Positions 1 through 64,000 of a stretch of 64,000 nt of DNA are shown here, piece by piece. Positions within the stretch are counted from its first letter, which is position 1, and each line of letters starts with the position of its first letter. The position numbers were made by a program, and so were the translations under genes. The notes under the pieces were generated by a model. The model had not been told where the DNA came from and searched no databases. It saw nothing but the letters and a program-made list of their open reading frames with translations. The stretch spans positions 60,387 through 124,386 of the forward strand of contig DF970669.1 of assembly GCA_001270045.2 (NCBI GenBank), written 5' to 3'. The DNA is from Bacteroidales bacterium 6E. Lineage in GTDB: Bacteria > Bacteroidota > Bacteroidia > Bacteroidales > Prolixibacteraceae.

Positions 1-3000
1 TCACCCAGTCTCCTGTTGCCGGATCGGTTGTTGGAATCGGTACACATACCATATCCATCACCGTGACAGACCAGGCCGGAAACTCCGCTTTCTGCTCTAC
101 CACACTGACCGTGGAAGACAATACTGCTCCGGAAATCTCCTCCGCTTCGAACCTTGAAATCGAATGTGATGCATTTGGTAACTTCGAACTTGTGGCTGAG
201 TGGCTGGCTAGCGTGACCGCAACCGACAACTGTGATGCCAATGTGGATGTCACTGCAAGTGTCGATATGGAAACGCTCGACATCACTTGTGATAACATCG
301 GTGAAACCACGGTAACCTGGACTGCTACCGACGATGCAGGCAATACAGCACAGACTTCAGCTGTACTGATAATCAACGATGCAAGGATCCCGACATTTGG
401 TGAAGTGGTTGACCTGACAGTTGAATGCGACGGTATGGGCAATACCGAGGAATTTGAAATGTTCCTCAGCCAGTTCGTCATCGACGATCCGGAAGTAACC
501 CTGAACCTGGTTCAGACTGTTACAGAAGGTTGCGGTTTGACAAAATCCATATTGGTTACCGGTACTGCCACCTATGGAAATGACAATGAAGTGTCTGCTT
601 CAGCAACCTTCCATATCATTGACACTACACCACCGACAGTGACTGCTCCGGCTGATATCGCCATCGAGGCTGATGAAAACTGCGAATGGAATGCCATGCC
701 AGTAATCACCGGAATGGCCGAAGTATCTGACCTCTGCTCTGAAGAAGGTTCGATGGATGAATCCATCGGTTACTCTGACGTAGTGGTTGATCTTGGACAG
801 GGTGAATATCAGATTACCCGTACCTGGACTGCCTCCGACGAATGTGGAAACAGTGCTTCCGACCAGCAGGTGATCACCGTCACCGGCGGAAATGCTCCTC
901 CGGTTCTCGTGCTCAATGAAATTGGCATATACCTGACAGAGGAAGGCCAATGGACACTGAACCAGCACAACATTGCAGCCATCACGGCAGGTTCTGAAGC
1001 TGGTTGTGGCAGTGAGGATGACCTGAAGTTCGACTTCAGCCAGCGCTACTTCGACTGCTCTGATGTGTTTGAACCCATCAAACTGGTGGTAACCGCTTCG
1101 GACACCAAAGGCAACTCATCATCTGGAAGTATTTTCATCAATGTATATGATACCATTGCCCCTGTAGCCATCTGCAAGGATACCACCATATACCTCGACA
1201 GCTTCGGACAGGCAATGATTGTCCCGGGTGCCGTCAACCAGGGTGGTGACCGCGAAAGTGTTCCCGAATGGGCACGCCACCACAATGACCTCGAAGGAGG
1301 TAGCTACGATGCTTGCGGTATTGCGCTGATGGATCTCTCACAAATGATCTTCACCTGCAACGACCTGGGAGAAAACGTGGTTACACTTACCGTTTGGGAT
1401 CCAAGCGGAAACTTCGCCACCTGCCAGGCTACCGTCACCGTGCTCGACACCATCACTCCGGTATTTGAACCTATTGCCAACGTAGTTCTCACCGTCGAAC
1501 CCGGCGTGTGCGAAACAGCCATCGACTATCCGCAGATCGTAGCCAACGACAACTGTACCGTTGAAACACATCTCATGGCAGGTCATGGTCCCGAAGGACT
1601 CTTCCCGCTGGGAACCACCACCGAGGTTTGGAAAGTCGCTGACGCTTCCGGTAACGAGGCATTCATGAGCTTCACCGTCACCGTCAACACTTACAATGCC
1701 GCTCCGACCATTGCTGAGATCGAGGACATCGTGGTTGACGAAGACCCGATCCTGATCGAGATCCCGCTCACCAACATCACGCCCAACGTGGATTGCGACC
1801 TGCAGCAGATAATCTCTGTCGAGGCTTCGACCGACAACAACACGCTCATTACCGGTCTTGAACTCGAATATACCCAAGGCGAAACCACCGGTACCCTGCT
1901 GGTTACCGTTGAGCCTAACCTGAACGGACAGGCCACCGTTTCGATCACCGTCAAAGACAACGGTGGAACAGAAAACGGAGGAAGTGACACAACCGTCGAA
2001 ACCTTCACCATCACCGTGGTGCCTGTACCCGATATGCCTGAGGTCGTAATACCTGGGGGAACCGTGGCCATTGAACCCGGACAACCCGTCCATATCGATC
2101 TCAATGACCTGTTCACCAATCCGGACGACGAAGACGGACTTACCTTCGAGGTTACACTGCCCGACGGATCACCGCTGCCCGAATGGGTTGAATTCGATCC
2201 CGAAACCGGTATCATCTCCGGTACTCCGGGCGAAGGTGACTCAGGTGTCATCGAAGTCACCATCATTGCCACCAACTCGGCAGGTGACTCCGTGGAAACC
2301 ACCGTCACCGTGATCATCATCGAGGAAGAAACATCCGTCATCAACGGTACCGTTCTCACGCCTGACGGTCCTGCCTCCGCAGGTATTACCGTGGCCCTGT
2401 TCTCGGTGGGTGAAAACAACCTCCACACCCTGGTCAGCCAGGTCAATGTGGCCGCAAACGGTTCGTTCACCTTCTACAATGTGGCTAACGGAACATACCT
2501 GATCAAGGCCATCGTCACCGACGAGGACCTCCATCCTACCCTGTTCCACACCTGGTATGAAACCGCACTCTCGGTGCTTGATGCTACGGCTATCGTCATC
2601 TCGCAGCCCGGTGCCGAAAACATACAGGTAACCATGGTCGACGGTCGTCAGCAGGACGGCACCTTCACCGCAGGTGGTACCATCATCGTCAAAGTCAACG
2701 AGGATGATCCGGGAACCCCGGCTGCCATGGTCGAAGTCGTGCTCAAGCAGGATGGCATCATCGTGGCCACCACCATGACCGATGAAGATGGAAACTTCAG
2801 CTTCGAAGGATTGCCCGAAGGTTCATACGACGTGTTTGTCGAAATACCCGGATACGACCAGGAAATCACAGCCACCATCGTGGTGAACGAGGATAGTCCT
2901 GAAGTAACCGATATCGACTTTACCATCTGGACTACCGATGACCGCATCATCACCGATGTCGAAATCGTGGACGGTTCGTTCGACCTGAAGATGTATCCTA

Positions 3001-3224
3001 ACCCGACACAGGGAATGGTTAACATCGAGCTGATCGACATGAACTTCAGCAAGGTACAGGTTACCGTTTACAACGTGCTTGGCGCAAGGGTATTCTCAAG
3101 GGAATATCCGGCCGGTGACAGGATCCAGTTCAATATGAACGGAAACGTTTCCGGAATGTACCTGGTTAAAATTGATACAGAAGGTCGTTCTGCAGTCAAA
3201 AAACTGATGCTCGACCTGAAGTAG
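1..3224 (+). CDS. Secreted HYR/Ig-repeat protein with T9SS sorting domain, 5' end outside window
   Basis: The frame is already open at base 3 and reads HYR-type beta-sandwich sequence before the first GTG at 63, so the gene begins upstream. About 1,073 residues are visible. First come several HYR-like repeats, each ending in patterns such as WTATDDAGN, with paired cysteines. A putative-Ig (He_PIG-like) domain with the motif FDPETGIISGTP lies near residues 700-775. Two SdrD/carboxypeptidase-regulatory-like sandwiches follow, near 775-860 and 900-970; the second carries DEDGNFSFEGLPEG. A type A T9SS C-terminal domain beginning MYPNPTQG occupies the last 75 residues or so. Such proteins are exported through the outer membrane by T9SS and usually act as surface adhesins or scaffolds. 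No enzymatic domain is visible in this part, so its ligand is unknown. Confidence 0.88.
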   Translation, partial: TQSPVAGSVVGIGTHTISITVTDQAGNSAFCSTTLTVEDNTAPEISSASNLEIECDAFGNFELVAEWLASVTATDNCDANVDVTASVDMETLDITCDNIGETTVTWTATDDAGNTAQTSAVLIINDARIPTFGEVVDLTVECDGMGNTEEFEMFLSQFVIDDPEVTLNLVQTVTEGCGLTKSILVTGTATYGNDNEVSASATFHIIDTTPPTVTAPADIAIEADENCEWNAMPVITGMAEVSDLCSEEGSMDESIGYSDVVVDLGQGEYQITRTWTASDECGNSASDQQVITVTGGNAPPVLVLNEIGIYLTEEGQWTLNQHNIAAITAGSEAGCGSEDDLKFDFSQRYFDCSDVFEPIKLVVTASDTKGNSSSGSIFINVYDTIAPVAICKDTTIYLDSFGQAMIVPGAVNQGGDRESVPEWARHHNDLEGGSYDACGIALMDLSQMIFTCNDLGENVVTLTVWDPSGNFATCQATVTVLDTITPVFEPIANVVLTVEPGVCETAIDYPQIVANDNCTVETHLMAGHGPEGLFPLGTTTEVWKVADASGNEAFMSFTVTVNTYNAAPTIAEIEDIVVDEDPILIEIPLTNITPNVDCDLQQIISVEASTDNNTLITGLELEYTQGETTGTLLVTVEPNLNGQATVSITVKDNGGTENGGSDTTVETFTITVVPVPDMPEVVIPGGTVAIEPGQPVHIDLNDLFTNPDDEDGLTFEVTLPDGSPLPEWVEFDPETGIISGTPGEGDSGVIEVTIIATNSAGDSVETTVTVIIIEEETSVINGTVLTPDGPASAGITVALFSVGENNLHTLVSQVNVAANGSFTFYNVANGTYLIKAIVTDEDLHPTLFHTWYETALSVLDATAIVISQPGAENIQVTMVDGRQQDGTFTAGGTIIVKVNEDDPGTPAAMVEVVLKQDGIIVATTMTDEDGNFSFEGLPEGSYDVFVEIPGYDQEITATIVVNEDSPEVTDIDFTIWTTDDRIITDVEIVDGSFDLKMYPNPTQGMVNIELIDMNFSKVQVTVYNVLGARVFSREYPAGDRIQFNMNGNVSGMYLVKIDTEGRSAVKKLMLDLK

Positions 3225-3248
3225 TTTTTCATAGTCTCACACCTCTGA

Positions 3249-3275
3249 GCCGTCCCAATTGGGGCGGCTTTTTTT
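3249..3275 (+). terminator. Rho-independent terminator of the HYR protein gene
   Basis: An 8-bp stem GCCGTCCC/GGGGCGGC (one G-T wobble) has the loop AATT and is followed by seven T. It begins about 25 bases after the stop codon at 3224. Confidence 0.85.
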
Positions 3276-3313
3276 ATAATGGTTTAGCCATATGGCTGCG
3301 CTATATAGCTAAA

Positions 3314-3991
3314 CTATTTTAAAAACCCGGCTGCAAAATTCATTACGCAAACATGGCTATATACCTTGTGAGATCCACAGGCTACCCCAACCAACCTTAA
3401 GTCGGGATCCAGAAAGTTTTTTCGATGGCCCCTTGAAGGAACACCATCATCAATCACGAGGTGCAGGACAACCGACCGGGCATCGGGATCGCCATAAAAA
3501 ATATTCTCGGAAATCTTTTTGTTCCAGTCGCCATATCTTTCAATCCTTTTATCTATTGAAGATCCATCGCTGCCCTTGTGTCCGGTCTTCCCAGATTTCG
3601 ACTGGTCTTTCTGGTGGTCACGTGCCGAATGCGTCAACCTATGATCAGGAAACAAGGGTGCTGCAGGTTTTGAACTTTTTAGTTCCTTAATGGCATCTTT
3701 CAGGGCAACGATTCCTTCGCGGGTGATAATTGGAACATTGCCGGGCATATAGAGCATTTTTCCTTTGTACATTTTCAGCATGGGTTCGAGGTATTCGACT
3801 GCATAGGCGACCGGATCTGACCTCAATTTATTGATTTCAAGGACCACCGCCTTCTCGTTGTCAGTCAGGTATTCCACCTTGGCAGCGGTATTCAGCGTCG
3901 CCACATCCCAATTTTTTCTGGTCGTAACTGTTGCCTCTGACAACACAGGAAACAGAAACATAACCATCAAACTTAAAAATCCTTTCTTCAT
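3314..3991 (-). CDS. Secreted CAP-domain (SCP/PR-1) protein
   Basis: A CAP superfamily protein. It has an N-terminal signal peptide (MKKGFLSLMVMFLFPVLSEA), then the family pattern: an INKLRSDPVAYA helix, a basic HSARDHQKDQSKSGKTGHKG stretch containing the conserved HSARDHQ-type histidine, SENIFYGD with the conserved Glu, and a HRKNFLDPDLRLVGVACG block. About 225 residues, typical of bacterial single-domain CAP proteins. I chose the second ATG, at 3991, because it begins directly with the signal peptide; an in-frame ATG at 4012 adds seven residues. The molecular function of bacterial CAP proteins is mostly unknown. It is convergent with the upstream T9SS gene. Confidence 0.82.
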   Translation of the reverse strand: MKKGFLSLMVMFLFPVLSEATVTTRKNWDVATLNTAAKVEYLTDNEKAVVLEINKLRSDPVAYAVEYLEPMLKMYKGKMLYMPGNVPIITREGIVALKDAIKELKSSKPAAPLFPDHRLTHSARDHQKDQSKSGKTGHKGSDGSSIDKRIERYGDWNKKISENIFYGDPDARSVVLHLVIDDGVPSRGHRKNFLDPDLRLVGVACGSHKVYSHVCVMNFAAGFLK

Positions 3992-4088
3992 ATGCCTTGC
4001 ATCGATATTCATACCTTAATTAACGGGGATTGCCTAATACAAACGATAGGCCGTCCGGGATATTTTCCCTTGCATGACAGGTATGGAT

Positions 4089-4130
4089 TAAAAAAAACTT
4101 CCCCAACAGGTGAAAAGCCTGTCAGGGAAG
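4089..4130 (-). terminator. Rho-independent terminator of the creatininase-family gene
   Basis: On the minus strand a 13-bp stem (two G-T wobbles; arms 4118-4130 and 4098-4110) is followed by eight T. It lies about 57 bases past the stop codon at 4187. Confidence 0.85.
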
Positions 4131-4186
4131 CCCATTGCAAAAAAAAATAGACTCATTCACTTTATATTCATGAAATTCTCATCCGG

Positions 4187-4951
4187 CTATTGCCAAACCT
4201 TTTCACGGTCGGCCTTTGCCACTTCATAAAACAAATTGGCGATACGTGCGGTGACATGTTTGAAAAACTTCTCCCCCTTTTCAGCTGTGGCCTTATGTGG
4301 ATTACCCACACCGGTATCGGCAGTTATGGTACTCCAGGGGCGCTCGGTCCAGGCCCACTTTTGTTTGAAGCCCTCAATGCCGATTTTCTTTGCCTTGCCT
4401 TCACCCGCATCCGACAATGGCAGCACCAGGTCGGGGAATAAATGAAGCATCAGGCTGGTTTCCATTTCGCCGGCATGATCATCGGGTTCCTCGAAAATGG
4501 GCTCATCAAGAGGTACCTGGTAAAAATTGGCCTGCATAAGCCAAATTTCGGGGTATTTCATTCCCAACTCCCTGAGCATCTGCCGGAAGTCATTCCCGCC
4601 ATGGGCATTCAGGATGATCAGTTTCGGAATCTGGTGCCTGACCAGTCCGGCAATGATATCATCTAGAATGACCATCTGCGTACTGGGATTCAGGTTAATA
4701 TCCAGTTTTATGTCGTGTTGTCCGGTATTCACCCCAAAAGGGATGACAGGCAAAACCACGACATTTGCGCCTTTATCGTTGGCCATTTTGGCCGATTTGG
4801 CCGCAATAGCCTCTGCCTCAAGGATATCAGTACCATAAGGCAGGTGATAATTGTGGGCCTCGGTGGCGCCCCAGGGAAGGATCGCAACATCGAATTGGGC
4901 ATTTTTCACATGTTTCCAATGATGATGGGCCAATAAAGGAGATGATTCCAT
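4187..4951 (-). CDS. Creatininase family amidohydrolase
   Basis: A 254-residue protein with the metal-binding motifs of the creatininase/creatinine amidohydrolase family: GATEAHNYHLPYGTD near the N-terminus, NAHGGN in the middle and DDHAGEMETS further on. These supply the Glu, His and Asp metal ligands. Family members hydrolyse cyclic amides such as creatinine, or act in cofactor biosynthesis (MftE-type peptidase); the substrate here cannot be told. The open frame extends to 5059, but the extra N-terminal residues look non-homologous. The family-like sequence starts at the ATG at 4951 (MESSPLLAHHHWKHV). A strong terminator follows. No neighbour suggests a pathway. Confidence 0.85.
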   Translation of the reverse strand: MESSPLLAHHHWKHVKNAQFDVAILPWGATEAHNYHLPYGTDILEAEAIAAKSAKMANDKGANVVVLPVIPFGVNTGQHDIKLDINLNPSTQMVILDDIIAGLVRHQIPKLIILNAHGGNDFRQMLRELGMKYPEIWLMQANFYQVPLDEPIFEEPDDHAGEMETSLMLHLFPDLVLPLSDAGEGKAKKIGIEGFKQKWAWTERPWSTITADTGVGNPHKATAEKGEKFFKHVTARIANLFYEVAKADREKVWQ

Positions 4952-5362
4952 AACTTTTATTATTAATGTTGTTGTTTGACAGCTGAAAGGATGTCTTACT
5001 TGAACACCTGCCAAAACCAATACATGAACCCAAAAAACCAGATCCATGAATGGTGTCACTCACGGCAGGCAATGCAACATCCACAAATGAAAAACAAATG
5101 TAATGTTTTAGGCTGTCGGATGAGCCCCTGCAAATTAAGTTTCTTGGAAGGTAAAGGTATTGAAAGAAGAATGCCAGAATCATCAATTAATGTCACGAAC
5201 ATAAAAAATGAACGTCCGGTTCTGAAAGGTTTTTTCTAACTTTGGGAACCGGGTACCCCATTTTTGGGGAACGCGTAACATTAATTCGCATAACAATCTG
5301 TATATCAACAACTATAAAATAACCTGTTTTTTCATTATACCAGTCAAAAAAATTCAACTACC
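4952..5362. other. Divergent intergenic region between creatininase and Gfo/Idh genes
   Basis: 411 bases without a convincing gene. It holds a TAACTTTG -7 element for the rightward gene, then a GGGTACCC palindrome (5251-5258) overlapping a CCCC/GGGG hairpin (5256-5269). Both sit between the putative promoter and the start codon at 5363, so they could be an operator or a 5' leader structure. I see nothing else. Confidence 0.5.
5237..5244 (+). promoter_or_regulatory. Candidate Bacteroidota -7 element
   Basis: TAACTTTG matches TAnnTTTG exactly, 118 bases before the Gfo/Idh start codon. No TTG at the expected -33 spacing is visible. Confidence 0.4.
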
Positions 5363-6676
5363 ATGAACGATCGCAGAACCTTTATCAGAAACACAGCCTT
5401 TGCGACAGCGGGATTAACCGCCTTTCCGACAATTTTGCATGCCGGACAGGTATCAGCCAATGATAAGATCACCGTTGCACTGATCGGTTGCAAGGGCCAG
5501 GGATGGGCCAACCTTCGTACTTTCCTGGGGCAGAAAGAGGTGGTATGTGCCGCCCTGTGCGATGTGGACCAGAATATTCTCAACGAAAGAGCCGCCGATG
5601 TCGAAAAACTGGCAGGCTACCGTCCGAAGCTATATGGCGATTTCAGGAAATTGCTGGAACAGAAAGATATTGACGCCGTCATTGTGGCTACCCCCGACCA
5701 TTGGCACTGCCTGCCAATGTTATATGCCTGCGAAGCCGAAAAGGATGTCTTCGTCGAAAAACCGCTTGGTAACACCATCCAGGAATGCAATATCATGGTG
5801 AAAGCCACACACCGGTATAACCGGGTGGTACAGGTGGCACAATGGCAGCGGAGCGATCCCCACTGGAAAGATGCGGTCAACTATGTACACAGCGGCAAAC
5901 TTGGCCGGGTAAGGTCGGTGAGATCATGGTCGTATGTAGGATGGAAAGGTTCCATCCCGGTTCAACCCGACAGTGATGTACCTGCAGGAGTAGATTATGA
6001 TATGTGGCTGGGACCGGCACCCAAACGGCCATTTAACATCAACCGTTTCCACTTTACCTTCCGCTGGTACTGGGATTATGCCGGCGGCCTCATGACCGAC
6101 TGGGGTGTTCACCTTCTCGACTATGCACTTTATGGTATGAATCAATACGTCCCGAAATCCGTCATGGCAACCGGGGGGAAATATGCCTATCCCAATGATG
6201 CCATGGAAACTCCCGACACCCTGATGGCCATGTACGACTTTGGCGACTTTGGATTGCTTTGGGACCACACCATTGGAATTTACGGTGCCAACTTTGGCAG
6301 AGGTCATGGAGTGGCCTTTGTCGGGGAGTACGGAACGTTGGTGGTCGACCGCAGTGGCTGGGAAGTTTTGGCCGAAACAAACAGTGTCAGTGCCAACAAG
6401 GATTTCATTCCGGTACCTTTGCAGAAGTCGCAGGGAAAGGGACTCGAGCTGCATGTAAGAAACTTCCTGGACTGCATGAAAACCAGGGAAAAACCTGTTT
6501 GCGATATTGAAACGGGAGCACATATTGCCCGGATCGCCCATTTGGGTAACATATCTTACCGATTGGGACGCAAAGTGTTCTGGGACCATGACAAGCAGGA
6601 ATTCATCAACGACAAGGAAGCCAATTACCTTGTAAATGCCCATTACCGCAAACCGTGGGAATTACCGAAAGTATAA
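5363..6676 (+). CDS. Tat-signal Gfo/Idh/MocA family oxidoreductase
   Basis: A 437-residue NAD(P)-dependent sugar or cyclitol oxidoreductase. It begins with a twin-arginine signal (MNDRRTFIRNTAFATAGL), so it is probably exported folded with its cofactor. The Rossmann motif appears as ALIGCKGQG near residue 40. The conserved EKPLGNTIQE block, with the catalytic-region Lys-Pro, is near residue 135. The C-terminal domain carries WDYAGGLMTDWGVHLLDYALY and ends in the Bacteroidota-type tail FWDHDKQEFINDKEANYLV. Periplasmic members of this family oxidise or otherwise modify sugars during glycoside degradation. The substrate is not predictable here. It is monocistronic, with a terminator after the stop. 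Confidence 0.88.
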   Translation: MNDRRTFIRNTAFATAGLTAFPTILHAGQVSANDKITVALIGCKGQGWANLRTFLGQKEVVCAALCDVDQNILNERAADVEKLAGYRPKLYGDFRKLLEQKDIDAVIVATPDHWHCLPMLYACEAEKDVFVEKPLGNTIQECNIMVKATHRYNRVVQVAQWQRSDPHWKDAVNYVHSGKLGRVRSVRSWSYVGWKGSIPVQPDSDVPAGVDYDMWLGPAPKRPFNINRFHFTFRWYWDYAGGLMTDWGVHLLDYALYGMNQYVPKSVMATGGKYAYPNDAMETPDTLMAMYDFGDFGLLWDHTIGIYGANFGRGHGVAFVGEYGTLVVDRSGWEVLAETNSVSANKDFIPVPLQKSQGKGLELHVRNFLDCMKTREKPVCDIETGAHIARIAHLGNISYRLGRKVFWDHDKQEFINDKEANYLVNAHYRKPWELPKV

Positions 6677-6680
6677 TAAG

Positions 6681-6712
6681 AATTAAGGCTGGCCCGAAGG
6701 TCAGCCTTAATT
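6681..6712. terminator. Bidirectional terminator between Gfo/Idh gene and pgl
   Basis: A perfect 11-bp inverted repeat (AATTAAGGCTG, 6681-6691, with 6702-6712) fills the 37-base gap between two convergent stop codons. The flanks are A- and T-rich on their respective 3' sides. Confidence 0.75.
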
Positions 6713-6713
6713 T

Positions 6714-7442
6714 CTATATCATTTCAGAGGCATCTTCATCAAGAAACCAAGTTAGCTTGCCCGAAACCGGCAGGATATGGTATGCTGGCAAAGAAAACGC
6801 CTTTTCATCGTTATTCATGATCTCCGAAATCCGTTCAGCCTTACCCTCACCCGATACCAGGAAATAGATGGTGTTTGCATTGTTGATTACGCGTCCGGTG
6901 AGCGTAATTCTTTTCTGTCCCGATTGCGGATGGACAGCCACGGCACAAACTTGATCCGATGTCAGCAGATCCATGCGGTCAGGAAAAATCGAGGCAGTAT
7001 GGCCGTCTTCACCAAGCCCAAGCAATACCAGGTCAAAGACAGGCCAATCATCCCTGGAGTTCAGCATTTCACTGATTTCATTTCCATATCGGGCAGCCTC
7101 ACCCTCCGGATCCGCTTCGCCCCTGACACGGTGAATGTTTTCATCAGGGATATCCAGCTCGGAAAGTAAGGACTCATAAGCCATTTTGTAATTGCTTTCA
7201 GCGGAATCAGGATCCACACATCGCTCATCGCCCCACCAGAAATGCACCCTGTGCCAGTCGATGCTTTCTTTATGCTTTCGGGCCAATCGCCTGAAAAGCC
7301 TGTAGGGAGTGCTTCCTCCCGACAAGGCCACGTCGAACCGGTGCGTTCCGGCATTTTGTATCAGTCGGACCATTGCCTTGGCAGCTGACTTGGCCAGCTT
7401 TTTCGAAGATTCTGCAATTTTCACTTCAACTTCCGGAACCAT
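6714..7442 (-). CDS. pgl: 6-phosphogluconolactonase (SOL/DevB type)
   Basis: Hydrolyses 6-phosphogluconolactone to 6-phosphogluconate, the second step of the oxidative pentose phosphate pathway. The 242-residue length is usual for the family. Visible motifs are VALSGGSTPYRLF, FWWGDERCVDPDSAESNY and LVLLGLGEDGHTASIFPD, the last being the phosphosugar-binding signature. It lies 114 bases downstream of zwf on the same strand, which strongly supports the assignment. No 6-phosphogluconate dehydrogenase gene follows in this window. Confidence 0.93.
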   Translation of the reverse strand: MVPEVEVKIAESSKKLAKSAAKAMVRLIQNAGTHRFDVALSGGSTPYRLFRRLARKHKESIDWHRVHFWWGDERCVDPDSAESNYKMAYESLLSELDIPDENIHRVRGEADPEGEAARYGNEISEMLNSRDDWPVFDLVLLGLGEDGHTASIFPDRMDLLTSDQVCAVAVHPQSGQKRITLTGRVINNANTIYFLVSGEGKAERISEIMNNDEKAFSLPAYHILPVSGKLTWFLDEDASEMI

Positions 7443-7556
7443 AGACGTAACAGTTTAATAATCGGCACACAAGATAGAAAAATATTGTACGCAGCGTTCA
7501 CTAAAAACAGACATGCATATCTGGCAAAATAAACTTAAGTATGGGAAAGATTTATC

Positions 7557-9056
7557 TTATAGCTCACAGAACAATCCGTCGTCGGAAAGATTCTTGCAGG
7601 GATATCGCCAGGTACCACCTGTCACAAGGTCATCGGCCACATCTGGACCCCAGGAACCGGCAGGATAGCCATATACCGGAATCTCGGGATTCTCTTCCCA
7701 TGCATTTAATATGGGCTGAATGAATTTCCAGGCCTCCTCCACGGCATCCCCCCGTGTGTAAAGGGTGGCATCGCCCTGCATGCAATCGAGCAGCAATCGT
7801 TCATATGCTGAAGGAAGGTGAGTATCGGCCAATCCGGAATAATGGAAATCCATGTTCACGGTTTGCAGATTAAATCCCGCCCCTGGAATTTTCATTCCGG
7901 CTTTCAGCAGGATTCCCTCATCAGGTTGAATCCTGATGATCAATTGGTTATCGACAGGCTGGTATCCATGTGAACCCGAGAAGAGATGATGGGGAACATG
8001 TTTAAAGTGAACCACCACCTCGGTTACCCTTGTTGGCAGTTTTTTGCCGGTCCGGATATAGAAAGGCACCCCCGCCCAACGCCAGTTATCGATAAAAAAC
8101 TTCATGGCCACATAAGTTTCGGCGCGTGAGAGATCAGGAACTCCCTTCTCATCGCGATATCCGGGCACCTTTTCACCCTTGATCGTGGAAGCTGTGTATT
8201 GGCCCCTGATGACACACTTCTCAACCATATTTTCGCGAATGGGCCGTAAAGCCTGAAAAACCTTCAGCGTTTCGTTACGGATGGCATCAGCCTCAATCAC
8301 TCCGGGAGGTTCCATGGCAATAAAGCCCACCAATTGAAGCAAATGATTCTGCACCATGTCACGGATGGCACCAGAGTTATCGTAATAACCACCCCGGCCC
8401 TCCACGCCCAGGCTTTCGGCAGAAGTGATCTCTACCCTGTGAATGTAGTTATGGTTCCAGAGAGGCTCGAAAATGCTGTTTGCAAACCGCATCACCAGCA
8501 TATTCTGCACCGTTTCCTTTCCCAGATAATGGTCGATACGATATATCTGGCTCTCATCGAAATAATTAAGCAGCTGGACATTCAGATTTCGGGCCGACCC
8601 ATAACTGGTCCCGAAAGGCTTCTCTACAATCAATCGCCTGAAACCTGTGTCGTGATTTGCCAAACCAGCATTGTATAAATGTTTTGGTATGATGTCGTAG
8701 AGTGAAGGAGGGGTCGAAAGATAAAATATATAGTTCCCTTCAGTATTCAGTTTTTGATCCAGTTGATCGAGCCGGTCTTTCAGGAGCAAATAGTCGTTTG
8801 GGCCTTCTGTATCCATGGTCTGGTAATACAGGAATTTTCCAAACTCTTTCCGGACCTCTCCTTCCGGTAGAAACTCGTACATCTTTTTCCGGAACTCGTC
8901 GTCCGACATTTCGGAACGGCTTGCACCCAATACGGCAAAATTCCCGGGAAGAAGATTCTGTCGGTATAATTCATACAAGGCAGGAATCAATTTACGTCGG
9001 GTTAGATCGCCCGATGCCCCGAAGATGACAAGAATCTGATGATCTGGTTTTTTCAT
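7557..9056 (-). CDS. zwf: Glucose-6-phosphate 1-dehydrogenase
   Basis: Oxidises glucose 6-phosphate to 6-phosphogluconolactone, producing NAD(P)H. The 499-residue protein has the N-terminal nucleotide-binding motif VIFGASGDLTRRKL (residues 9-22). The substrate-binding signature RIDHYLGKE is at residues 173-181, with its catalytic His and Lys. The C-terminal domain has the expected length. It starts 17 bases after the phosphopantetheinyl transferase gene and is followed by pgl, so it is probably transcribed with them. Confidence 0.95.
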   Translation of the reverse strand: MKKPDHQILVIFGASGDLTRRKLIPALYELYRQNLLPGNFAVLGASRSEMSDDEFRKKMYEFLPEGEVRKEFGKFLYYQTMDTEGPNDYLLLKDRLDQLDQKLNTEGNYIFYLSTPPSLYDIIPKHLYNAGLANHDTGFRRLIVEKPFGTSYGSARNLNVQLLNYFDESQIYRIDHYLGKETVQNMLVMRFANSIFEPLWNHNYIHRVEITSAESLGVEGRGGYYDNSGAIRDMVQNHLLQLVGFIAMEPPGVIEADAIRNETLKVFQALRPIRENMVEKCVIRGQYTASTIKGEKVPGYRDEKGVPDLSRAETYVAMKFFIDNWRWAGVPFYIRTGKKLPTRVTEVVVHFKHVPHHLFSGSHGYQPVDNQLIIRIQPDEGILLKAGMKIPGAGFNLQTVNMDFHYSGLADTHLPSAYERLLLDCMQGDATLYTRGDAVEEAWKFIQPILNAWEENPEIPVYGYPAGSWGPDVADDLVTGGTWRYPCKNLSDDGLFCEL

Positions 9057-9073
9057 TTTTATGATGATGACAA

Positions 9074-9697
9074 TTATTCAACACACCAGACAACTGCATT
9101 GTTTAGTTCAAAAAAGTAATACAGTGCAAGCCTGGAAATATGGTCTCCACTTCTGTGGATTGCAGATATTGAGCCTTGATCAGCAATAGGGAACGGCATA
9201 ATTTGCATGTCTCTCCTGAAATCTGTATCAGAAATTCCCGCCCATTTGAATATCGCCTCCTTGGCACTCCAGCAAACAATCCTGGCCATGGCAGGATCAT
9301 CCGACAGGGCGGTCCAATCCAGCTCCTCCTGACAAAGGAAACGACTCGCGATTCGGTCGACATTTCGTGAAGTCTCCTCCACATCGATACCACACACCAT
9401 GTCGGAGATCATTACAGCCACCATACTGGCAGAATGTGAAATGGAGATCTTGCCGGGAAAGCCTTCCAATAAAGGCTTTTGGGCATCTTCATACACTATT
9501 CTTCCACTTCCTGAAGTCATCTGGAAGAGAAGCGACCGAACAGCCAGAAATTCCCGTTTCCTTCGGTCAGAGGTGAAGGAATCGAATAATTGCCGATCAT
9601 TATCCTCGAGGGGCAAAGACTCCGTTGTGCCCGCTCCTGCCAGACTATACAGGCCTAAACGGTAACGTGGATTTTCTATGATTCGTAGTATCGGCAT
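9074..9697 (-). CDS. 4'-phosphopantetheinyl transferase superfamily protein
   Basis: Transfers the 4'-phosphopantetheine arm of coenzyme A to a carrier-protein serine. The 207-residue protein has the Sfp-type motifs in order: RKREFLAVRSLL, KISISHSASMVAV, then CGIDVEE with the Mg-binding acidic residues, and WSAKEAIFKW. The length lies between AcpS (about 120) and Sfp (about 225), typical of the Bacteroidota representatives. It lies 40 bases downstream of gldD and 17 upstream of zwf. The carrier protein it serves cannot be told from this context. Confidence 0.88.
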   Translation of the reverse strand: MPILRIIENPRYRLGLYSLAGAGTTESLPLEDNDRQLFDSFTSDRRKREFLAVRSLLFQMTSGSGRIVYEDAQKPLLEGFPGKISISHSASMVAVMISDMVCGIDVEETSRNVDRIASRFLCQEELDWTALSDDPAMARIVCWSAKEAIFKWAGISDTDFRRDMQIMPFPIADQGSISAIHRSGDHISRLALYYFFELNNAVVWCVE

Positions 9698-9737
9698 CAG
9701 CGAAAAAGATTGGCAGAATATAATTATTGGAAAAACT

Positions 9738-10310
9738 TTAATTCCAGGTAGTGGTCTCGATCATATGAATGACATCCGGAATAAGGAAGTCGATAACAGG
9801 ACGTAAAGAATCCACGTTGGGAATATCACTGATATACAATGCTCCTCTCAGAAAATGCCGGGTGCTGTCGGTCAGGTAAAACTGTATGGGAGAAGCTGCA
9901 TTTCCGCTGATCAGGTAAATGGTACCATAAACCCGTTGACCATTGTTTATAAAAAGGCGCTCCTCAATGGCACTGGCCTTCTGGGCATGTTTGTAGGTCA
10001 GCTCGCGCGATTCCTCGGTAAATACATACAGGTTATCACTGACCGGTTTGTAACTAAGATGGATTTCAGCCTTGTTGGCAGGCACCACCACATTGACCCA
10101 ATATGGTTCGGCGAACTGTGAACTATCGGGTTTCACTACTGAATAGGCAGGGATTTCAAAAGAATATGGTAGTTGCCCGTTATAAGGGACATAACTCTTT
10201 TCGGGAAAATCGATCCTGAAATAAGCCCTTGGCTTGGGGGTATAGCGATTATCGCAGCTGACAAACAGCACGATAAGGAATATAACCAAAATTTGACTGA
10301 TACGATTCAT
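9738..10310 (-). CDS. gldD: Gliding motility lipoprotein GldD
   Basis: A 190-residue lipoprotein with signal peptide and lipobox ending at Cys19 (LFVSC). The rest matches GldD: a PKPRAYFRIDFP opening, a WVNVVVPANKAEIHLSYKP segment and an HFLRGALYISDIPN motif near the C-terminus. GldD is required for gliding and is tied to the type IX secretion machinery in flavobacteria; its biochemical activity is unknown. It sits directly downstream of gldE, the conserved arrangement in this phylum, which confirms the call. Confidence 0.93.
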   Translation of the reverse strand: MNRISQILVIFLIVLFVSCDNRYTPKPRAYFRIDFPEKSYVPYNGQLPYSFEIPAYSVVKPDSSQFAEPYWVNVVVPANKAEIHLSYKPVSDNLYVFTEESRELTYKHAQKASAIEERLFINNGQRVYGTIYLISGNAASPIQFYLTDSTRHFLRGALYISDIPNVDSLRPVIDFLIPDVIHMIETTTWN

Positions 10311-10358
10311 AATTATTGAACGGGCCTTAGACAGAATTATTTCGGTAGTGCTGATACA

Positions 10359-11678
10359 TTAATCCTTCAGAATTTCAACCCTTATTTGCTTGATTCTGCG
10401 TTTGGTAATGGCATCAATGGAGAAAATGAAATTCTTGCAGGATATCTTTTCGTTAACGGCCGGGAATTCTCCTTTCAGTTCAAGAATCAATCCGGCCAAG
10501 GTATCGGACTCTCCCCTGACCTCATCGAATATACCATCCTCGGTATCGGTAACCCTGCAAAAATCGAGGAGAGAAGTTTTACCGTCAAAGATGAACTTGT
10601 TTTCGCCCAAACGTGAATAAAAATGTTCATCTTCATCAAATTCATCGGCGATATCCCCAACGATCTCTTCCAGGACATCTTCCAGTGTAACAATACCAGA
10701 AGAACCGCCATATTCGTCAACGACAATGGCCATATGTACCTTGTTCTTCTGGAAATCCTCAAGCAAAGCACTGATTTTACGGGATTCGGGTACATAAAAA
10801 GGAGGCCTGACCAAACTTTGCCAGTTAAAGTTTACACCCTTTTCGGTATAAGGCAACAAGTCTTTGATAAACAAAACACCCTTGACATTATCGAAAGATT
10901 CGGAATAGACCGGCATCCTTGAATATCCGGCCTGATCGATGACTTCAAGTATCTGGTCAAAACCCCAACGGATGTCGACGGCAACCACATCAACCCTCGA
11001 ACGCATGATTTCAGCGACACTTTTGTTGCCAAACTTCACTATACCCTCCAGAATTTCCTTCTCCTCGCTCAGTTCATTTCCGGCAGTCAATTCAAGGGCC
11101 TGCGAAATGTCATCCATCGAAATTTCATCTTGCTGTGCCTTAAGTCTGCGGTTAACAAGAGCGGTAGATTTAATCAGGACTGCATTTACCGGTGTAAAAA
11201 GCACTCCAAGGTATGCGAGAGGAAAAGCCATTAAACGCGCAAAACCCAAAGGATTGTGGCTAGCGTAAACCTTTGGGAGAATCTCTCCTAAAAAGACAAG
11301 CAGGAAGGTGATGACGACTACCTGCACAAGAAATTCAAGAACAGGGGAACTACTGAATTCGAACAAACCGGAGGTAACAAAAGCACCCAGAATCACAATT
11401 CCGACATTCACGAAATTATTGGACACCAATATAGTTGCGAGCAACTTTTCCGGATCCTGTAAATTTTGAATAACCTTAGAATCACGTTTCCCTTTGCCCA
11501 GTTTTTGCTTTTCGGCCGGACTAAGTGAGAAATAGGCTACCTCAGAACCACTGATCAGTGCCGAAAAAATCAGAAGAACCAAAATCACCAGCAACCCTGC
11601 CAGCAAAGTGCCCGACATAGGTTGTAGGATGGTTCCCCACGAAAGAGGATCGCCGCTGGCTATTGAGTCAGTTTCCAA
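10359..11678 (-). CDS. gldE: Gliding motility-associated CNNM/CBS protein GldE
   Basis: A 439-residue membrane protein of the CNNM/CorC (hemolysin-like) family. It has a DUF21 transmembrane domain with about four helices in residues 20-170 and the motif GEILPKVYASHNP. A CBS pair follows near 205-330 (SRMPVYSE, MAIVVDEYGGSSGIVTLEDVLEEIVGDI), then a CorC_HlyC domain at the C-terminus. Family members are linked to magnesium or cation export; GldE supports gliding and stabilises GldD. The open frame begins at a TTG (11678), 11 bases after ssb, with no better ATG before the first helix except Met21. I take TTG as the likely start. Confidence 0.9.
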   Translation of the reverse strand: METDSIASGDPLSWGTILQPMSGTLLAGLLVILVLLIFSALISGSEVAYFSLSPAEKQKLGKGKRDSKVIQNLQDPEKLLATILVSNNFVNVGIVILGAFVTSGLFEFSSSPVLEFLVQVVVITFLLVFLGEILPKVYASHNPLGFARLMAFPLAYLGVLFTPVNAVLIKSTALVNRRLKAQQDEISMDDISQALELTAGNELSEEKEILEGIVKFGNKSVAEIMRSRVDVVAVDIRWGFDQILEVIDQAGYSRMPVYSESFDNVKGVLFIKDLLPYTEKGVNFNWQSLVRPPFYVPESRKISALLEDFQKNKVHMAIVVDEYGGSSGIVTLEDVLEEIVGDIADEFDEDEHFYSRLGENKFIFDGKTSLLDFCRVTDTEDGIFDEVRGESDTLAGLILELKGEFPAVNEKISCKNFIFSIDAITKRRIKQIRVEILKD

Positions 11679-11689
11679 TCTTTACAAAT

Positions 11690-12133
11690 TTAGAATGGCA
11701 AATCGTCTTCCGGCTGGTCGTCAAAAGACGGCTCCTGTTCATTTTTAATGGGTTGGCTTTCGGTGGAATGTGAATTTGCCCCGGATGCCTGTTCAGTTGA
11801 AGAATCCCTGCCACCCAGCAATCGGACAACATCGGCAAAGATCTCGGTGGTATATCTTTTCTGGCCGTCCTTATCGTCCCATGCACGGGTACGAAGGCGT
11901 CCCTCAACATAAATCTGCTTACCTTTACGGATATATTTTTCGGCTAATTCAGCGAGTCCACGCCACAGAACCACATTATGCCATTCAGTTGTGGTAACAC
12001 GTTCCCCATTCTTGGCTGTGTACGATTCGGAAGTGGCCATTCGGAGATTTGCTACTGCCACATTATTGTCGAGATGCCTGATTTCGGGGTCAGCACCTAC
12101 ATTTCCGATTAGAATTACTTTGTTAACGGACAT
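11690..12133 (-). CDS. ssb: Single-stranded DNA-binding protein
   Basis: The 147-residue SSB has an OB fold in residues 1-105 (MSVNKVILIGNVGADPEIR, ATSESYTAKNG, WHNVVLWRGLAELAEKYIRKG, EGRLRTRAWDDKDG). A Ser/Gln-rich linker follows, then the acidic tip EDDLPF, which recruits replication and repair partners. This is the main replicative SSB; a second, tail-less paralogue lies at 17821-18168. It sits between mutY and gldE, as is usual in Bacteroidota. Confidence 0.95.
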   Translation of the reverse strand: MSVNKVILIGNVGADPEIRHLDNNVAVANLRMATSESYTAKNGERVTTTEWHNVVLWRGLAELAEKYIRKGKQIYVEGRLRTRAWDDKDGQKRYTTEIFADVVRLLGGRDSSTEQASGANSHSTESQPIKNEQEPSFDDQPEDDLPF

Positions 12134-12189
12134 ATATATTTCTGATTAATGTTTTATAAACCCAAGCCGGAAACTACATCCCTGCAGAC

Positions 12190-13269
12190 TCAGCGAATAC
12201 CGGGCAATATCCCCGATTTGCGCAGATAATTGGTTATCAGTACCGGAAAAGCAAAGTTAGAAATTTCCTCCTTATTTACCTTAAAAAAGTTTTTGTCTGT
12301 AAACATGACACCGGAAGTCCTCATATATATAAACCGGGCATAAATATCACGGTGAGTCAATACACGCTTGTATACCTGGCTGATATTTACAATCGAGGAA
12401 CCAGACCAGACAATGATTTGTTTAACTTCCGGCAGGTTTATGATTTCATCATCCTTTAATTCAGAAGGAGTTTCGACCAACGGAAACTGATAAAGGTTTT
12501 TCCAGATTCCGGGAGAAGTTCTCTTTTCAATAAAATAAGCACCTTCGTGCTCGATTACCAAAAAATTGAAATACTTCACCGATCGTTTAAGATTCCTGTT
12601 TTTTAACGGAAGCAGCGCAACTATTTTTTTCAAATTGGCATGGCAACTTTCGGCAACAGGACATATTCCGCATCCGGGATTCTTAGGGGTGCAAACCAAA
12701 GCCCCCAGTTCCATGACCGCCTGGTTATGGATCCCGGTGTGAATACTTTTCAAGGATGACTTGAGCAATTCATTGGCTGCCTCCCTGACCAGTTTTTGTC
12801 CGGTAGTAGTATTAACTGCCTCCGATATACCAAAATAACGGGCCATGACCCTTGATACATTCCCGTCGACGACAGCGTAAGGAAGGCCAAAGGCAATCGA
12901 GGCAACGGCTGCAGCCGTATATTCCCCTACCCCTTTCAATTTCAGAATCTCATCATATTGATTCGGAAAAATTCCATTGTGCACCTTAACGATATTTTGG
13001 GCTGCCTCATGCATGTTCCGGGCCCTGGAGTAATATCCCAGACCTTCCCATATCTTCATCAGTTCATCCTCATGAGCGCCCGCAAGCGAATTCACGTCAG
13101 GGAATCGTTTTACAAACCTCCCATAATAATCCAGTCCCTGTGAAACCCTCGTTTGCTGCAAAATTGTCTCCGATACCCATATCAGGTAAGGGTCGGAAAC
13201 ACCTCTCCAGGGAAGTTCCCTCTGGTTCAATTGATACCAGGGGTATAACAGTTCGTTGAATTTATGCAA
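12190..13269 (-). CDS. mutY: A/G-specific adenine glycosylase
   Basis: Removes adenine mispaired with 8-oxoguanine in base-excision repair. The 359-residue protein has the helix-hairpin-helix and catalytic region (LKGVGEYTAAAVASIAFGLP, AVVDGNVSRVMARY). The [4Fe-4S] cluster cysteines are at 193, 200, 203 and 209, spaced C-X6-C-X2-C-X5-C. A NUDIX-like C-terminal domain recognises 8-oxoG. It is the first gene of the leftward ssb-gldE-gldD run and has a perfect TATCTTTG -7 element upstream. Confidence 0.95.
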   Translation of the reverse strand: MHKFNELLYPWYQLNQRELPWRGVSDPYLIWVSETILQQTRVSQGLDYYGRFVKRFPDVNSLAGAHEDELMKIWEGLGYYSRARNMHEAAQNIVKVHNGIFPNQYDEILKLKGVGEYTAAAVASIAFGLPYAVVDGNVSRVMARYFGISEAVNTTTGQKLVREAANELLKSSLKSIHTGIHNQAVMELGALVCTPKNPGCGICPVAESCHANLKKIVALLPLKNRNLKRSVKYFNFLVIEHEGAYFIEKRTSPGIWKNLYQFPLVETPSELKDDEIINLPEVKQIIVWSGSSIVNISQVYKRVLTHRDIYARFIYMRTSGVMFTDKNFFKVNKEEISNFAFPVLITNYLRKSGILPGIR

Positions 13270-13294
13270 TGTATGGTCAGGATAATGTTGGAAG

Positions 13295-13302
13295 CAAAGA
13301 TA
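13295..13302 (-). promoter_or_regulatory. Candidate -7 element of the mutY operon
   Basis: The minus strand reads TATCTTTG, an exact TAnnTTTG match, about 25 bases before the mutY start codon. No -33 TTG is seen at 19-21 bases. Confidence 0.45.
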
Positions 13303-13459
13303 CTCGAAATTGAATTGGTGACGAACCGACCAATTGGCAGATCATGGGGAAAGGCATACATATTGTGTAACGTATCGGATCGATTTGAACACCAAATTAA
13401 TTCGAAGTCAATATTTTGAATAATTTAAGTTAAAAGGTTTTTATTTTTTAAATAATTTT

Positions 13460-13467
13460 TATTTTTG
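13460..13467 (+). promoter_or_regulatory. Candidate -7 element of the HU gene
   Basis: TATTTTTG followed by CAC, 49 bases before the HU start, inside a very AT-rich segment. The -33 element is not clear. Confidence 0.45.
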
Positions 13468-13516
13468 CACACCGGTTAAATCGGATTAATTTATTGAAAA
13501 CTAAATATTTTAAGAA

Positions 13517-13801
13517 ATGACAAAGGCAGATATTGTAAATGAGGTTTCCAAGAACACAGGAATTGAAAAGCTGACTGTTCAGAAAGCTGTTGAAGCATTC
13601 ATGGAAACAGTTAAAGACAGTTTGGTAGATGGAAAGAATGTTTACCTTAGAGGTTTTGGCAGTTTTGTTGTAAAGAAAAGAGCTGAAAAAACAGCACGCA
13701 ATATTTCCAGGAACACAACAATTATTATCCCTGCTCACAATATTCCGTCGTTTAAGCCGGCCAAATCATTCGTATCAAAAGTTAAAAACCACGTAAAATA
13801 A
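13517..13801 (+). CDS. HU/IHF-family DNA-binding protein
   Basis: A 94-residue nucleoid protein. It starts MTKADIVNEVSKNTGIEKL and has the HU beta-arm region with LRGFGSFVVKKRAEKTARN and the conserved proline motif (IPAHNIPSFKPAKSF). It binds and bends DNA as a dimer. The gene is followed after only 6 bases by a 30-codon basic peptide gene, with which it probably forms a transcript ending at the hairpin at 13928-13963. Confidence 0.93.
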   Translation: MTKADIVNEVSKNTGIEKLTVQKAVEAFMETVKDSLVDGKNVYLRGFGSFVVKKRAEKTARNISRNTTIIIPAHNIPSFKPAKSFVSKVKNHVK

Positions 13802-13807
13802 TTTATT

Positions 13808-13900
13808 ATGCCGAGCGGAAAGAAGAGAAAAAGACATAAGATGGCTACGCACAAGCGTAAAAAAAGACTTCGTAAGAACAGGCATAAGAAGAAGAAATAA
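13808..13900 (+). CDS. 30-residue Lys/Arg-rich peptide, AURKAIP1/COX24-like (putative ribosomal small protein)
   Basis: An ATG-to-TAA frame of 30 codons, MPSGKKRKRHK followed by a further basic half rich in HKRKKRLRKN. About two thirds of the residues are Lys, Arg or His. The composition and the K-R-H-K-M-A pattern resemble the AURKAIP1/COX24 family, whose members include mitochondrial mS38 and the small actinobacterial ribosomal protein bS22. It starts 6 bases after HU and is followed by a strong hairpin and then an RNase E/G gene, so the position suggests a translation or RNA role. The family link is from memory of short patterns, not a search. Confidence 0.7.
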   Translation: MPSGKKRKRHKMATHKRKKRLRKNRHKKKK

Positions 13901-13927
13901 TCTTTCTCTCTGTTTTTAGAAGTAGAG

Positions 13928-13963
13928 GATTAAACCTAAAGTATAATTACTTTAGGTTTAATC
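13928..13963 (+). terminator. Perfect 16-bp hairpin ending the HU/peptide transcript
   Basis: GATTAAACCTAAAGTA (13928-13943) is exactly repeated in reverse complement at 13948-13963 with a 4-base loop. A short T-rich stretch (TGTTT) follows. It lies 28 bases after the peptide stop, so a terminator is the likeliest role; the short T run also allows an mRNA 3'-stability element. Confidence 0.65.
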
Positions 13964-14081
13964 TGTTTATGGGAATATTTCATTCCATTTAAAGGATGGG
14001 AATTTCACTTTTTTTTTGTTTATTTATAATAATTTCCGTCGTTAAGTCGGAAGTAAGTTTTACAATTTAATTCATATTGTT

Positions 14082-15632
14082 TTGAGTAGCGATTTAATCA
14101 TTGATGTCTCTCCATCCGAAATTGTCATCGCCTTACTCGAAAACAAAAGATTGGTTGAATTAAACCGGGAAAAGAGCGGAGCCAAATTTGCCGTTGGGGA
14201 TATTTATCTGGGCAAGGTAAAAAAGATCATGCCTAGTTTAAATGCCGCTTTTGTAGATGTCGGGTATGAGAAGGACGCCTTCCTTCACTATCTGGATCTC
14301 GGCCCGCAATTCGCCACAACGAACAAGTTTCTCAGGCTGGTTTCGGCCAGAAACAGCAAAGTTACCTCCATTGCACGGATCCAGTCGGAGCCCGACATTG
14401 ATAAGGAAGGTAAAATTGGTGATCTGCTGAAAGTTGGCCAACGAATTCTTGTTCAGATCGCCAAAGAGCCCATCTCATCCAAAGGGCCACGTCTGACCTC
14501 GGAGATATCGATCGCTGGGCGCAATATGGTATTGTTGCCCTTCAGCGACAAGGTCTCCGTATCACAGAAAATCAAAACCAACGAGGAAAAAAACAGGCTC
14601 AAGAAACTGATCCAGAGCATTCGTCCAAAGAAATTCGGTGTAATAGTGCGGACGGCAGCTGAAGAAAAAATGGTTGCCGAACTGGATCAGGAAATCAAGC
14701 GCCTTGTTGAACGCTGGGAATCCATTTTCCCAAAACTCAGAAAATTAAACGGCCCTGCCCTGGTTATGGGTGAAATGGACAGGACCACTGCTTTCCTTCG
14801 CGACATCTACCACACCGACTTCAACAGCATCATCGTCAACGATACTTCGATGGCCGATGAAATTGCCAATTATCTCGAATCGATCGAGCCTGAAAAACGG
14901 AAGTTGGTCAAACTGTACAAAGGGAAAGCACCTATTTTTGAGTATTATGGGATTGACAAACAGCTAAAAGCCTCTTTTGGCAAAACGGTTTCATTCAGGA
15001 ACGGTGCCTACCTGATCATTGAACATACCGAAGCGTTTCATGTGATCGATGTGAACAGTGGCAACCGGGCTAAATCAGGACTTGACCAGGAAAACAGTGC
15101 CCTTGAGGTAAATCTGGCAGCCTGCGAGGAGATTGCCCGACAGCTACGTTTACGCGATATGGGCGGCATCATCGTGATCGACTTTATTGACATGCACCAG
15201 GCAGCCAACAGGCATAAGGTTTATGAATATATGAAGGAGATCATGGGATCCGACCGTACCAAGCACAATATTTTGCCATTAAGCAAATTCTGCCTTATGC
15301 AGATTACACGGCAACGTGTGCGTCCGGAGGAACATATCGAAACCGCAGAACAATGTCCGGTTTGCAAAGGAACCGGCAAGGTTGTTCCAACCATCCTTTT
15401 TGCCGATGAGCTGGAGCAGAAAGTGTTTTATATCCTGAAAGACCTGAACAAAAACCGGCTAACCCTGATGGTTCACCCTTACCTGGCAGCTTATCTGACT
15501 AAAGGATTTCCGTCAATTCGGACCCGATGGTTCATGAAGTATTATAAATATGTCAGGATTGAATCGGTACAGTCATATGCGTTGACAGAGTACAGGTTTC
15601 TGGATGAGAAGCTCGAGGAAATCATTGTCTGA
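14082..15632 (+). CDS. rng: Ribonuclease E/G family endoribonuclease
   Basis: A 516-residue RNase G-type protein without the long C-terminal scaffold of RNase E. It has an S1 domain inserted near residues 40-120 (GDIYLGKVKKIMPSLNAAFVDVG). The catalytic DNase I-like part carries HVIDVNSGNRAKSG and GGIIVIDFIDMH with the Mg-binding aspartates. The zinc-link motif CPVCKGTGKV is near residue 425. The frame opens at TTG (14082) and no ATG lies near a plausible N-terminus, so TTG is the likely start. It processes rRNA precursors and decays mRNA. A strong terminator follows. Confidence 0.9.
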   Translation: MSSDLIIDVSPSEIVIALLENKRLVELNREKSGAKFAVGDIYLGKVKKIMPSLNAAFVDVGYEKDAFLHYLDLGPQFATTNKFLRLVSARNSKVTSIARIQSEPDIDKEGKIGDLLKVGQRILVQIAKEPISSKGPRLTSEISIAGRNMVLLPFSDKVSVSQKIKTNEEKNRLKKLIQSIRPKKFGVIVRTAAEEKMVAELDQEIKRLVERWESIFPKLRKLNGPALVMGEMDRTTAFLRDIYHTDFNSIIVNDTSMADEIANYLESIEPEKRKLVKLYKGKAPIFEYYGIDKQLKASFGKTVSFRNGAYLIIEHTEAFHVIDVNSGNRAKSGLDQENSALEVNLAACEEIARQLRLRDMGGIIVIDFIDMHQAANRHKVYEYMKEIMGSDRTKHNILPLSKFCLMQITRQRVRPEEHIETAEQCPVCKGTGKVVPTILFADELEQKVFYILKDLNKNRLTLMVHPYLAAYLTKGFPSIRTRWFMKYYKYVRIESVQSYALTEYRFLDEKLEEIIV

Positions 15633-15666
15633 AAAAAGCCGCCGTCACAATCGGCGGCTTTTTTTT
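15632..15666 (+). terminator. Rho-independent terminator of the RNase G gene
   Basis: GCCGCCG/CGGCGGC, a perfect 7-bp stem extended by A6/T6 pairing, with eight T after the stem. It overlaps the stop codon region of the RNase gene. Confidence 0.93.
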
Positions 15667-15774
15667 AACCTCGGTAGGCCAACATATCCATTTTTTTACA
15701 TATGATGGCAAACTTTTTGAATATTGTTTGTTATCTATGCATATAGCCATGTATATTGAATATTTTAGACAGAT

Positions 15775-17715
15775 ATGAAGAAATTACTGATTGTCCTTAC
15801 CGTACTTCTGTCATTTGGACTGAAGGCACAAGTTATTGAACCCATCAAATGGAGTTTTGAGCATAAACAGAACGGGAATGAGGTGGAACTCATATTCACG
15901 GCCACCATGGAACCCGGCTGGCATCTTTACGACACCTACCTTCCTGAAGGAGGCCCCATCCCAACCGAATTTGTTTTTAATGACACCACCCTTTTTGAAA
16001 AGGTAGGTGAATTGCAAAAAACTCCAGAACCGATTGAAAAGTTTGACAATATTTTCCAGCTGAACCTCCGGTTTTTCAGCGATAAAGCTGTCTTTACCCA
16101 AAAAATCAGACTTCTGACCGACAATGCGGTTGACATTACAGGGCATGTCCTGTTTATGGGATGTGATGATGAAATGTGCCTTCCTCCGAATGAGGCGGAA
16201 TTCAGTTTTTCGATGAAGGGTAAAGCTGTAACTACTTCCGGATCAGAGGATACTGAAAAACTTGCGGGCATTGCTGCCGGAGCGGGTGGATCCTCCACCC
16301 AAACCCTCTGGGTATTTATCCTGATCTCATTTCTGGCCGGATTGGCTGCCATTCTGACACCCTGTGTTTTTCCAATGATTCCCATGACAGTCTCCTTCTT
16401 CATGAGAGGGAGCCAGAATAGGGGCAAGGCTATCAGGACAGCACTCTTTTTCGGGTTGTCGATAGTCGGGATATTTACCTTGCTCGGAGCTTTATTCTCG
16501 TTCGGGGTATTTGGACCAAATGCAGGCAACATCCTGAGTACCCACTGGATTCCCAACATGATATTCTTCGTTTTGTTTTTCATTTTTGCACTCTCCTTTT
16601 TCGGATTATTTGAAATCGTTTTGCCCAGTAGCCTGGTCAATAAAACAGATGCCAAAGCGGACCAGGGTGGATTTATCGGTGCATTTTTCATGGCATTGAC
16701 AACAGTCATCGTTTCATTCTCATGTACAGGTCCTTTTATCGGTGCACTTATCATTGAGGCTGTCCAGGGAGGCGGTATGCGTCCGTTATTGGGAATGTTC
16801 TTCTTTGGGCTTGCTTTTGCCACCCCGTTTACCATGTTGGCCATTTTCCCTTCCGCGCTCAGCAAGCTGCCGAAATCCGGTGGTTGGCTCAACGCCATAA
16901 AAGTGGTATTTGCATTTATTTTGCTTGCTTTCGGATTGAAATTCCTTAGCAATATCGATCAGGTATATGGCTTCAACATCCTTAACCGGGAAATTTACCT
17001 GGCCATCTGGATTGTTCTTTTTGCTCTTTTAGGTTTCTATTTTCTCGGAAAAATCAAATTTTCGCACGACAGTGATGTTCCTTTCCTGAGCGTAGGAAGG
17101 CTTATGCTTTCAATTGTCACCTTCACGTTTGTGATATATCTATACACCGGATTGCATGGTGCACCTTTATCAGCCATTTCATCACTGTTGCCCCCACCCT
17201 CAAGCAAAACCCAACTGGTAACGGTAGGAACCACAGGAATGCAAACCAATGCTGACCAGGCACTGTGCGGACCGGCAAAATATGCCGATAAGCTGCATCT
17301 CCCCCATGGATTACAGGGATATTTCGACTATGAACAGGGAATGGCGTGTGCCAGGGAGAAAAACAAACCGGTATTTCTGGTTTTCAAAGGGCATGCTTGC
17401 GCGAATTGCAAGAAGATGGAGAACAGTGTTTGGACCGATCCCGAAGTTTTGCGTATGCTTTCACAGGATTATGTAGTGATCGCTTTATATACCGATGACC
17501 GGACCTCACTTCCCGAATCGGAATGGGTCACCTCCAAACTTGATGGAAAAGCATTGAAAACCATGGGGAAAGTCAATCTGGATTTCCAGATTGCCAATTA
17601 TAACACCAATACAATCCCGTACCATGTAATCATTGGACAAGATGGAACCCAGCATGAACTTGCAGTCACGTTCGACAATAATGAGTTCAGGGAGTTCATC
17701 AGCAAAGGTTTGTAA
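15775..17715 (+). CDS. dsbD: DsbD-type thiol:disulfide interchange protein
   Basis: Carries reducing equivalents from the cytoplasm across the inner membrane to periplasmic thiols. It has a signal peptide ending LKAQ and an N-terminal DsbD-alpha-like domain with Cys130 and Cys135 (MGCDDEMC). About eight transmembrane segments fill residues 175-460 (LAAILTPCVFPMIPMTVSFF, FSCTGPFIGALI, with the membrane cysteines). The C-terminal thioredoxin domain has Cys542-Ala-Asn-Cys545 (HACANCKKME). The 646-residue length fits the Bacteroidota DsbD family. It is monocistronic; the periplasmic partner is not known from context. Confidence 0.9.
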   Translation: MKKLLIVLTVLLSFGLKAQVIEPIKWSFEHKQNGNEVELIFTATMEPGWHLYDTYLPEGGPIPTEFVFNDTTLFEKVGELQKTPEPIEKFDNIFQLNLRFFSDKAVFTQKIRLLTDNAVDITGHVLFMGCDDEMCLPPNEAEFSFSMKGKAVTTSGSEDTEKLAGIAAGAGGSSTQTLWVFILISFLAGLAAILTPCVFPMIPMTVSFFMRGSQNRGKAIRTALFFGLSIVGIFTLLGALFSFGVFGPNAGNILSTHWIPNMIFFVLFFIFALSFFGLFEIVLPSSLVNKTDAKADQGGFIGAFFMALTTVIVSFSCTGPFIGALIIEAVQGGGMRPLLGMFFFGLAFATPFTMLAIFPSALSKLPKSGGWLNAIKVVFAFILLAFGLKFLSNIDQVYGFNILNREIYLAIWIVLFALLGFYFLGKIKFSHDSDVPFLSVGRLMLSIVTFTFVIYLYTGLHGAPLSAISSLLPPPSSKTQLVTVGTTGMQTNADQALCGPAKYADKLHLPHGLQGYFDYEQGMACAREKNKPVFLVFKGHACANCKKMENSVWTDPEVLRMLSQDYVVIALYTDDRTSLPESEWVTSKLDGKALKTMGKVNLDFQIANYNTNTIPYHVIIGQDGTQHELAVTFDNNEFREFISKGL

Positions 17716-17738
17716 AAATGACTTTAATATAGGAAATG

Positions 17739-17769
17739 GCCTGTCAGGAAATCCCGACAGGCTATTTTT
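17739..17769 (+). terminator. Terminator of the dsbD gene
   Basis: GCCTGTC/GACAGGC, a perfect 7-bp stem with a 10-base loop, then TATTTTTA. It lies in the 105-base gap before the convergent second ssb gene. Confidence 0.75.
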
Positions 17770-17820
17770 ATTATAAGCAAATTGATATGTTTCTTTGGAG
17801 GGACAATCCTAATCCATATC

Positions 17821-18168
17821 TCATTTTGTATCCGCTTTTTTACCCACCAACAGCATGGAGTTCACCACCACTTCAGTTATATAATGCTTCACACCTTCCT
17901 TGTCGTCCCATGACCGATTGGTGAGTTTCCCTTCGATGGCGACCTCCGTACCTTTCTTTAACAGGCTCTCAACCTGATTGGCCTGTTTACCATAAGCCAC
18001 CAACCGATGCCAGGTGGTTTCAGACTGACGTTCCCCATTGTTGTCAAGGTAGGTCTCATTCGTAGCTACTGAAAAATTGGCCACTTTCCGTCCGCTTTCA
18101 AATACTTTTATTTTAGGGTTATCCCCCAGATGGCCGATAAGCCTGACAGAATTCCGTAATGCATTCAT
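17821..18168 (-). CDS. Second, tail-less single-stranded DNA-binding protein
   Basis: A 115-residue OB-fold protein clearly homologous to SSB (SVRLIGHLGDNPKIKVFESG, ATNETYLDNNGERQSETTWHR, EGKLTNRSWDDKEGVKHYIT). It ends right after the OB domain with LLVGKKADTK and lacks the linker and acidic DDLPF tip of the main SSB at 11690-12133. Without the tip it cannot recruit SSB partners in the usual way. It may act at recombination, natural transformation or as a mixed tetramer partner. It is a lone gene with no operon context. Confidence 0.88.
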   Translation of the reverse strand: MNALRNSVRLIGHLGDNPKIKVFESGRKVANFSVATNETYLDNNGERQSETTWHRLVAYGKQANQVESLLKKGTEVAIEGKLTNRSWDDKEGVKHYITEVVVNSMLLVGKKADTK

Positions 18169-18541
18169 GTTTATAAATTTAAATGAAACTTTTTTGGTTT
18201 TGTCACAACGAACTTACAACCACTAATGAAAAGGGAAAGAACAATATCTACTTGTTTTCGTATGGAATCGGAAGCAATTGATTATCTGCAAAACCTCACT
18301 TCTAACATGTCAGATGGAAGAGGAAAAACCCCCATACAAAATTGTCGGGATAATCTTCATAAGGTAGTATGATGACTTTTCAGATGGACCTGAGAAGAAC
18401 TATCCTTGATGATTCTCAATTCAGGACATGAAGTCACGGTATCATTTTTCACATTAACTATCCTGATGTTTTTTGGGTAAAGCCTTACCATCTCTGCCCA
18501 TTTTGATTATTTTTGAAAAATACAATCCTGAAGAGCATCAA
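18169..18541. other. 373-base gap between second ssb and the antiporter gene
   Basis: Divergent promoters for the two flanking genes are expected here, but no clean TAnnTTTG element was found. The gap contains the 48-codon reading frame listed separately (18226-18372) and nothing else I can recognise. Confidence 0.4.
18226..18372 (+). CDS. Possible 48-residue protein, ribbon-helix-helix-like
   Basis: An ATG frame of 48 codons. The N-terminus MKRERTISTCFRMESEAID, followed by YLQNL, has the look of a ribbon-helix-helix DNA-binding strand-helix (basic strand, then an amphipathic helix). The C-terminal 20 residues are polar and unstructured-looking. A TGGTTTTG element (one mismatch to TAnnTTTG) lies 27 bases upstream. 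Codon use is unremarkable. It may be a real small regulator, a remnant of one, or chance; I cannot decide from one sequence. Confidence 0.28.
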   Translation: MKRERTISTCFRMESEAIDYLQNLTSNMSDGRGKTPIQNCRDNLHKVV

Positions 18542-20008
18542 ATGGCCATAACCACCGAGAATATCTTATTAATCGGATCTATCTTATTGTTCATCTCCCT
18601 GATGGCTGGAAAAACCTCCACGAAGTTCGGGGTTCCTGTCCTTTTGTTTTTCATCACCATCGGTATGTTAGCCGGATCGGACGGCATTGGTGGCATCTAT
18701 TTCGACAATCCGAAAGTAGCCCAGTTTATAGGCATCATAGCATTGAATTTTATCCTTTTTTCGGGAGGTCTGGACACCGACCTGAAATCTATCAAACCAA
18801 TCGTATGGGAAGGGATTACCCTTTCAACACTCGGCGTTATGCTCACTGCCGGAACTGTAGGCCTTTTTGTCTGGGCGATTACCGATTTCACCATATATGA
18901 GGCATTATTGCTCGGGTCCATCGTCTCTTCGACTGACTCGGCGGCAGTTTTCTCCATTCTCAGGTCGAAGAGTCTGGCATTGAAAGGTAATCTTCGTCCC
19001 ACCCTCGAGCTCGAGAGTGGAAGTAACGACCCTATGGCCTATATCCTCACCTTGGTTTTCACCGGTTTGGTTGTCAATCAGGATGCGACCTTCGCCTCTG
19101 CCATTCCCATGTTCTTTATGCAACTTTTGATTGGCGGTGCACTCGGAATCATTTTTGGCAAGGTAAGTAAACATGTCATTAATGGAATCAAGCTCGATTA
19201 TGAAGGTCTATACATTGTCCTTTTGATCGCCATCATGTTTTTTAGTTTTTCGGCTACCAACTTTTTGGGAGGTAACGGATTTCTGGCTTTGTACATTTGT
19301 GCCCTGTATCTGGGAGACAAAGACCTGATCCATAAAAAGAAAATCCTTAAATCTTTTGACAGTTTTGCCTGGTTAATGCAAATAGTGCTCTTTTTGACCT
19401 TGGGACTTCTGGTATATCCTTCACGCATAATACCATATATCGGCATCGGTATTCTGATCTCGGTATTTATGATCCTTTTTGCACGACCCATCGCGGTCTT
19501 TATCAGTCTGATGTTTTACAAGACAAATACTCGCCATAAAGCTTTTATCTCCTGGGTTGGATTACGTGGTGCTGTCCCGATTGTTTTTGCCACATATCCC
19601 CTTCTGGCTGGAGCTGAGAAGGCCGGCATGATTTTCCATATCGTTTTCTTTATCTCCATCACTTCAGTGCTCATCCAGGGTACAACTCTACCAGTTGTGG
19701 CAAAATTACTGAAACTGACACTTCCTGAGAGCCTTAAAAGAAGGACCCAAACTGACATGGTACTTTCCGACAGCATCAAATCGATGCTCACCGAGATTAT
19801 CATTCCTGACAAGTCCCCGGTTATCGGAAAACAAATTGTACAGTTGGGTATGCCAAGAACCGCCATCATTTCAATCATACAGCGGAATAAAAAATTCATT
19901 ACCCCTCATGGGGCAACAGTGTTGGAGCCGAATGACATCCTCTATGTCCTTTCAGAAGACAAAGAAGCATTATCGACGGTATTTCAATGCCTTGATATAC
20001 AAAAATAG
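18542..20008 (+). CDS. nhaP2: K+/H+ (NhaP2/CvrA-type) cation-proton antiporter with TrkA-C domain
   Basis: A 488-residue CPA1-family exchanger. It has about 12 transmembrane helices in residues 5-390, with SIVSSTDSAAVFSILR and LELESGSNDPMAYILTL carrying the membrane Asp pair used for cation and proton exchange. A cytoplasmic RCK_C/TrkA-C domain at about 405-488 (KSPVIGKQIVQLGMPRTAI) probably senses nucleotide or ion. This layout is that of NhaP2/CvrA potassium-proton antiporters; sodium remains possible. The open frame extends upstream to 18473, but the ATG at 18542 gives the expected short N-terminus (MAITTENILLIGS). A DMT transporter gene follows after 2 bases. Confidence 0.87.
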   Translation: MAITTENILLIGSILLFISLMAGKTSTKFGVPVLLFFITIGMLAGSDGIGGIYFDNPKVAQFIGIIALNFILFSGGLDTDLKSIKPIVWEGITLSTLGVMLTAGTVGLFVWAITDFTIYEALLLGSIVSSTDSAAVFSILRSKSLALKGNLRPTLELESGSNDPMAYILTLVFTGLVVNQDATFASAIPMFFMQLLIGGALGIIFGKVSKHVINGIKLDYEGLYIVLLIAIMFFSFSATNFLGGNGFLALYICALYLGDKDLIHKKKILKSFDSFAWLMQIVLFLTLGLLVYPSRIIPYIGIGILISVFMILFARPIAVFISLMFYKTNTRHKAFISWVGLRGAVPIVFATYPLLAGAEKAGMIFHIVFFISITSVLIQGTTLPVVAKLLKLTLPESLKRRTQTDMVLSDSIKSMLTEIIIPDKSPVIGKQIVQLGMPRTAIISIIQRNKKFITPHGATVLEPNDILYVLSEDKEALSTVFQCLDIQK

Positions 20009-20010
20009 AC

Positions 20011-20892
20011 GTGGGAACCATCTTTATCTTCACGGCAGTTATCCTGAGAATTATCTCCAATCCTTTGGCCAATGTATTCCAGAAACAGTTGGCAGCCCGA
20101 GGAAACCATCCGCTTTTGATCAATTTCCTCACCTATTTTCTTTTGGCTATCCTGACTATTCCGATAATTGCAAAAACACATTGGGGGGCATTGCCGGTAG
20201 CCTTTTGGATTTTCGCGTTTCTTGACGGTCTTACTGGCGCATTGGGAAATGGACTCTTGATTAAGGCTTTGCAAAAGGGTGACCTGTCGGTGCTTGGACC
20301 AGTCAATGCCTATAAGTCGGTCGTTGCCATAATTACCGGTATTTTCATACTGGGGGAAATTCCAGGCATATGGGGAATCTTTGGGATTTTGATGATTATA
20401 TTGGGAAGTTACTTTGTCCTGGACACCACGGATGAAAAATTTTCCTGGCGACTTTTTAAAAATCGGGCCATCCAGTATCGGATTGGAGCCATGTTCCTGA
20501 CCGCAATAGAGGCAGTTTTTATCAAGAAAATCATAGAATTAACCTCGGCAGAGTTATCCTTCGCAAGCTGGTGCTGGACCGGGGCATTTTTCAGCCTTAT
20601 ACTGCTGCCAGCCTATAAAATCAGACTGCGACACGAGCTTCCCCGATTGAGCAACCTTGCCTTGGGGAAATATGCACTTCTGGTTCTTTCCATTGGTACA
20701 ATGCAAATCACTACAGTGTATGCATTCAAACATATGCAGGTAGGCTATGCACTTTCATTGTTTCAGTTATCTATTATTGCCAGTGTACTTTTGGGTTACA
20801 GGGTATTCAGGGAAGAGGATATCATGAAAAAATTACTGGGATCGGTTATCATGATTATTGGATCAGTAATCATTATCATTTTGGGATCCTGA
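20011..20892 (+). CDS. EamA/DMT-family 10-helix transporter
   Basis: A 293-residue membrane protein with about ten hydrophobic helices in two repeats of five, as in EamA drug/metabolite transporters. Each repeat ends in the typical GIFGILMIILGSYFVL or LGSVIMIIGSVIIIILG helix. Family members export amino acids, nucleobases or other small metabolites; the substrate is unknown. The start is GTG, 2 bases after the antiporter stop, so the two are probably translationally coupled. The stop is only 15 bases from the convergent ispE stop, with no visible terminator. Confidence 0.85.
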   Translation: MGTIFIFTAVILRIISNPLANVFQKQLAARGNHPLLINFLTYFLLAILTIPIIAKTHWGALPVAFWIFAFLDGLTGALGNGLLIKALQKGDLSVLGPVNAYKSVVAIITGIFILGEIPGIWGIFGILMIILGSYFVLDTTDEKFSWRLFKNRAIQYRIGAMFLTAIEAVFIKKIIELTSAELSFASWCWTGAFFSLILLPAYKIRLRHELPRLSNLALGKYALLVLSIGTMQITTVYAFKHMQVGYALSLFQLSIIASVLLGYRVFREEDIMKKLLGSVIMIIGSVIIIILGS

Positions 20893-20907
20893 TAACTGTC
20901 TCGATAC

Positions 20908-21717
20908 TTATTCTTCAGTCCAGATGAAATAATCTTCACTAAATATTTCGTAAAGACCTTCTGGTATAGGATTGAATAAACCAAAAACAGCCGAACCACT
21001 GCCTGACATGGCCGAATAGACAGCACCCATCTCGTAGAGTTTTTCCTTAACGTCCGAAATCTCAGGAAACATTTCAAAAACGGGCTTTTCAAAATCATTT
21101 ACCAAGTCCCCACGCCAGGTTTCCAATGGCTGACACACCACTTCAGCAAGACTTTTTGAAGGCTGGTTTGGAACAATAACCTTGTAGGCCATACCTGTGT
21201 TTACGGATACCGGTGGCTTAACGATTACCATTTTAAGGGAACCGGTATTCATGCCTACAGGAGTCAACCGATCACCGATACCAGATGCAAAAGATGGCAG
21301 ATTATCTATAAAAAAAGGACAATCGGCACCTAACCTTACCGCATAATCCTTTAATTGTTCTGGATTCAAATGCAATTCAAACAATCGGTTCAGCAACTTC
21401 AGCATAAATGCTCCATCGGATGAACCACCACCGAGTCCGGCGCCCATTGGAATAACCTTATGCAGGTAAATATGAACCGGAGGAATCCCATAATCGTCGC
21501 TGAGTAACCTCCAGGCCCGAAAGACCAGATTATTTTCCATGCTTCCATCCACCTTTATGCCGGTAATTTCAAGTTGGGTTCTTGATCCTGGCAGCACTTC
21601 CAGGACATCATAAAGAGAAACGGGAAAGAATACTGTTTCAAGGTTATGAAAACCGTCAGGTCTTCGCTCAACTACATACAGTCCAAGGTTAATTTTGGCA
21701 TTTGGGAAAACTACCAT
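20908..21717 (-). CDS. ispE: 4-(cytidine-5'-diphospho)-2-C-methyl-D-erythritol kinase
   Basis: Phosphorylates CDP-ME at the 2-OH in the MEP isoprenoid pathway. The 269-residue GHMP kinase shows VVFPNAKINLGLYVVERRPD at the N-terminus and the ATP-binding glycine-rich loop PMGAGLGGGSSDGAFML near residue 95. The C-terminal GHMP motif AVYSAMSGSGSAVFGLF has the expected spacing. A TACTTTTG -7 element lies about 27 bases upstream. Confidence 0.94.
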   Translation of the reverse strand: MVVFPNAKINLGLYVVERRPDGFHNLETVFFPVSLYDVLEVLPGSRTQLEITGIKVDGSMENNLVFRAWRLLSDDYGIPPVHIYLHKVIPMGAGLGGGSSDGAFMLKLLNRLFELHLNPEQLKDYAVRLGADCPFFIDNLPSFASGIGDRLTPVGMNTGSLKMVIVKPPVSVNTGMAYKVIVPNQPSKSLAEVVCQPLETWRGDLVNDFEKPVFEMFPEISDVKEKLYEMGAVYSAMSGSGSAVFGLFNPIPEGLYEIFSEDYFIWTEE

Positions 21718-21743
21718 TCTTTATCTCTATTAAGATTCTGTGA

Positions 21744-21751
21744 CAAAAGTA
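21744..21751 (-). promoter_or_regulatory. Candidate -7 element of ispE
   Basis: The minus strand reads TACTTTTG, an exact TAnnTTTG match, giving a leader of roughly 20 bases before the ispE start codon. No -33 TTG is clear. Confidence 0.45.
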
Positions 21752-21772
21752 AGAAAGATGAGATTTTATTAA

Positions 21773-21822
21773 TTGGATGACATCTTATCCTTGAATAATT
21801 AAGCGAAAAAGATGTCATCCAA
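21773..21822 (-). terminator. 14-bp perfect inverted repeat after the DUF4294 gene
   Basis: TTGGATGACATCTT (21773-21786) is repeated exactly in reverse complement at 21809-21822 around a 22-base loop. It starts 19 bases beyond the DUF4294 stop on the minus strand. The downstream flank is only AT-rich, not a T run, so it is either an unusual terminator or another RNA or protein-binding structure before ispE. Confidence 0.45.
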
Positions 21823-21840
21823 CCAGTTTTTTCCCTTCCA

Positions 21841-22440
21841 TCAAAGGTATCCAATCTCTATCATGGTTGCAATTTCGTCAATCAGCAAATCCTCGCCATA
21901 AGGATCGAATTCATCCTTCAGGTTATTGCCAAAAATACGGGCAATCCCTTGCCAGAACGCAGCCGTGAAACCACCCCGGAATTCCTTGATCAAGGTAAAG
22001 CTGGTACGTCCTGTTTCCCGGTCAATCAGCTTGATCAGTACTTTACCATCGGTAATGCTCATTCTTTTAAATTCTTCCTTATATTGTGCCATCAATTCAT
22101 CTTCCACTTTTCTTATCAGCTTTCGCTTTTCACGGTCGGAAGTCAGCTTTATATACTGAGGCTCATACTGGCGCAGTAATTCATCGGCTCTTTTGGCATA
22201 AGGGAGAACCTTCCTCACCCGTTGCACCAGTCGCCAATATTGTCGTTCATAACGCGGGCTTTTGAATTGGCGGGGGGGATAAACCCATACCTCCTTGATA
22301 TTTCGCTGGATGAGGGTATCACTTCCGATCACGATACCAATACCGATACGTGACGAATCCGGATCCTGTGCTGACAATGAACCTGTTGCACCCATAAGAC
22401 CCAAAAACAAAATCCCTATTTTTTTCCAGTGTTTCACCAT
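21841..22440 (-). CDS. DUF4294 family exported protein
   Basis: A 199-residue Bacteroidota-specific protein with an N-terminal signal peptide (about 25 residues, ending SLSAQ). Its conserved block is rich in charged helices: KEVWVYPPRQFKSPRYERQY, then VRKVLPYAKRADELLR. The C-terminal part has LIDRETGRTSFTLIKEFRGG and ends EIATMIEIGYL. The pattern matches DUF4294, whose function is unknown and whose genes often lie in core regions. A TACATTTG element abuts the start codon. Confidence 0.8.
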   Translation of the reverse strand: MVKHWKKIGILFLGLMGATGSLSAQDPDSSRIGIGIVIGSDTLIQRNIKEVWVYPPRQFKSPRYERQYWRLVQRVRKVLPYAKRADELLRQYEPQYIKLTSDREKRKLIRKVEDELMAQYKEEFKRMSITDGKVLIKLIDRETGRTSFTLIKEFRGGFTAAFWQGIARIFGNNLKDEFDPYGEDLLIDEIATMIEIGYL

Positions 22441-22492
22441 ACAAATGTAGAATGATTTCCTTCCTGCTAAGCGAGCCCTCGCCCAAAGTTTT

Positions 22493-22500
22493 TATCTTTG
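22493..22500 (+). promoter_or_regulatory. Candidate -7 element of the arginine deiminase gene
   Basis: TATCTTTG, exact TAnnTTTG, 22 bases before the start codon. -33 not clear. Confidence 0.45.
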
Positions 22501-22522
22501 CCAATCAAACAAAAATCAGACC

Positions 22523-23794
22523 ATGACAGCACGGTTTAAAACCAACATACCTTCTGAAATTCATCCACTGGAAGCGGTCATACTCCACAAACCAGGCTCC
22601 GAGGTGGAAAATATGACTCCCCGCAATGCAGAGAGGGCACTCTACAGTGACATTCTAAACCTTTCCATTGCCTCCCGTGAATATGAGCAATTGAAAGGTG
22701 TGCTCGACAAAGTGAGCAATACCTTTGAAGTTGGTGAATTACTGGCAGGTATTTTAAAGGATCCTGAAATTAAGGCAAACTTACTGACGGATATTTGCTG
22801 CAATGAAGGCGTGTGTAATGCCAGGGACTTATTGATGGATATACCGGCAGAAGAACTTTCCCGGCAACTGATTGAGGGTGTACCGCTTGTAAAAGACACC
22901 CTGACCAACTTTCTAAGTGATGAAAGATATCTTCTGAGACCACTTCATAACCTATTTTTCACCCGCGACTCTGCCATGGGTGTCAATGGAAAAATATTTG
23001 CAGGTGCCATGGCCAATAAGGTCAGGGAAAGGGAAGCCATCATCATGGGAGCCATCCTGAAACATCATCCCCAGTTTGACACGACAGTATATTTTCCAAC
23101 ACCAACTGAGAAGAATATCAATCACCAGATTCAGCCCACCATTGAAGGAGGAGACTTTCAGGTTGGGAGAAACGACATATTGGTGATTGGAACAGGTGTA
23201 CGTACCAATACCCAGGGCATCGATTTTGTCCTTGAGACACTTAAAAGTGAAACCAAAGAAAAACGACATATTATTGTGCAGGAACTCCCTGCCGTGCCGG
23301 AATCATTCATCCACCTCGACATGGTGTTCACTTTCCTCGACCACGATGCCTGCATGGTATATGAACCCATCATATTTGAACTGAACAGGTATAGGACCAT
23401 CCATGTGGTTCTAGACAACGGGAAAGTCAGACGCATAACCCAGGAAGCCAACATACCGGAAGTACTGAAGAATCTTGGGATGAACTTAAAACCTGTATCA
23501 TGCGGAGGAAGTGCCGATCCCTGGATACAAGAACGGGAACAATGGCACAGCGGCGCCAATTTTTTTGCCTTTGCCCCCGGAAAAGTCATTGGTTATGAAA
23601 GGAATATCCATACTCTAAATGAACTGAACAAAAACGGGTTCGAGATCATCACAGCCGATGATGTCATCAATGGCACAAAGTCACCCGACGATTACCGCCG
23701 TTGTGTGGTTACCATACAGGGATCAGAACTGGCCCGTGGAGGAGGAGGTGCCCGTTGTATGACCATGCCTGTCAGAAGAAATCCAGTAGGTTAA
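22523..23794 (+). CDS. arcA: Arginine deiminase
   Basis: Hydrolyses arginine to citrulline and ammonia. The 423-residue protein follows the ADI family along its length: an N-terminal PLEAVILHKPGSEVENMTP block, FFTRDSAM, IEGGDFQVG with the substrate-binding Asp, and ESFIHLDMVFTFLD with the catalytic His. The C-terminal RGGGGARCMTMPV has the nucleophile Cys412. It is longer at the N-terminus of the catalytic core than amidinotransferase relatives, as ADIs are. No arcB or arcC accompanies it here; a TrmH-type methyltransferase gene follows after 22 bases. Confidence 0.9.
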   Translation: MTARFKTNIPSEIHPLEAVILHKPGSEVENMTPRNAERALYSDILNLSIASREYEQLKGVLDKVSNTFEVGELLAGILKDPEIKANLLTDICCNEGVCNARDLLMDIPAEELSRQLIEGVPLVKDTLTNFLSDERYLLRPLHNLFFTRDSAMGVNGKIFAGAMANKVREREAIIMGAILKHHPQFDTTVYFPTPTEKNINHQIQPTIEGGDFQVGRNDILVIGTGVRTNTQGIDFVLETLKSETKEKRHIIVQELPAVPESFIHLDMVFTFLDHDACMVYEPIIFELNRYRTIHVVLDNGKVRRITQEANIPEVLKNLGMNLKPVSCGGSADPWIQEREQWHSGANFFAFAPGKVIGYERNIHTLNELNKNGFEIITADDVINGTKSPDDYRRCVVTIQGSELARGGGGARCMTMPVRRNPVG

Positions 23795-23816
23795 TTTTAT
23801 AATTGTTTACAAAACC

Positions 23817-24356
23817 ATGTCAACTTTGCGAAAATTAAACATGGATGAACTCAACCGGTTATCGGTCGAAGCGTTTCACCAGACCGAAAAACTTCCGGTA
23901 ACGGTTGTCCTTGACAATATAAGAAGCTGTCATAACATTGGCTCAGTTTTCCGCACCTCTGACGCATTCCTGATTGAACAACTCATGTTGTGCGGTATCA
24001 CTGCCACCCCTCCCAATAAGGAAATCCATAAAGCTGCTCTGGATGCCGAAAAGTCGGTCAAATGGACCTACTTTCCAAACACCTTACAGGCAGTTGACCA
24101 TCTGTTAAATGATGGCTATCAGGTATGGGCAGTTGAACAGGTCATCAATAGCATTATGCTGCCTGAATTTACCCCTGAACAGGGTGCAAAAATTGCCCTG
24201 ATATTCGGGAACGAGGTAAAAGGAGTTGACCAGCAAGTCATAGACAAATGCCATGGAGCCATCGAAATCCCACAGTTCGGGACCAAACACTCACTAAACA
24301 TTTCTGTTTCAACCGGCATAGTGCTGTGGGAAATAACCCGAAAAATGACTTACTGA
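23817..24356 (+). CDS. TrmH/SpoU-family RNA 2'-O-methyltransferase
   Basis: A 179-residue SPOUT methyltransferase. It shows the three family motifs: VVLDNIRSCHNIGSVFRTSDAF (motif 1), ALIFGNEVKGVDQQVI (motif 2) and IEIPQFGTKHSLNISVSTGIVLWEI (motif 3), which form the knotted SAM site. There is no extra N-terminal substrate-binding domain, so the target tRNA or rRNA nucleotide cannot be predicted. It lies 22 bases downstream of arginine deiminase and probably shares its transcript. Confidence 0.9.
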   Translation: MSTLRKLNMDELNRLSVEAFHQTEKLPVTVVLDNIRSCHNIGSVFRTSDAFLIEQLMLCGITATPPNKEIHKAALDAEKSVKWTYFPNTLQAVDHLLNDGYQVWAVEQVINSIMLPEFTPEQGAKIALIFGNEVKGVDQQVIDKCHGAIEIPQFGTKHSLNISVSTGIVLWEITRKMTY

Positions 24357-24556
24357 ACTATAAGTCCTCACTTCGACTTTTCGACAGGTTAAATGCATTG
24401 ATTTTCCTTTAAGATTATCGCCAGATTTGTGCTGCCATTCAGGGACAAATCGTTGACAATCGACAACTGTATTGGATAAGAATCCATTAATTTCCCCTGA
24501 CTTCCTTAATTTTCCGTTTTGAACATTTGACACAAATGAGACTTCAAGGAAAAACT

Positions 24557-25846
24557 ATGGAAACCAGCGAGGATTTTCTACATTTTGTTTGGGGACAGAA
24601 ATTGTATTCGTTGACTGACCTGAAAACCACATCAGGAGAATACATAACTGTACTGGAGCCTGGAAACCTGAACAGGGATGCAGGACCCGATTTTTTCAAC
24701 GCAAGGTTGAAGATCGACAACACTATTTGGGCAGGAAACATCGAGATCCACCAGAATGCTTCTGACTGGTATAAACATCATCATCATACTAATGATGCAT
24801 ATGGCAATGTAATTCTGCATATAGTAAAAAAGAATGACCAGATCGTTTACAGGCCCAACGGAGATCCAATTCCAACCATGATCATCAAATACCCATCGCG
24901 ATTGGAAGAGAATTACCATGATCTGTTGGCAGCCAGATCGAGAATCCCTTGTGAGTCAAGATTTCATGAAATCGATCCATTCTTGATGAGAATTGGCTTT
25001 AACAGGCTAATGGTGGAAAGGCTCGCCGATAAAACGACCGGGATAGTAGCAGGACTATCATACAATAACAATGATTGGGAGGAGACATTTTATCAATTTT
25101 TGGCAAGAAACTTTGGCTTCAAAATCAATTCAGTCCCTTTTGAGCTACTGGCTAAGGCACTTCCATTAAAATATATAAGGAAACACAGGACACAACTTAA
25201 GCAGGTTGAGTCATTGTTTTTCGGGCAATCAGGGCTATTACACGAAGAGCTTTTGGGTGACGACTACTTTATTGACCTTAGAAATGAATATGGATTCCTA
25301 TACAAGAAATACCAACTGAAACCCATAGAAGGACATCTCTGGAAGTTTCTGCGTCTCAGGCCTGTCAATTTCCCAACTTTACGGATTGCCCAGCTGGCAG
25401 GACTGATGTGCAGACAGGAAGAGCTGTTCTCTTTAATCATGGAAGCCGACAGTCCCGAAGAACTCTATACACTTTTTGATGTCCGTGCATCAGAATATTG
25501 GGATACCCATTATCGTTTCAATTACAGTTCAAGGACAAAAATCAAATCACTGGGCAAAGAGGCAATCCAAAATATAATGATCAATACGATTGCCCCTTTC
25601 CTCTTTGTTTATGGCGAAAGAAACGGGAAAGAGCAGATGAAAGATAAAGCACTTGAATGGCTTGACAAATTACAACCTGAGGATAATACAATTATCAGAC
25701 AATGGATCAGTCTGGGCGTAGAACCAAGATCGGCATTTGACACACAATCACTGATCCAACTCCAGACCCAATATTGTCAATGTCGCAATTGCCTGAAGTG
25801 CCATATTGGCTACCAGGTAATACGTCATATAGAACCCTATGACTAG
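24557..25846 (+). CDS. DUF2851 family protein
   Basis: About 430 residues. The N-terminal region (DFLHFVWGQKLYS, GNLNRDAGPDFFNARLKID, WAGNIEIHQNASDWYKHHHH) is the DUF2851 signature, possibly a nuclease-like fold. It ends with a cysteine cluster, QYCQCRNCLKCHIGYQVI, that could bind a metal. The open frame reaches TTG at 24527 and ATG at 24536; I chose the ATG at 24557 because the family usually starts a few residues before FLH. The function of DUF2851 is unknown. Its stop codon shares the palindrome CTAG with the stop of the convergent PorE-like gene. Confidence 0.82.
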   Translation: METSEDFLHFVWGQKLYSLTDLKTTSGEYITVLEPGNLNRDAGPDFFNARLKIDNTIWAGNIEIHQNASDWYKHHHHTNDAYGNVILHIVKKNDQIVYRPNGDPIPTMIIKYPSRLEENYHDLLAARSRIPCESRFHEIDPFLMRIGFNRLMVERLADKTTGIVAGLSYNNNDWEETFYQFLARNFGFKINSVPFELLAKALPLKYIRKHRTQLKQVESLFFGQSGLLHEELLGDDYFIDLRNEYGFLYKKYQLKPIEGHLWKFLRLRPVNFPTLRIAQLAGLMCRQEELFSLIMEADSPEELYTLFDVRASEYWDTHYRFNYSSRTKIKSLGKEAIQNIMINTIAPFLFVYGERNGKEQMKDKALEWLDKLQPEDNTIIRQWISLGVEPRSAFDTQSLIQLQTQYCQCRNCLKCHIGYQVIRHIEPYD

Positions 25847-27837
25847 GGTTCGGGCTCTGCCGAAAAAGTTTCGATGAAATCGGTTCGCAATACCCTGAAT
25901 TCAGTCCGTCGGTTAATACCCTGGGCAATTTCACGCTGCTCAGCCTCAGGCAGGCTGTTGATAAAATCTTCAGTGAGTTCATCCCCCCGTTTGAGGAACT
26001 CATAGCGGGCAGCCAGACTTCTCGTAACGATTTTGGGCCAGGTTTCACCATACCCTTTAGCGGTTAATCGTTGTGGATTTATGCCTTTTTCAATCAGGTA
26101 GTTTACTACGCTTTGTGCCCTGCGTTGCGACAGCTCAAAGTTAAACTGCTCACTTCCCACATGATCGGTATGAGCCATGAGTTCTATTGTGATCGTAGGG
26201 TTCAGCTGAAGAAGCCCAATAAGTGTATCAAGTGCAACTATTGATTCAGGCAAGAGGTCAGCACTCCCAAAAGCATAGTTAATGTTCTCAAGCTTGATCG
26301 GATTCTCGGTTGGAGTAAGATTCAAATCAACCAAGAAATCCTTACTGTCGGTTAATCCTTCGGTGGTAATGTTTGCCTTATCAATCAGGTATCCATCCCT
26401 GTAACCTGCAACGATATATTCTGTTTCGGGCTGAAGCTTCATTTGGAACTTCCCGCCCTGAGCACGCATCCGGAGGTTTGTACCATCGGTACCGATAATG
26501 CGGACAGTCACACCATCAAGGGGTGTATTGGTTTCTCTGTTAAAGACATTTCCGGCCAACTGGAAAACAACAGGTGGCACAAAGAATGAATAAAGGTCAT
26601 CATTTCGGGATCCCTTTCGGTTTGAGGTAAACAGCCCCTCGTTCTTTCCCTGTACAAATGCGATTCCAAAATCATCACCGGGAGAGTTCACTGGATAACC
26701 CATGTTTTCGACTGTCCATTTACCCTCCTCGTCCTTTACAGCCTTGAATAGGTCGAGACCGCCCATTCCAGGATGATAATTTGAAGAAAAATAAAGTTCC
26801 CCATTATCACGGACATAAGGAAACATCTCATCCCCAGGGGTGTTGATGGCAGGTCCCAAATTTACCGGACTTTTATAGGTTCCCCCTGTTTTTTCCGCTC
26901 TCCAGATGTCCTTCCCTCCATATCCACCAGGCATATCGGAAACAAAGTAGAGAAAACCGCCATCAGGACTCAAGGCAGGGTGAGCGGCCATTACCGAATC
27001 ACCGGCAATATCGATGACAGAAGGTTCTGACCAGCTGCCTCTAACCTGGGAAGTGTTAAAGAGTTGAGGTGGACTATATTTTGTCTTATCGTATGCACAT
27101 CGGGTAAAAATCATTTGATCACCAATCCCCGAAAGTGTTGCAGCACCTTCATCCAAATTGGTATTTACGATTTCATATTGATCAATTAACTGAGGTTCAT
27201 CCCACTTTTGTCGCTGTACATTAAACTGTGCCCTGAACAAGTCGGAATAAGTTTGGCCTGTAATCATGCTTTTACGCTTTCCCGTGGCGGCTTTACGCAT
27301 CGAAGAGAAAATAATTTCGTTATCCCGTCCCCCGACAAATACAGGGTTATAGTCACTTTCCCTTGAACTTAGCTCCTTTACAGGATTAATGACATGCCTT
27401 GTTGGATTAGCCATCCATTGTTGTGTGAGTCGAATGGATTCAATGCCATTGAGAGCTTGTTTGTCATCCGGCTCCTGCTCCAGATAAAGACGATAATTTT
27501 CCAGAGCTTCCTCATTCTGCTGTGTGGCTCTCAACATTTCCGCATACCAAAGCAGCGCTTTGGGATCAGGAACATCTCGTCTTAAGGTATTTCTGTAATA
27601 TAAAGCTGCCATTTCATATTGTCCCAAATGCCTGTAACATTCAGCAATGGCATATGAGTATTCCATTCTTTTTTCGCGATCTTTCTCCTTACGGTTGGCT
27701 TTTCTGAATTTGTCTATGGCCTTGTGATACTCTCCGATTTCACGCGCAGTCAAGGCCACTTTCCCTGTCCGGGCGGTAGCGCAGGAGGCTAAAACAATCA
27801 GGACCAGTATAATAGAAACCCAGTTAAAAACTCTCAT
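25843..27837 (-). CDS. porE: PorE-like OmpA-family lipoprotein (TPR, PD40 propeller, OmpA)
   Basis: A 664-residue lipoprotein (lipobox LASC, Cys19). Domain order: tetratricopeptide-like helices at about 30-150 (KAIDKFRKANRKEKD, YRNTLRRDVPD); PD40/WD40-like propeller blades at about 165-435 (HPALSPDGGFLYFVSD, GELYFSSNYHPGMGG); a carboxypeptidase-regulatory-like sandwich at about 440-530; and an OmpA peptidoglycan-binding domain at about 535-650 (ELMAHTDHVGSEQFNFELSQ, RTEFRVL). This is the architecture of PorE, which anchors the type IX secretion complex to peptidoglycan. Paralogues of this layout are common in Bacteroidota, so the exact identity is inferred. Confidence 0.8.
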   Translation of the reverse strand: MRVFNWVSIILVLIVLASCATARTGKVALTAREIGEYHKAIDKFRKANRKEKDREKRMEYSYAIAECYRHLGQYEMAALYYRNTLRRDVPDPKALLWYAEMLRATQQNEEALENYRLYLEQEPDDKQALNGIESIRLTQQWMANPTRHVINPVKELSSRESDYNPVFVGGRDNEIIFSSMRKAATGKRKSMITGQTYSDLFRAQFNVQRQKWDEPQLIDQYEIVNTNLDEGAATLSGIGDQMIFTRCAYDKTKYSPPQLFNTSQVRGSWSEPSVIDIAGDSVMAAHPALSPDGGFLYFVSDMPGGYGGKDIWRAEKTGGTYKSPVNLGPAINTPGDEMFPYVRDNGELYFSSNYHPGMGGLDLFKAVKDEEGKWTVENMGYPVNSPGDDFGIAFVQGKNEGLFTSNRKGSRNDDLYSFFVPPVVFQLAGNVFNRETNTPLDGVTVRIIGTDGTNLRMRAQGGKFQMKLQPETEYIVAGYRDGYLIDKANITTEGLTDSKDFLVDLNLTPTENPIKLENINYAFGSADLLPESIVALDTLIGLLQLNPTITIELMAHTDHVGSEQFNFELSQRRAQSVVNYLIEKGINPQRLTAKGYGETWPKIVTRSLAARYEFLKRGDELTEDFINSLPEAEQREIAQGINRRTEFRVLRTDFIETFSAEPEP

Positions 27838-27927
27838 ATATCCTTGAAATTCGGGAAGTAAAAGTAAATTATATTTCCAGATTTTAAAAAAGTAAACGGG
27901 GATCAGAGATGGATAGTATCAGAAGTC

Positions 27928-27967
27928 AAAAAAAACGAAAGACTGCCATGTGGCAGTCCCCCGTTTT
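27928..27967 (-). terminator. Rho-independent terminator of glnN
   Basis: GACTGCCA/TGGCAGTC (27941-27948, 27951-27958), extended by flanking ACG/CGT, followed on the minus strand by eight T. It lies about 30 bases past the glnN stop and separates it from the PorE-like gene. Confidence 0.88.
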
Positions 27968-27998
27968 CTGTACAAACTAAACTAACTGTGTCGAGCAA

Positions 27999-30188
27999 TT
28001 ATCTGACAAACAATAATTCACGATATTTTGGAAGTGGCCATTCCTCGTTATCCACCACCAGTTCAAGTTTATCGATGTGATACCTGATCTGTTCAAGGAA
28101 AGGAAGAACGGTTTTATCGTAAGCCTCAGCCTTATCGGCACTCGATTCAATCACATTGGCTTTTTTGCGCGCTTCCGTCATTTCATAAACCATTGCCTTG
28201 ATGGTTGAAATCCTTGAACCGACTTCCTTGATAAGCTCAATACGACCTTTCGACATATCCTCAAATTCACTGTTGGTGAATATATTCTTCATCAGGCTCA
28301 CATTTTGAAGTAACATAGTCTGATATTTAATGGCAACCGGAACAATATGATTGATTGCCAGGTCACCCAGAACCCTTGACTCGATCTGCACCTTTTTGAT
28401 GAACTTTTCATATTCCACTTCCACCCTTCCATGCAGTTCCTTATGATCCAATACGTCCAGCTCCTCAAACAAGCGAAAAGTTTCGGGACGAAGAAATGCC
28501 TCCAGGGCTTCCGGAACACTTTTGATATTGGTAAGGCCACGACGGGAAGCCTCTTCAACCCATTCCTCACTATAGCCATTGCCATTAAAACGGATTGGTT
28601 TGGATTCAACAATCAATCGTTTCAGAACATGGAAAAGCGCCTCATCTTTCTTTATTCCCGAATCCACCAGATTATCCACTTCAGTTCTGAACTTATTAAG
28701 CTGGCTGGCAACAACGCTGTTGAGCACAATCAAGGCAGAGGCACAGTTGGCAGAGGAACCGACCGCACGGTATTCAAAACGGTTACCGGTAAAAGCAAAG
28801 GGAGATGTACGGTTTCGGTCGGTGGTATCGAGGATTATCTCGGGTATACGCCCGATATTCAATTTCAGGGCTGTCTTTTCTTCAGGAGTCATCTTCTTAT
28901 CGGTTACCGACTCTTCCATCAGATCGAGCATACGGCTTACCTCAGTGCCAAGGAAAACAGAAATGATTGAAGGGGGTGCCTCATGTGCTCCCAGACGATG
29001 CTGGTTATTGGCGTTCAGTATACTAGCCCTTAGCAGATCCTGATTATCATGTACAGCCTTAAGTGTATTGATAACAAAAGTAAGGAATTGCAGGTTGCCT
29101 TTTGGGTTTTTACCCGGACTGAGCAGATTTACCCCCGTATTGGTCGAAAACGACCAGTTATTATGCTTACCGGAGCCATTGATACCGGAGAAAGGTTTCT
29201 CGTGGAACAGCACCCTGAATTTGTGTCTGCGTGCGACCTTTTGCATAATGTCCATAATCAGCTGGTTATGGTCATTAGCCAGGTTCATTTCCTCGAAAAT
29301 CGGGGCGACTTCGAACTGGTTAGGGGCGACTTCGTTATGGCGGGTTTTTAATGGGATTCCCAATCTATAAGCCTCATTTTCGAGTTCAATCATGAAACGG
29401 TTCACACGGGTGGGAATGGAACTGAAGTAATGGTCTTCGAGCTGCTGATCCTTGGCTGAAGAGTGCCCCATCAAAGTACGTCCGGTGAGGACAAGGTCAG
29501 GACGTGCCATATAGAGGGCCTCGTCAACAAGAAAATATTCCTGTTCCCAACCCAGGTTAGCCTGCACACTGGTGACCGATTTGTCGAAATATTGTGCAAC
29601 TGCAGTTGCGGCCAGATCAAGTGCCTTGATTGATCTCAGTAATGGCGCCTTATAATCGAGCGCCTCACCGGTATAACTTACAAATATGGTGGGTATGGTC
29701 AAGGTTGTTTCACTGATGAATGCAGGACTTGAAGGATCCCAGGCAGTATAACCCCTGGCTTCAAAGGTTTGCCTGATTCCACCGCTTGGAAAGGACGAAG
29801 CATCAGGCTCCTGTTGTGCAAGCAATTCACCCCTGAAAGCCTCGATGACACCACCCAAACTTGAGTGTTCAATAAATGCATCATGTTTTTCGGCAGTCCC
29901 GTCAGTCAAAGGATGAAACCAATGGGTATAATGTGTGGCCCCATTTTCAATTGCCCATGATTTCATGCCCTGGGCAACCTGTTCAGCCATTTTCCGGTCA
30001 ATTGCAGTGCCAGTCTCAATGGCTTCCACAACTGCCTTGTATGCTTCCCTCGATAAATACTTGCGCATTTTGGGACGGTCAAATACCAAATTCCCATAAT
30101 AATCTGAGGTCAAAACCTCATCCCGGACCAGTGGACCGGGGACCCTGTTCATCACTTCTTCAAGTGCTTTAAATCTGAATTTTGCCAT
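27999..30188 (-). CDS. glnN: Glutamine synthetase type III
   Basis: ATP-dependent synthesis of glutamine from glutamate and ammonia, the main ammonia-assimilation route in Bacteroidota. The 729-residue length is typical of GSIII (about 700-730) and much longer than GSI. The catalytic core shows QANLGWEQEYFLVDE, KTRHNEVAPNQFEVAPIFEE, RVLFHEKPFSGINGSGKHNN and NRTSPFAFTGNRFEYRAVGS, with the metal and ATP-binding glutamates. No adenylylation site is expected in this class. It is a lone gene with a 471-base AT-rich upstream region and a strong terminator. Confidence 0.96.
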   Translation of the reverse strand: MAKFRFKALEEVMNRVPGPLVRDEVLTSDYYGNLVFDRPKMRKYLSREAYKAVVEAIETGTAIDRKMAEQVAQGMKSWAIENGATHYTHWFHPLTDGTAEKHDAFIEHSSLGGVIEAFRGELLAQQEPDASSFPSGGIRQTFEARGYTAWDPSSPAFISETTLTIPTIFVSYTGEALDYKAPLLRSIKALDLAATAVAQYFDKSVTSVQANLGWEQEYFLVDEALYMARPDLVLTGRTLMGHSSAKDQQLEDHYFSSIPTRVNRFMIELENEAYRLGIPLKTRHNEVAPNQFEVAPIFEEMNLANDHNQLIMDIMQKVARRHKFRVLFHEKPFSGINGSGKHNNWSFSTNTGVNLLSPGKNPKGNLQFLTFVINTLKAVHDNQDLLRASILNANNQHRLGAHEAPPSIISVFLGTEVSRMLDLMEESVTDKKMTPEEKTALKLNIGRIPEIILDTTDRNRTSPFAFTGNRFEYRAVGSSANCASALIVLNSVVASQLNKFRTEVDNLVDSGIKKDEALFHVLKRLIVESKPIRFNGNGYSEEWVEEASRRGLTNIKSVPEALEAFLRPETFRLFEELDVLDHKELHGRVEVEYEKFIKKVQIESRVLGDLAINHIVPVAIKYQTMLLQNVSLMKNIFTNSEFEDMSKGRIELIKEVGSRISTIKAMVYEMTEARKKANVIESSADKAEAYDKTVLPFLEQIRYHIDKLELVVDNEEWPLPKYRELLFVR

Positions 30189-30209
30189 AACAATCAGCTT
30201 TTAATTTTT

Positions 30210-30222
30210 ACGTTTCAAACGT
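30210..30222. promoter_or_regulatory. Palindrome in the glnN leader or promoter
   Basis: ACGTTTCAAACGT is a perfect inverted repeat around a central C, 22 bases before the glnN start codon and in an otherwise GC-poor region. It is a candidate operator or leader element; no known regulator is recognised. Confidence 0.35.
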
Positions 30223-30606
30223 CAAAATAAATCATTTTTACTTTTCATGATATATATATTTGGATTTTTATCAGTTTAAAGACATAAATTTAACTTATAT
30301 GTCATTTAAATATATATTATTCTTGTTTTTAGACATTATTATAACGTATTTATTTACATTTTGATATAATTATAAGCATTTTATAAAAATACAATTTCTT
30401 AACAATACCCTATATTATTTTACAATCTGAAGATATATTTATATTATTTATGCCTATACCCCCAATTTTATATATGGTGATTGGCATTATAATTACTTTT
30501 TACAAAAACAAACAAATAATTGCTTTTGCACCTTAAAGGGTCAATTTTTCTATATCCACCAGACACTTTTCATTTTAAGACTTGCAAATGAGGTACAGCG
30601 TTATTT

Positions 30607-30637
30607 TTTGTGTTATCCGATTTTTATCCGACTTTTG
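30607..30637 (+). promoter_or_regulatory. Promoter of the cyclophilin gene
   Basis: A TTTG at 30607-30610 and GACTTTTG (one mismatch to TAnnTTTG) at 30630-30637 are separated by 19 bases, the Bacteroidota sigma-70 layout. Transcription would start about 15 bases before the ATG at 30660, which is why that start is preferred over the upstream in-frame codons. Confidence 0.6.
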
Positions 30638-30659
30638 CACCATTAATAATAACAACGCT

Positions 30660-31103
30660 ATGATCAAAGCAGAAATTCACACAAATAAAGGGGTCATGAA
30701 AGTTGACTTCTACGAAAAGGATGCTCCCGGAACAGTTGACAACTTTGTCAAGCTGAGTCGCCAGGGATTTTATGACGGACTTACCTTTCACCGCGTAATT
30801 CCGGATTTTGTCATACAGGGTGGCTGTCCTGACGGCACAGGAGCTGGCGGTCCGGGATACAGTATTCCCTGCGAGACATCGGGAGACAACCAATATCACG
30901 ACAGGGGAGTTCTCTCCATGGCACACGCAGGGCGCAATACAGGAGGTTCTCAGTTTTTCATTTGCCATAACCGAAAAAACACCGCCCATCTCGACCGGAA
31001 ACATACTTGTTTTGGCACGGTAACTGACGGGCTGGATGTAATAGACCAGATCAGGCGTGGCGATGTCATCGAAAAAATTGTCATTATAGAGACCGAAGCC
31101 TAA
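30660..31103 (+). CDS. Cyclophilin-type peptidyl-prolyl cis-trans isomerase
   Basis: A 147-residue cytoplasmic cyclophilin catalysing proline isomerisation. It has the family motifs FHRVIPDFVIQGG (with the catalytic Arg), GPGYSIPCE, LSMAHAGRNTGGSQFFICH and HLDRKHTCFGTVTDGLDVID. The open frame extends to 30582, but that part would overlap the promoter and adds non-homologous residues. The ATG at 30660 (MIKAEIHTNKGVM) matches the compact bacterial PpiB type. It has no signal peptide. Confidence 0.92.
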   Translation: MIKAEIHTNKGVMKVDFYEKDAPGTVDNFVKLSRQGFYDGLTFHRVIPDFVIQGGCPDGTGAGGPGYSIPCETSGDNQYHDRGVLSMAHAGRNTGGSQFFICHNRKNTAHLDRKHTCFGTVTDGLDVIDQIRRGDVIEKIVIIETEA

Positions 31104-31186
31104 GGTTTCTATAATTTTTGAGACAGGATAAAGAATACGTTCTTCAATAAAATGGTTATTTTTATGACCATACTAAAACTGGCTCC

Positions 31187-32527
31187 ATGAAAAAACGTAT
31201 TCTTCTCCTGCTTCCTGTTTTAATCATAGGAGCAGGCCTCATCTACATCGGCACGCTTGCCCCCATCATTACAGGCTATGCAGCCAAAAACCTGGCCTCT
31301 GGTATCTTTGTCGCAGGGCGCACTCAGGAAAGCCTTGAGAATGAAGACCTCAACTTCTCATTCATCCGTTTTAACAAAAACAAGGTTGACTATGACAAAA
31401 AAGAGGTAACCAGTCGCTTTCTTTTTTGGAAATCAAAGGCCATATTCATTGATGGATTTGGGTGCACTCTGGTAAGGGATTTCAAGGAGGACGAAATCAG
31501 AAATCGTCCTTACCGGATAGTCCCTCCAGTTAACATTAATCCAGATACCATACCCTGGCCCATGGGTGACCTACTAGCCGATACGCTTCCCTCAGGCATC
31601 GACATGGAACGCCTGACCAGGGAGCTTGATACCGCCCTATCAAACACACTTCCCATGAAAGGAACATTTGCGGTAGCCATTGCATACAAAAACCAATTGG
31701 TGGCAGAAAGATACAGGGAAGGCTTTTCGTCCGAAAATCTGTTCCTGAGTTGGTCAATGGCAAAGAGTATAACCAACGCACTTACGGGTATAATGGTGCA
31801 GAAAGGGATGCTTGATATAAACAATGAAACAGGAATTCCCGATTGGCAGAGTGACGGACGAAAGGATATCACCCTTGCCCATCTTCTGAACATGACCTCC
31901 GGGCTTGAATGGAATGAAGATTACGGCAGTAATTCCGATGTAAACAAGATGCTCTTCAAAAAGGGCGACATGGCAGCATTCGCAATGGCAAAACCAATGG
32001 AATACAAACCGGACGAATACTGGGAATACTCTTCAGGAACCACGAACCTGGCCTGCAAGTTACTTAGGGATGCCTTTAACGATGATGCCAACTATTACAC
32101 ATTCCCAAGGCAGGAATTATTTAACAGGATTGGAATGAACAGTGCCATTTTCGAAGTTGACCCCTCAGGCACGTTCATTGGATCTTCATATCTGTATGCA
32201 ACGATGCGTGATTATGTGCGATTTGGGTTACTATACCTCAACAAGGGAATATGGAACGAAGAACAAATTCTGCCAGACTATTGGACTGACTTCACAGCTG
32301 TGCCAGCGAGCGCATCCGAAGGGGCATATGGAGCCTTTTTCTGGCTTAATCGCGATGACACTTATCCCGGAGTTCCTGTCGATATGTATTGCTGTAGGGG
32401 GCACGACGGTCAGTTTATTTATATCATACCTTCCAAAGAACTCGTGGTAGTTCGCACGGGATTCTCAAAAAGTGGAGAATTCGACAGCAAGAACTTTTTA
32501 AAAGGAATTGTCGAGACCATAGAATAA
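31187..32527 (+). CDS. Membrane-anchored serine hydrolase (class C beta-lactamase fold)
   Basis: A 446-residue protein with an N-terminal signal anchor (residues 5-28) and a beta-lactamase/transpeptidase-fold domain from about 130. The nucleophile motif is SxxK, in LSWSMAKSITNALTG. The second motif reads YSSGTTN, with Ser in place of the Asn of classical class C enzymes, as in the 6-aminohexanoate-dimer-hydrolase-like subgroup. The third motif is CRGHDGQ, a His-Asp-Gly version of KTG. It is probably a periplasmic esterase, amidase or peptidase rather than an antibiotic-resistance enzyme; the substrate is unknown. Confidence 0.85.
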   Translation: MKKRILLLLPVLIIGAGLIYIGTLAPIITGYAAKNLASGIFVAGRTQESLENEDLNFSFIRFNKNKVDYDKKEVTSRFLFWKSKAIFIDGFGCTLVRDFKEDEIRNRPYRIVPPVNINPDTIPWPMGDLLADTLPSGIDMERLTRELDTALSNTLPMKGTFAVAIAYKNQLVAERYREGFSSENLFLSWSMAKSITNALTGIMVQKGMLDINNETGIPDWQSDGRKDITLAHLLNMTSGLEWNEDYGSNSDVNKMLFKKGDMAAFAMAKPMEYKPDEYWEYSSGTTNLACKLLRDAFNDDANYYTFPRQELFNRIGMNSAIFEVDPSGTFIGSSYLYATMRDYVRFGLLYLNKGIWNEEQILPDYWTDFTAVPASASEGAYGAFFWLNRDDTYPGVPVDMYCCRGHDGQFIYIIPSKELVVVRTGFSKSGEFDSKNFLKGIVETIE

Positions 32528-32990
32528 GTATCATCATTCTCAAAACCAAAGGCTTTCGGTATCAATTTGATAATCGGGAACCACAACTATTGAATGCAAT
32601 CTTTACCATTCAAAAAGGATTGCTCCATGCCATTATTTTGACAAATTGATTCATAAATACATTTTACAAAACCATAACTTTTTCACTTTTCGGTTGAAAA
32701 TTTGAATTCCACTGTAACACTTTAAATTCTAAATCGTATTCAATATTAAGTACTTAAGATTCCCAAAACAGAAACTTTTACCCATAGCGTGTTTGAACCC
32801 AATGTGTTAATGCAAGTTCGATATTCAATTTTTAACCATTTTTTTCAGACGCATGCTGACTGACGGTTTGATTTCAAATTTGCGAGAATCCTAAGACTTG
32901 GTTTAAATTTTGAATTGAGAAAAAATTATCGGCGATTGCATATCACCGGATAATTGTACACTTATTTATTAACCAATAAAAATTAAAACA
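32528..32990. other. 463-base gap upstream of the YtxH gene
   Basis: An AT-rich stretch with no reading frame over about 15 codons that looks coding. It presumably carries the promoter of the three-gene envelope unit that begins at 32991, but no exact TAnnTTTG with a -33 partner was found. Partial inverted repeats (ATTATC.../...GATAAT, 32926-32954) occur about 40 bases before the start. Confidence 0.4.
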
Positions 32991-33242
32991 ATGAGTTCAG
33001 GAAAAGTTTTACTGGGTGTTCTGGCAGGTGTAGCTGCCGGGGCTTTAATCGGAATTTTGTTTGCACCCGAAAAAGGGTCAGTAACCAGAAGAAGAATTGT
33101 CGAAAAGGGAGAGGACTACGCTGATGCCCTCAAAGAAAAGATCAATGATTTTGTTGACCATGTCTCCGACAAATTTGACGAGGTGAAGGAACATGTCACC
33201 AAGCATGCAGACAAAGTCAAAGCGAATGCTGAAGAAGCCTGA
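32991..33242 (+). CDS. YtxH domain-containing membrane protein
   Basis: An 83-residue protein with one N-terminal glycine/alanine-rich transmembrane segment (LLGVLAGVAAGALIGILFAP) followed by the EKGSVTRRRI turn and an amphipathic, charged helix of about 50 residues. This is the YtxH pattern (general-stress small membrane proteins). It is the first gene of a unit with a holin-X-like protein and an unknown protein. The ATG is preceded by an A-rich leader, as usual in this phylum. Confidence 0.85.
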   Translation: MSSGKVLLGVLAGVAAGALIGILFAPEKGSVTRRRIVEKGEDYADALKEKINDFVDHVSDKFDEVKEHVTKHADKVKANAEEA

Positions 33243-33376
33243 TGGCTCAGCAAGCTCAGCCTGAAGGCTGTTTGAACATACAATACGCCACGACAACAAA
33301 GGTTGTCCTGATCAATAAAGGTGACAAAAAATCCCGGAATAAAGATGGTGAATTTTGTCATTATAAGGGCAAATAG
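33242..33376 (+). CDS. Possible 44-residue protein overlapping the YtxH stop (TGATG)
   Basis: An ATG overlaps the YtxH TGA by one base (TGATG), a common coupling arrangement, and opens a 44-codon frame, MAQQAQPEGCLNIQYATTTK followed by a basic, hydrophilic C-terminal half. A 6-bp hairpin (CAGCCT/AGGCTG) lies inside its first codons. The sequence has no recognisable family and could equally be untranslated spacer before the next gene at 33490. Confidence 0.2.
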   Translation: MAQQAQPEGCLNIQYATTTKVVLINKGDKKSRNKDGEFCHYKGK

Positions 33377-33489
33377 GGATAACCGTACCATGATTGGCAA
33401 AACAAACCTGGCAGGCAAGTGGTTATAAACTTAAAGGAACATAACTTCATGCAGAAGAAGGTTAAACCTAAAAGACAATAAAGAGAGAC

Positions 33490-33828
33490 ATGAATGAGAA
33501 TCAAAATTTTATGGATAATCTCCTTGACAAGGCTGAGGATTTGGCAAAGACCTCATTTGAGCTTATGCGTCTCAAAATGGTTGACAAACTTTCCGAGGTG
33601 TTGTCATCGGCATTACCTGGAATCATTCTGGGAGTGGTCATGCTTTTCATGGTCCTGATGCTCAGCATTGCCGCCTCTCTTTATCTGGGTGACCTTGCCG
33701 GACAATCATGGTATGGTTTTCTCATTGTTTCCGGATTTTACCTTATGATTATCATCATCCTCTACCTGTTCAGAGCACCTGTTAAAAAACGAATTAGTGA
33801 TACCATAATCAAAAAGACCCTGAATTGA
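33490..33828 (+). CDS. Holin-X-like (superfamily III) membrane protein
   Basis: A 112-residue protein with an N-terminal amphipathic region of about 45 residues, then two transmembrane helices (about 46-70 and 78-98) and a basic C-terminal tail. This is the layout of the putative Holin-X/YqjE-like small membrane proteins that sit with YtxH in many genomes. Despite the name, no phage gene is near, so a role in envelope stress is more likely than lysis. The next gene begins 7 bases after its stop. Confidence 0.75.
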   Translation: MNENQNFMDNLLDKAEDLAKTSFELMRLKMVDKLSEVLSSALPGIILGVVMLFMVLMLSIAASLYLGDLAGQSWYGFLIVSGFYLMIIIILYLFRAPVKKRISDTIIKKTLN

Positions 33829-33835
33829 TCATATT

Positions 33836-34186
33836 ATGCCTGTCATCAACAATACTGCAGATTTAAAAGAAGTTATCCACCAGCTCGAAAACCAACAAAA
33901 AGAGCAGGTCAGGGCGCTAAAAGACCAGGTCCACACAGGATTCAGACACATTAAAAGAGCCTCCCTGATCAAGAATACCTTTATGGACATGGTAACTTCC
34001 CCCATTGTTCTCAACACTGCCATGGATATGATCACAGGCTTCAGGGGCAGGAATTCAGCGAGTTACAGTCAAAAAGCAGGCACTGGCAAAATGATCAGGG
34101 AAATCCTTTCCATTTTAGTAAAATTCGGCATTGCCCGTCTACTGATGCCAAAAAGACGGTCATCTTCTCGCAGCCAACAAGCTTAA
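33836..34186 (+). CDS. Unknown basic protein, third gene of the YtxH unit
   Basis: A 116-residue protein I do not recognise. Residues 1-30 are a charged helix or coiled coil rich in Glu and Gln (HQLENQQKEQVRALKDQV). The middle has two weakly hydrophobic amphipathic helices (FMDMVTSPIVLNTAMDMITG and IREILSILVKFGIARLLMP). The tail is basic and Ser-rich. No signal peptide. It starts 7 bases after the holin-X-like gene, so it probably belongs to the same small envelope module and may associate with the membrane. Confidence 0.7.
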   Translation: MPVINNTADLKEVIHQLENQQKEQVRALKDQVHTGFRHIKRASLIKNTFMDMVTSPIVLNTAMDMITGFRGRNSASYSQKAGTGKMIREILSILVKFGIARLLMPKRRSSSRSQQA

Positions 34187-34231
34187 TAACTTTACATTGA
34201 GGCGATTGTATAAAACAATTTGTTCGCCATC

Positions 34232-34261
34232 TTGGAAATTCCGAAAATTTATATACTTTTG
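34232..34261 (+). promoter_or_regulatory. rpsO promoter
   Basis: TTG (34232-34234) and TACTTTTG (34254-34261) are 19 bases apart, the best match in the window to the Bacteroidota TTG-N19-TAnnTTTG promoter. It predicts a transcript start near 34266 and a leader of about 75 bases. Confidence 0.75.
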
Positions 34262-34265
34262 TGCC

Positions 34266-34283
34266 GCTTAAATAATTTTAAGC
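34266..34283 (+). promoter_or_regulatory. 5'-terminal hairpin of the rpsO leader
   Basis: GCTTAAA/TTTAAGC is a perfect 7-bp stem with a TAAT loop at the predicted 5' end of the rpsO mRNA. It could stabilise the transcript or be part of an S15 autoregulatory leader, as known in other phyla; the role is inferred. Confidence 0.4.
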
Positions 34284-34342
34284 CGTTGTTATTGAGAGCG
34301 ATGCTGCGGTTTAAACATTGTATCACATTTAAAAGCTAAAAG

Positions 34343-34612
34343 ATGTATTTAAACACAGAAGTTAAAAAAGAGATTTTTACCAAACATGGTAAAAACGAGA
34401 AAGACACTGGAAGTGCTGAAGGCCAGATCGCATTATTCACTTTCCGAATCAACCATCTTACCTCCCACCTGAAGGAAAACAAGAAAGATCACAGTACCCG
34501 TCGTGCCCTGATCAGGTTGGTAGGTAAACGTCGTAACCTTCTCGATTATCTCAAGAAAAAGGATATTGAGCGTTATCGTTCAATTATTGCTGAACTCAAC
34601 TTACGTAAGTAA
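34343..34612 (+). CDS. rpsO: 30S ribosomal protein S15
   Basis: An 89-residue primary rRNA-binding protein of the small subunit. It has the family core [40 protein letters not shown] and the closing [12 protein letters not shown]. Length and sequence are standard. It has its own strong promoter and a terminator before pnp, although rpsO and pnp remain neighbours as in many bacteria. Confidence 0.97.
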
Positions 34613-34616
34613 AACA

Positions 34617-34658
34617 ATAAAAGAAAAGGCAATCAGATAAGTTGCCTTTTCTTTTTTT
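34617..34658 (+). terminator. Rho-independent terminator between rpsO and pnp
   Basis: AAAAGGCAA (34624-34632) pairs with TTGCCTTTT (34642-34650), extended by A/T pairing, and the stem leads into a run of eight T. A TATCTTTG element at 34659-34666 immediately after it may start pnp transcription, though no -33 partner fits. Confidence 0.88.
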
Positions 34659-34791
34659 TATCTTTGAGTCGGATCACCAGATACACGGAAACCAAATTTC
34701 AGTTCACAAATGGCATAAAGTGCCGTTGGAATTATTTACCGTTCGTTGTGATCAGATACATAGATGACATAATTTAGTGAAAATAGTGAAT

Positions 34792-37098
34792 ATGATGAAT
34801 GTAATTACAAAAACGATCGAACTTGCCGATGGCCGTACGATAACGATTGAAACCGGCAAACTGGCAAAACAGGCAGATGGTTCGGTTGTTGTAAGGATGG
34901 GCAATACCATGCTTTTGGCCACTGTTGTTTCGGCCACCGAAGCAAATGAAGATGTTGATTTTATGCCTCTCTCGGTTGATTACCGTGAAAAGTTTTCTGC
35001 TGCCGGAAGGTTTCCCGGTGGTTTCCTGAAAAGGGAAGGCCGCCCCTCTGATGAGGAAATTCTGGTGGCCCGACTTGTTGACAGGGCCCTTCGCCCCTTG
35101 TTCCCTTCTGATTATCATGCAGAGACTGCCGTCATGATTAGCCTGATTTCGGCCGACAGTGAAACCATGGCCGATTCGCTGGCCGGACTAGCTGCTTCCG
35201 CTGCCCTGGCTGTTTCTGACGTTCCATTCGAAACTCCTATTTCAGAGGTACGTGTGGCCAGAATCAATGGAGAGTTGGTAATCAATCCCACCGCCTCCCA
35301 GATCAAGGAAGCTGATATCGATATTATGGTAGGCGCATCCTATGACAATATCATGATGGTGGAAGGTGAAATGAATGAAGTATCCGAAGCAGAAATGCTC
35401 GAAGCCATTCGATTCGCCCATGATGAAATTAGAAGGCACTGCAAAATCCAGGAAGAGTTGGCAGCCGAAGTGGGCGTAACCAAACGTTCCTATTGCCATG
35501 AAACCAACGATGAGACACTCCGCGAAAAGATAAACGCTGATCTTTATCCCAAAGTTTATGAGATCGTTCGTCAGCGCATCAACGTAAAGGCTGATCGTTT
35601 GGCAGCCTTTGAGAACCTGCGCAATGAATATATCGAAGAGTACAAAAAGGCAAATGAAGGCAACGAGGAAATTGACCTCGTCCTTCATGAAAAACTGATC
35701 AAAAAATATTACCACGATGTTGAAAAAGAGGCCATGCGCCGCATGGTACTTGACGAAGGTATCCGACTTGACGGTCGTGGCACCCGCGACATCCGTCCGA
35801 TCTGGTGTGAGGTGGATTATTTGCCTGGATCGCATGGCTCTGCAGTTTTCACCCGTGGAGAAACACAGGCACTTGCTTCTACAACCCTTGGAACTAAAAT
35901 GGATGAAAAAATGATCGATCTGGTTACCGTCCAGGGCACCGAGAGATTTTTGCTTCATTACAATTTTCCACCATTCAGTACGGGTGAAGCAAGGGTTCCC
36001 CGTGGAACCAGCAGACGTGAAATCGGCCATGGAAACCTGGCTCATAGGGCACTGAAGAAAATGCTGCCTGATGACCTTCCATATGTTGTTCGAATTGTTT
36101 CTGACATTCTTGAATCAAACGGTTCCTCATCAATGGCAACTGTATGTGCAGGAACCATGTCACTGCTTGATGCAGGTGTGAAGATGAAACGTCCGGTTTC
36201 AGGAATTGCCATGGGTTTGATTACAGACAAAGGCGCGGTTAAATATGCCGTTTTATCTGATATCCTGGGTGATGAAGACCACCTCGGCGATATGGATTTT
36301 AAGGTAACCGGAACTGAAAAAGGAATCACGGCCACCCAGATGGACATCAAGGTGGATGGACTCTCATATGAGATCCTCACACAGGCACTTGACCAAGCCA
36401 GGGAAGGCAGAATGCATATCCTCGTCAAAATCACCGAAACAATACCGAATCCACGTCCTGAATACAAACCTAACGTGCCTCGCATTGAAGTGATCCTGAT
36501 TCCTAAGGACATGATTGGTGCAGTAATCGGTCCAGGTGGAAAAATCATCCAGGGTATCCAGGCTGATACAGGAGCCACCATTGCCATCACTGAAGATGAA
36601 AACAACGGTATCGTTGAAATTTCAGGGCCAAATCTCGAAATTCTTGAAGCGGCCAAAGCACGTGTAAAAGCCATTGTCGCCCTTCCCGAAGTTGGAGAAG
36701 TATACAATGGTAAAGTAAAATCGATCGTGGCATTTGGTGCTTTTGTGGAAATCATGCCAGGTAAAGAAGGGCTTCTGCACGTATCCGAACTTGACTGGAA
36801 ACGGGTTGAATCAGCTTCTGATATCCTGAAGGAAAACGACATGGTTGAAGTCAAGCTGATCGGCGTGGATGAAAAAACCGGCAAGCTTAAGCTATCCAGG
36901 AGAGCCCTGCTACCGAAACCTGAAGGTTATGTGGAAAGAGAATCTTCCAGGGAATCAAGACCTCCGAGAGGAAACGATGACAGACGCCGTGAGGGCGGAC
37001 ACTACCGTGACGACAGGAGAGGCGATGATCGCAGGGGAGGCAATTTTCACGGAGGCAACCGGGATCGTCGCGATGATCGCAGGGGACCTCGCAACTAA
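34792..37098 (+). CDS. pnp: Polyribonucleotide nucleotidyltransferase (PNPase)
   Basis: A phosphorolytic 3'-5' exoribonuclease. Domain order: RNase PH core 1 (about 10-220, [20 protein letters not shown]); helical linker; RNase PH core 2 (about 320-540, [20 protein letters not shown] and the [20 protein letters not shown] loop); KH (about 560-620, [20 protein letters not shown]); S1 (about 630-700). The last 50 residues or so are a low-complexity Arg/Asp/Gly tail. The frame opens at GTG (34777), but the ATG at 34792 ([11 protein letters not shown]) aligns with the usual family N-terminus; ATG 34795 is also possible. Confidence 0.95.
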
Positions 37099-37121
37099 TC
37101 AGAGTCACAACTGAGTTATAC

Positions 37122-37157
37122 AAAGGAACCACGCACAGCGCGGTTCCTTTTTTTTAT
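37122..37157 (+). terminator. Rho-independent terminator of pnp
   Basis: AAAGGAACC/GGTTCCTTT, a 9-bp stem with inner GC pairs, followed by a long T run. Confidence 0.9.
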
Positions 37158-37169
37158 TTTTACAAAAAA

Positions 37170-37658
37170 ATGGACATGGATAAGTGGACCGAATCAATTC
37201 TCATGGAAATCGACCAGAAACTGGAAGGCACCCGTGAAAAAGATCTTCGATTCTTCAGAATTGATGAATTGCAACGTAACATTGAACGGGTAGGCCGATT
37301 CTCGGGCTCCTGTTCCGAATGCAAGAGGATGAAATCCGAGATAGAAAGTAACGTCAACCATATCAGGGAAGCAGTGGAAGTCCCCGGTAAAGACAGACGT
37401 AATCTTGACCGCCTCATCTCAAGCCTGGCTCGTCATATCATGAAAGCACATCACTTTTATCCTCCATGGCACCACAATTACCTCTACTCATTTTATGGCT
37501 TGGTAATTGGCTCTATGGCAGGAGCATTAATCATGTACATGATCCCCGGACAGAGATGGGAAATCCTTGCTGCCGGATTTTCATTAGGACTGATTATAGG
37601 ACAGCTGATAGGAGGTAAAAAGGACCGATCAATAAGGAATGAACACAAATTGATGTAA
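37170..37658 (+). CDS. Unknown two-helix membrane protein
   Basis: 162 residues, family not recognised. Residues 1-95 are hydrophilic and probably helical, with a Cys-Ser-Glu-Cys pair (SCSECKRMKSEIE), a repeated basic pattern and an HHFYPPWHHNY histidine/aromatic cluster just before the membrane. Two hydrophobic segments follow (SFYGLVIGSMAGALIMYMI and EILAAGFSLGLIIGQLIGG), then a short basic tail. No signal peptide; the N-terminal domain is predicted cytoplasmic. The Cys and His residues could bind a metal. It starts 12 bases after the pnp terminator and is convergent with a T9SS cargo gene. Confidence 0.7.
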   Translation: MDMDKWTESILMEIDQKLEGTREKDLRFFRIDELQRNIERVGRFSGSCSECKRMKSEIESNVNHIREAVEVPGKDRRNLDRLISSLARHIMKAHHFYPPWHHNYLYSFYGLVIGSMAGALIMYMIPGQRWEILAAGFSLGLIIGQLIGGKKDRSIRNEHKLM

Positions 37659-37666
37659 ATCCGACG

Positions 37667-39025
37667 CTAACGCTGGATCACAAATCTACCAGAGTGGGCA
37701 GTCCTGGTTCCATCATGAAGCCTAAATATATACAAGCCTTCCCTAAGACTTCGAACATCGACCGGATTCAGGGCCTTTACCTGTCGATTGGCAACCAGCC
37801 GGCCATCGATTCCAAAAATCTCCAGCATCATGGGTTTCTGATCACCTATCCATGAAAAAATAACCTCCTCGTTGGCAGGAACCGGATACACAGCATATCC
37901 TTTTTCCTGTACAATACGGGCAATGGTTGTGTTGATCTCAGAATAAAAGTAAGTTTCCTTTTCGAGATTTACATAGGCACCATCAAGATAATCATAATAC
38001 AGGATACCTATAGGCATTTTATGAAAGGATAACATTTCGGCCTCGAACTGTCCAAGAATATTGAAAAATGAAGGAAACAGTACATTTTCCATCGACATGT
38101 TGTTGTTGTAAGTGTACTCTTGCTTATGAGAAGGTTCCCAGACTTCACCTTCATCATCCCATAACCAATCGAGTATAACAGACACATCGCCGTTTGCGGT
38201 ATACTCGTATTCTGTTTTTGAGAATTTTCCAAGCTCAAAAGTGAAAAAATCCATCATTGAAGTTTCGGCACTGATAACACGTCCATTAGAATCAACAGAG
38301 TATATCGTTGAACTGAACACCATCTCCTCACCCTCCTCAACAAACATAACGCTCATGCCAGTCAGATGACCGCTTGCATTGTAGGTATACTGGCTCTTCA
38401 TCGTAAACAACCACGAATCGCTCTCCATAGTGTAGGAATCCAAATGACTGATTTTACCAGAAGAAGAATAATTGTATTCCTGTTTTAAAGCCTCTCCCCA
38501 TACACCCTCCTGATCCTCCTCATAGACTACGGTTTTAACCCTATTTTGCTCATCATATTCGACTTTCAGAACCGTAGACTTTTCCAGAGATACACCACCT
38601 TCAGGAATTGCATACATGGTCATGGACTCCGGTAGCCCATTGTCGTTGTATGACCATTCAGTCCTGCTGTCGACACTCCACTTTAGCAGGGCACTATCCC
38701 AAGTCGACTCAATCCATTGGTTATTCAAACTTCCCGAATAGGAAAATTCGCTTTTCCAATCTCTTTGCCATGATTCGGTAGCAGTTCCCCTGGTTTCGCT
38801 TACGATGCTATCCAGCTTATGGGACAGCAAGGCCTTTTTCAACATCATGGGATGTTCGACATCAAACAGAACATGCATCTTATCTGCCATGTTCTTCAAA
38901 TAAACCATCCTTTCCTTTTTTAAATCCGATGTAGTGGATTCAGGATGCAGATTGCCGGCCGAAACCGGAACCGTAGAAAGCAGGAGGGTAATTACGAATA
39001 AAAGGGTAAAAGTTCTCATACGCAT
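37667..39025 (-). CDS. Secreted YD-like repeat protein with T9SS sorting domain
   Basis: 452 residues with a signal peptide (cut near TVPVSAGN). The central part, about 85-340, consists of roughly 40-residue beta repeats with patterns such as YDEQNRVKTVVYEEDQE and YTYNASGHLTGMSV, similar to RHS/YD-type repeats. The C-terminal 75 residues or so form a type A T9SS domain (YPVPANEEVIFSW, DVRSLREGLYIFRL). It is a cell-surface or secreted protein of unknown function. The start ATG at 39025 has a second in-frame ATG two codons on. Confidence 0.82.
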   Translation of the reverse strand: MRMRTFTLLFVITLLLSTVPVSAGNLHPESTTSDLKKERMVYLKNMADKMHVLFDVEHPMMLKKALLSHKLDSIVSETRGTATESWQRDWKSEFSYSGSLNNQWIESTWDSALLKWSVDSRTEWSYNDNGLPESMTMYAIPEGGVSLEKSTVLKVEYDEQNRVKTVVYEEDQEGVWGEALKQEYNYSSSGKISHLDSYTMESDSWLFTMKSQYTYNASGHLTGMSVMFVEEGEEMVFSSTIYSVDSNGRVISAETSMMDFFTFELGKFSKTEYEYTANGDVSVILDWLWDDEGEVWEPSHKQEYTYNNNMSMENVLFPSFFNILGQFEAEMLSFHKMPIGILYYDYLDGAYVNLEKETYFYSEINTTIARIVQEKGYAVYPVPANEEVIFSWIGDQKPMMLEIFGIDGRLVANRQVKALNPVDVRSLREGLYIFRLHDGTRTAHSGRFVIQR

Positions 39026-39284
39026 CTGAGTTTAAGGTTAAACAGAATTATTCACCCCGGAGAAGAAAGGTCGACTTGAGGGCCCGGTCTACCGGAATTT
39101 AATGTAAGTTACAGACTTTAAACCAAAAACCCATCAAAAAAGGACTAAAATATTTTTAATTCCCTTATCCATGCATGACACATCTGCCAAATGCCAAGAA
39201 AAACAAGGATTACAGGCCATTAACCACCAATAAAGGATAAAAATCAACAGTCAGTCTAAAAAAGCTAAACCCGAATAAGGAAAT

Positions 39285-40700
39285 CTACTTGCCTTTACCG
39301 TGAAAAACATTGATCAGTGTATAGATCAGGATTTTAAAATCGACATACAGACTGATGTTTTTCAGGTAAATCATGTCATAGGGTAAACGTTCGAGCATTT
39401 CTTCTACGTTGGAAGCATAACCATATTTGACCTGTCCCCATGATGTGATTCCGGGTCTGATTTTATGAAGGTGGGTATAGTGAGGGGCATGCTTAACAAT
39501 CTGGTCAATGTAATATCGTCTCTCCGGACGTGGCCCTACAAGTGCCATGTCGCCTTTGATTACATTAAAAAACTGAGGTATTTCATCAAGGTGCGTTTTT
39601 CGGATAAATTTCCCCAATGCGGTAATTCTTGCATCGTTCTTGCTTGAAAGTGCCGGACCATCTTTTTCCGAATCGGCCACCATGCTTCTAAACTTATATA
39701 TGGTAAAGGGCTTGCCAAACTTGCCGACCCGTTCCTGCCTATATATCACAGGCCCTGGTGAGGTCAATTTGATTGCTATGGCCAAAAACAAGTAAACAGG
39801 AGAGAAAATAATGATCGCAATAATTGAAGCAACAACATCGATCAGCCTTTTGACATTTTCCTGCCATGCAGGCATAAGTCCGTTTGAAATCTTGATTAAC
39901 GGACTGCTGTAAATGGTATTGATCTTAACGGCACCAGCCAAAAAATCATAAAGGTCAGGAATACCCCAGATAGTAATTTGTCTATTTTCAACAATGGTGA
40001 GAATTTTGCTTAAAAGATCATGCTGATTAGTTTCGAGAGCGATCACCACCTCCTCAATTTCATGGTCAGTCAGAATTCTTTCCACATCCTTTAAAGTACC
40101 CAAAGATGGAATATACTTGTCGAGATCACTTCCTCCATCCGCATCAATACTGATAAATCCGACGAAAATATTACCTGCCGGCCTTGGTTGCACACTCATC
40201 TCACGGTAAATACGGAGTGCCTTTTCGTTATTGCCAACAATCAGGGTATTAAATCCTATCTTTCTGTTATGAATTTTCGAAATGGTCCGTGAAGTAAGAA
40301 TAAGCCTGAACAAGTAGGTAATACCGAAATGAAGGGCCAGAAGATTAAAGTAAAGCTGGTAGTAATTCTTGTAGGAATAGACAGTATCATCGAGCAACAA
40401 TGCAAAAAATATTGCCGTAACCCCTATAACGGAAGTCAGGGCAGTTTGACCAAGGTCAATCAGGCGTGATCTTCGATATATATTCCTGTAGTAACCTGTA
40501 ATGAAATAGAACAGTAACCAGGCTGCCGGGATAATCAAAAGTCCAAGAAAAAACCTCGATGTTAATTCAACAGGTATATCATAACCAAATTTAACGGGCT
40601 CAATAACCTGTTTACGGTATACATAGAAGAGGGTCCAGCTAATCGCAGCCGCCAGAAAATCAAGTATGACATATCTCGCAACCTGCTTTCTTTTATTCAT
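39285..40700 (-). CDS. Polyprenyl-phosphate sugar-1-phosphate transferase (exopolysaccharide initiation)
   Basis: A 471-residue WcaJ/WbaP-like bacterial sugar transferase that starts exopolysaccharide or O-unit synthesis by moving a sugar 1-phosphate to undecaprenyl phosphate. Four N-terminal transmembrane helices (about 10-130) are followed by a CoA-binding-like Rossmann domain (about 145-260, TLIVGNNEKALRI). A reentrant helix near 280-310 leads into the catalytic domain (PVIYRQERVGKFGKPFTIYK, DEIPQFFNVIKGDMALVGPR, RPGITSWGQVKYGYA). Its ATG overlaps the stop of the preceding gene (ATGA), indicating translational coupling. Confidence 0.93.
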   Translation of the reverse strand: MNKRKQVARYVILDFLAAAISWTLFYVYRKQVIEPVKFGYDIPVELTSRFFLGLLIIPAAWLLFYFITGYYRNIYRRSRLIDLGQTALTSVIGVTAIFFALLLDDTVYSYKNYYQLYFNLLALHFGITYLFRLILTSRTISKIHNRKIGFNTLIVGNNEKALRIYREMSVQPRPAGNIFVGFISIDADGGSDLDKYIPSLGTLKDVERILTDHEIEEVVIALETNQHDLLSKILTIVENRQITIWGIPDLYDFLAGAVKINTIYSSPLIKISNGLMPAWQENVKRLIDVVASIIAIIIFSPVYLFLAIAIKLTSPGPVIYRQERVGKFGKPFTIYKFRSMVADSEKDGPALSSKNDARITALGKFIRKTHLDEIPQFFNVIKGDMALVGPRPERRYYIDQIVKHAPHYTHLHKIRPGITSWGQVKYGYASNVEEMLERLPYDMIYLKNISLYVDFKILIYTLINVFHGKGK

Positions 40701-41002
40701 AAAAATGGGTTTAGTCTTTCAAAAAACGCATAATACCTGTCGCGAAGTAAATGATACTTCTGTAACGCCAATACTTTGTAAATATTGCCATTCATCGCAT
40801 ACAAAAGCGCAAATATTGTAAAAAATACAGAAGGATTTGTCCATGAAGGTCCATTTAGAGACCACAAAAATAGATATACTGCAGGTAATATTGAAATTGA
40901 ACATGCAAGGATTGTGGAGCAATCTGTCAGGTCACTTAACATCGAAGATATTGGCTTGTTCCCAAAGGATAAAAACAGCCCCAAAAGGGTCACGAATACC
41001 AA
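40697..41002 (-). CDS. Small multi-helix membrane protein of unknown function, TTG start
   Basis: 101 residues, not recognised. About three hydrophobic helices are visible (VFVTLLGLFLSFG, ILACSISILPAVYLFLW and SVFFTIFALLYAMNG), then a charged C-terminal tail (YHLLRDRYYAFFERLNPF). The frame has no ATG near its beginning; the TTG at 41002 lies inside the end of the upstream gene (13-base overlap), and the stop overlaps the sugar transferase ATG. Such tight packing on both sides argues it is real and works with the transferase. Alternative near-cognate starts lie up to 33 bases upstream. Confidence 0.5.
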   Translation of the reverse strand: MVFVTLLGLFLSFGNKPISSMLSDLTDCSTILACSISILPAVYLFLWSLNGPSWTNPSVFFTIFALLYAMNGNIYKVLALQKYHLLRDRYYAFFERLNPFL

Positions 41003-41862
41003 GGCACATATTGTGATAATCTTCTTACGGTCTCTTCATATGAAACCAGTACCGGATGGAGGGTGTGCAGGCCGGTTCCCTGGGTCAATATTCCTGATCT
41101 GATGTTGGATATAAAGGTAGTCAATCCTGATGGCGGTAAAGTTCCCAACTCACAGTGTTCATGATTGACATTGATTTTCCCTTTGGTTGATGACTCCATA
41201 AAAATCCCCGGAAGCGCAGCTGAAATATATGATTCCTTCTCTTTTGAAGAGGAAAGCACATCGTAATTAAGTGCCGAAAAATTGGGATAATCGAGTCGGA
41301 TATTGATAAAGGCAACATTTGAATCCTTATGATGAATACCTGTAATCCTTATCTTTTGGGGAGTAGAGTGAAATATAGTCTGGGCAAACAGCAAAACCGG
41401 CAGTAGAAGTTCCTTGCGGGGAGGAAGAACCGTTTTGCGATCAGAAATGCTGATATAGGCAGGTTCCTGAAAATTCTGGTGAATCCAGTTGATCGCGGGA
41501 ATCTCCATAAAAGGATTGCCAACCTGGACAATCGTGCCAGCTTCATGGATCAGCTTTACCAAATCCTGGCACTGGTCAGGAGTCAAGTCAGATACATCCT
41601 GTATAAAAAGGTGGGTATAACGCTTGATGGCATCCCTGATAAGGTTAAAAGGAACCATATTTGCTTTCTCAATTATCACGGCATCAGCAGACTCGATCAA
41701 AGACTGTTTGGCATACTCCGGGACAGAAATGATCATGTTGCCTGATTGGTCATAGGTACCATGTGATGCTTTTCCTATGATTTCAACACCCTGTTCTTTC
41801 TTTACCAGCGAGACATATGGTTGCAGCGACTGGATATTTCCGATTAATCCTATTTTCACCAT
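40990..41862 (-). CDS. Degenerate Gfo/Idh/MocA-like oxidoreductase homologue
   Basis: 290 residues. The N-terminal half resembles an NAD(P)-binding Rossmann domain (MVKIGLIGNIQSLQPYVSL, then SADAVIIEK, LFIQDVSDLTPDQC, GTIVQVGNPFMEIPA), but the dinucleotide glycine motif reads GNIQSL rather than GxGxxG. The usual EKP lysine motif is missing (IQDVSD instead). The C-terminal half is a short beta domain. It is probably a non-catalytic or altered homologue serving exopolysaccharide synthesis, because it starts a three-gene overlapping operon ending in the sugar transferase. A TATCTTTG -7 element lies directly upstream. Confidence 0.7.
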   Translation of the reverse strand: MVKIGLIGNIQSLQPYVSLVKKEQGVEIIGKASHGTYDQSGNMIISVPEYAKQSLIESADAVIIEKANMVPFNLIRDAIKRYTHLFIQDVSDLTPDQCQDLVKLIHEAGTIVQVGNPFMEIPAINWIHQNFQEPAYISISDRKTVLPPRKELLLPVLLFAQTIFHSTPQKIRITGIHHKDSNVAFINIRLDYPNFSALNYDVLSSSKEKESYISAALPGIFMESSTKGKINVNHEHCELGTLPPSGLTTFISNIRSGILTQGTGLHTLHPVLVSYEETVRRLSQYVPWYS

Positions 41863-41866
41863 ATAA

Positions 41867-41874
41867 CAAAGATA
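41867..41874 (-). promoter_or_regulatory. -7 element abutting the start codon of the exopolysaccharide operon
   Basis: The minus strand reads TATCTTTG, ending 5 bases before the ATG at 41862. If used, the mRNA would be nearly leaderless. No -33 TTG at the proper spacing. Confidence 0.35.
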
Positions 41875-41955
41875 AATGAATTTACAGGGTTGCTCTAAGT
41901 GCCCAATGAATAATTATTAACCCTCCCTGTTAATATCGGTTTGTCATGGGCTCGC

Positions 41956-41984
41956 TTGACATGCGGGTTTTTCTGTTAGTTTTG
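41956..41984 (+). promoter_or_regulatory. pcm promoter
   Basis: TTG (41956-41958) and TAGTTTTG (41977-41984) are separated by 18 bases; transcription would begin about 10 bases before the pcm ATG at 42001. Confidence 0.65.
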
Positions 41985-42000
41985 CACCAAACCTGAAGTA

Positions 42001-42651
42001 ATGATCACTAGCGACACTCCACGACATCAGGGCCTGAGGAAAAGGCTGGCAGAAGGATTGAAAATCAAGGGAATTCGAGATGAAAGAATACTGGAAGCCA
42101 TAGCCACGGTTCCTCGTCATGTATTTATTGACAGCTCTTTTATCAATTTTGCTTACAAGGACCAGGCTTTCCCTATCGGAGCTGGCCAAACCATTTCACA
42201 GCCATACACCGTAGCTTTCCAGACGCAATTATTGGATGTGCAGCCAATGATGAAGGTTTTGGAGGTTGGAACCGGCTCTGGCTACCAGGCGGCCATTTTA
42301 TGCGAACTGAAAGCCAAAGTCTACACCATTGAACGTCAGCGGGAGCTTTATGTTAAAGCGACCCAACTGCTTCCTGAATTAGGTTACAATCCTGTTTTTT
42401 TCCTGGGAGATGGCTACAAAGGATTACCCACCTATGGACCATTTGACAGGATCATCATCACTGCAGGAGCAACCTCAATTCCGGAGGAATTGCTTGACCA
42501 ATTGGTTGTAGGAGGCAAAATGGTTGTTCCCGTTGGTCCCGGAGACCAGCAAACCATGTTGTTAATCCAGAAAACCGGACAGGATGAATATAGTACCGAA
42601 AAACATGGCAACTTTGTTTTTGTTCCCATGCTGAAGGGTATTGTCAATTAA
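42001..42651 (+). CDS. pcm: Protein-L-isoaspartate O-methyltransferase
   Basis: Repairs isoaspartyl residues in damaged proteins using SAM. The 216-residue protein has the Pcm N-terminal block (VPRHVFIDSSFINFAYKDQA, PIGAGQTISQPYTVAFQT), the SAM-binding motif KVLEVGTGSGYQAAIL near residue 80 and FDRIIITAGATSIPEELLDQ. Length and order are standard. An MBL-fold hydrolase gene follows after 30 bases, so the two are probably cotranscribed. Confidence 0.95.
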   Translation: MITSDTPRHQGLRKRLAEGLKIKGIRDERILEAIATVPRHVFIDSSFINFAYKDQAFPIGAGQTISQPYTVAFQTQLLDVQPMMKVLEVGTGSGYQAAILCELKAKVYTIERQRELYVKATQLLPELGYNPVFFLGDGYKGLPTYGPFDRIIITAGATSIPEELLDQLVVGGKMVVPVGPGDQQTMLLIQKTGQDEYSTEKHGNFVFVPMLKGIVN

Positions 42652-42681
42652 CGCAGGGATCTTATCACTTAATCTGAGACC

Positions 42682-43320
42682 ATGATTACAGTAAAAAAAT
42701 TCGTCGTCAATCCTTTAAGAGAAAACAGCTATCTCCTTTTTGATGAGTCAGGCAAGGCCATATTCATTGATCCCGGGTTCTTTTATGATGAAGAATTCGA
42801 TGAAGTGACAAGTTTTGTAGCCGACAATAATTTGGAACCGATTGGCATTTTCAATACCCATTGTCATTTCGACCATATATTCGGGGTTGAATTTGTCCGA
42901 AAAACCTACGACATTGATTTTACCTGTCACAACGGTGATGAATTCCTGATTCAAAGATCTGTCGCCCAGGCTTCCATGTTTGGAATTGATATGGCAGAAA
43001 TTGGAAATCCAGATCATTATATATCTGAAGGGGATAAAATACAAATCGGCAATTCATTCCTGCAAACCTTACATGTTCCGGGACACTCCCCTGGCCATGT
43101 CGTTTTCCATTCCCCGGAATGCAGGATCCTGATGGCCGGAGATGTTTTGTTTCAGGGCAGTATTGGCAGAACCGATCTTCCCGGAGGTAATCACGAAACA
43201 CTTATTAAAAACATAAAAGAGAAACTTTTAATATTACCTTCGGATACCAGGGTATATTCTGGTCATGGACCTGAAACCACTATTGGTTTTGAAAGACAGA
43301 ATAATCCCTTTTTGACCTGA
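42682..43320 (+). CDS. Metallo-beta-lactamase-fold hydrolase (glyoxalase II-like)
   Basis: A 212-residue single-domain MBL hydrolase. Motif 2 is THCHFDHIFG (HxHxDH), followed by VPGHSPGHVVF (third histidine), MAGDVLFQGSIGRTDLPGG (bridging Asp) and YSGHGPETTIGFE (last histidine). This metal set and the GRTDLPGG block are those of glyoxalase II-like thioester hydrolases of the YcbL/PksB type. The natural substrate is not certain; cytosolic, no signal peptide. Confidence 0.9.
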   Translation: MITVKKFVVNPLRENSYLLFDESGKAIFIDPGFFYDEEFDEVTSFVADNNLEPIGIFNTHCHFDHIFGVEFVRKTYDIDFTCHNGDEFLIQRSVAQASMFGIDMAEIGNPDHYISEGDKIQIGNSFLQTLHVPGHSPGHVVFHSPECRILMAGDVLFQGSIGRTDLPGGNHETLIKNIKEKLLILPSDTRVYSGHGPETTIGFERQNNPFLT

Positions 43321-43398
43321 TGCCCATAAAAGTCATTTTTTTTGCATATTCCACACCGTAATATTGCCGCGAAATTGTACCACAAATATTAAATCAAC

Positions 43399-46278
43399 AT
43401 GCTCATAGACAAATTCGTAAATCGTCATATTGGCCCTCGCGACCATGAAATCAGTCAGATGCTCGAAAAAATCGGGGTCTCAAATCTGGATGAGTTGATC
43501 GATCAGGTTGTCCCTTCCGATATCCGATTAAAAGAACCTCTTAAACTGAGTGAGGGAATCAGTGAGCGTAAATATTACCGCAATATTCTTGAACTGGCAG
43601 CCAGGAATAAAGTATTCAACACGTATATTGGTATGGGTTATTACGATACCATAACCCCAGCCGTTATCCTGCGCAACGTTTTGGAAAATCCGGCCTGGTA
43701 TACTTCCTATACTCCCTATCAGGCAGAAATCTCCCAAGGCAGACTTGAGGCACTCCTGAATTTCCAGACCATGGTTTGTGAACTGACGGCTCTCGATATT
43801 GCCAATGCATCGTTGCTTGATGAAGCGACAGCAGCGGCTGAAGCGATGGCCATGATGTTTGCCTCACGTTCCCGACAAATGGTTAAGGATGGTGTTCACC
43901 GAATGCTTGTGGATGAGAAAATCTGGCCTCAGACCCTTGATGTGCTTAAAACCAGATCCGAACCATTGGGTATAGAACTGACGGTTGTGCCATGCTCTGA
44001 ATTCGAATTGGCAGGTGATGTTTTTGGCGTATTGGTCCAATATCCAAACTCCGATGGCGAAGTTATCGACTACACTTCTCTTACTCACGAAGCCCATGAA
44101 AAAGGAATCAAGGTGGCTGCTGCTGCCGATCTGATGGCTCTTGCCATATTGGTACCTCCCGGTGAATGGGGAGCCGATATCGCTTTTGGCAGCAGTCAAA
44201 GATTTGGTGTTCCAATGGGATATGGTGGCCCGCACGCCGCTTTTTTTGCGGCACGTGATGAGTTCAAGAGAATCATGCCAGGCAGGATTATCGGCATAAC
44301 AAAAGACATCCATGGGAAAAGGGCACTTCGAATGGCCCTGCAGACCAGGGAACAACACATAAAGAGGGAAAAAGCCACCTCCAACATTTGTACAGCCCAG
44401 GCTTTGCTTGCCAACATGGCCAGCTTCTATGCCGTTTATCATGGCCCTGAAGGAATCAGCCTGATAGCCCGTCGCATTCACCATATTGCCACCCTTCTTT
44501 CGGAAGAAATCACGAAACTTGGATATAAACAACTCAACCAGAACTTCTTCGACACATTCAGGATTGAATTGCCACCTCATGTTAAACGTGAAGACATTGA
44601 GTGGCTATCGGTTGATCTCCAGATGAACTTCCGCTATTTCGATAACGACAATGTGGGTATCAGTATTGATGAAACCACCAACATGGAAGACATCAACTGG
44701 ATCATCGAAGTTTTCGCAAAAGCGGCCAATAAGCCTCAACAGGTAATAGAATCTGTTCCCGAGAAATGGAAGATAGCTCCAGAATTCAGACGTACAAGTG
44801 CATATATGCAGCAGGAGGTATTCAACAAATATCGTTCGGAGACCGAGATGGTTAGGTATATCAAATCCCTTGAACTAAAAGACATATCTCTCACCCACTC
44901 CATGATTTCTCTGGGTTCATGCACCATGAAACTGAATGCTGCCACCGAAATGCTTCCATTGAGCTGGATCCAATTCAATGGCATACATCCTTACGTACCA
45001 AAAAATCAGGCCATGGGATATCATCTCATGATGGAGGAACTAAGAAGAGATCTGGCAGAAATTACAGGTATGGCCGATGTCAGCCTGATGCCCAATTCGG
45101 GAGCATCAGGTGAGTTTACCGGACTGATGGTGATCAGGGCCTACCATAAAAAGAATGGCGGCGAGGATCGCGATATAGTACTTATACCCTCCTCAGCCCA
45201 CGGAACCAATCCAGCAAGTGCCGTGATGGCAGGGATGCAAGTAGTGGTTGTGGACTGCGATGCCAAGGGAAACATCAATGTCGATGACCTGAAAGCCAAG
45301 GCTGAACAATACAAGGACAGACTGGCTGCTTTTATGGTTACTTATCCGTCAACACATGGCGTATTTGAAATGGCAATCGTCGAGATGTGCGATATCATCC
45401 ATAGGTACGGTGGATTGGTATATATGGATGGCGCCAATATGAATGCCCAGGTGGGACTGACCAATCCGGGGATTATCGGAGCTGACGTATGCCACCTCAA
45501 CCTTCACAAAACCTTCGCCATACCCCATGGAGGAGGTGGACCCGGCGTCGGACCAATTGCCGTGGCCGAGCACCTTGTTGAATTTCTCCCCTCACATCCG
45601 ATCATGAACAACGGTCATGTCGGTATACCGGCAGTTTCTGCCGCACCTTGGGGAAGTGCATCTGTGTTGCCTATCACTTATGGATATATCAAAATGATGG
45701 GAGGCGATGGACTTACCAAAGCAACGGTCATGGCCATCCTCAATGCAAACTACATGGCTGCCGCCCTGAAGGATAATTATGGTATCCTTTACTCAGGAAC
45801 AACCGACAGGGTGGCCCATGAACTAATCCTTGAATGCCGCCATTTGAAAGCCTCCAGTGGCATTACCGAAACTGATATCGCCAAAAGATTGATGGATTAT
45901 GGTTTCCATGCGCCTACCCTATCATTTCCCGTGGCCGGAACCTTGATGGTTGAGCCTACGGAGAGTGAATCGTTACAGGAACTTGACCGGTTTATTGATG
46001 CCATGAACCAGATTTACAACGAAATCAAGGAGGTTGAATCTGGGGAAGCCGACAAGGAGGACAATGTCCTGAAAAATGCACCACATACCGCCGAAGTCAT
46101 TGGTTCAGATACCTGGCAGCATCCTTATGGAAGACAAAAAGCAGCCTGGCCGCTCGACTGGGTCAAGAACAACAAGTATTGGGTTCCGGTAGGACGGGTT
46201 GACAATGCCTGGGGTGACCGAAACCTGATATGCACTTGTGGATCCCCGGAAGAGTATGAATTAATGAGTGAAAAATAG
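43399..46278 (+). CDS. gcvP: Glycine dehydrogenase (decarboxylating), P protein
   Basis: The PLP-dependent decarboxylating subunit of the glycine cleavage system. At 959 residues it is the fused single-chain type rather than the split gcvPA/gcvPB form. The N-terminal half has NRHIGPRDHEISQML and ASLLDEATAAAEAM. The C-terminal half holds the PLP lysine Lys704 in LNLHKTFAIPHGGGGPG and the DGANMNAQVGLT block. gcvH and gcvT are not in this window. A clean terminator follows. The 78-base upstream gap is too short for a tandem glycine riboswitch. Confidence 0.97.
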   Translation: MLIDKFVNRHIGPRDHEISQMLEKIGVSNLDELIDQVVPSDIRLKEPLKLSEGISERKYYRNILELAARNKVFNTYIGMGYYDTITPAVILRNVLENPAWYTSYTPYQAEISQGRLEALLNFQTMVCELTALDIANASLLDEATAAAEAMAMMFASRSRQMVKDGVHRMLVDEKIWPQTLDVLKTRSEPLGIELTVVPCSEFELAGDVFGVLVQYPNSDGEVIDYTSLTHEAHEKGIKVAAAADLMALAILVPPGEWGADIAFGSSQRFGVPMGYGGPHAAFFAARDEFKRIMPGRIIGITKDIHGKRALRMALQTREQHIKREKATSNICTAQALLANMASFYAVYHGPEGISLIARRIHHIATLLSEEITKLGYKQLNQNFFDTFRIELPPHVKREDIEWLSVDLQMNFRYFDNDNVGISIDETTNMEDINWIIEVFAKAANKPQQVIESVPEKWKIAPEFRRTSAYMQQEVFNKYRSETEMVRYIKSLELKDISLTHSMISLGSCTMKLNAATEMLPLSWIQFNGIHPYVPKNQAMGYHLMMEELRRDLAEITGMADVSLMPNSGASGEFTGLMVIRAYHKKNGGEDRDIVLIPSSAHGTNPASAVMAGMQVVVVDCDAKGNINVDDLKAKAEQYKDRLAAFMVTYPSTHGVFEMAIVEMCDIIHRYGGLVYMDGANMNAQVGLTNPGIIGADVCHLNLHKTFAIPHGGGGPGVGPIAVAEHLVEFLPSHPIMNNGHVGIPAVSAAPWGSASVLPITYGYIKMMGGDGLTKATVMAILNANYMAAALKDNYGILYSGTTDRVAHELILECRHLKASSGITETDIAKRLMDYGFHAPTLSFPVAGTLMVEPTESESLQELDRFIDAMNQIYNEIKEVESGEADKEDNVLKNAPHTAEVIGSDTWQHPYGRQKAAWPLDWVKNNKYWVPVGRVDNAWGDRNLICTCGSPEEYELMSEK

Positions 46279-46293
46279 AAGACACAAAAAATG

Positions 46294-46328
46294 AAAACCA
46301 GAATCCCAAAAATTCTGGTTTTCTCTTT
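46294..46328 (+). terminator. Rho-independent terminator of gcvP
   Basis: AAAACCAGAAT/ATTCTGGTTTT, a perfect 11-bp stem with a 7-base loop, followed by CTCTTTT. The thpR start codon lies 6 bases beyond, so thpR probably reads through or has its own promoter inside. Confidence 0.85.
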
Positions 46329-46333
46329 TAGAT

Positions 46334-46903
46334 ATGAAACGACTCTTTATTGCCATACCCGTTAACGTACAGCCTGCACTTGTGCAATTGCTAAGCGACC
46401 TGCAGCACCATTTCAGGGAAGATAAGATAAACTGGGTTTCACCAGGTAACATTCACATTACCTTACAGTTCCTCGGGGAAACACAAGAAACCATAATACC
46501 AAGATTGACACAGATCATTGAGGATACTGCATCCGCCTTTTCAGAAGGAGAAGCAACACTCGAAGGATTGGGATATTTTGGATCAAAGAGAGATCCCAGA
46601 GTGATTTACTCCCGAATCCAGGGCTTTGAAAAACTTTCAGATATGGCTTCTATGCTGCATGGTTTAACCAGCCCGGAAGGATTCAGGAATGACCATCCCG
46701 AATTCAGGGCACATCTCACTTTGGGCCGTATCAAACATATCCAAAATAAATTCCGGTTTTTTGAATTGATTCAATCTTATGGCAACCAACCCATTCAAAC
46801 CATAAAAATCGGGGAAGTCATTCTTTACGAAAGTATTCTCAGACCACAAGGTCCTATTTATAAGCCCATATTCAGGAAAGCGTTGCAGGACAAGAGGGGC
46901 TGA
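46334..46903 (+). CDS. thpR: RNA 2',3'-cyclic phosphodiesterase
   Basis: A 189-residue 2H-phosphoesterase of the LigT/ThpR family. The two catalytic HxT motifs are HITLQF (about residue 49) and HLTLGR (about residue 131), spaced as in the family, with RLFIAIPVN at the N-terminus. It opens 2',3'-cyclic phosphates on RNA ends; the physiological role is unclear. Standard length. Confidence 0.92.
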   Translation: MKRLFIAIPVNVQPALVQLLSDLQHHFREDKINWVSPGNIHITLQFLGETQETIIPRLTQIIEDTASAFSEGEATLEGLGYFGSKRDPRVIYSRIQGFEKLSDMASMLHGLTSPEGFRNDHPEFRAHLTLGRIKHIQNKFRFFELIQSYGNQPIQTIKIGEVILYESILRPQGPIYKPIFRKALQDKRG

Positions 46904-47092
46904 GACATAAGACTTCAAGCCCCAACATCATAAAAATCAGACAAATGGCAATACACATCCCTGACTGTGATATTCAACCTGAAAACTCGGCGGGAGCGCA
47001 ATGATAAATCGGATCCAACACTTCCAAAAATCACTTTTAAACAAAGGAAAAATGCGTAAATTGCGAACCTGAATAAAATCAATCGTAACAAT

Positions 47093-49198
47093 ATGAGAAT
47101 CACTATTTTAACAGCCATGGCATCCTTAACAATCCTGTCATGCAACCAGCAGGTACAGATTAATTATCCCGAATCCAGAAAAGAAACAGTGACCGATGAA
47201 TATTTCGGTCATAAGGTTGAAGATCCTTACAGATGGCTTGAGGACGACAATTCCGAGGAGACCGGAGCATGGGTCAATGCCCAGAATGACGTGACATTCG
47301 CCTATCTGAACCAGCTTCCTGGTCGCGACAGTATCAAAAACAGGCTGACGGCCTTGATGGATTATCCCAGGATTGGCAATCCCTTTAAAAAAGCAGGGAA
47401 ATATTTCTATTATAAAAATGACGGACTCCAAAACCAAAGTGTCCTGTATATGACAGAATCGCTGGGTGGTGAAGAACGAGTCCTTCTCGATCCCAATATG
47501 CTTTCGGAAGACGGAACGGTAGCACTTTCTGGAACAGAATTCTCAACTGATGGCAAGAATCTGGTCTATAGCATTTCAAGATCAGGATCCGACTGGAATG
47601 AAATCTACGTCATGGATATTGAAACCGGGGAATTGTTGCAGGATGTAATCAAGTGGGTCAAATTCTCCGGGATTTCATGGTATAACGATGGGTTTTTCTA
47701 TTCTGGCTATGCTCAACCTGCCAGCGGAAGTGAATTGTCGGGTTCGAATGAAAATCACTTGGTGAAATACCACAAACTTGGAACTCCATCCGAGAACGAC
47801 CCGGTTATTTACAGTGAACCAGAATTCCCGAAAAGATTAATCAACCTCGGCACCACAGACGACAAGCAATTCATGTTTCTTTCCCGCAGTGAGGGTTCTA
47901 ACGGAAATGCACTTTCCTTTAAGAGGGCCGATGCAGGTTCAGCACCTTTTATCCCATTGATCGAAACCTTTGAATCCAACTTTGAACCCATTGGCAATGT
48001 GGGAGATGATCTTTTCATTCTTACCAACTATAAGGCTCCAAAATACAGGCTGATAAAGATCAATGCTGCTACCCCGGCTGAAGAGAATTGGACAGAAATC
48101 ATACCTGAAAAAGAATTTGTATTGAACTCTGCGAGTCTGATTGGTGGGAAAATTGTCCTTAACTATCTGAAAAATGCATATAGCAGTATTGAGGTATATA
48201 ATTATGATGGCGGACAGGAATATACGGTTGAGTTACCCGGAATCGGAACAGTCGGAGGCTTTTCGGGAAACAAGGATGACATGGAAACATTTTATTCCTT
48301 TGCATCCTATAACACCCCTGGTGAAGTATACCGCTTTGATTTTAACACCCGACAATCAGAATTATACTATCGGCCCGAAGTTAAATTCAATCCTGAAGAT
48401 TTTCAGGTCGATCAGGTATGGTACACCAGCAAGGATGGCACAAAGGTGCCCATGTTCCTTTTTTACAAAAAAGGAATGGCCAAAACAGGCAACAACCCTA
48501 CCCTACTCTATGGATATGGTGGGTTTAATATTTCACAGACTCCCGGATTTTCGGTACAACGTCTTTTCTTTGTTGAGAATGGTGGTATCCTGGCAGTTGC
48601 CAACCTTCGTGGAGGAGGTGAATTTGGCGAAGAATGGCATAAGTCAGGTACAAAAATGCAAAAGCAGAATGTTTTCGACGATTTCATCGCAGCAGCAGAA
48701 TACCTGATTGATGAAAAATATACCTCATCACAGAAGCTAGCCATCCAGGGTGGTTCAAACGGGGGATTGCTTGTCGGTGCAGTTGCAAACCAAAGACCTG
48801 ATCTGTTTAAAGTTGCCCTTCCGGCCGTTGGGGTCATGGATATGCTCCGATTCCACAAATTCACCATCGGGTGGGCCTGGACAGGCGATTATGGATCGAG
48901 CGAAGACGATGAAGAAATGTTCTGGTATCTTTTAGGTTACTCCCCCTACCACAACATCCGTGAGGTTGAATATCCCGCTACGTTGGTTACAACCGCAGAC
49001 CATGATGACAGGGTTGTACCTGCCCATTCGTTCAAGTACATCGCACGTCTCCAGGAAAAACAGCAAGGCAAACTACCGGTATTGATCAGAATTGAAACCA
49101 ATGCCGGACACGGGGCAGGAAAACCAACTGCCAAAATCATTGACGAACAAACCGATATTTGGGCCTTTACCATGTATCACCTGGGGATGAAGTTATAA
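47093..49198 (+). CDS. Prolyl oligopeptidase family serine peptidase, lipoprotein
   Basis: A 701-residue S9A peptidase. Lipoprotein signal ends at Cys17 (TILSC), so it probably sits in the periplasm on a membrane. The N-terminal VEDPYRWLEDDNSEETGAWV segment precedes a seven-bladed propeller (about 80-415). The C-terminal alpha/beta-hydrolase domain carries the triad Ser555 (GGSNGG), Asp638 (DHDDRVVP) and His673 (NAGHGAG). It cleaves short peptides after proline. The deoxynucleoside kinase gene follows with a 1-base gap. Confidence 0.95.
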   Translation: MRITILTAMASLTILSCNQQVQINYPESRKETVTDEYFGHKVEDPYRWLEDDNSEETGAWVNAQNDVTFAYLNQLPGRDSIKNRLTALMDYPRIGNPFKKAGKYFYYKNDGLQNQSVLYMTESLGGEERVLLDPNMLSEDGTVALSGTEFSTDGKNLVYSISRSGSDWNEIYVMDIETGELLQDVIKWVKFSGISWYNDGFFYSGYAQPASGSELSGSNENHLVKYHKLGTPSENDPVIYSEPEFPKRLINLGTTDDKQFMFLSRSEGSNGNALSFKRADAGSAPFIPLIETFESNFEPIGNVGDDLFILTNYKAPKYRLIKINAATPAEENWTEIIPEKEFVLNSASLIGGKIVLNYLKNAYSSIEVYNYDGGQEYTVELPGIGTVGGFSGNKDDMETFYSFASYNTPGEVYRFDFNTRQSELYYRPEVKFNPEDFQVDQVWYTSKDGTKVPMFLFYKKGMAKTGNNPTLLYGYGGFNISQTPGFSVQRLFFVENGGILAVANLRGGGEFGEEWHKSGTKMQKQNVFDDFIAAAEYLIDEKYTSSQKLAIQGGSNGGLLVGAVANQRPDLFKVALPAVGVMDMLRFHKFTIGWAWTGDYGSSEDDEEMFWYLLGYSPYHNIREVEYPATLVTTADHDDRVVPAHSFKYIARLQEKQQGKLPVLIRIETNAGHGAGKPTAKIIDEQTDIWAFTMYHLGMKL

Positions 49199-49199
49199 T

Positions 49200-49838
49200 A
49201 TGGATATCCGTTTTTTAGTGATTGAAGGGAATATCGGCGCTGGGAAAACCACACTGGCGTCAAAGCTCAGCCAAGATCTTAATGCAAAGCTGGTATTGGA
49301 ACAGTTTGCCGATAATCCTTTCCTTCCGAAGTTTTACGATGACAAGGAACGTTATTCGTTTCCTCTGGAGCTTTCATTTTTGGCCGACCGCTATAACCAG
49401 ATCAAGAAAGAGGTGCTACACCCCGATTTATTTCAAAGGTTGCTGATTTCGGATTATTATTTTACCAAATCAGCCATCTTTGCCGGCAACACCCTTCAAA
49501 AAGATGAATACAGGCTATTCAGGAAACTTTTCAATATTGTGTTCGAATCTTTGCCCAAACCCGACTTGTACGTATATCTGCATTTAACTACCGGGAACCT
49601 GATCAGGAATATCAGGAAAAGAGGAAGGGAATATGAACAGAAAATTGATCCTGAATATTTGGAAACTATCCAACAGGGATATTTCAGTTATTTGAAGCAA
49701 ATTACCCAATTCCCTGTATTAATTTTGGACACGAATGGTATAGATTTTGTTGGGAACGACAGTGATTACCAGTTGATCAAGGAGTTGATTTTTAATAATG
49801 ATTTTAAATTAGGGATCAACACGGTCATTCCGCGGTAG
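49200..49838 (+). CDS. Deoxynucleoside kinase
   Basis: A 212-residue dNK/dGK-family kinase that phosphorylates deoxynucleosides for salvage. It has the P-loop VIEGNIGAGKTTLASKL (residues 7-23), the substrate-binding ELSFLADRYNQIKK block and DYYFTKSAIFAGNTL (in place of the DRS motif, DYY). The LID region is IRKRGREYEQKIDPEYLE. Preferred base is not predictable. The start ATG is 1 base after the prolyl oligopeptidase stop. Confidence 0.9.
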   Translation: MDIRFLVIEGNIGAGKTTLASKLSQDLNAKLVLEQFADNPFLPKFYDDKERYSFPLELSFLADRYNQIKKEVLHPDLFQRLLISDYYFTKSAIFAGNTLQKDEYRLFRKLFNIVFESLPKPDLYVYLHLTTGNLIRNIRKRGREYEQKIDPEYLETIQQGYFSYLKQITQFPVLILDTNGIDFVGNDSDYQLIKELIFNNDFKLGINTVIPR

Positions 49839-49875
49839 CCAGGAACGATTTTTAAGAAAAAATCAAAAAGCTTTA

Positions 49876-49883
49876 TATTTTTG
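49876..49883 (+). promoter_or_regulatory. Candidate -7 element of the OmpA/TPR lipoprotein gene
   Basis: TATTTTTG followed by TGC, 42 bases before the start codon. No -33 TTG. Confidence 0.45.
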
Positions 49884-49925
49884 TGCAACATGCAACTTAT
49901 TAAAATCAAATAATTTAAGAATGTT

Positions 49926-51677
49926 ATGACTACGAGATTGAGAATTGTAATCGTGTTTGCCCTCGCATCCATTATGCTGTCAGGATGCTCCGGATTGAAA
50001 AAAATGAAGAAAAATGCTGATCAGATTCAGTATCGTGTAACTCCGGAAGTCCTTGAAACACATGCCGGAAAGGTTGACCTCGGTATCGATGGCAGGTTCC
50101 CGGCCAAATATTTTAACAAAAAAGCCACATTGGTAATCACTCCCGTGCTGAAGTACAACGGTGGTGAAACTGCCTATTCACCCGTTACCGTTCAGGGTGA
50201 GAAAGTTATGGGCAACAATCGGGTGATTTCCTACACCAGTGGTGGAAATGTAACCTACAAGGATGCCACCAATTTCAATGATGCCATGCGTTTATCTGAA
50301 CTTGAGGTCAGGATCAGGGCCAGCAAAGGTGCCGCAACGCTCGATTTTCAACCTGTTGTGATTGCAAAGGGTGTACTTGCCACAAGTACAATGGTTGCCA
50401 ACGTACCTAAAGCTATTCTTGGTGTACGTCGTGAGGCCAATAACTCAGGCAAATACGATCCTTATATCGATCCATTCCAAAGGATTGTACCCGATGAAAT
50501 GGTTGCCGACATTCTCTATCTGATTAACCGTGCCGAATTACGCAAGGAAGAAATCTCCAAAGATGATATCCAACAGCTGATTTCATATACTACCGATGCC
50601 AACCAGGATGACCGCAAAAACCTCAAAGGCGTTGAAGTTTCGGCTTATGCTTCTCCCGACGGGTCTTTGGACCTGAATACCGATCTCTCAGCAAAGCGTG
50701 AAAGATCATCCTCCTCATTCCTTGAAAGCGAGCTTAAAAAGGCTGGTGTTGACATCAATCTGCGTACCAAATATACTCCCGAGGATTGGGATGGTTTCAA
50801 GGAAAAACTGGAACAATCCAACATCCAGGACAAAGAGCTGATTTTGCGTGTACTGTCCATGTATACTGACCCTGAAGTTCGCGAAAGGGAAATCAAAAAC
50901 CTTTCATCAGCCTTCACTGCCATTGCTGACGAAATTCTTCCCCAGTTACGTCGTGCAAAACTGCAAACCAGCGTTGAACTGATCGGAAAAACCGATGAGG
51001 AGATTCTTGCATTGGCTGAATCAAATCCTTCGGCCCTGAACCCAGCTGAATTGCTTTATGCTGCCACGCTGGTAGAAGACCTTGACAGAAAGCTGAAGAT
51101 CTATAATTCCTTCCAGACTGTATATCCCAACGACTGGAGGGGACCGAACAATGCTGGTTATGTACTTGTACAGCAAATGAAGTATACTGATGCAAAACCA
51201 TTGTTCGAAAAAGCTGAAAGACTCAAAAATGATGAGCCGATCATCAAGAACAACCTTGGTGCTGCCACTCTTGCAGAAGGCAATATTGAAGCAGCCGAAG
51301 TACTTTTCGGTGCCGCTTCCGGAGCTGGTAACGAAGTTAATTACAACCTTGGCATCGTCAGCCTGAAAAAAGCTGACTACAGCCGTGCCAACCAGTACTT
51401 CAGGAATTTTGCAGACACCAATACCGCACTGGCCAAAATTCTGACAGGAGACACCAATGGAGCCCTGAAGGATCTTGAAAGCTTTGAAAGGCCCAATTGC
51501 TTCATGAAAGAATATCTTAAAGCTGTGGTGGGTGCCCGCACAGCCCGTGAAAGCCTTCTTTTCGACAGCCTGAAAAAAGCGGTTGAATACAATGCAGGCA
51601 TGAAACAAATGGCCAAAACCGATATGGAATTTGTCAAATATTTCGACAATGCCCAATTTAAAGCCATCGTTCAATAG
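49926..51677 (+). CDS. Lipoprotein with degenerate OmpA-like domain and TPRs
   Basis: 583 residues. The lipoprotein signal ends at Cys21 (MLSGC). Residues 35-190 form a beta-rich N-terminal region with no recognised family. Residues about 220-300 look like a divergent OmpA peptidoglycan-binding domain (GVEVSAYASPDGSLDLN, then LSAKRERSSSSFLESEL). From about 345 onward come TPR-like helices (YAATLVEDLDRKLKIYN, IIKNNLGAATLAEGNIEAA, NLGIVSLKKADYSRANQYF). It is probably an abundant outer-membrane or periplasmic lipoprotein of envelope structure. Bacteroidota homologues exist, but I know no proven function. Confidence 0.78.
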   Translation: MTTRLRIVIVFALASIMLSGCSGLKKMKKNADQIQYRVTPEVLETHAGKVDLGIDGRFPAKYFNKKATLVITPVLKYNGGETAYSPVTVQGEKVMGNNRVISYTSGGNVTYKDATNFNDAMRLSELEVRIRASKGAATLDFQPVVIAKGVLATSTMVANVPKAILGVRREANNSGKYDPYIDPFQRIVPDEMVADILYLINRAELRKEEISKDDIQQLISYTTDANQDDRKNLKGVEVSAYASPDGSLDLNTDLSAKRERSSSSFLESELKKAGVDINLRTKYTPEDWDGFKEKLEQSNIQDKELILRVLSMYTDPEVREREIKNLSSAFTAIADEILPQLRRAKLQTSVELIGKTDEEILALAESNPSALNPAELLYAATLVEDLDRKLKIYNSFQTVYPNDWRGPNNAGYVLVQQMKYTDAKPLFEKAERLKNDEPIIKNNLGAATLAEGNIEAAEVLFGAASGAGNEVNYNLGIVSLKKADYSRANQYFRNFADTNTALAKILTGDTNGALKDLESFERPNCFMKEYLKAVVGARTARESLLFDSLKKAVEYNAGMKQMAKTDMEFVKYFDNAQFKAIVQ

Positions 51678-51707
51678 TGAATTGACATTAGATTATATCA
51701 ATATGAG

Positions 51708-51736
51708 AAAGGCAGTCTTCCGGGACTGCCTTTTTT
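51708..51736 (+). terminator. Rho-independent terminator of the OmpA/TPR lipoprotein gene
   Basis: AAAGGCAGTC/GACTGCCTTT, a perfect 10-bp stem with a 6-base loop, ending in six T. Confidence 0.92.
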
Positions 51737-51828
51737 CATACCCATACTGATATTATTTCTTTATTATCCGGTTAAAAAACCTTATTTTTTCAGACTTGTT
51801 ATTGAATTATCAATTAAATCATTTCAAC

Positions 51829-53208
51829 ATGCATAACATTAATCAATACATTGAAACCAACAAGGAAAGGTTCCTCGAAGAATTGTTTGGCCTGATCCGG
51901 ATTCCATCCATCAGTTCCATCAAAGAACATAAACCCGATATGTACCGGGCTGCCGAATACTGGAAAAAGACTTTGCTTGAGGCTGGAGCCGATAAGGCCG
52001 AGATCTTCGAAACTCCAGGTAACCCTGTTACCTATGGGGAAAAAATCATTGATCCATCGCTGCCAACTGTCCTTGTTTACGGACATATGGACGTCATGCC
52101 CGTCGACCCTATCGAAAAGTGGACCACTCCACCGTTTGAGCCGGAGATCAGGGATGGTAAAATCTATGCCAGAGGGGCCGATGACGACAAAGGTCAGGGT
52201 TTTATGCACGCCAAAGCCTTCGAAATGATGGTAAAAACCGGCACCCTGCCATGTAATGTCAAATTCATGATTGAAGGGGAGGAAGAAATCGGGTCACCCA
52301 ACCTTGGAAAATGGTGCGAAGAACACAAGGATATGCTAAGTGCTGATATCATACTGGTATCTGATACCTCAATGATCGCCCCGGATAAGCCCAGCATCAC
52401 TACCGGACTTCGTGGATTGGCTTACTGGCAGGTTGAAGTTACTGGGCCATCACGTGATTTGCATTCAGGTCTATTTGGCGGAGCTGTAGCCAATCCCATA
52501 AATGTCTTGAGTAAACTTATTGCCCAAATGGTTGATGATAAAGGTCGAATTACCATCCCGGGCTTCTATGACGATGTAATTGAGGTATCTGCCGAAGAAC
52601 GTGCGTTGCTTGCAAAGGCACCATTCGATGTGGAAGCCTATAAAAAAGCCATCAATGTCGAGGCACTGGAAGGGGAAGAGGGATATTCCACCATGGAAAG
52701 GACCGGAATCCGGCCATCATTTGATGTCTGCGGTATCTGGGGCGGATATACCGGTGAAGGTGCCAAGACCGTCCTTCCTTCCAAAGCCTTTGCCAAAATT
52801 TCCACACGGCTTGTGCCTAACCAGGAGCACCACAAAATTGAAAGGCTCTTTAAGGAATATTTTGAATCAATCGCACCCCAAAGTGTAAAGGTTGAGGTTT
52901 CGTATCTCCATGGAGGACAGGGATATGTGTGCCCGATCGATCTTCCGGCTTATCGTGCGGCAGAAAAAGCTTACCAGGAAGTTTACGGCGTACGTCCAGT
53001 GCCGGTAAGGTCAGGTGGAAGCATTCCAATCATTTCTACCTTCGAGCAGGTGCTTGGCATAAAATCCGTATTAATGGGATTCGGCCTTGAATCTGATGCC
53101 ATCCATTCGCCGAACGAGAATTTCCCGCTTGAACAATTTTTCAACGGAATTCGAACCATCCCGCTGTTTTACAGGAATTTTGCCGAACTCATGCAAAAGA
53201 CCGTTTAA
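51829..53208 (+). CDS. M20 family dipeptidase
   Basis: A 459-residue zinc-dependent dipeptidase or carboxypeptidase. Metal ligands appear in VLVYGHMDVMPVDP (His, Asp), YARGADDDKGQG (bridging Asp), MIEGEEEIGSPN (catalytic Glu-Glu) and AIHSPNENF (last His). The lid/dimerisation domain lies at about 215-370 with RDLHSGLFGGAVANP. It hydrolyses dipeptides in the cytoplasm. The open frame begins at TTG 51796, but the ATG at 51829 (MHNINQYIETNKERFLEE) is the natural start. It has a strong terminator. Confidence 0.93.
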   Translation: MHNINQYIETNKERFLEELFGLIRIPSISSIKEHKPDMYRAAEYWKKTLLEAGADKAEIFETPGNPVTYGEKIIDPSLPTVLVYGHMDVMPVDPIEKWTTPPFEPEIRDGKIYARGADDDKGQGFMHAKAFEMMVKTGTLPCNVKFMIEGEEEIGSPNLGKWCEEHKDMLSADIILVSDTSMIAPDKPSITTGLRGLAYWQVEVTGPSRDLHSGLFGGAVANPINVLSKLIAQMVDDKGRITIPGFYDDVIEVSAEERALLAKAPFDVEAYKKAINVEALEGEEGYSTMERTGIRPSFDVCGIWGGYTGEGAKTVLPSKAFAKISTRLVPNQEHHKIERLFKEYFESIAPQSVKVEVSYLHGGQGYVCPIDLPAYRAAEKAYQEVYGVRPVPVRSGGSIPIISTFEQVLGIKSVLMGFGLESDAIHSPNENFPLEQFFNGIRTIPLFYRNFAELMQKTV

Positions 53209-53224
53209 TTATCTCAAGATTTAC

Positions 53225-53261
53225 AAAAAGGGGCTGTCTCAAAATGGGACAGCCCTTTTTT
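53225..53261 (+). terminator. Rho-independent terminator of the dipeptidase gene
   Basis: GGGCTGTCTC/GGGACAGCCC, a 10-bp stem (one T-G pair) flanked by A and T runs. Confidence 0.92.
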
Positions 53262-53353
53262 CTTCTTTATAGATAAGCTCTAATTATACCCGGCAAAATT
53301 CTACTCCACTATCAATCAGGTTTTGGACCCCTTATTACTTTTACAATAAAATT

Positions 53354-53430
53354 ACCATACGAACACCATTCTTTTACCATATGGAAATGGCAAAAGAATG
53401 GTAAAAGACTGGAGAAACTATGGTAAAACC
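53354..53430. repeat. Divergent array of seven 11-bp units around CCATATGG
   Basis: Three units beginning ACCAT start at 53354, 53365 and 53376. Four beginning ATGG or CTGG start at 53387, 53398, 53409 and 53420. All are exactly 11 bases apart; on the minus strand the left three read ATGGTAAAA-like. The centre is the palindrome CCATATGG (53377-53384), and an 11-bp perfect inverted repeat (53365-53375 with 53392-53402) links units across it. It lies between two convergent genes, so it is not an obvious promoter. One unit per DNA turn suggests a protein-binding array. Confidence 0.7.
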
Positions 53431-53553
53431 CTTAATCGGTATATAACAAAGCCATACCCATCTGGATAGACCACAGGTATCACATGGTTAATTCTTCAGA
53501 TTAAATGAGTGCCGAAATTTGAATGAAGTCTCGTTGTCAAAAAAAAGAATTGG

Positions 53554-54957
53554 CTACTTCCTGGCAACTTTTAACGCCTCAGTGGTTGTATAATATTTCA
53601 CAATCATGTTAGGCACCTCCCATTCAGGCAATTTTCCATCAACCAGGAACTGGAGGTATTTTTCGGTCACCTGCGTAAAGTGTGCTTCATGTCCAACCTT
53701 GTATTCATCTGGAATCACGATGGTCCAAATCCCTTCTGAAATCTTTGACAACCCAACCCCAGGAAATTTTGCAGCCAATGTTCCCGATACCGCGGCATTC
53801 AGGGATTCTTCAAACTTAACCAGGTCTGTATCTTCAGCGGCCTCAACATACAAGGTAGGTTTATAGTTTTGTTCTGCTCCCTGTCTGATGATCACATTAC
53901 TTTTCGATCCCCTCATGACGGAGAAGTGTGTATCACCGGTTCCTTCAGGCGCCTCAAAGTTCCAGATCACCGACACCTTGGCATGAATTCCACGAAGCTT
54001 ATAATTAAACTCACCATTGCTGTATACTTTCAGCAAGTTGTCATGAACATCCTTTTGCAAAAAATCAGGAAAATTCTCCATGCCTGTCACCTTGGAAAAC
54101 ATAGCAGGGGTCAGGTCAGTTGTCCATCGCCTTGCAGAGATCATTTCCACATCCTCTTTTGAAAGGATGACATCCGGAAATGTCTCCCATTGAATAAGGT
54201 CAACGAGGTGGGTGGTAACATCGACAATACCTTCGCCTTGCTGGAGCACATCAAAATACCATACAGGTCGCACCAATGGCTTTCCTGAAACCATTTTTGA
54301 AAAGTGATGAATACTCTCCTTTGTAACCGACGGTTCATCCACTGATCCTGGAAGCAATTCCCCAAATACTTCAGGCATATGGGCAAGTTCCTTCTGAAGC
54401 ATTGTAGTGATTTCATAACGCTCAGTCATGATATCATACAGCAAAACTTTATTCTCAGCTGCCTTGGAAAATGCTTGTTCAAGCATTGGAAAATTCTCTG
54501 GGGATATCACCATAGGTTTATCCGAAAGGACATTAAATCCAGCCTCCACAGACTTTAGGATATATTCAGTCTTCTTGGCATTGTTACCGGCTAAAACAAC
54601 CACATTCCCTGCTTTCTCCGCGAGCATTCTCGTAAAAAAATCGTCACCAAGGTATACTTCGGGTATCCAGGAAGTAGGATTCTCTTCCCTTGTGTTATAA
54701 CCAGTTATCAAACCCAGATGGGACTGCACTTCTTTTCCCTCAGGTGCATATATTTTCACCCTGGGGTCAATCTGGGCTAAAGGCAGCTTTTGCACCAATG
54801 CGGCATGAAAATGACCGGGATCCAGGGTTACCAGCCTGACTTCCCCCGGGGCTCCGGTAAATACATTTCCTTTTTCAGACGGAGCTTTTGTCTGGGTTCC
54901 GCATCCGGCAATTAACAACAAAATTACTGACATCATCCAGTTCAATTTTCTTTTCAT
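53554..54957 (-). CDS. Lipoprotein Gfo/Idh/MocA-like oxidoreductase with 'putative oxidoreductase C-terminal' domain
   Basis: 467 residues from the ATG at 54957 (the open frame starts at TTG 54963). Lipobox IAGC, Cys19, so it is anchored in the envelope. The N-terminal Rossmann-like domain (about 40-190) carries VRLVTLDPGHFHAALVQK, NVVVLAGNNAKKTEYILKS and the SDKPMVISPENF motif that stands in for EKP. The large C-terminal part (WYFDVLQQGEGIVDVTTHLV) matches the putative oxidoreductase C-terminal family of Bacteroidota. It probably acts on a sugar in the periplasm; the substrate is unknown. It lies 70 bases downstream of the URO-D-family gene. Confidence 0.8.
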   Translation of the reverse strand: MKRKLNWMMSVILLLIAGCGTQTKAPSEKGNVFTGAPGEVRLVTLDPGHFHAALVQKLPLAQIDPRVKIYAPEGKEVQSHLGLITGYNTREENPTSWIPEVYLGDDFFTRMLAEKAGNVVVLAGNNAKKTEYILKSVEAGFNVLSDKPMVISPENFPMLEQAFSKAAENKVLLYDIMTERYEITTMLQKELAHMPEVFGELLPGSVDEPSVTKESIHHFSKMVSGKPLVRPVWYFDVLQQGEGIVDVTTHLVDLIQWETFPDVILSKEDVEMISARRWTTDLTPAMFSKVTGMENFPDFLQKDVHDNLLKVYSNGEFNYKLRGIHAKVSVIWNFEAPEGTGDTHFSVMRGSKSNVIIRQGAEQNYKPTLYVEAAEDTDLVKFEESLNAAVSGTLAAKFPGVGLSKISEGIWTIVIPDEYKVGHEAHFTQVTEKYLQFLVDGKLPEWEVPNMIVKYYTTTEALKVARK

Positions 54958-55027
54958 ATCCAATTTTTGAGTCTGTTAAATCCTAAAAAGTAAAAATATT
55001 CTTTTAAAAAATATGTCTCTATCGGTT

Positions 55028-56056
55028 CTACTGAACCAATGCATCCAGAAAAGCCTTTAGATTATCGGTACTCACACCTGGGGGCATTCCCCCGCCTACC
55101 GACCATAAAATTCGGGACTTATCGCTGATGGACCGGACCATCTTCCGTGTTTCATCGAATACCACTTCTGGAGTACCTGCCGCCATCACATCACGTGGAG
55201 GCAGATTTCCAAGCAAAGTTACCTCAGGCCCAGCCAGGGCGCGGATCTCATCCATAGAATGTTCAAAACTGAAGTTGAAGAGGTTTACACCAATCTCTTT
55301 AAGGTATGGAGTACTGATCAAACCCTGGGCATCGTTATGGAAAAAACGCACGTTAGCATCAAAGGCACTGAAGATTTGTTTAAGATAAGGCAAGGCAAAT
55401 TCGCGGCACTCATCATCACCGACAAAACCAACAATATCATCCAAAATCAGAATCCCGTCAATCTCTGGGATGGTTTCCTTCTGCAATTGCAGCCAATTTA
55501 TGGTAAAGGAAGTGATGGTTCTCAACAACCGGTGTGTATTCTCCGGATCCATCATCATTGCCATCATAAATTCGGTAGTGCCCAATAGGAAAGATGCAAT
55601 ATTGAGCGGACCACGGGCAATGGCAAAACGAATATCACAACCTGCCTTATTGATTTCAGGACGATAGTTGACCAGCCTTTGCAATACGAAAGGCAACAAT
55701 CCATCTGTTTTCGGATTGGGTTCCTTAACCAGTGAAACTTCGGAAATATCTTGAAGGATGCGGTCAGCATGTGGTAATGCATGTTGTGTCCAAATGGTTT
55801 TGGCACCAAATGCAGAGGGTTCGGTACACATTCCAAACTCCGACCAAAATCCCGGCATGAAAATCACGTCAGGAAAGGTTCTGATGGCATGAATATTGGC
55901 ATCAAACCATAACTTCTCGGAAGAATAATATTGCAGGGTGGAGATTCCATACCATCCGGGTAGCCATGGACTGTCGATGATAAAACCTGCCACAGGCTTT
56001 GATGGAATTTTCCCATTCACGATATCCAGCAATAATGCCCAGTGGTCCTGTTTCAT
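55028..56056 (-). CDS. Uroporphyrinogen decarboxylase (URO-D) superfamily protein
   Basis: A 342-residue TIM-barrel protein resembling the URO-D/MtaA superfamily: FPDVIFMPGFWSEFGMC, RFAIARGPLNIASFLLGTTE, DGILILDDIVGFVG and VTLLGNLPPRDVMAAGTPE. It lacks the N-terminal sequence of true HemE. In cobamide-dependent methyltransferases of this fold a zinc site uses HxC; here the matching place reads FFHNDAQG (His240, Asn241, Asp242), with Asp for Cys. The activity is therefore uncertain: possibly a methyltransferase-like or decarboxylase-like enzyme. It lies between pyrF and the lipoprotein oxidoreductase on the same strand. Confidence 0.78.
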   Translation of the reverse strand: MKQDHWALLLDIVNGKIPSKPVAGFIIDSPWLPGWYGISTLQYYSSEKLWFDANIHAIRTFPDVIFMPGFWSEFGMCTEPSAFGAKTIWTQHALPHADRILQDISEVSLVKEPNPKTDGLLPFVLQRLVNYRPEINKAGCDIRFAIARGPLNIASFLLGTTEFMMAMMMDPENTHRLLRTITSFTINWLQLQKETIPEIDGILILDDIVGFVGDDECREFALPYLKQIFSAFDANVRFFHNDAQGLISTPYLKEIGVNLFNFSFEHSMDEIRALAGPEVTLLGNLPPRDVMAAGTPEVVFDETRKMVRSISDKSRILWSVGGGMPPGVSTDNLKAFLDALVQ

Positions 56057-56154
56057 ATACTGAATTTGTTAGTTGAGTTTATGTAAATGTCCAATATGGT
56101 CTGACGGATTGCCAGCTTACCATCAAATATAAAATACGGGTATAGGATACTAAA

Positions 56155-56988
56155 TTACAACAAATCAGCCTCCAATAGTAACTCTTCCATATCTACCTGC
56201 ATATTCATGGCCTCCTCACGTGCCCTCTCGGCAAAATCATCCCCATCGGACGCATATATGATCGATCTCGAGGCATTAACCAGCAGACCGCATTGGTCGT
56301 TCATGCCATATTTGGCAACCTCTTCAAGACTTCCTCCCTGTGCACCCACACCTGGAACCAACAGAAAATGTTCGGGAACAATCGCACGAATTTCCTCCAG
56401 CTTTTCAGCCCGGGTTGCTCCAACCACATACATCATCTGATCGGCAGAGCCCCACTGCATTGAGGTTTTGAGAACTTTTTCAAAAAGCAGGTCACCTGAT
56501 TCATCGTCCTTCAAATACTGAAAATCGGCTGCACCTTTGTTGGAGGTGAGTGCCAGCAGAATGACCCATTTGTCAAGATAGGTCATAAACGGCTTGACTG
56601 AATCCTCGCCCATATAGGGTGCAACCGTAACGGCGTCAAAATCCATCTGGTCGAAAAAAGCACGGGCATACAGGTTTGACGTGTTTCCGATATCGCCTCT
56701 TTTGGCATCGGCGATGATAAATTGTTCAGGATATTTCTCACGGATGTAACTGACTGTTTTCTCCAGACTGACCAATCCCCTTGCTCCCAGGCTTTCATAG
56801 AATGCCAGATTGGGCTTATATGCCACGCAAAGGTCCTGGGTCGCATCAACGATCTCTTTGTTAAAGGCAAAAAGAGGATCACTGGTTTCTTTCAAAAATG
56901 CGGGTATTTTCAATATATCGGTATCCAGACCTATGCAAAGGAAACTTCGCTTGTCCTGGATCTGTTCAAAGAGTTGTTCACGATTCAT
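56155..56988 (-). CDS. pyrF: Orotidine 5'-phosphate decarboxylase
   Basis: The last step of UMP synthesis. The 277-residue type 2 (longer, about 270-280) enzyme has [15 protein letters not shown] at the N-terminus, the catalytic [14 protein letters not shown] motif with Lys96, and the phosphate-binding [14 protein letters not shown] loop. It is near prfA and purM, a conserved Bacteroidota neighbourhood, though here a SIMPL gene lies between. Confidence 0.95.
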
Positions 56989-57267
56989 GATAGATTATTT
57001 TATGGCCAAAGATAGTGGATACCGTCTAAAATCCCCTTAACTTGCCATTGTTAATTAATGGGAAAGGCAATACCTTGCAACAGGTTGTATTCAGTTTATC
57101 CTATGTTAGTAATAAAGGTTAAAGATCGGGGAATTCATGAAGAATCCTTGTCAACCCATAAATTAACTCAACTATGGCATTCATTTTGAATAAGTGAACA
57201 TGCTGCATTCATGGCAGACCAAAGCAGGAAATAATTATGAACAACTTTTAAATTAAAAATCGACTGT

Positions 57268-58020
57268 ATGGAAAACAAGAAAATTACCTTGGTTGTTGTG
57301 GGCCTGATAATGGCTTTCGCCCTGAATGCATTAATTGTGGGACATGCCCTCCAAAGATTCAGGAAAGAAGACCGTACAATATCGGTTAAGGGATTTTCGG
57401 AACGGGAGGTTAAGTCTGACCTGGCTCTTTGGACTATCCAGTGTCGTGTGGCAACCAATGACATTCTTGATGGAAGCCGTGAAATGGAAAAGGCCAAGAA
57501 TGAAGTGGTCGCCTTCCTCGACCGCAACGGTTTCACCCAGGAGGAAATCATACAGAAAGATCTTGTTGTTAACGACAAGATGGCCAACGAATACATGAAC
57601 TTTGAAAACCGGATCGGGTTCAGGTACATCATCGATAAAGTCATCCAGGTTCGCAGCGGAAATGTGGAAAAGGTCCAGCAGGTAAGTCGCATGACCGATG
57701 ACCTCTTGAAGGCGGGTGTGTATATAAGCAACCAGAATAATTGGGAAGGTCCTGTAAGGTATTATTTCACAAAGCTAAACGACATCAAGCCCGATATGCT
57801 GATTGAAGCGACGAGGAATGCACAGCTTGCGGCAACCCAGTTCACCAACGAAAGCCAGGTACAGCTTGGCAAACTGAAGAGGGCCAGCCAGGGACTTTTC
57901 TCGATCGTCGACCGAGACCAGTCACTCAACCAGGGTGACGGGGGTAATTATGCACCCAACACCATGGATATTTACAAAAAAGTCAGGGTGGTGGTTAGCG
58001 TCGAATATTCCATCGAATAA
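57268..58020 (+). CDS. SIMPL domain (DUF541) membrane-anchored protein
   Basis: A 250-residue protein with an N-terminal signal anchor (residues 8-27) and a periplasmic SIMPL/DUF541 domain (RTISVKGFSEREVKSDLALW, FRYIIDKVIQVRSGNVEKVQ, VRVVVSVEYSIE). SIMPL proteins form oligomers; roles in oxidative or envelope stress are proposed in other bacteria. It reads rightward against the leftward pyrF and prfA genes flanking it. A terminator separates it from prfA. Confidence 0.88.
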   Translation: MENKKITLVVVGLIMAFALNALIVGHALQRFRKEDRTISVKGFSEREVKSDLALWTIQCRVATNDILDGSREMEKAKNEVVAFLDRNGFTQEEIIQKDLVVNDKMANEYMNFENRIGFRYIIDKVIQVRSGNVEKVQQVSRMTDDLLKAGVYISNQNNWEGPVRYYFTKLNDIKPDMLIEATRNAQLAATQFTNESQVQLGKLKRASQGLFSIVDRDQSLNQGDGGNYAPNTMDIYKKVRVVVSVEYSIE

Positions 58021-58024
58021 ACGA

Positions 58025-58059
58025 AAAAAGCCTGCAGTGTCAATCCATGCAGGCTTTTT
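58025..58059. terminator. Bidirectional terminator between the SIMPL gene and prfA
   Basis: AAAAAGCCTGCA/TGCAGGCTTTTT, a perfect 12-bp inverted repeat with an 11-base loop in the gap between the two convergent stop codons. T runs are present on both strands. Confidence 0.92.
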
Positions 58060-58077
58060 CAATATAACACATAAAGG

Positions 58078-59163
58078 TTAAATTTCGGCCTCTTTTAGTC
58101 TTTCTGAATTTTCCTCAATCATCAGTTTCTCGATAATTTCGTCAATATCACCGGCGACAATTGCCTGTAGGTTATAAAGTGTCAATCCGATGCGGTGATC
58201 CGTCACACGACCCTGTGGCCAGTTATAAGTACGGATCTTTGCTGACCGGTCACCCGTCGAAACCATGGTTTTACGCTTGGATGCGATTGCATCAATGTAC
58301 TTCTGGTACTCCATATTGTATATACGTGTGCGGAGTTCGGTCATTGCCTTGGCAAGATTCTTCAGCTGAGATTTTTCATCCTGTATGGCCACCACAATAC
58401 CGGTTGGAATGTGGGTTAACCTGACCGCTGAATAGGTGGTATTCACCGACTGTCCGCCAGGTCCTGATGAACAATAGGTATCCTTGCGGATGTCGCTTTC
58501 TTTAAGCTCCACATCAAATTCCTCAGCTTCAGGTAAAACAGCTACAGTAGCTGCCGAAGTGTGTACACGGCCCTGTGTTTCAGTTTGTGGTACCCTTTGC
58601 ACACGGTGTACACCCGATTCATACTTAAGAATCCCATATACTCCTTCACCAGTCACACTCGCCACAATTTCCTTGAATCCTCCCAAGGTACCCTCGCTGG
58701 CACTGGTAACTTCCATTCGCCAACCCTTCCTTTCGCAGAACTTCGAATACATCTTGAAAAGATCACCCGCAAAAATACTGGCCTCATCACCTCCGGTGCC
58801 TGCCCTGATTTCGAGTATGGCATTTTTGGAATCTTCCGGATCGGCTGGAACCAGGAGCATTTTGATCTTCTGTTCCTTCTCGGGAAGAAGTTGTTCCGTA
58901 TTTTCAATCTCCTCACGGGCCATATCCCTGAGATCGGGATCTGACTCCTCATTGAGAATTTCTTTACCGGTTTCAATATTGTCGACCAGTGATTTATATT
59001 CCTTAAAAGCCTGCACCAGCGCATCCAGTCGCTTATACTCCTGGTTAAGTTTCACATAGCGTTTCATGTCACCCATCACTGATGGATCGGTAATTTGCTG
59101 GGACACCTCTTCAAACCGGTGCTGTATCGACTCGAACTTTCCTAACAATGAATAATCTGCCAT
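58078..59163 (-). CDS. prfA: Peptide chain release factor 1
   Basis: Class I release factor for UAA and UAG. The 361-residue length is standard. The peptidyl-tRNA hydrolysis motif GGQ is at 236-238 in SSGPGGQSVNTTYSAVRL, and the region near the codon-recognition loop contains VHRVQRVPQTETQGRVHTS. The C-terminal RVTDHRIGLTLYNL helix is also present. Stop codons in this window are TAA, TGA and TAG, so this factor is needed. Confidence 0.97.
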   Translation of the reverse strand: MADYSLLGKFESIQHRFEEVSQQITDPSVMGDMKRYVKLNQEYKRLDALVQAFKEYKSLVDNIETGKEILNEESDPDLRDMAREEIENTEQLLPEKEQKIKMLLVPADPEDSKNAILEIRAGTGGDEASIFAGDLFKMYSKFCERKGWRMEVTSASEGTLGGFKEIVASVTGEGVYGILKYESGVHRVQRVPQTETQGRVHTSAATVAVLPEAEEFDVELKESDIRKDTYCSSGPGGQSVNTTYSAVRLTHIPTGIVVAIQDEKSQLKNLAKAMTELRTRIYNMEYQKYIDAIASKRKTMVSTGDRSAKIRTYNWPQGRVTDHRIGLTLYNLQAIVAGDIDEIIEKLMIEENSERLKEAEI

Positions 59164-59239
59164 AAAATAATCTATCTTCTATTCTGTTTACGAACTTGTA
59201 ATAATCTGTCTTCGGTAATTTTCATCCAATACTTAAGGA

Positions 59240-59962
59240 TCATTGTTGTGTTTCAATAGGGTATTCAGATGAAAGTCCCGAAATCGGGGCCAGCATCAGC
59301 TTCCTGAATTCCACTTCCGAACCTTCGGCTTGCACGGCAATCTGCCCCGAAGAAGCGGTAGCGTTAAAACCATGGTTAACCAAATCTCCATTGACCCATA
59401 CTTTAACCTCATTGCCAAAACATTCAACAACCATGGTATTCCATTCTCCAACTGGTTTTTCCGAATTGTCGGTCAGGTTCAGGATCCGGCGCTCCTTCCC
59501 TTCGGTGATGCCCCAGTTTTCTTTGGGTCCCCGACGGGTTTCCATATCAGGGACTTCAATATCCTCGACAATGCACCAAAAATCGCCTGCGTTCTCATGC
59601 ATCATCTGAACCTCGATCGATTTGGGAAACATGCCATATAGTGCCCGTGGAGTGGAAGCGTGAACCAGTACACCGCAGTTGCCGGGCTCTCCGGCAAATC
59701 GATACTGGGCTTCCAGCCTGTAATTCTGATAAACCGAATCAGTGATGAGATGTCCGCCCGGAGTGCCAAGACTAACAAGGAGTCCTTCCCTGACAATAAA
59801 GGGCATGACCGTATCCGGGTTGTAATCCATGGCGGGTACATCCCAATGCCAGCCGGAAAGGTCAGAACCATTGAAGAGGGTAACTTGTTCACTCTTTTGC
59901 TTTACTGGGCTGCAAGAAAATGTCAACCAGGCCACAGTCGCAAGGATAAATATATTTTTCAT
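59240..59962 (-). CDS. DUF1080 (3-keto-disaccharide hydrolase-like) lipoprotein
   Basis: 240 residues, lipoprotein signal ending at Cys17 (LTFSC). A single concanavalin-like lectin/glucanase-fold DUF1080 domain: LFNGSDLSGWHWD, NYRLEAQYRFAGEPGNCGVLVHAS, KSIEVQMMHENAGDFWCIVE, GEWNTMVVECFGNEVKVWVNG. Some DUF1080 proteins hydrolyse 3-keto-glycosides made by Gfo/Idh-type dehydrogenases; two such oxidoreductases occur elsewhere in the window, but not in the same operon. The exact substrate is unknown. It sits between prfA and purM on the same strand. Confidence 0.87.
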   Translation of the reverse strand: MKNIFILATVAWLTFSCSPVKQKSEQVTLFNGSDLSGWHWDVPAMDYNPDTVMPFIVREGLLVSLGTPGGHLITDSVYQNYRLEAQYRFAGEPGNCGVLVHASTPRALYGMFPKSIEVQMMHENAGDFWCIVEDIEVPDMETRRGPKENWGITEGKERRILNLTDNSEKPVGEWNTMVVECFGNEVKVWVNGDLVNHGFNATASSGQIAVQAEGSEVEFRKLMLAPISGLSSEYPIETQQ

Positions 59963-60039
59963 GATATTTGGATTGAGATATTGACATAAAATCAGGAACT
60001 GTCTGGCTTCGTCCCAGACACTCAGCCTTATCCCGTCAG

Positions 60040-61209
60040 CTAATATTCAAAGATACCTGCTTCGGTATGGATGGTCAACTTGCGTCCCGACCACTCTTCT
60101 ACCCTTCCAACAACACGGGCATCAATATTGAATGAAGCGGCTATGGCTATCAGAGGCTCAGCCAACTGAGGATTAACATAAGCCTCCATGCGGTGGCCCA
60201 TATTAAAGACCTGGTACATTTCCTTCCATGAGGTACCTGATTGTTCCTGAATCAACCGGAAGAGCGGAGGTACAGGAAAAAGATTATCCTTGATGACGTG
60301 AACATTGTCCACAAAATGAAGTACCTTGGTTTGTGCTCCGCCCGAACAGTGGATCAACCCATGGATTTCATGCCTGAATTCCTCAAGCATCTTTCGGATT
60401 ACCGGAGCGTAGGTACGTGTAGGTGACAGCACCAATTTCCCGGCGTCAAGTGAGGTACCATTCACCGAATCGGTCAGATGGCAATCTCCCGAATAAATCA
60501 GGTCGGAAGGTACCGCAGGATCATAACTTTCAGGATATCTGTCTGCCAGGTATTTTGCAAAAACATCATGTCGAGCCGAAGTCAGACCATTACTTCCCAT
60601 CCCTCCGTTATACTCCTTTTCATAGGTCGCCTTTCCAAATGAAGCCAATCCAACGATCACATCCCCGGGTTGTATATTGCCTGCAGATATAACATCTGAA
60701 CGTTTCATACGGCAGGTAACGGTTGAGTCAACAATAATGGTACGGACCAGGTCCCCCACATCGGCCGTTTCACCGCCTGTCAGATAAACACCAATTCCCT
60801 GCTCGCGTAATTCTGAACAAAGCTCTTCAGTACCATTGATGAGTGCAGCTATCACTTCTCCAGGAATCAGGTTCTTGTTTCTCCCAATGGTTGATGAAAC
60901 CAGGATATTATCGACAGCCCCTACACAGAGAAGGTCATCAATATTCATGATCAACGCATCCTGGGCAATACCCTTCCAAACCGAAAGGTCTCCGGTTTCT
61001 TTCCAATACAGGTAAGCAAGTGAAGACTTTGTTCCGGCACCATCGGCATGCATGATATTGCACCATTCGGGATCACCTCCCAAAATATCCGGAATAACTT
61101 TACAAAAGGCTTTGGGAAACAGACCTTTGTCAATAGTTCGGATGGCAGCATGAACATCTTCTTTTGAAGCGGATACGCCCCGGGCCATATACCTGTTATT
61201 GTCTGTCAT
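60040..61209 (-). CDS. purM: Phosphoribosylformylglycinamidine cyclo-ligase (AIR synthase)
   Basis: Fifth step of purine synthesis, closing FGAM to AIR with ATP. The 389-residue protein belongs to the PurM/ThiL ATP-grasp-unrelated fold: CNIMHADGAGTKSSLAYLYW, AQDALIMNIDDLLCVGA with the metal-binding Asp residues, YLTGGETADVGDLVRTIIVD and IHCSGGAQTKVLHFVD. It is about 40 residues longer than the E. coli enzyme, as in other Bacteroidota. It lies upstream of the DUF1080 and prfA genes. Confidence 0.93.
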   Translation of the reverse strand: MTDNNRYMARGVSASKEDVHAAIRTIDKGLFPKAFCKVIPDILGGDPEWCNIMHADGAGTKSSLAYLYWKETGDLSVWKGIAQDALIMNIDDLLCVGAVDNILVSSTIGRNKNLIPGEVIAALINGTEELCSELREQGIGVYLTGGETADVGDLVRTIIVDSTVTCRMKRSDVISAGNIQPGDVIVGLASFGKATYEKEYNGGMGSNGLTSARHDVFAKYLADRYPESYDPAVPSDLIYSGDCHLTDSVNGTSLDAGKLVLSPTRTYAPVIRKMLEEFRHEIHGLIHCSGGAQTKVLHFVDNVHVIKDNLFPVPPLFRLIQEQSGTSWKEMYQVFNMGHRMEAYVNPQLAEPLIAIAASFNIDARVVGRVEEWSGRKLTIHTEAGIFEY

Positions 61210-61275
61210 TCTTTGAGTAAAGCCATTTTAAAAATCAGGCACAAAGGTAATACTTTTGATGAAAGGGAACGATAT

Positions 61276-61320
61276 GAAAAAATCCCTTTTGAACCTCAAT
61301 CAATAAGGCCCAAAAGGGAT
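61276..61320 (-). terminator. Rho-independent terminator of the acyl-CoA ligase gene
   Basis: CAAAAGGGAT/ATCCCTTTTG, a perfect 10-bp stem (61282-61291 with 61311-61320) around a 19-base loop, ending in six T on the minus strand. Confidence 0.85.
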
Positions 61321-61337
61321 CATCAGGGACCAACACC

Positions 61338-63002
61338 CTATTTATGATAAAGGAAACGCTTTATTTTTTGGGTGGGTGTTTTCTCAAATGGCTCTTTATG
61401 GAATAATACCTGCTGCAGCTTCGAAAACTTATTCACCTGGGCATTCACCTTTTCGTGGATTTCCTTTAGTATCTCATCTTTGCGGGCACTTATCCTATCG
61501 GCAAAAACACCTGCATCATGCTTTAAGTTCTGATATTGGCTTTCCACCTCCTCCATATTCAGGTGGATCAACGCAACCAGCTTACCTTTCTTCTCAACAA
61601 CGACCGATTCAAGCACATAACGCATTCTGTTGATGACTGACTCAATCTCTTCAGGATATATATTCTCGCCGCTGGCACCTACAATCATGTTCTTGATCCT
61701 GCCCTTGATACGAAGATATCCATCCTTGTCAAAACTTCCGAGGTCACCGGTCCTGAACCAGCCATCTTCCGTAAATACACCGGCAGTCAACTCAGGAGCC
61801 TTATAGTATCCTTTCATTACATTAGGGCCATATGCCTGAATTTCCCCTTCACCAGTTACAGGGTCAACATCAGCAAGACGAAGCTGCACTCCCTTTAACG
61901 CGGTGCCTGTCGAACCGATCCTTGGTGTCTGGGGCGTTGTCCCAGCCAGCAAAGGTGATGTTTCAGTCAACCCATACCCAATTGCGTAGGGAAATTTGGC
62001 TTCCTTCAGGAACCGTTCAACCGTTCCGTCAAGCTTGGCGCCGCCAATGCCAAAGAAATCGATCTGACCACCAAATGTGGCGTATAGTTTTTTGCCTGCT
62101 ACCCTATGCAGAAGTTTCCGCATCGGAGGGAACTTATAAAGAGTCCGAACAACAGGACTTTTCTGAAATTGGGGATATATCTTCCCTTTAAAAATTTTCT
62201 CGATTACCAAAGGAACCGATAACATCTTGGTTGGTTTCACAAGCTGCATTGCAGGCAACAAGACAGGTGCTGTGGGAGGTTTACGAAGATAATGTGTCGA
62301 TCCTCCATGAAAAATCGGCAGGAGCAGACCAAGGGTATTTTCATAGGTATGCGACAAGGGAAGAATCGAAAGGAAACGGTCATGTTCATAGACCGCTTGC
62401 ATGGTAAATGCCTGCTTGGCTGTCCAGGAGAGATTCTTCTGGGTTAGCATAACACCTTTTGAGCTTCCGGTCGTTCCGGAAGTATAAATAATCGAAGCGA
62501 GTTCTTCCTCTTCTGCCAACGGTTCGCCAAACAACCCGAATGAACTGAGGTCCACATCAGGCAGATTGGATATTTCTTTTACCCCCAAGCCTTGTGGAAT
62601 TGTAGCCCATTTTTCAAGCAAAATAATTTCGGGGGTAATGTTAAAGGATTCACTTTCCAGTTTGTAGTAGAGGTTTTCACTTACAAAAACCGCTTTGGCT
62701 TCCGAATGATCAATAATAGTCTTGATTTCGGCCGGACTAAAATCAGGAAGGACAGGAACAGCAACTGCACCAATCCAGGAAATCGCGAAATAGGCAACAC
62801 CCCAGTTAGGCATGTTGGTACTAAGGATAGCCACCTTATCGCCCTTATTGATCCCCTTCGATACCAGCATGGAGGCAACCTGTAGGGTTGACGCTTTTAA
62901 CTGACTGTAAGTCATAGGGGTTTCGCCAACAAATGTCAGCGCGGGTAGTTGACCATACTTTTCAAAAGATTCCTCTAGAAAAGAGGGAATGGTATACTTC
63001 AT
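61338..63002 (-). CDS. AMP-binding long-chain acyl-CoA ligase (FadD/FAA-like)
   Basis: A 554-residue ANL-superfamily enzyme that adenylates a fatty acid and joins it to CoA. Motifs in order: ASIIYTSGTTGSSKGVMLTQ (P-loop-like AMP site), LPLSHTYENTLGLLLPIFHG, FPYAIGYGLTETSPLLAGTT and DGWFRTGDLGSFDKDGYLRIKG. The C-terminal catalytic Lys lies in TPTQKIKRFLYHK. No membrane helix. Long-chain specificity is inferred from overall similarity to FAA/FadD-like proteins; it could also feed an acyltransferase. Confidence 0.9.
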   Translation of the reverse strand: MKYTIPSFLEESFEKYGQLPALTFVGETPMTYSQLKASTLQVASMLVSKGINKGDKVAILSTNMPNWGVAYFAISWIGAVAVPVLPDFSPAEIKTIIDHSEAKAVFVSENLYYKLESESFNITPEIILLEKWATIPQGLGVKEISNLPDVDLSSFGLFGEPLAEEEELASIIYTSGTTGSSKGVMLTQKNLSWTAKQAFTMQAVYEHDRFLSILPLSHTYENTLGLLLPIFHGGSTHYLRKPPTAPVLLPAMQLVKPTKMLSVPLVIEKIFKGKIYPQFQKSPVVRTLYKFPPMRKLLHRVAGKKLYATFGGQIDFFGIGGAKLDGTVERFLKEAKFPYAIGYGLTETSPLLAGTTPQTPRIGSTGTALKGVQLRLADVDPVTGEGEIQAYGPNVMKGYYKAPELTAGVFTEDGWFRTGDLGSFDKDGYLRIKGRIKNMIVGASGENIYPEEIESVINRMRYVLESVVVEKKGKLVALIHLNMEEVESQYQNLKHDAGVFADRISARKDEILKEIHEKVNAQVNKFSKLQQVLFHKEPFEKTPTQKIKRFLYHK

Positions 63003-63068
63003 ATAACGTTAATTTCTAAACACTTATTCTTCTTCTTAAACACTTTTCCAGATAAAATGTTTGGTGTG

Positions 63069-63076
63069 CAAATGTA
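63069..63076 (-). promoter_or_regulatory. Candidate -7 element of the acyl-CoA ligase gene
   Basis: The minus strand reads TACATTTG, exact TAnnTTTG, about 66 bases before the start codon. No -33 TTG. Confidence 0.4.
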
Positions 63077-63280
63077 TATAAAAAAACAGCTGGCAGTTTG
63101 GTTTATTGCAGTCTTACCATCGGCCAAAATACTGATAAACAGCTTAATACAACAACTTCACATTGTTGATTTACAAGCCTTTACCTGGTTGAAAGAAAAA
63201 TATTCGCAGCAGAGCCGGCAGTGTATTTGCTCTGGTTAAAAAAAATTAAATTAGCCGAAATATCCCAAAAATTCGAACAT

Positions 63281-63943
63281 TTGAAAGAATTTATTCAAAA
63301 AACCGAAGAGATGGTCAGGAATCGATTCATGGCAACAGAAGGTTCCCACGACTGGTACCACATTGAAAGGGTCAGAAACATTGCCTTGCTACTGGCCGAA
63401 AAAGAAGGTGGCAATAAAGAAGTCATTGAATTGGCTGCACTACTTCACGATTTAGAAGACTATAAGCTAAAGGACCACCTGGCTGCCGTACCAACCATAC
63501 ATCAATGGCTGAAACAGGAAGGCGTTGAAAAAGAAATTGCCGATAAGATCATCACAATGATTGATGAAGTTTCTTTCAAAGGTTCAGGGGTGGAAACCAG
63601 ATGCAGCAGTCTCGAAAGCATGATCCTTCAGGATGCTGATCGACTGGATGCAATCGGGGCCATCGGAATAGCCAGGGCATTTGCATATGGTGGAAAAAAA
63701 GGAAACCCTATTTTCCTTCCCGATGAAAAACCGACCCTTCACACCTCATTTGAAGACTACAAGCAAAACAATGGTTCTACCATACAGCATTTCCATGAAA
63801 AACTTCTGCACATTAAAGACAGAATCAATACCCAGACAGCCAAGCATCTGGCAAAAGAGAGACACCAGTTTATGGAAACATTTTTACAACAAATTTTCCA
63901 AGAGTTGAATCTCAAAAAAATGGAACTCCACGATGGAGAATAA
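63281..63943 (+). CDS. HD-domain phosphohydrolase (YedJ-like)
   Basis: About 220 residues. HD-type metal-binding motifs: SHDWYHIERVRNIA (His), ALLHDLEDYK (His-Asp) and LQDADRLDAIGAIGIARAF (Asp). This set is typical of the small YedJ-like HD hydrolases, whose substrates are mostly unknown (nucleotides or phosphoesters). The frame is open from a GTG at 63221. I choose the TTG at 63281 because family members start about 25 residues before the HDW motif; the first ATG, at 63311, would cut the first helix. The N-terminus is therefore uncertain. Confidence 0.8.
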   Translation: MKEFIQKTEEMVRNRFMATEGSHDWYHIERVRNIALLLAEKEGGNKEVIELAALLHDLEDYKLKDHLAAVPTIHQWLKQEGVEKEIADKIITMIDEVSFKGSGVETRCSSLESMILQDADRLDAIGAIGIARAFAYGGKKGNPIFLPDEKPTLHTSFEDYKQNNGSTIQHFHEKLLHIKDRINTQTAKHLAKERHQFMETFLQQIFQELNLKKMELHDGE

Positions 63944-63957
63944 CGTTTAAATTTTGG

Positions 63958-63965
63958 TATTTTTG
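63958..63965 (+). promoter_or_regulatory. Candidate -7 element of the gene at the right edge
   Basis: TATTTTTG, exact TAnnTTTG, 23 bases before an ATG at 63989. Confidence 0.45.
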
Positions 63966-63988
63966 TAGTTATAGCAAATGACACCAAT

Positions 63989-64000
63989 ATGAGGATCAAC
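63989..64000 (+). CDS. Start of a truncated gene at the window edge
   Basis: ATG AGG ATC AAC, four codons preceded by a promoter-like TATTTTTG. Product unknown; the rest lies outside the window. Confidence 0.35.

Follow-up and report, generated by a model that had tools for sequence, protein, structure and literature searches.

The array of 11-bp units at positions 53354–53430 of the window (here the whole 64-kb stretch of DNA that was analysed) is one copy of a dispersed element, and it belongs with a second array family; the two have unrelated unit sequences, the same 11-bp step and the same divergent design, and both occur in G000, the window's own genome, and in G016, a complete chromosome from another genus of the same family. 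Random insertion would hardly yield the even spacing of these sites over the whole chromosome, their mutual avoidance and their alternation, which point towards a mechanism by which distance along the DNA is measured or enforced. We give a probability of about 0.5 to the reading in which the arrays act in the manner of matS or Noc sites, as distributed sites of a putative cooperative DNA-binding protein that helps to organise the chromosome. No described system of this kind is known to us, and a full-text search of the open-licence literature for such repeats, their spacing and possible analogues found none; the phenomenon fits no known kind, and the proposed function is held at moderate confidence.

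Direct reading of the site gives seven units of 11 bp, every step being exactly 11 bases, in two arms that face apart around CCATATGG and are joined by 11-bp perfect inverted repeats, ACCATTCTTTT (53365–53375) and AAAAGAATGGT (53392–53402), which bears out an earlier description made from the letters of the window (the sequence-only reading). The position between convergent genes given there is likewise correct, the ORF stops lying at 53208 and 53554. The ATGGTAAAA-like core which it ascribed to all copies is present in most units; it is only partial in the CTGGAGAAA unit and in the central unit of the left arm, which reads ATGGTGTTCGT on its own strand. The features of the site are the following:

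51796–53208, plus strand: upstream ORF of 470 aa, M20-peptidase-like by eye, first convergent partner
53225–53261, plus strand: Rho-independent terminator-like hairpin of the upstream gene
53265–53520, plus strand: dispersed repeat in its approximate extent, the palindrome with the flanks common to the copies
53318–53449, plus strand: near-palindrome of 132 bp conserved among copies (model R1, positions 1–132; mirror register i+j=133)
53354–53386, minus strand: left arm, made of three units of the ACCAT type (ATGG.. when read on the minus strand) starting at 53354, 53365 and 53376, read directly and by period scan
53377–53384, no strand: dyad CCATATGG between the arms, read directly
53387–53430, plus strand: right arm, four ATGG/CTGG-type units starting at 53387, 53398, 53409 and 53420, read directly and by period scan
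53554–54963, minus strand: downstream ORF of 469 aa, Gfo/Idh-oxidoreductase-like by eye, second convergent partner

In a four-unit period scan the right arm is the best period-11 match of the 64-kb window (mean pairwise identity 0.727), the best match at the other periods from 7 to 17 scoring 0.667 and ten shuffled windows 0.515–0.636. The random-sequence test of the phasing that had been suggested thus places the right arm beyond the shuffles, whereas the left arm, at 0.636, only equals the best of them. A five-unit scan does not make the array stand out (0.527, against up to 0.567 at other periods and up to 0.545 in shuffles) because the arms face apart and five units cross the dyad. Allowing up to two mismatches, ATGGNNAAANNATGGNNAAA has nine matches in the window against 1.7 expected, a number reached in none of 100 shuffles; three of the nine, including the sole exact one, fall inside the array. 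The shuffles, the other periods and the pattern counts against controls rule out chance as the origin of the right arm or of the family.

Further copies were recovered by blastn with 53209–53553 in G000 (4.44 Mb, 25 contigs) and in the congener G004 (66% complete), other genomes matching only the terminator hairpin part. At E≤0.01, a covariance model built from 20 copies identifies 23 separate places in G000 and another 16 in G004; since the core is palindromic, many of these places are matched on either strand. In five other congeners the same model has no match even at E≤1, and in G016 it has five weak ones. The core common to the copies, ACCATnnTTTTACCATatnnaAATGGTAAAAnAATGGTAAAAGACTGsAGAArCTATGGTaAAAC, lies within the 132-bp palindrome and is accompanied by further shared flanks which, outside these 132 bp, are not inverted repeats of each other. 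The arrays are short, non-coding and dispersed in multiple copies, as MITEs are. That whole repeats of about 250 bp are dispersed in G000 is mobile-like and counts against a chromosome organiser. Moreover, the absence of family-1 matches from five congeners, with one borderline period-11 match in 400 kb of G002, argues against an essential organiser, which should be conserved.

The search for such 11-mers at 11-base spacing proposed by the sequence-only reading was successful in G000, G016 and G051. The exact pattern (ATGGNNAAANN)x3 has 5 matches in G000, 32 in G016 and 12 in G051 and none in the other 58 of the 61 relatives (reversed control 0), and an order-wide exact-pattern search matched 4 of 393 genomes (reversed control 1 of 393). 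The elements of G016 and G051 are again divergent arrays, with (GGTTTGTCCAT)n, often degenerate in G016, on the left and (ATGGACAAACC)n on the right. The unit pattern matches 245 times in the 3.8 Mb of G051 (control 0), which suggests that arrays are denser there than in G016. A wider scan, with a single genome per species for 84,980 species, yielded 93 stretches, and the 80 listed ones were read by eye. Among these listed matches the divergent layout was seen at several loci in the rumen Bacteroidetes MAGs RUG14564 and RUG12171 (unit ATGGTTAAACA) and in Marinilabiliaceae JC040, and mostly one-way ATGGATAAAGC arrays were seen in a Chitinophagaceae and a Saprospiraceae MAG; singleton stretches in other phyla may be ordinary minisatellites. 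At the rumen loci L161 and L172 the units are alike within each arm and the arms differ from each other at 3–4 of 11 positions, as expected for direct-repeat recognition.

The second family is apparent from period scans. The four-unit scan of 400 kb of G000 yields five period-11 arrays (score at least 0.64) against 0–2 at other periods, and three of the five are of a new type (family 2) with a unit of about GAATAGTnATn. Twenty 20-kb samples of G016 yield eight period-11 arrays against 0–4 at other periods, six of which are of the new type, here with the unit GGTAACGGAAG around TTACTC..GAGTAAC. A family-2 profile built from the three G000 seeds finds 11 sites on C21 and C25:1-400000, about a quarter of the genome length, against 0 in reversed sequence, and no site within the 64-kb window. 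On C21 of G000 (752 kb), a scan that looks for divergent arrays without a preset motif returns eight period-11 matches (at least 0.56), all eight belonging to the two families, with 0–6 matches at other periods; it recovers 8 of the 12 known sites, and at a score of at least 0.64 period 11 has 3 matches against 0. The constant step, together with unit sequences that differ between families and genera, would fit paralogous binders of one geometry. In 400 kb of the congener G002 the motif-free scan gives one borderline period-11 match and 11 period-14 matches that are GAnTCnn heptad minisatellites; these heptads occupy 11 intergenic-looking places on G002:C33 (L357-L376), for example at 80046, 96071 and 157042.

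The spacing of the sites was analyzed in G016, which is one contig of 4,465,088 bp. At up to two mismatches the family-1 centre pattern has 51 matches, with 8 control matches at the same setting; the analysis kept the 39 rows that have no more than one mismatch and dropped the 12 two-mismatch rows, several of which match arrays already counted, on their opposite strand. The 39 centres have a mean gap of 114 kb and a CV of 0.432 against 0.96 for uniform placement, none of 20,000 simulations being as even, and addition of two further candidates gives a CV of 0.46 (0/20,000). The family-2 pattern, at up to three mismatches, has 137 matches and 0 controls; rows with up to two mismatches were merged into 58 loci, and three-mismatch rows were dropped; among the listed ones, those at 468, 508 and 647 kb fall within two of the longer gaps. 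The 58 sites have a CV of 0.609, again with 0 of 20,000 simulations as even. For the 97 sites of both families the mean gap is 46 kb and the CV 0.439 against 0.98 for random placement (0/20,000), and only 8 of 97 gaps are shorter than 26 kb. These lists of G016 sites are non-exhaustive, and random misses would raise the CV, not lower it. The families are also ordered with respect to each other: family-1 sites lie 41 kb from the nearest family-2 site, compared with 26 (sd 3) kb when positions are rotated (P 0.0005), there are 62 family switches against 47 with shuffled labels and 8 family-1/family-1 neighbours against 15.5 (P 0.0009), and random subsets drawn from all 97 sites have a CV of 0.79, against 0.43 for family 1 (P 0.0001). 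Random sequential placement with an exclusion zone of 22–24 kb reproduces the combined CV, so that the combined evenness needs nothing beyond an exclusion distance; the alternation and the evenness of family 1 come on top of this effect.

In 1.15 Mb of G000 the two families together give 18 sites with gaps of 32–101 kb and a CV of 0.355 (P 0.0002), a minimum gap of 32 kb being reached in none of 20,000 simulations; the CV is 0.43 (P 0.0016) without two weak family-1 sites and 0.51 (P 0.009) for family 1 alone within contigs. The spacing tests were picked after the positions had been seen, and the one on G000, which followed the G016 result, is the nearest to an independent check. The heptad arrays of G002 are spaced like random ones (CV 0.79 vs 0.88, P 0.38), and the control words of G000 are too few for a spacing test (two terminator words with 3 and 4 places, a REP word with none). 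A parS-like word has two palindromic places in G016 at two mismatches, as against 2 control matches; since this is the control level, it provides no origin map for G016. Two family-2 sites of G016 (G016:C1:3260067-3260112 and 3773829-3773874) lie directly beside a family-1-like centre word, TACCCAATCGATGGAGAA, and are perhaps hybrid arrays.

Comparison of orthologous sites reveals both stability and turnover. For nine of the 16 copies in G004, a copy stands between matching flanks in G000 (one judged from one flank), and a tenth, L070, matches beside a weak G000 copy on one flank. Over the nine orthologous pairs the array is 74% identical (51–91% by pair, the L018/L074 pair being at only 51%), against 48–68% in eight other 50-bp-scale bins. 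At L025 G004 has family 1 and the orthologous G000 site has a different 11-bp array, of family 2 (ACTATACAAGC/ACTATTGTATA/ACTATTCCAGA/ACTATTTAAGA). The array of L073 is present in G004 and the orthologous G000 site is empty; at L071 the G000 site is without an array, the nearest known one being 8–9 kb off. The comparison gave no assignment for L072, L075 and L076. As for the window site itself, for which presence in close relatives had been named as a check, the array is found there in G004 and is absent in G006, which has apparently the same convergent pair and a hairpin of its own. Among the other congeners the flanking pair is kept in G006 only, G001, G002 and G005 having other neighbours and the G003 contig containing too little to judge.

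In the 1.15 Mb of G000, 15 of the 18 arrays, counting the two families together, have a terminator-like hairpin nearby, and 16 of the 256 terminator-like hairpins of that sequence lie within 220 bp of these arrays, a count that stands without a matched intergenic-position control. By simple ORF calling, the 3' end of the upstream ORF faces the element in 29 of the 37 G000/G004 copies that have a called upstream ORF. In G016 and G051, 11 of 22 classified family-1 arrays sit between divergent genes, and location at the ends of transcription units is therefore not general. A family-1 element at L064 (G000:C25, about 263.8 kb) lies, by eye, directly downstream of an apparent tRNA 3' end and a terminator hairpin. 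Clustering of 616 neighbour ORFs revealed, besides spurious ORFs derived from the arrays, only four common families recurring at 4–5 loci, partly as orthologues, and no convincing partner or binding-protein gene beside the arrays.

We infer a role in chromosome organisation because two unrelated families space as one set and because one replaces the other at an orthologous site. Each site consists of a dyad flanked both ways by direct 11-bp units, one per helical turn; a DNA-binding protein would bind each unit and oligomerise head-to-tail outward from the dyad in both directions. The sites would then serve as organising or anchoring points every 25–100 kb, for example for a nucleoid-associated or segregation-linked protein, at positions that in G000 are mostly beside transcription terminators. 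Among the three readings that had been put forward for the window array, that of a nucleoid or partition protein array draws most support, from the even spacing, the two unrelated families and their common step and design, with no protein found so far. More tentatively, and with rather less than even odds, the arrays of some Bacteroidota may form a 'two-letter ruler', in which two unrelated families, each with its own putative protein, alternate about 25 kb or more apart and set loop or domain size. Such a ruler would add a layer not yet described to the organisation of bacterial chromosomes, one where site spacing is itself controlled. Nucleoid organisation in this phylum is, to our knowledge, little known, and sites that set loops or domains would provide a testable handle on domain size in Bacteroidota.

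A less probable account, which we regard as unlikely, is that the arrays are miniature non-autonomous mobile elements, two transposon ends placed back to back, each with several 11-bp transposase sites and moved in trans. Long-range target immunity, as known for Mu and Tn7, would prevent insertion within about 25 kb of an existing copy and thereby produce the even spacing. Cis-immunity of Mu is treated in the abstract of PMC7350765. The dispersed copies with flanks shared beyond the array, the patchy occurrence among genomes, the presence or absence of the element at L073 and at the window site in G006, and the fit of the gap distribution to a 22–24 kb exclusion are all consistent with such elements, and they leave some probability to the mobile part of the earlier suggestion of a mobile or regulatory remnant. 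On the other hand, the two families, although their units are unrelated, keep apart by a similar distance and alternate. The flanks that copies of the repeat share in G000 are not inverted repeats of each other, the array is better conserved than its flanks, and most G004 copies occupy the same place in G000. Moreover, no transposase family recurs beside the arrays among the 616 ORFs, the genome-wide search having covered Y1 transposases. Should the arrays be mobile elements, an immunity of about 25 kb common to both families would be unusual in its own right. By eye, tips GGCACTGTCC/GGACAGTGCC, which we take to be IS256-like, lie roughly 45–90 bp outside several G016 family-1 arrays (L110, L112, L113, L114, L115, L117, L118), as if arrays were insertion hot spots.

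We consider it very improbable that the arrays are transcribed RNA hairpins or terminator-type elements, for which 11 bp would be one A-form RNA turn. The window element does fold with z of -3.7 (plus strand) and -6.1 (minus strand) against dinucleotide shuffles, and 36 copies fold at a mean z of about -4 on either strand. The mirror register has 65.8% standard pairs against 36–41% in slid controls, 62 double-change cells against 21–37 slid and 42 shuffled, and a covariation excess of +112.6 against at most +52 elsewhere. However, with own-strand shuffles there is no strand asymmetry (mean z of -4.02 and -3.77, the minus strand folding better in 16 of 36 copies, P 0.39), an apparent minus-strand folding bias (30 of 36 copies) being lost with these shuffles, and there is no G.U excess. 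Pairs with any double change are not above shuffles (27 vs 23.8; 65/500), the RNAalifold consensus is weak (-4.5 kcal/mol, 8 pairs, 0 with double change), and none of 15 Rfam matches at E≤10 comes near its gathering score. Secondary covariation excess at -11, +11 and +22 reveals unit homogenisation, and template switching at the DNA level could produce mirrored covariation. Mirror covariation without strand bias or G.U excess leads us to place the symmetry at the DNA level; together with the arms of the two rumen relatives, which depart from strict complementarity at 3–4 of 11 unit positions, this speaks against the structured small RNA of the sequence-only reading.

Strong gyrase sites or intrinsically curved or wrapping DNA, with two phased arms around a centre downstream of transcription units, have an equally slight chance of being the explanation. 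The E. coli gyrase motif measures 130 bp, made of 47 bp periodic, 36 bp and 47 bp (PMC6379681; preprint PMC12393610), which the 132-bp two-armed symmetric layout resembles, and gyrase is enriched downstream of transcription units (PMC6379681); some of the terminator-like hairpins of G000 accompany arrays. In nine of nine consensus units the G/C power at period 11 is below that at periods 5.5 or 3.7, unlike helically phased G/C or A-tracts; unit composition without this phasing argues against helically phased curvature or gyrase wrapping. The arrays are, furthermore, sequence families and not a compositional pattern, and the attraction of gyrase downstream of transcription units is, according to PMC6379681, not hard-wired in motif scores.

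REP/BIME elements, likewise dispersed intergenic palindromes, and REP/RAYT repeats, which flank a cognate Y1 (PF01797) gene (PMC3733652), were rejected because 11-bp arrays do not flank such genes, those of G000 (L315) and G016 (L316) lying among other repeats with no period-11 array in these loci. The Y1 search had no match in the array-bearing G004 and G051. At L315 (G000:C10:36178-36522 and flanks) and L316 (G016:C1:2532862-2533119 and flanks), the Y1/RAYT-type transposase genes stand among their own dispersed repeats, ccccgtaggggtgacac... and ctgggagataggaagct... respectively, which are unrelated to the 11-bp arrays.

Among described repeats of the same phylum, the BrickBuilt MITE of Porphyromonas gingivalis also forms dispersed intergenic copies carrying short tandem units, 19 minisatellite-bearing copies being found in one strain (PMC4596501). 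It differs from the arrays in its 23-nt tandem units, its leader and tail and its IS-like terminal inverted repeats, and the available part of its description contains neither divergent 11-bp arms nor even two-family spacing (PMC4596501). Three ATGGTAAAAn-type units at 11-bp steps also follow a CCAACC..GGTTGG hairpin in prophage-like contigs and Enterobacterales genomes (viral contigs L228-L240 and others among L242-L259; also L136, L152, L153, L158, L169, L186, L192 and L201), the matching E. coli place being tRNA-Pro (L260). These are perhaps integrase arm-type sites, and they resemble the arrays in their units and step; each is a single site next to a tRNA, whereas the Bacteroidota arrays number dozens of sites. 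A short ATGGACAAA array with 11-bp steps lies downstream of a primase-like ORF at L241:2985-3120 (viral contig IMGVR_UViG_3300031760_000946), with no obvious integrase among the ORFs listed there.

The plasmid centromere parC, like the arrays, has clusters of 11-bp direct repeats of one helical turn each, its iterons being bound by the ribbon-helix-helix protein ParR. It is one locus beside its partner genes, whereas the arrays have diverging arms at dozens of chromosomal sites and no recurrent neighbour genes, no parM/parR-type family recurring in the clustering of the 616 ORFs. The sites of MatP (matS), Noc and SlmA are many dispersed chromosomal sites which organise the nucleoid, and the arrays share with them a dispersed, non-random chromosomal distribution and, with matS in Ter (about one per 35 kb), a similar density. 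Those sites, each a single short palindrome, are either tied to one chromosome region or excluded from it, and we know of no such even spacing for matS or Noc sites. The arrays, in contrast, are built of multi-unit divergent 11-bp arms and occur as two alternating families over the whole chromosome with exclusion spacing.
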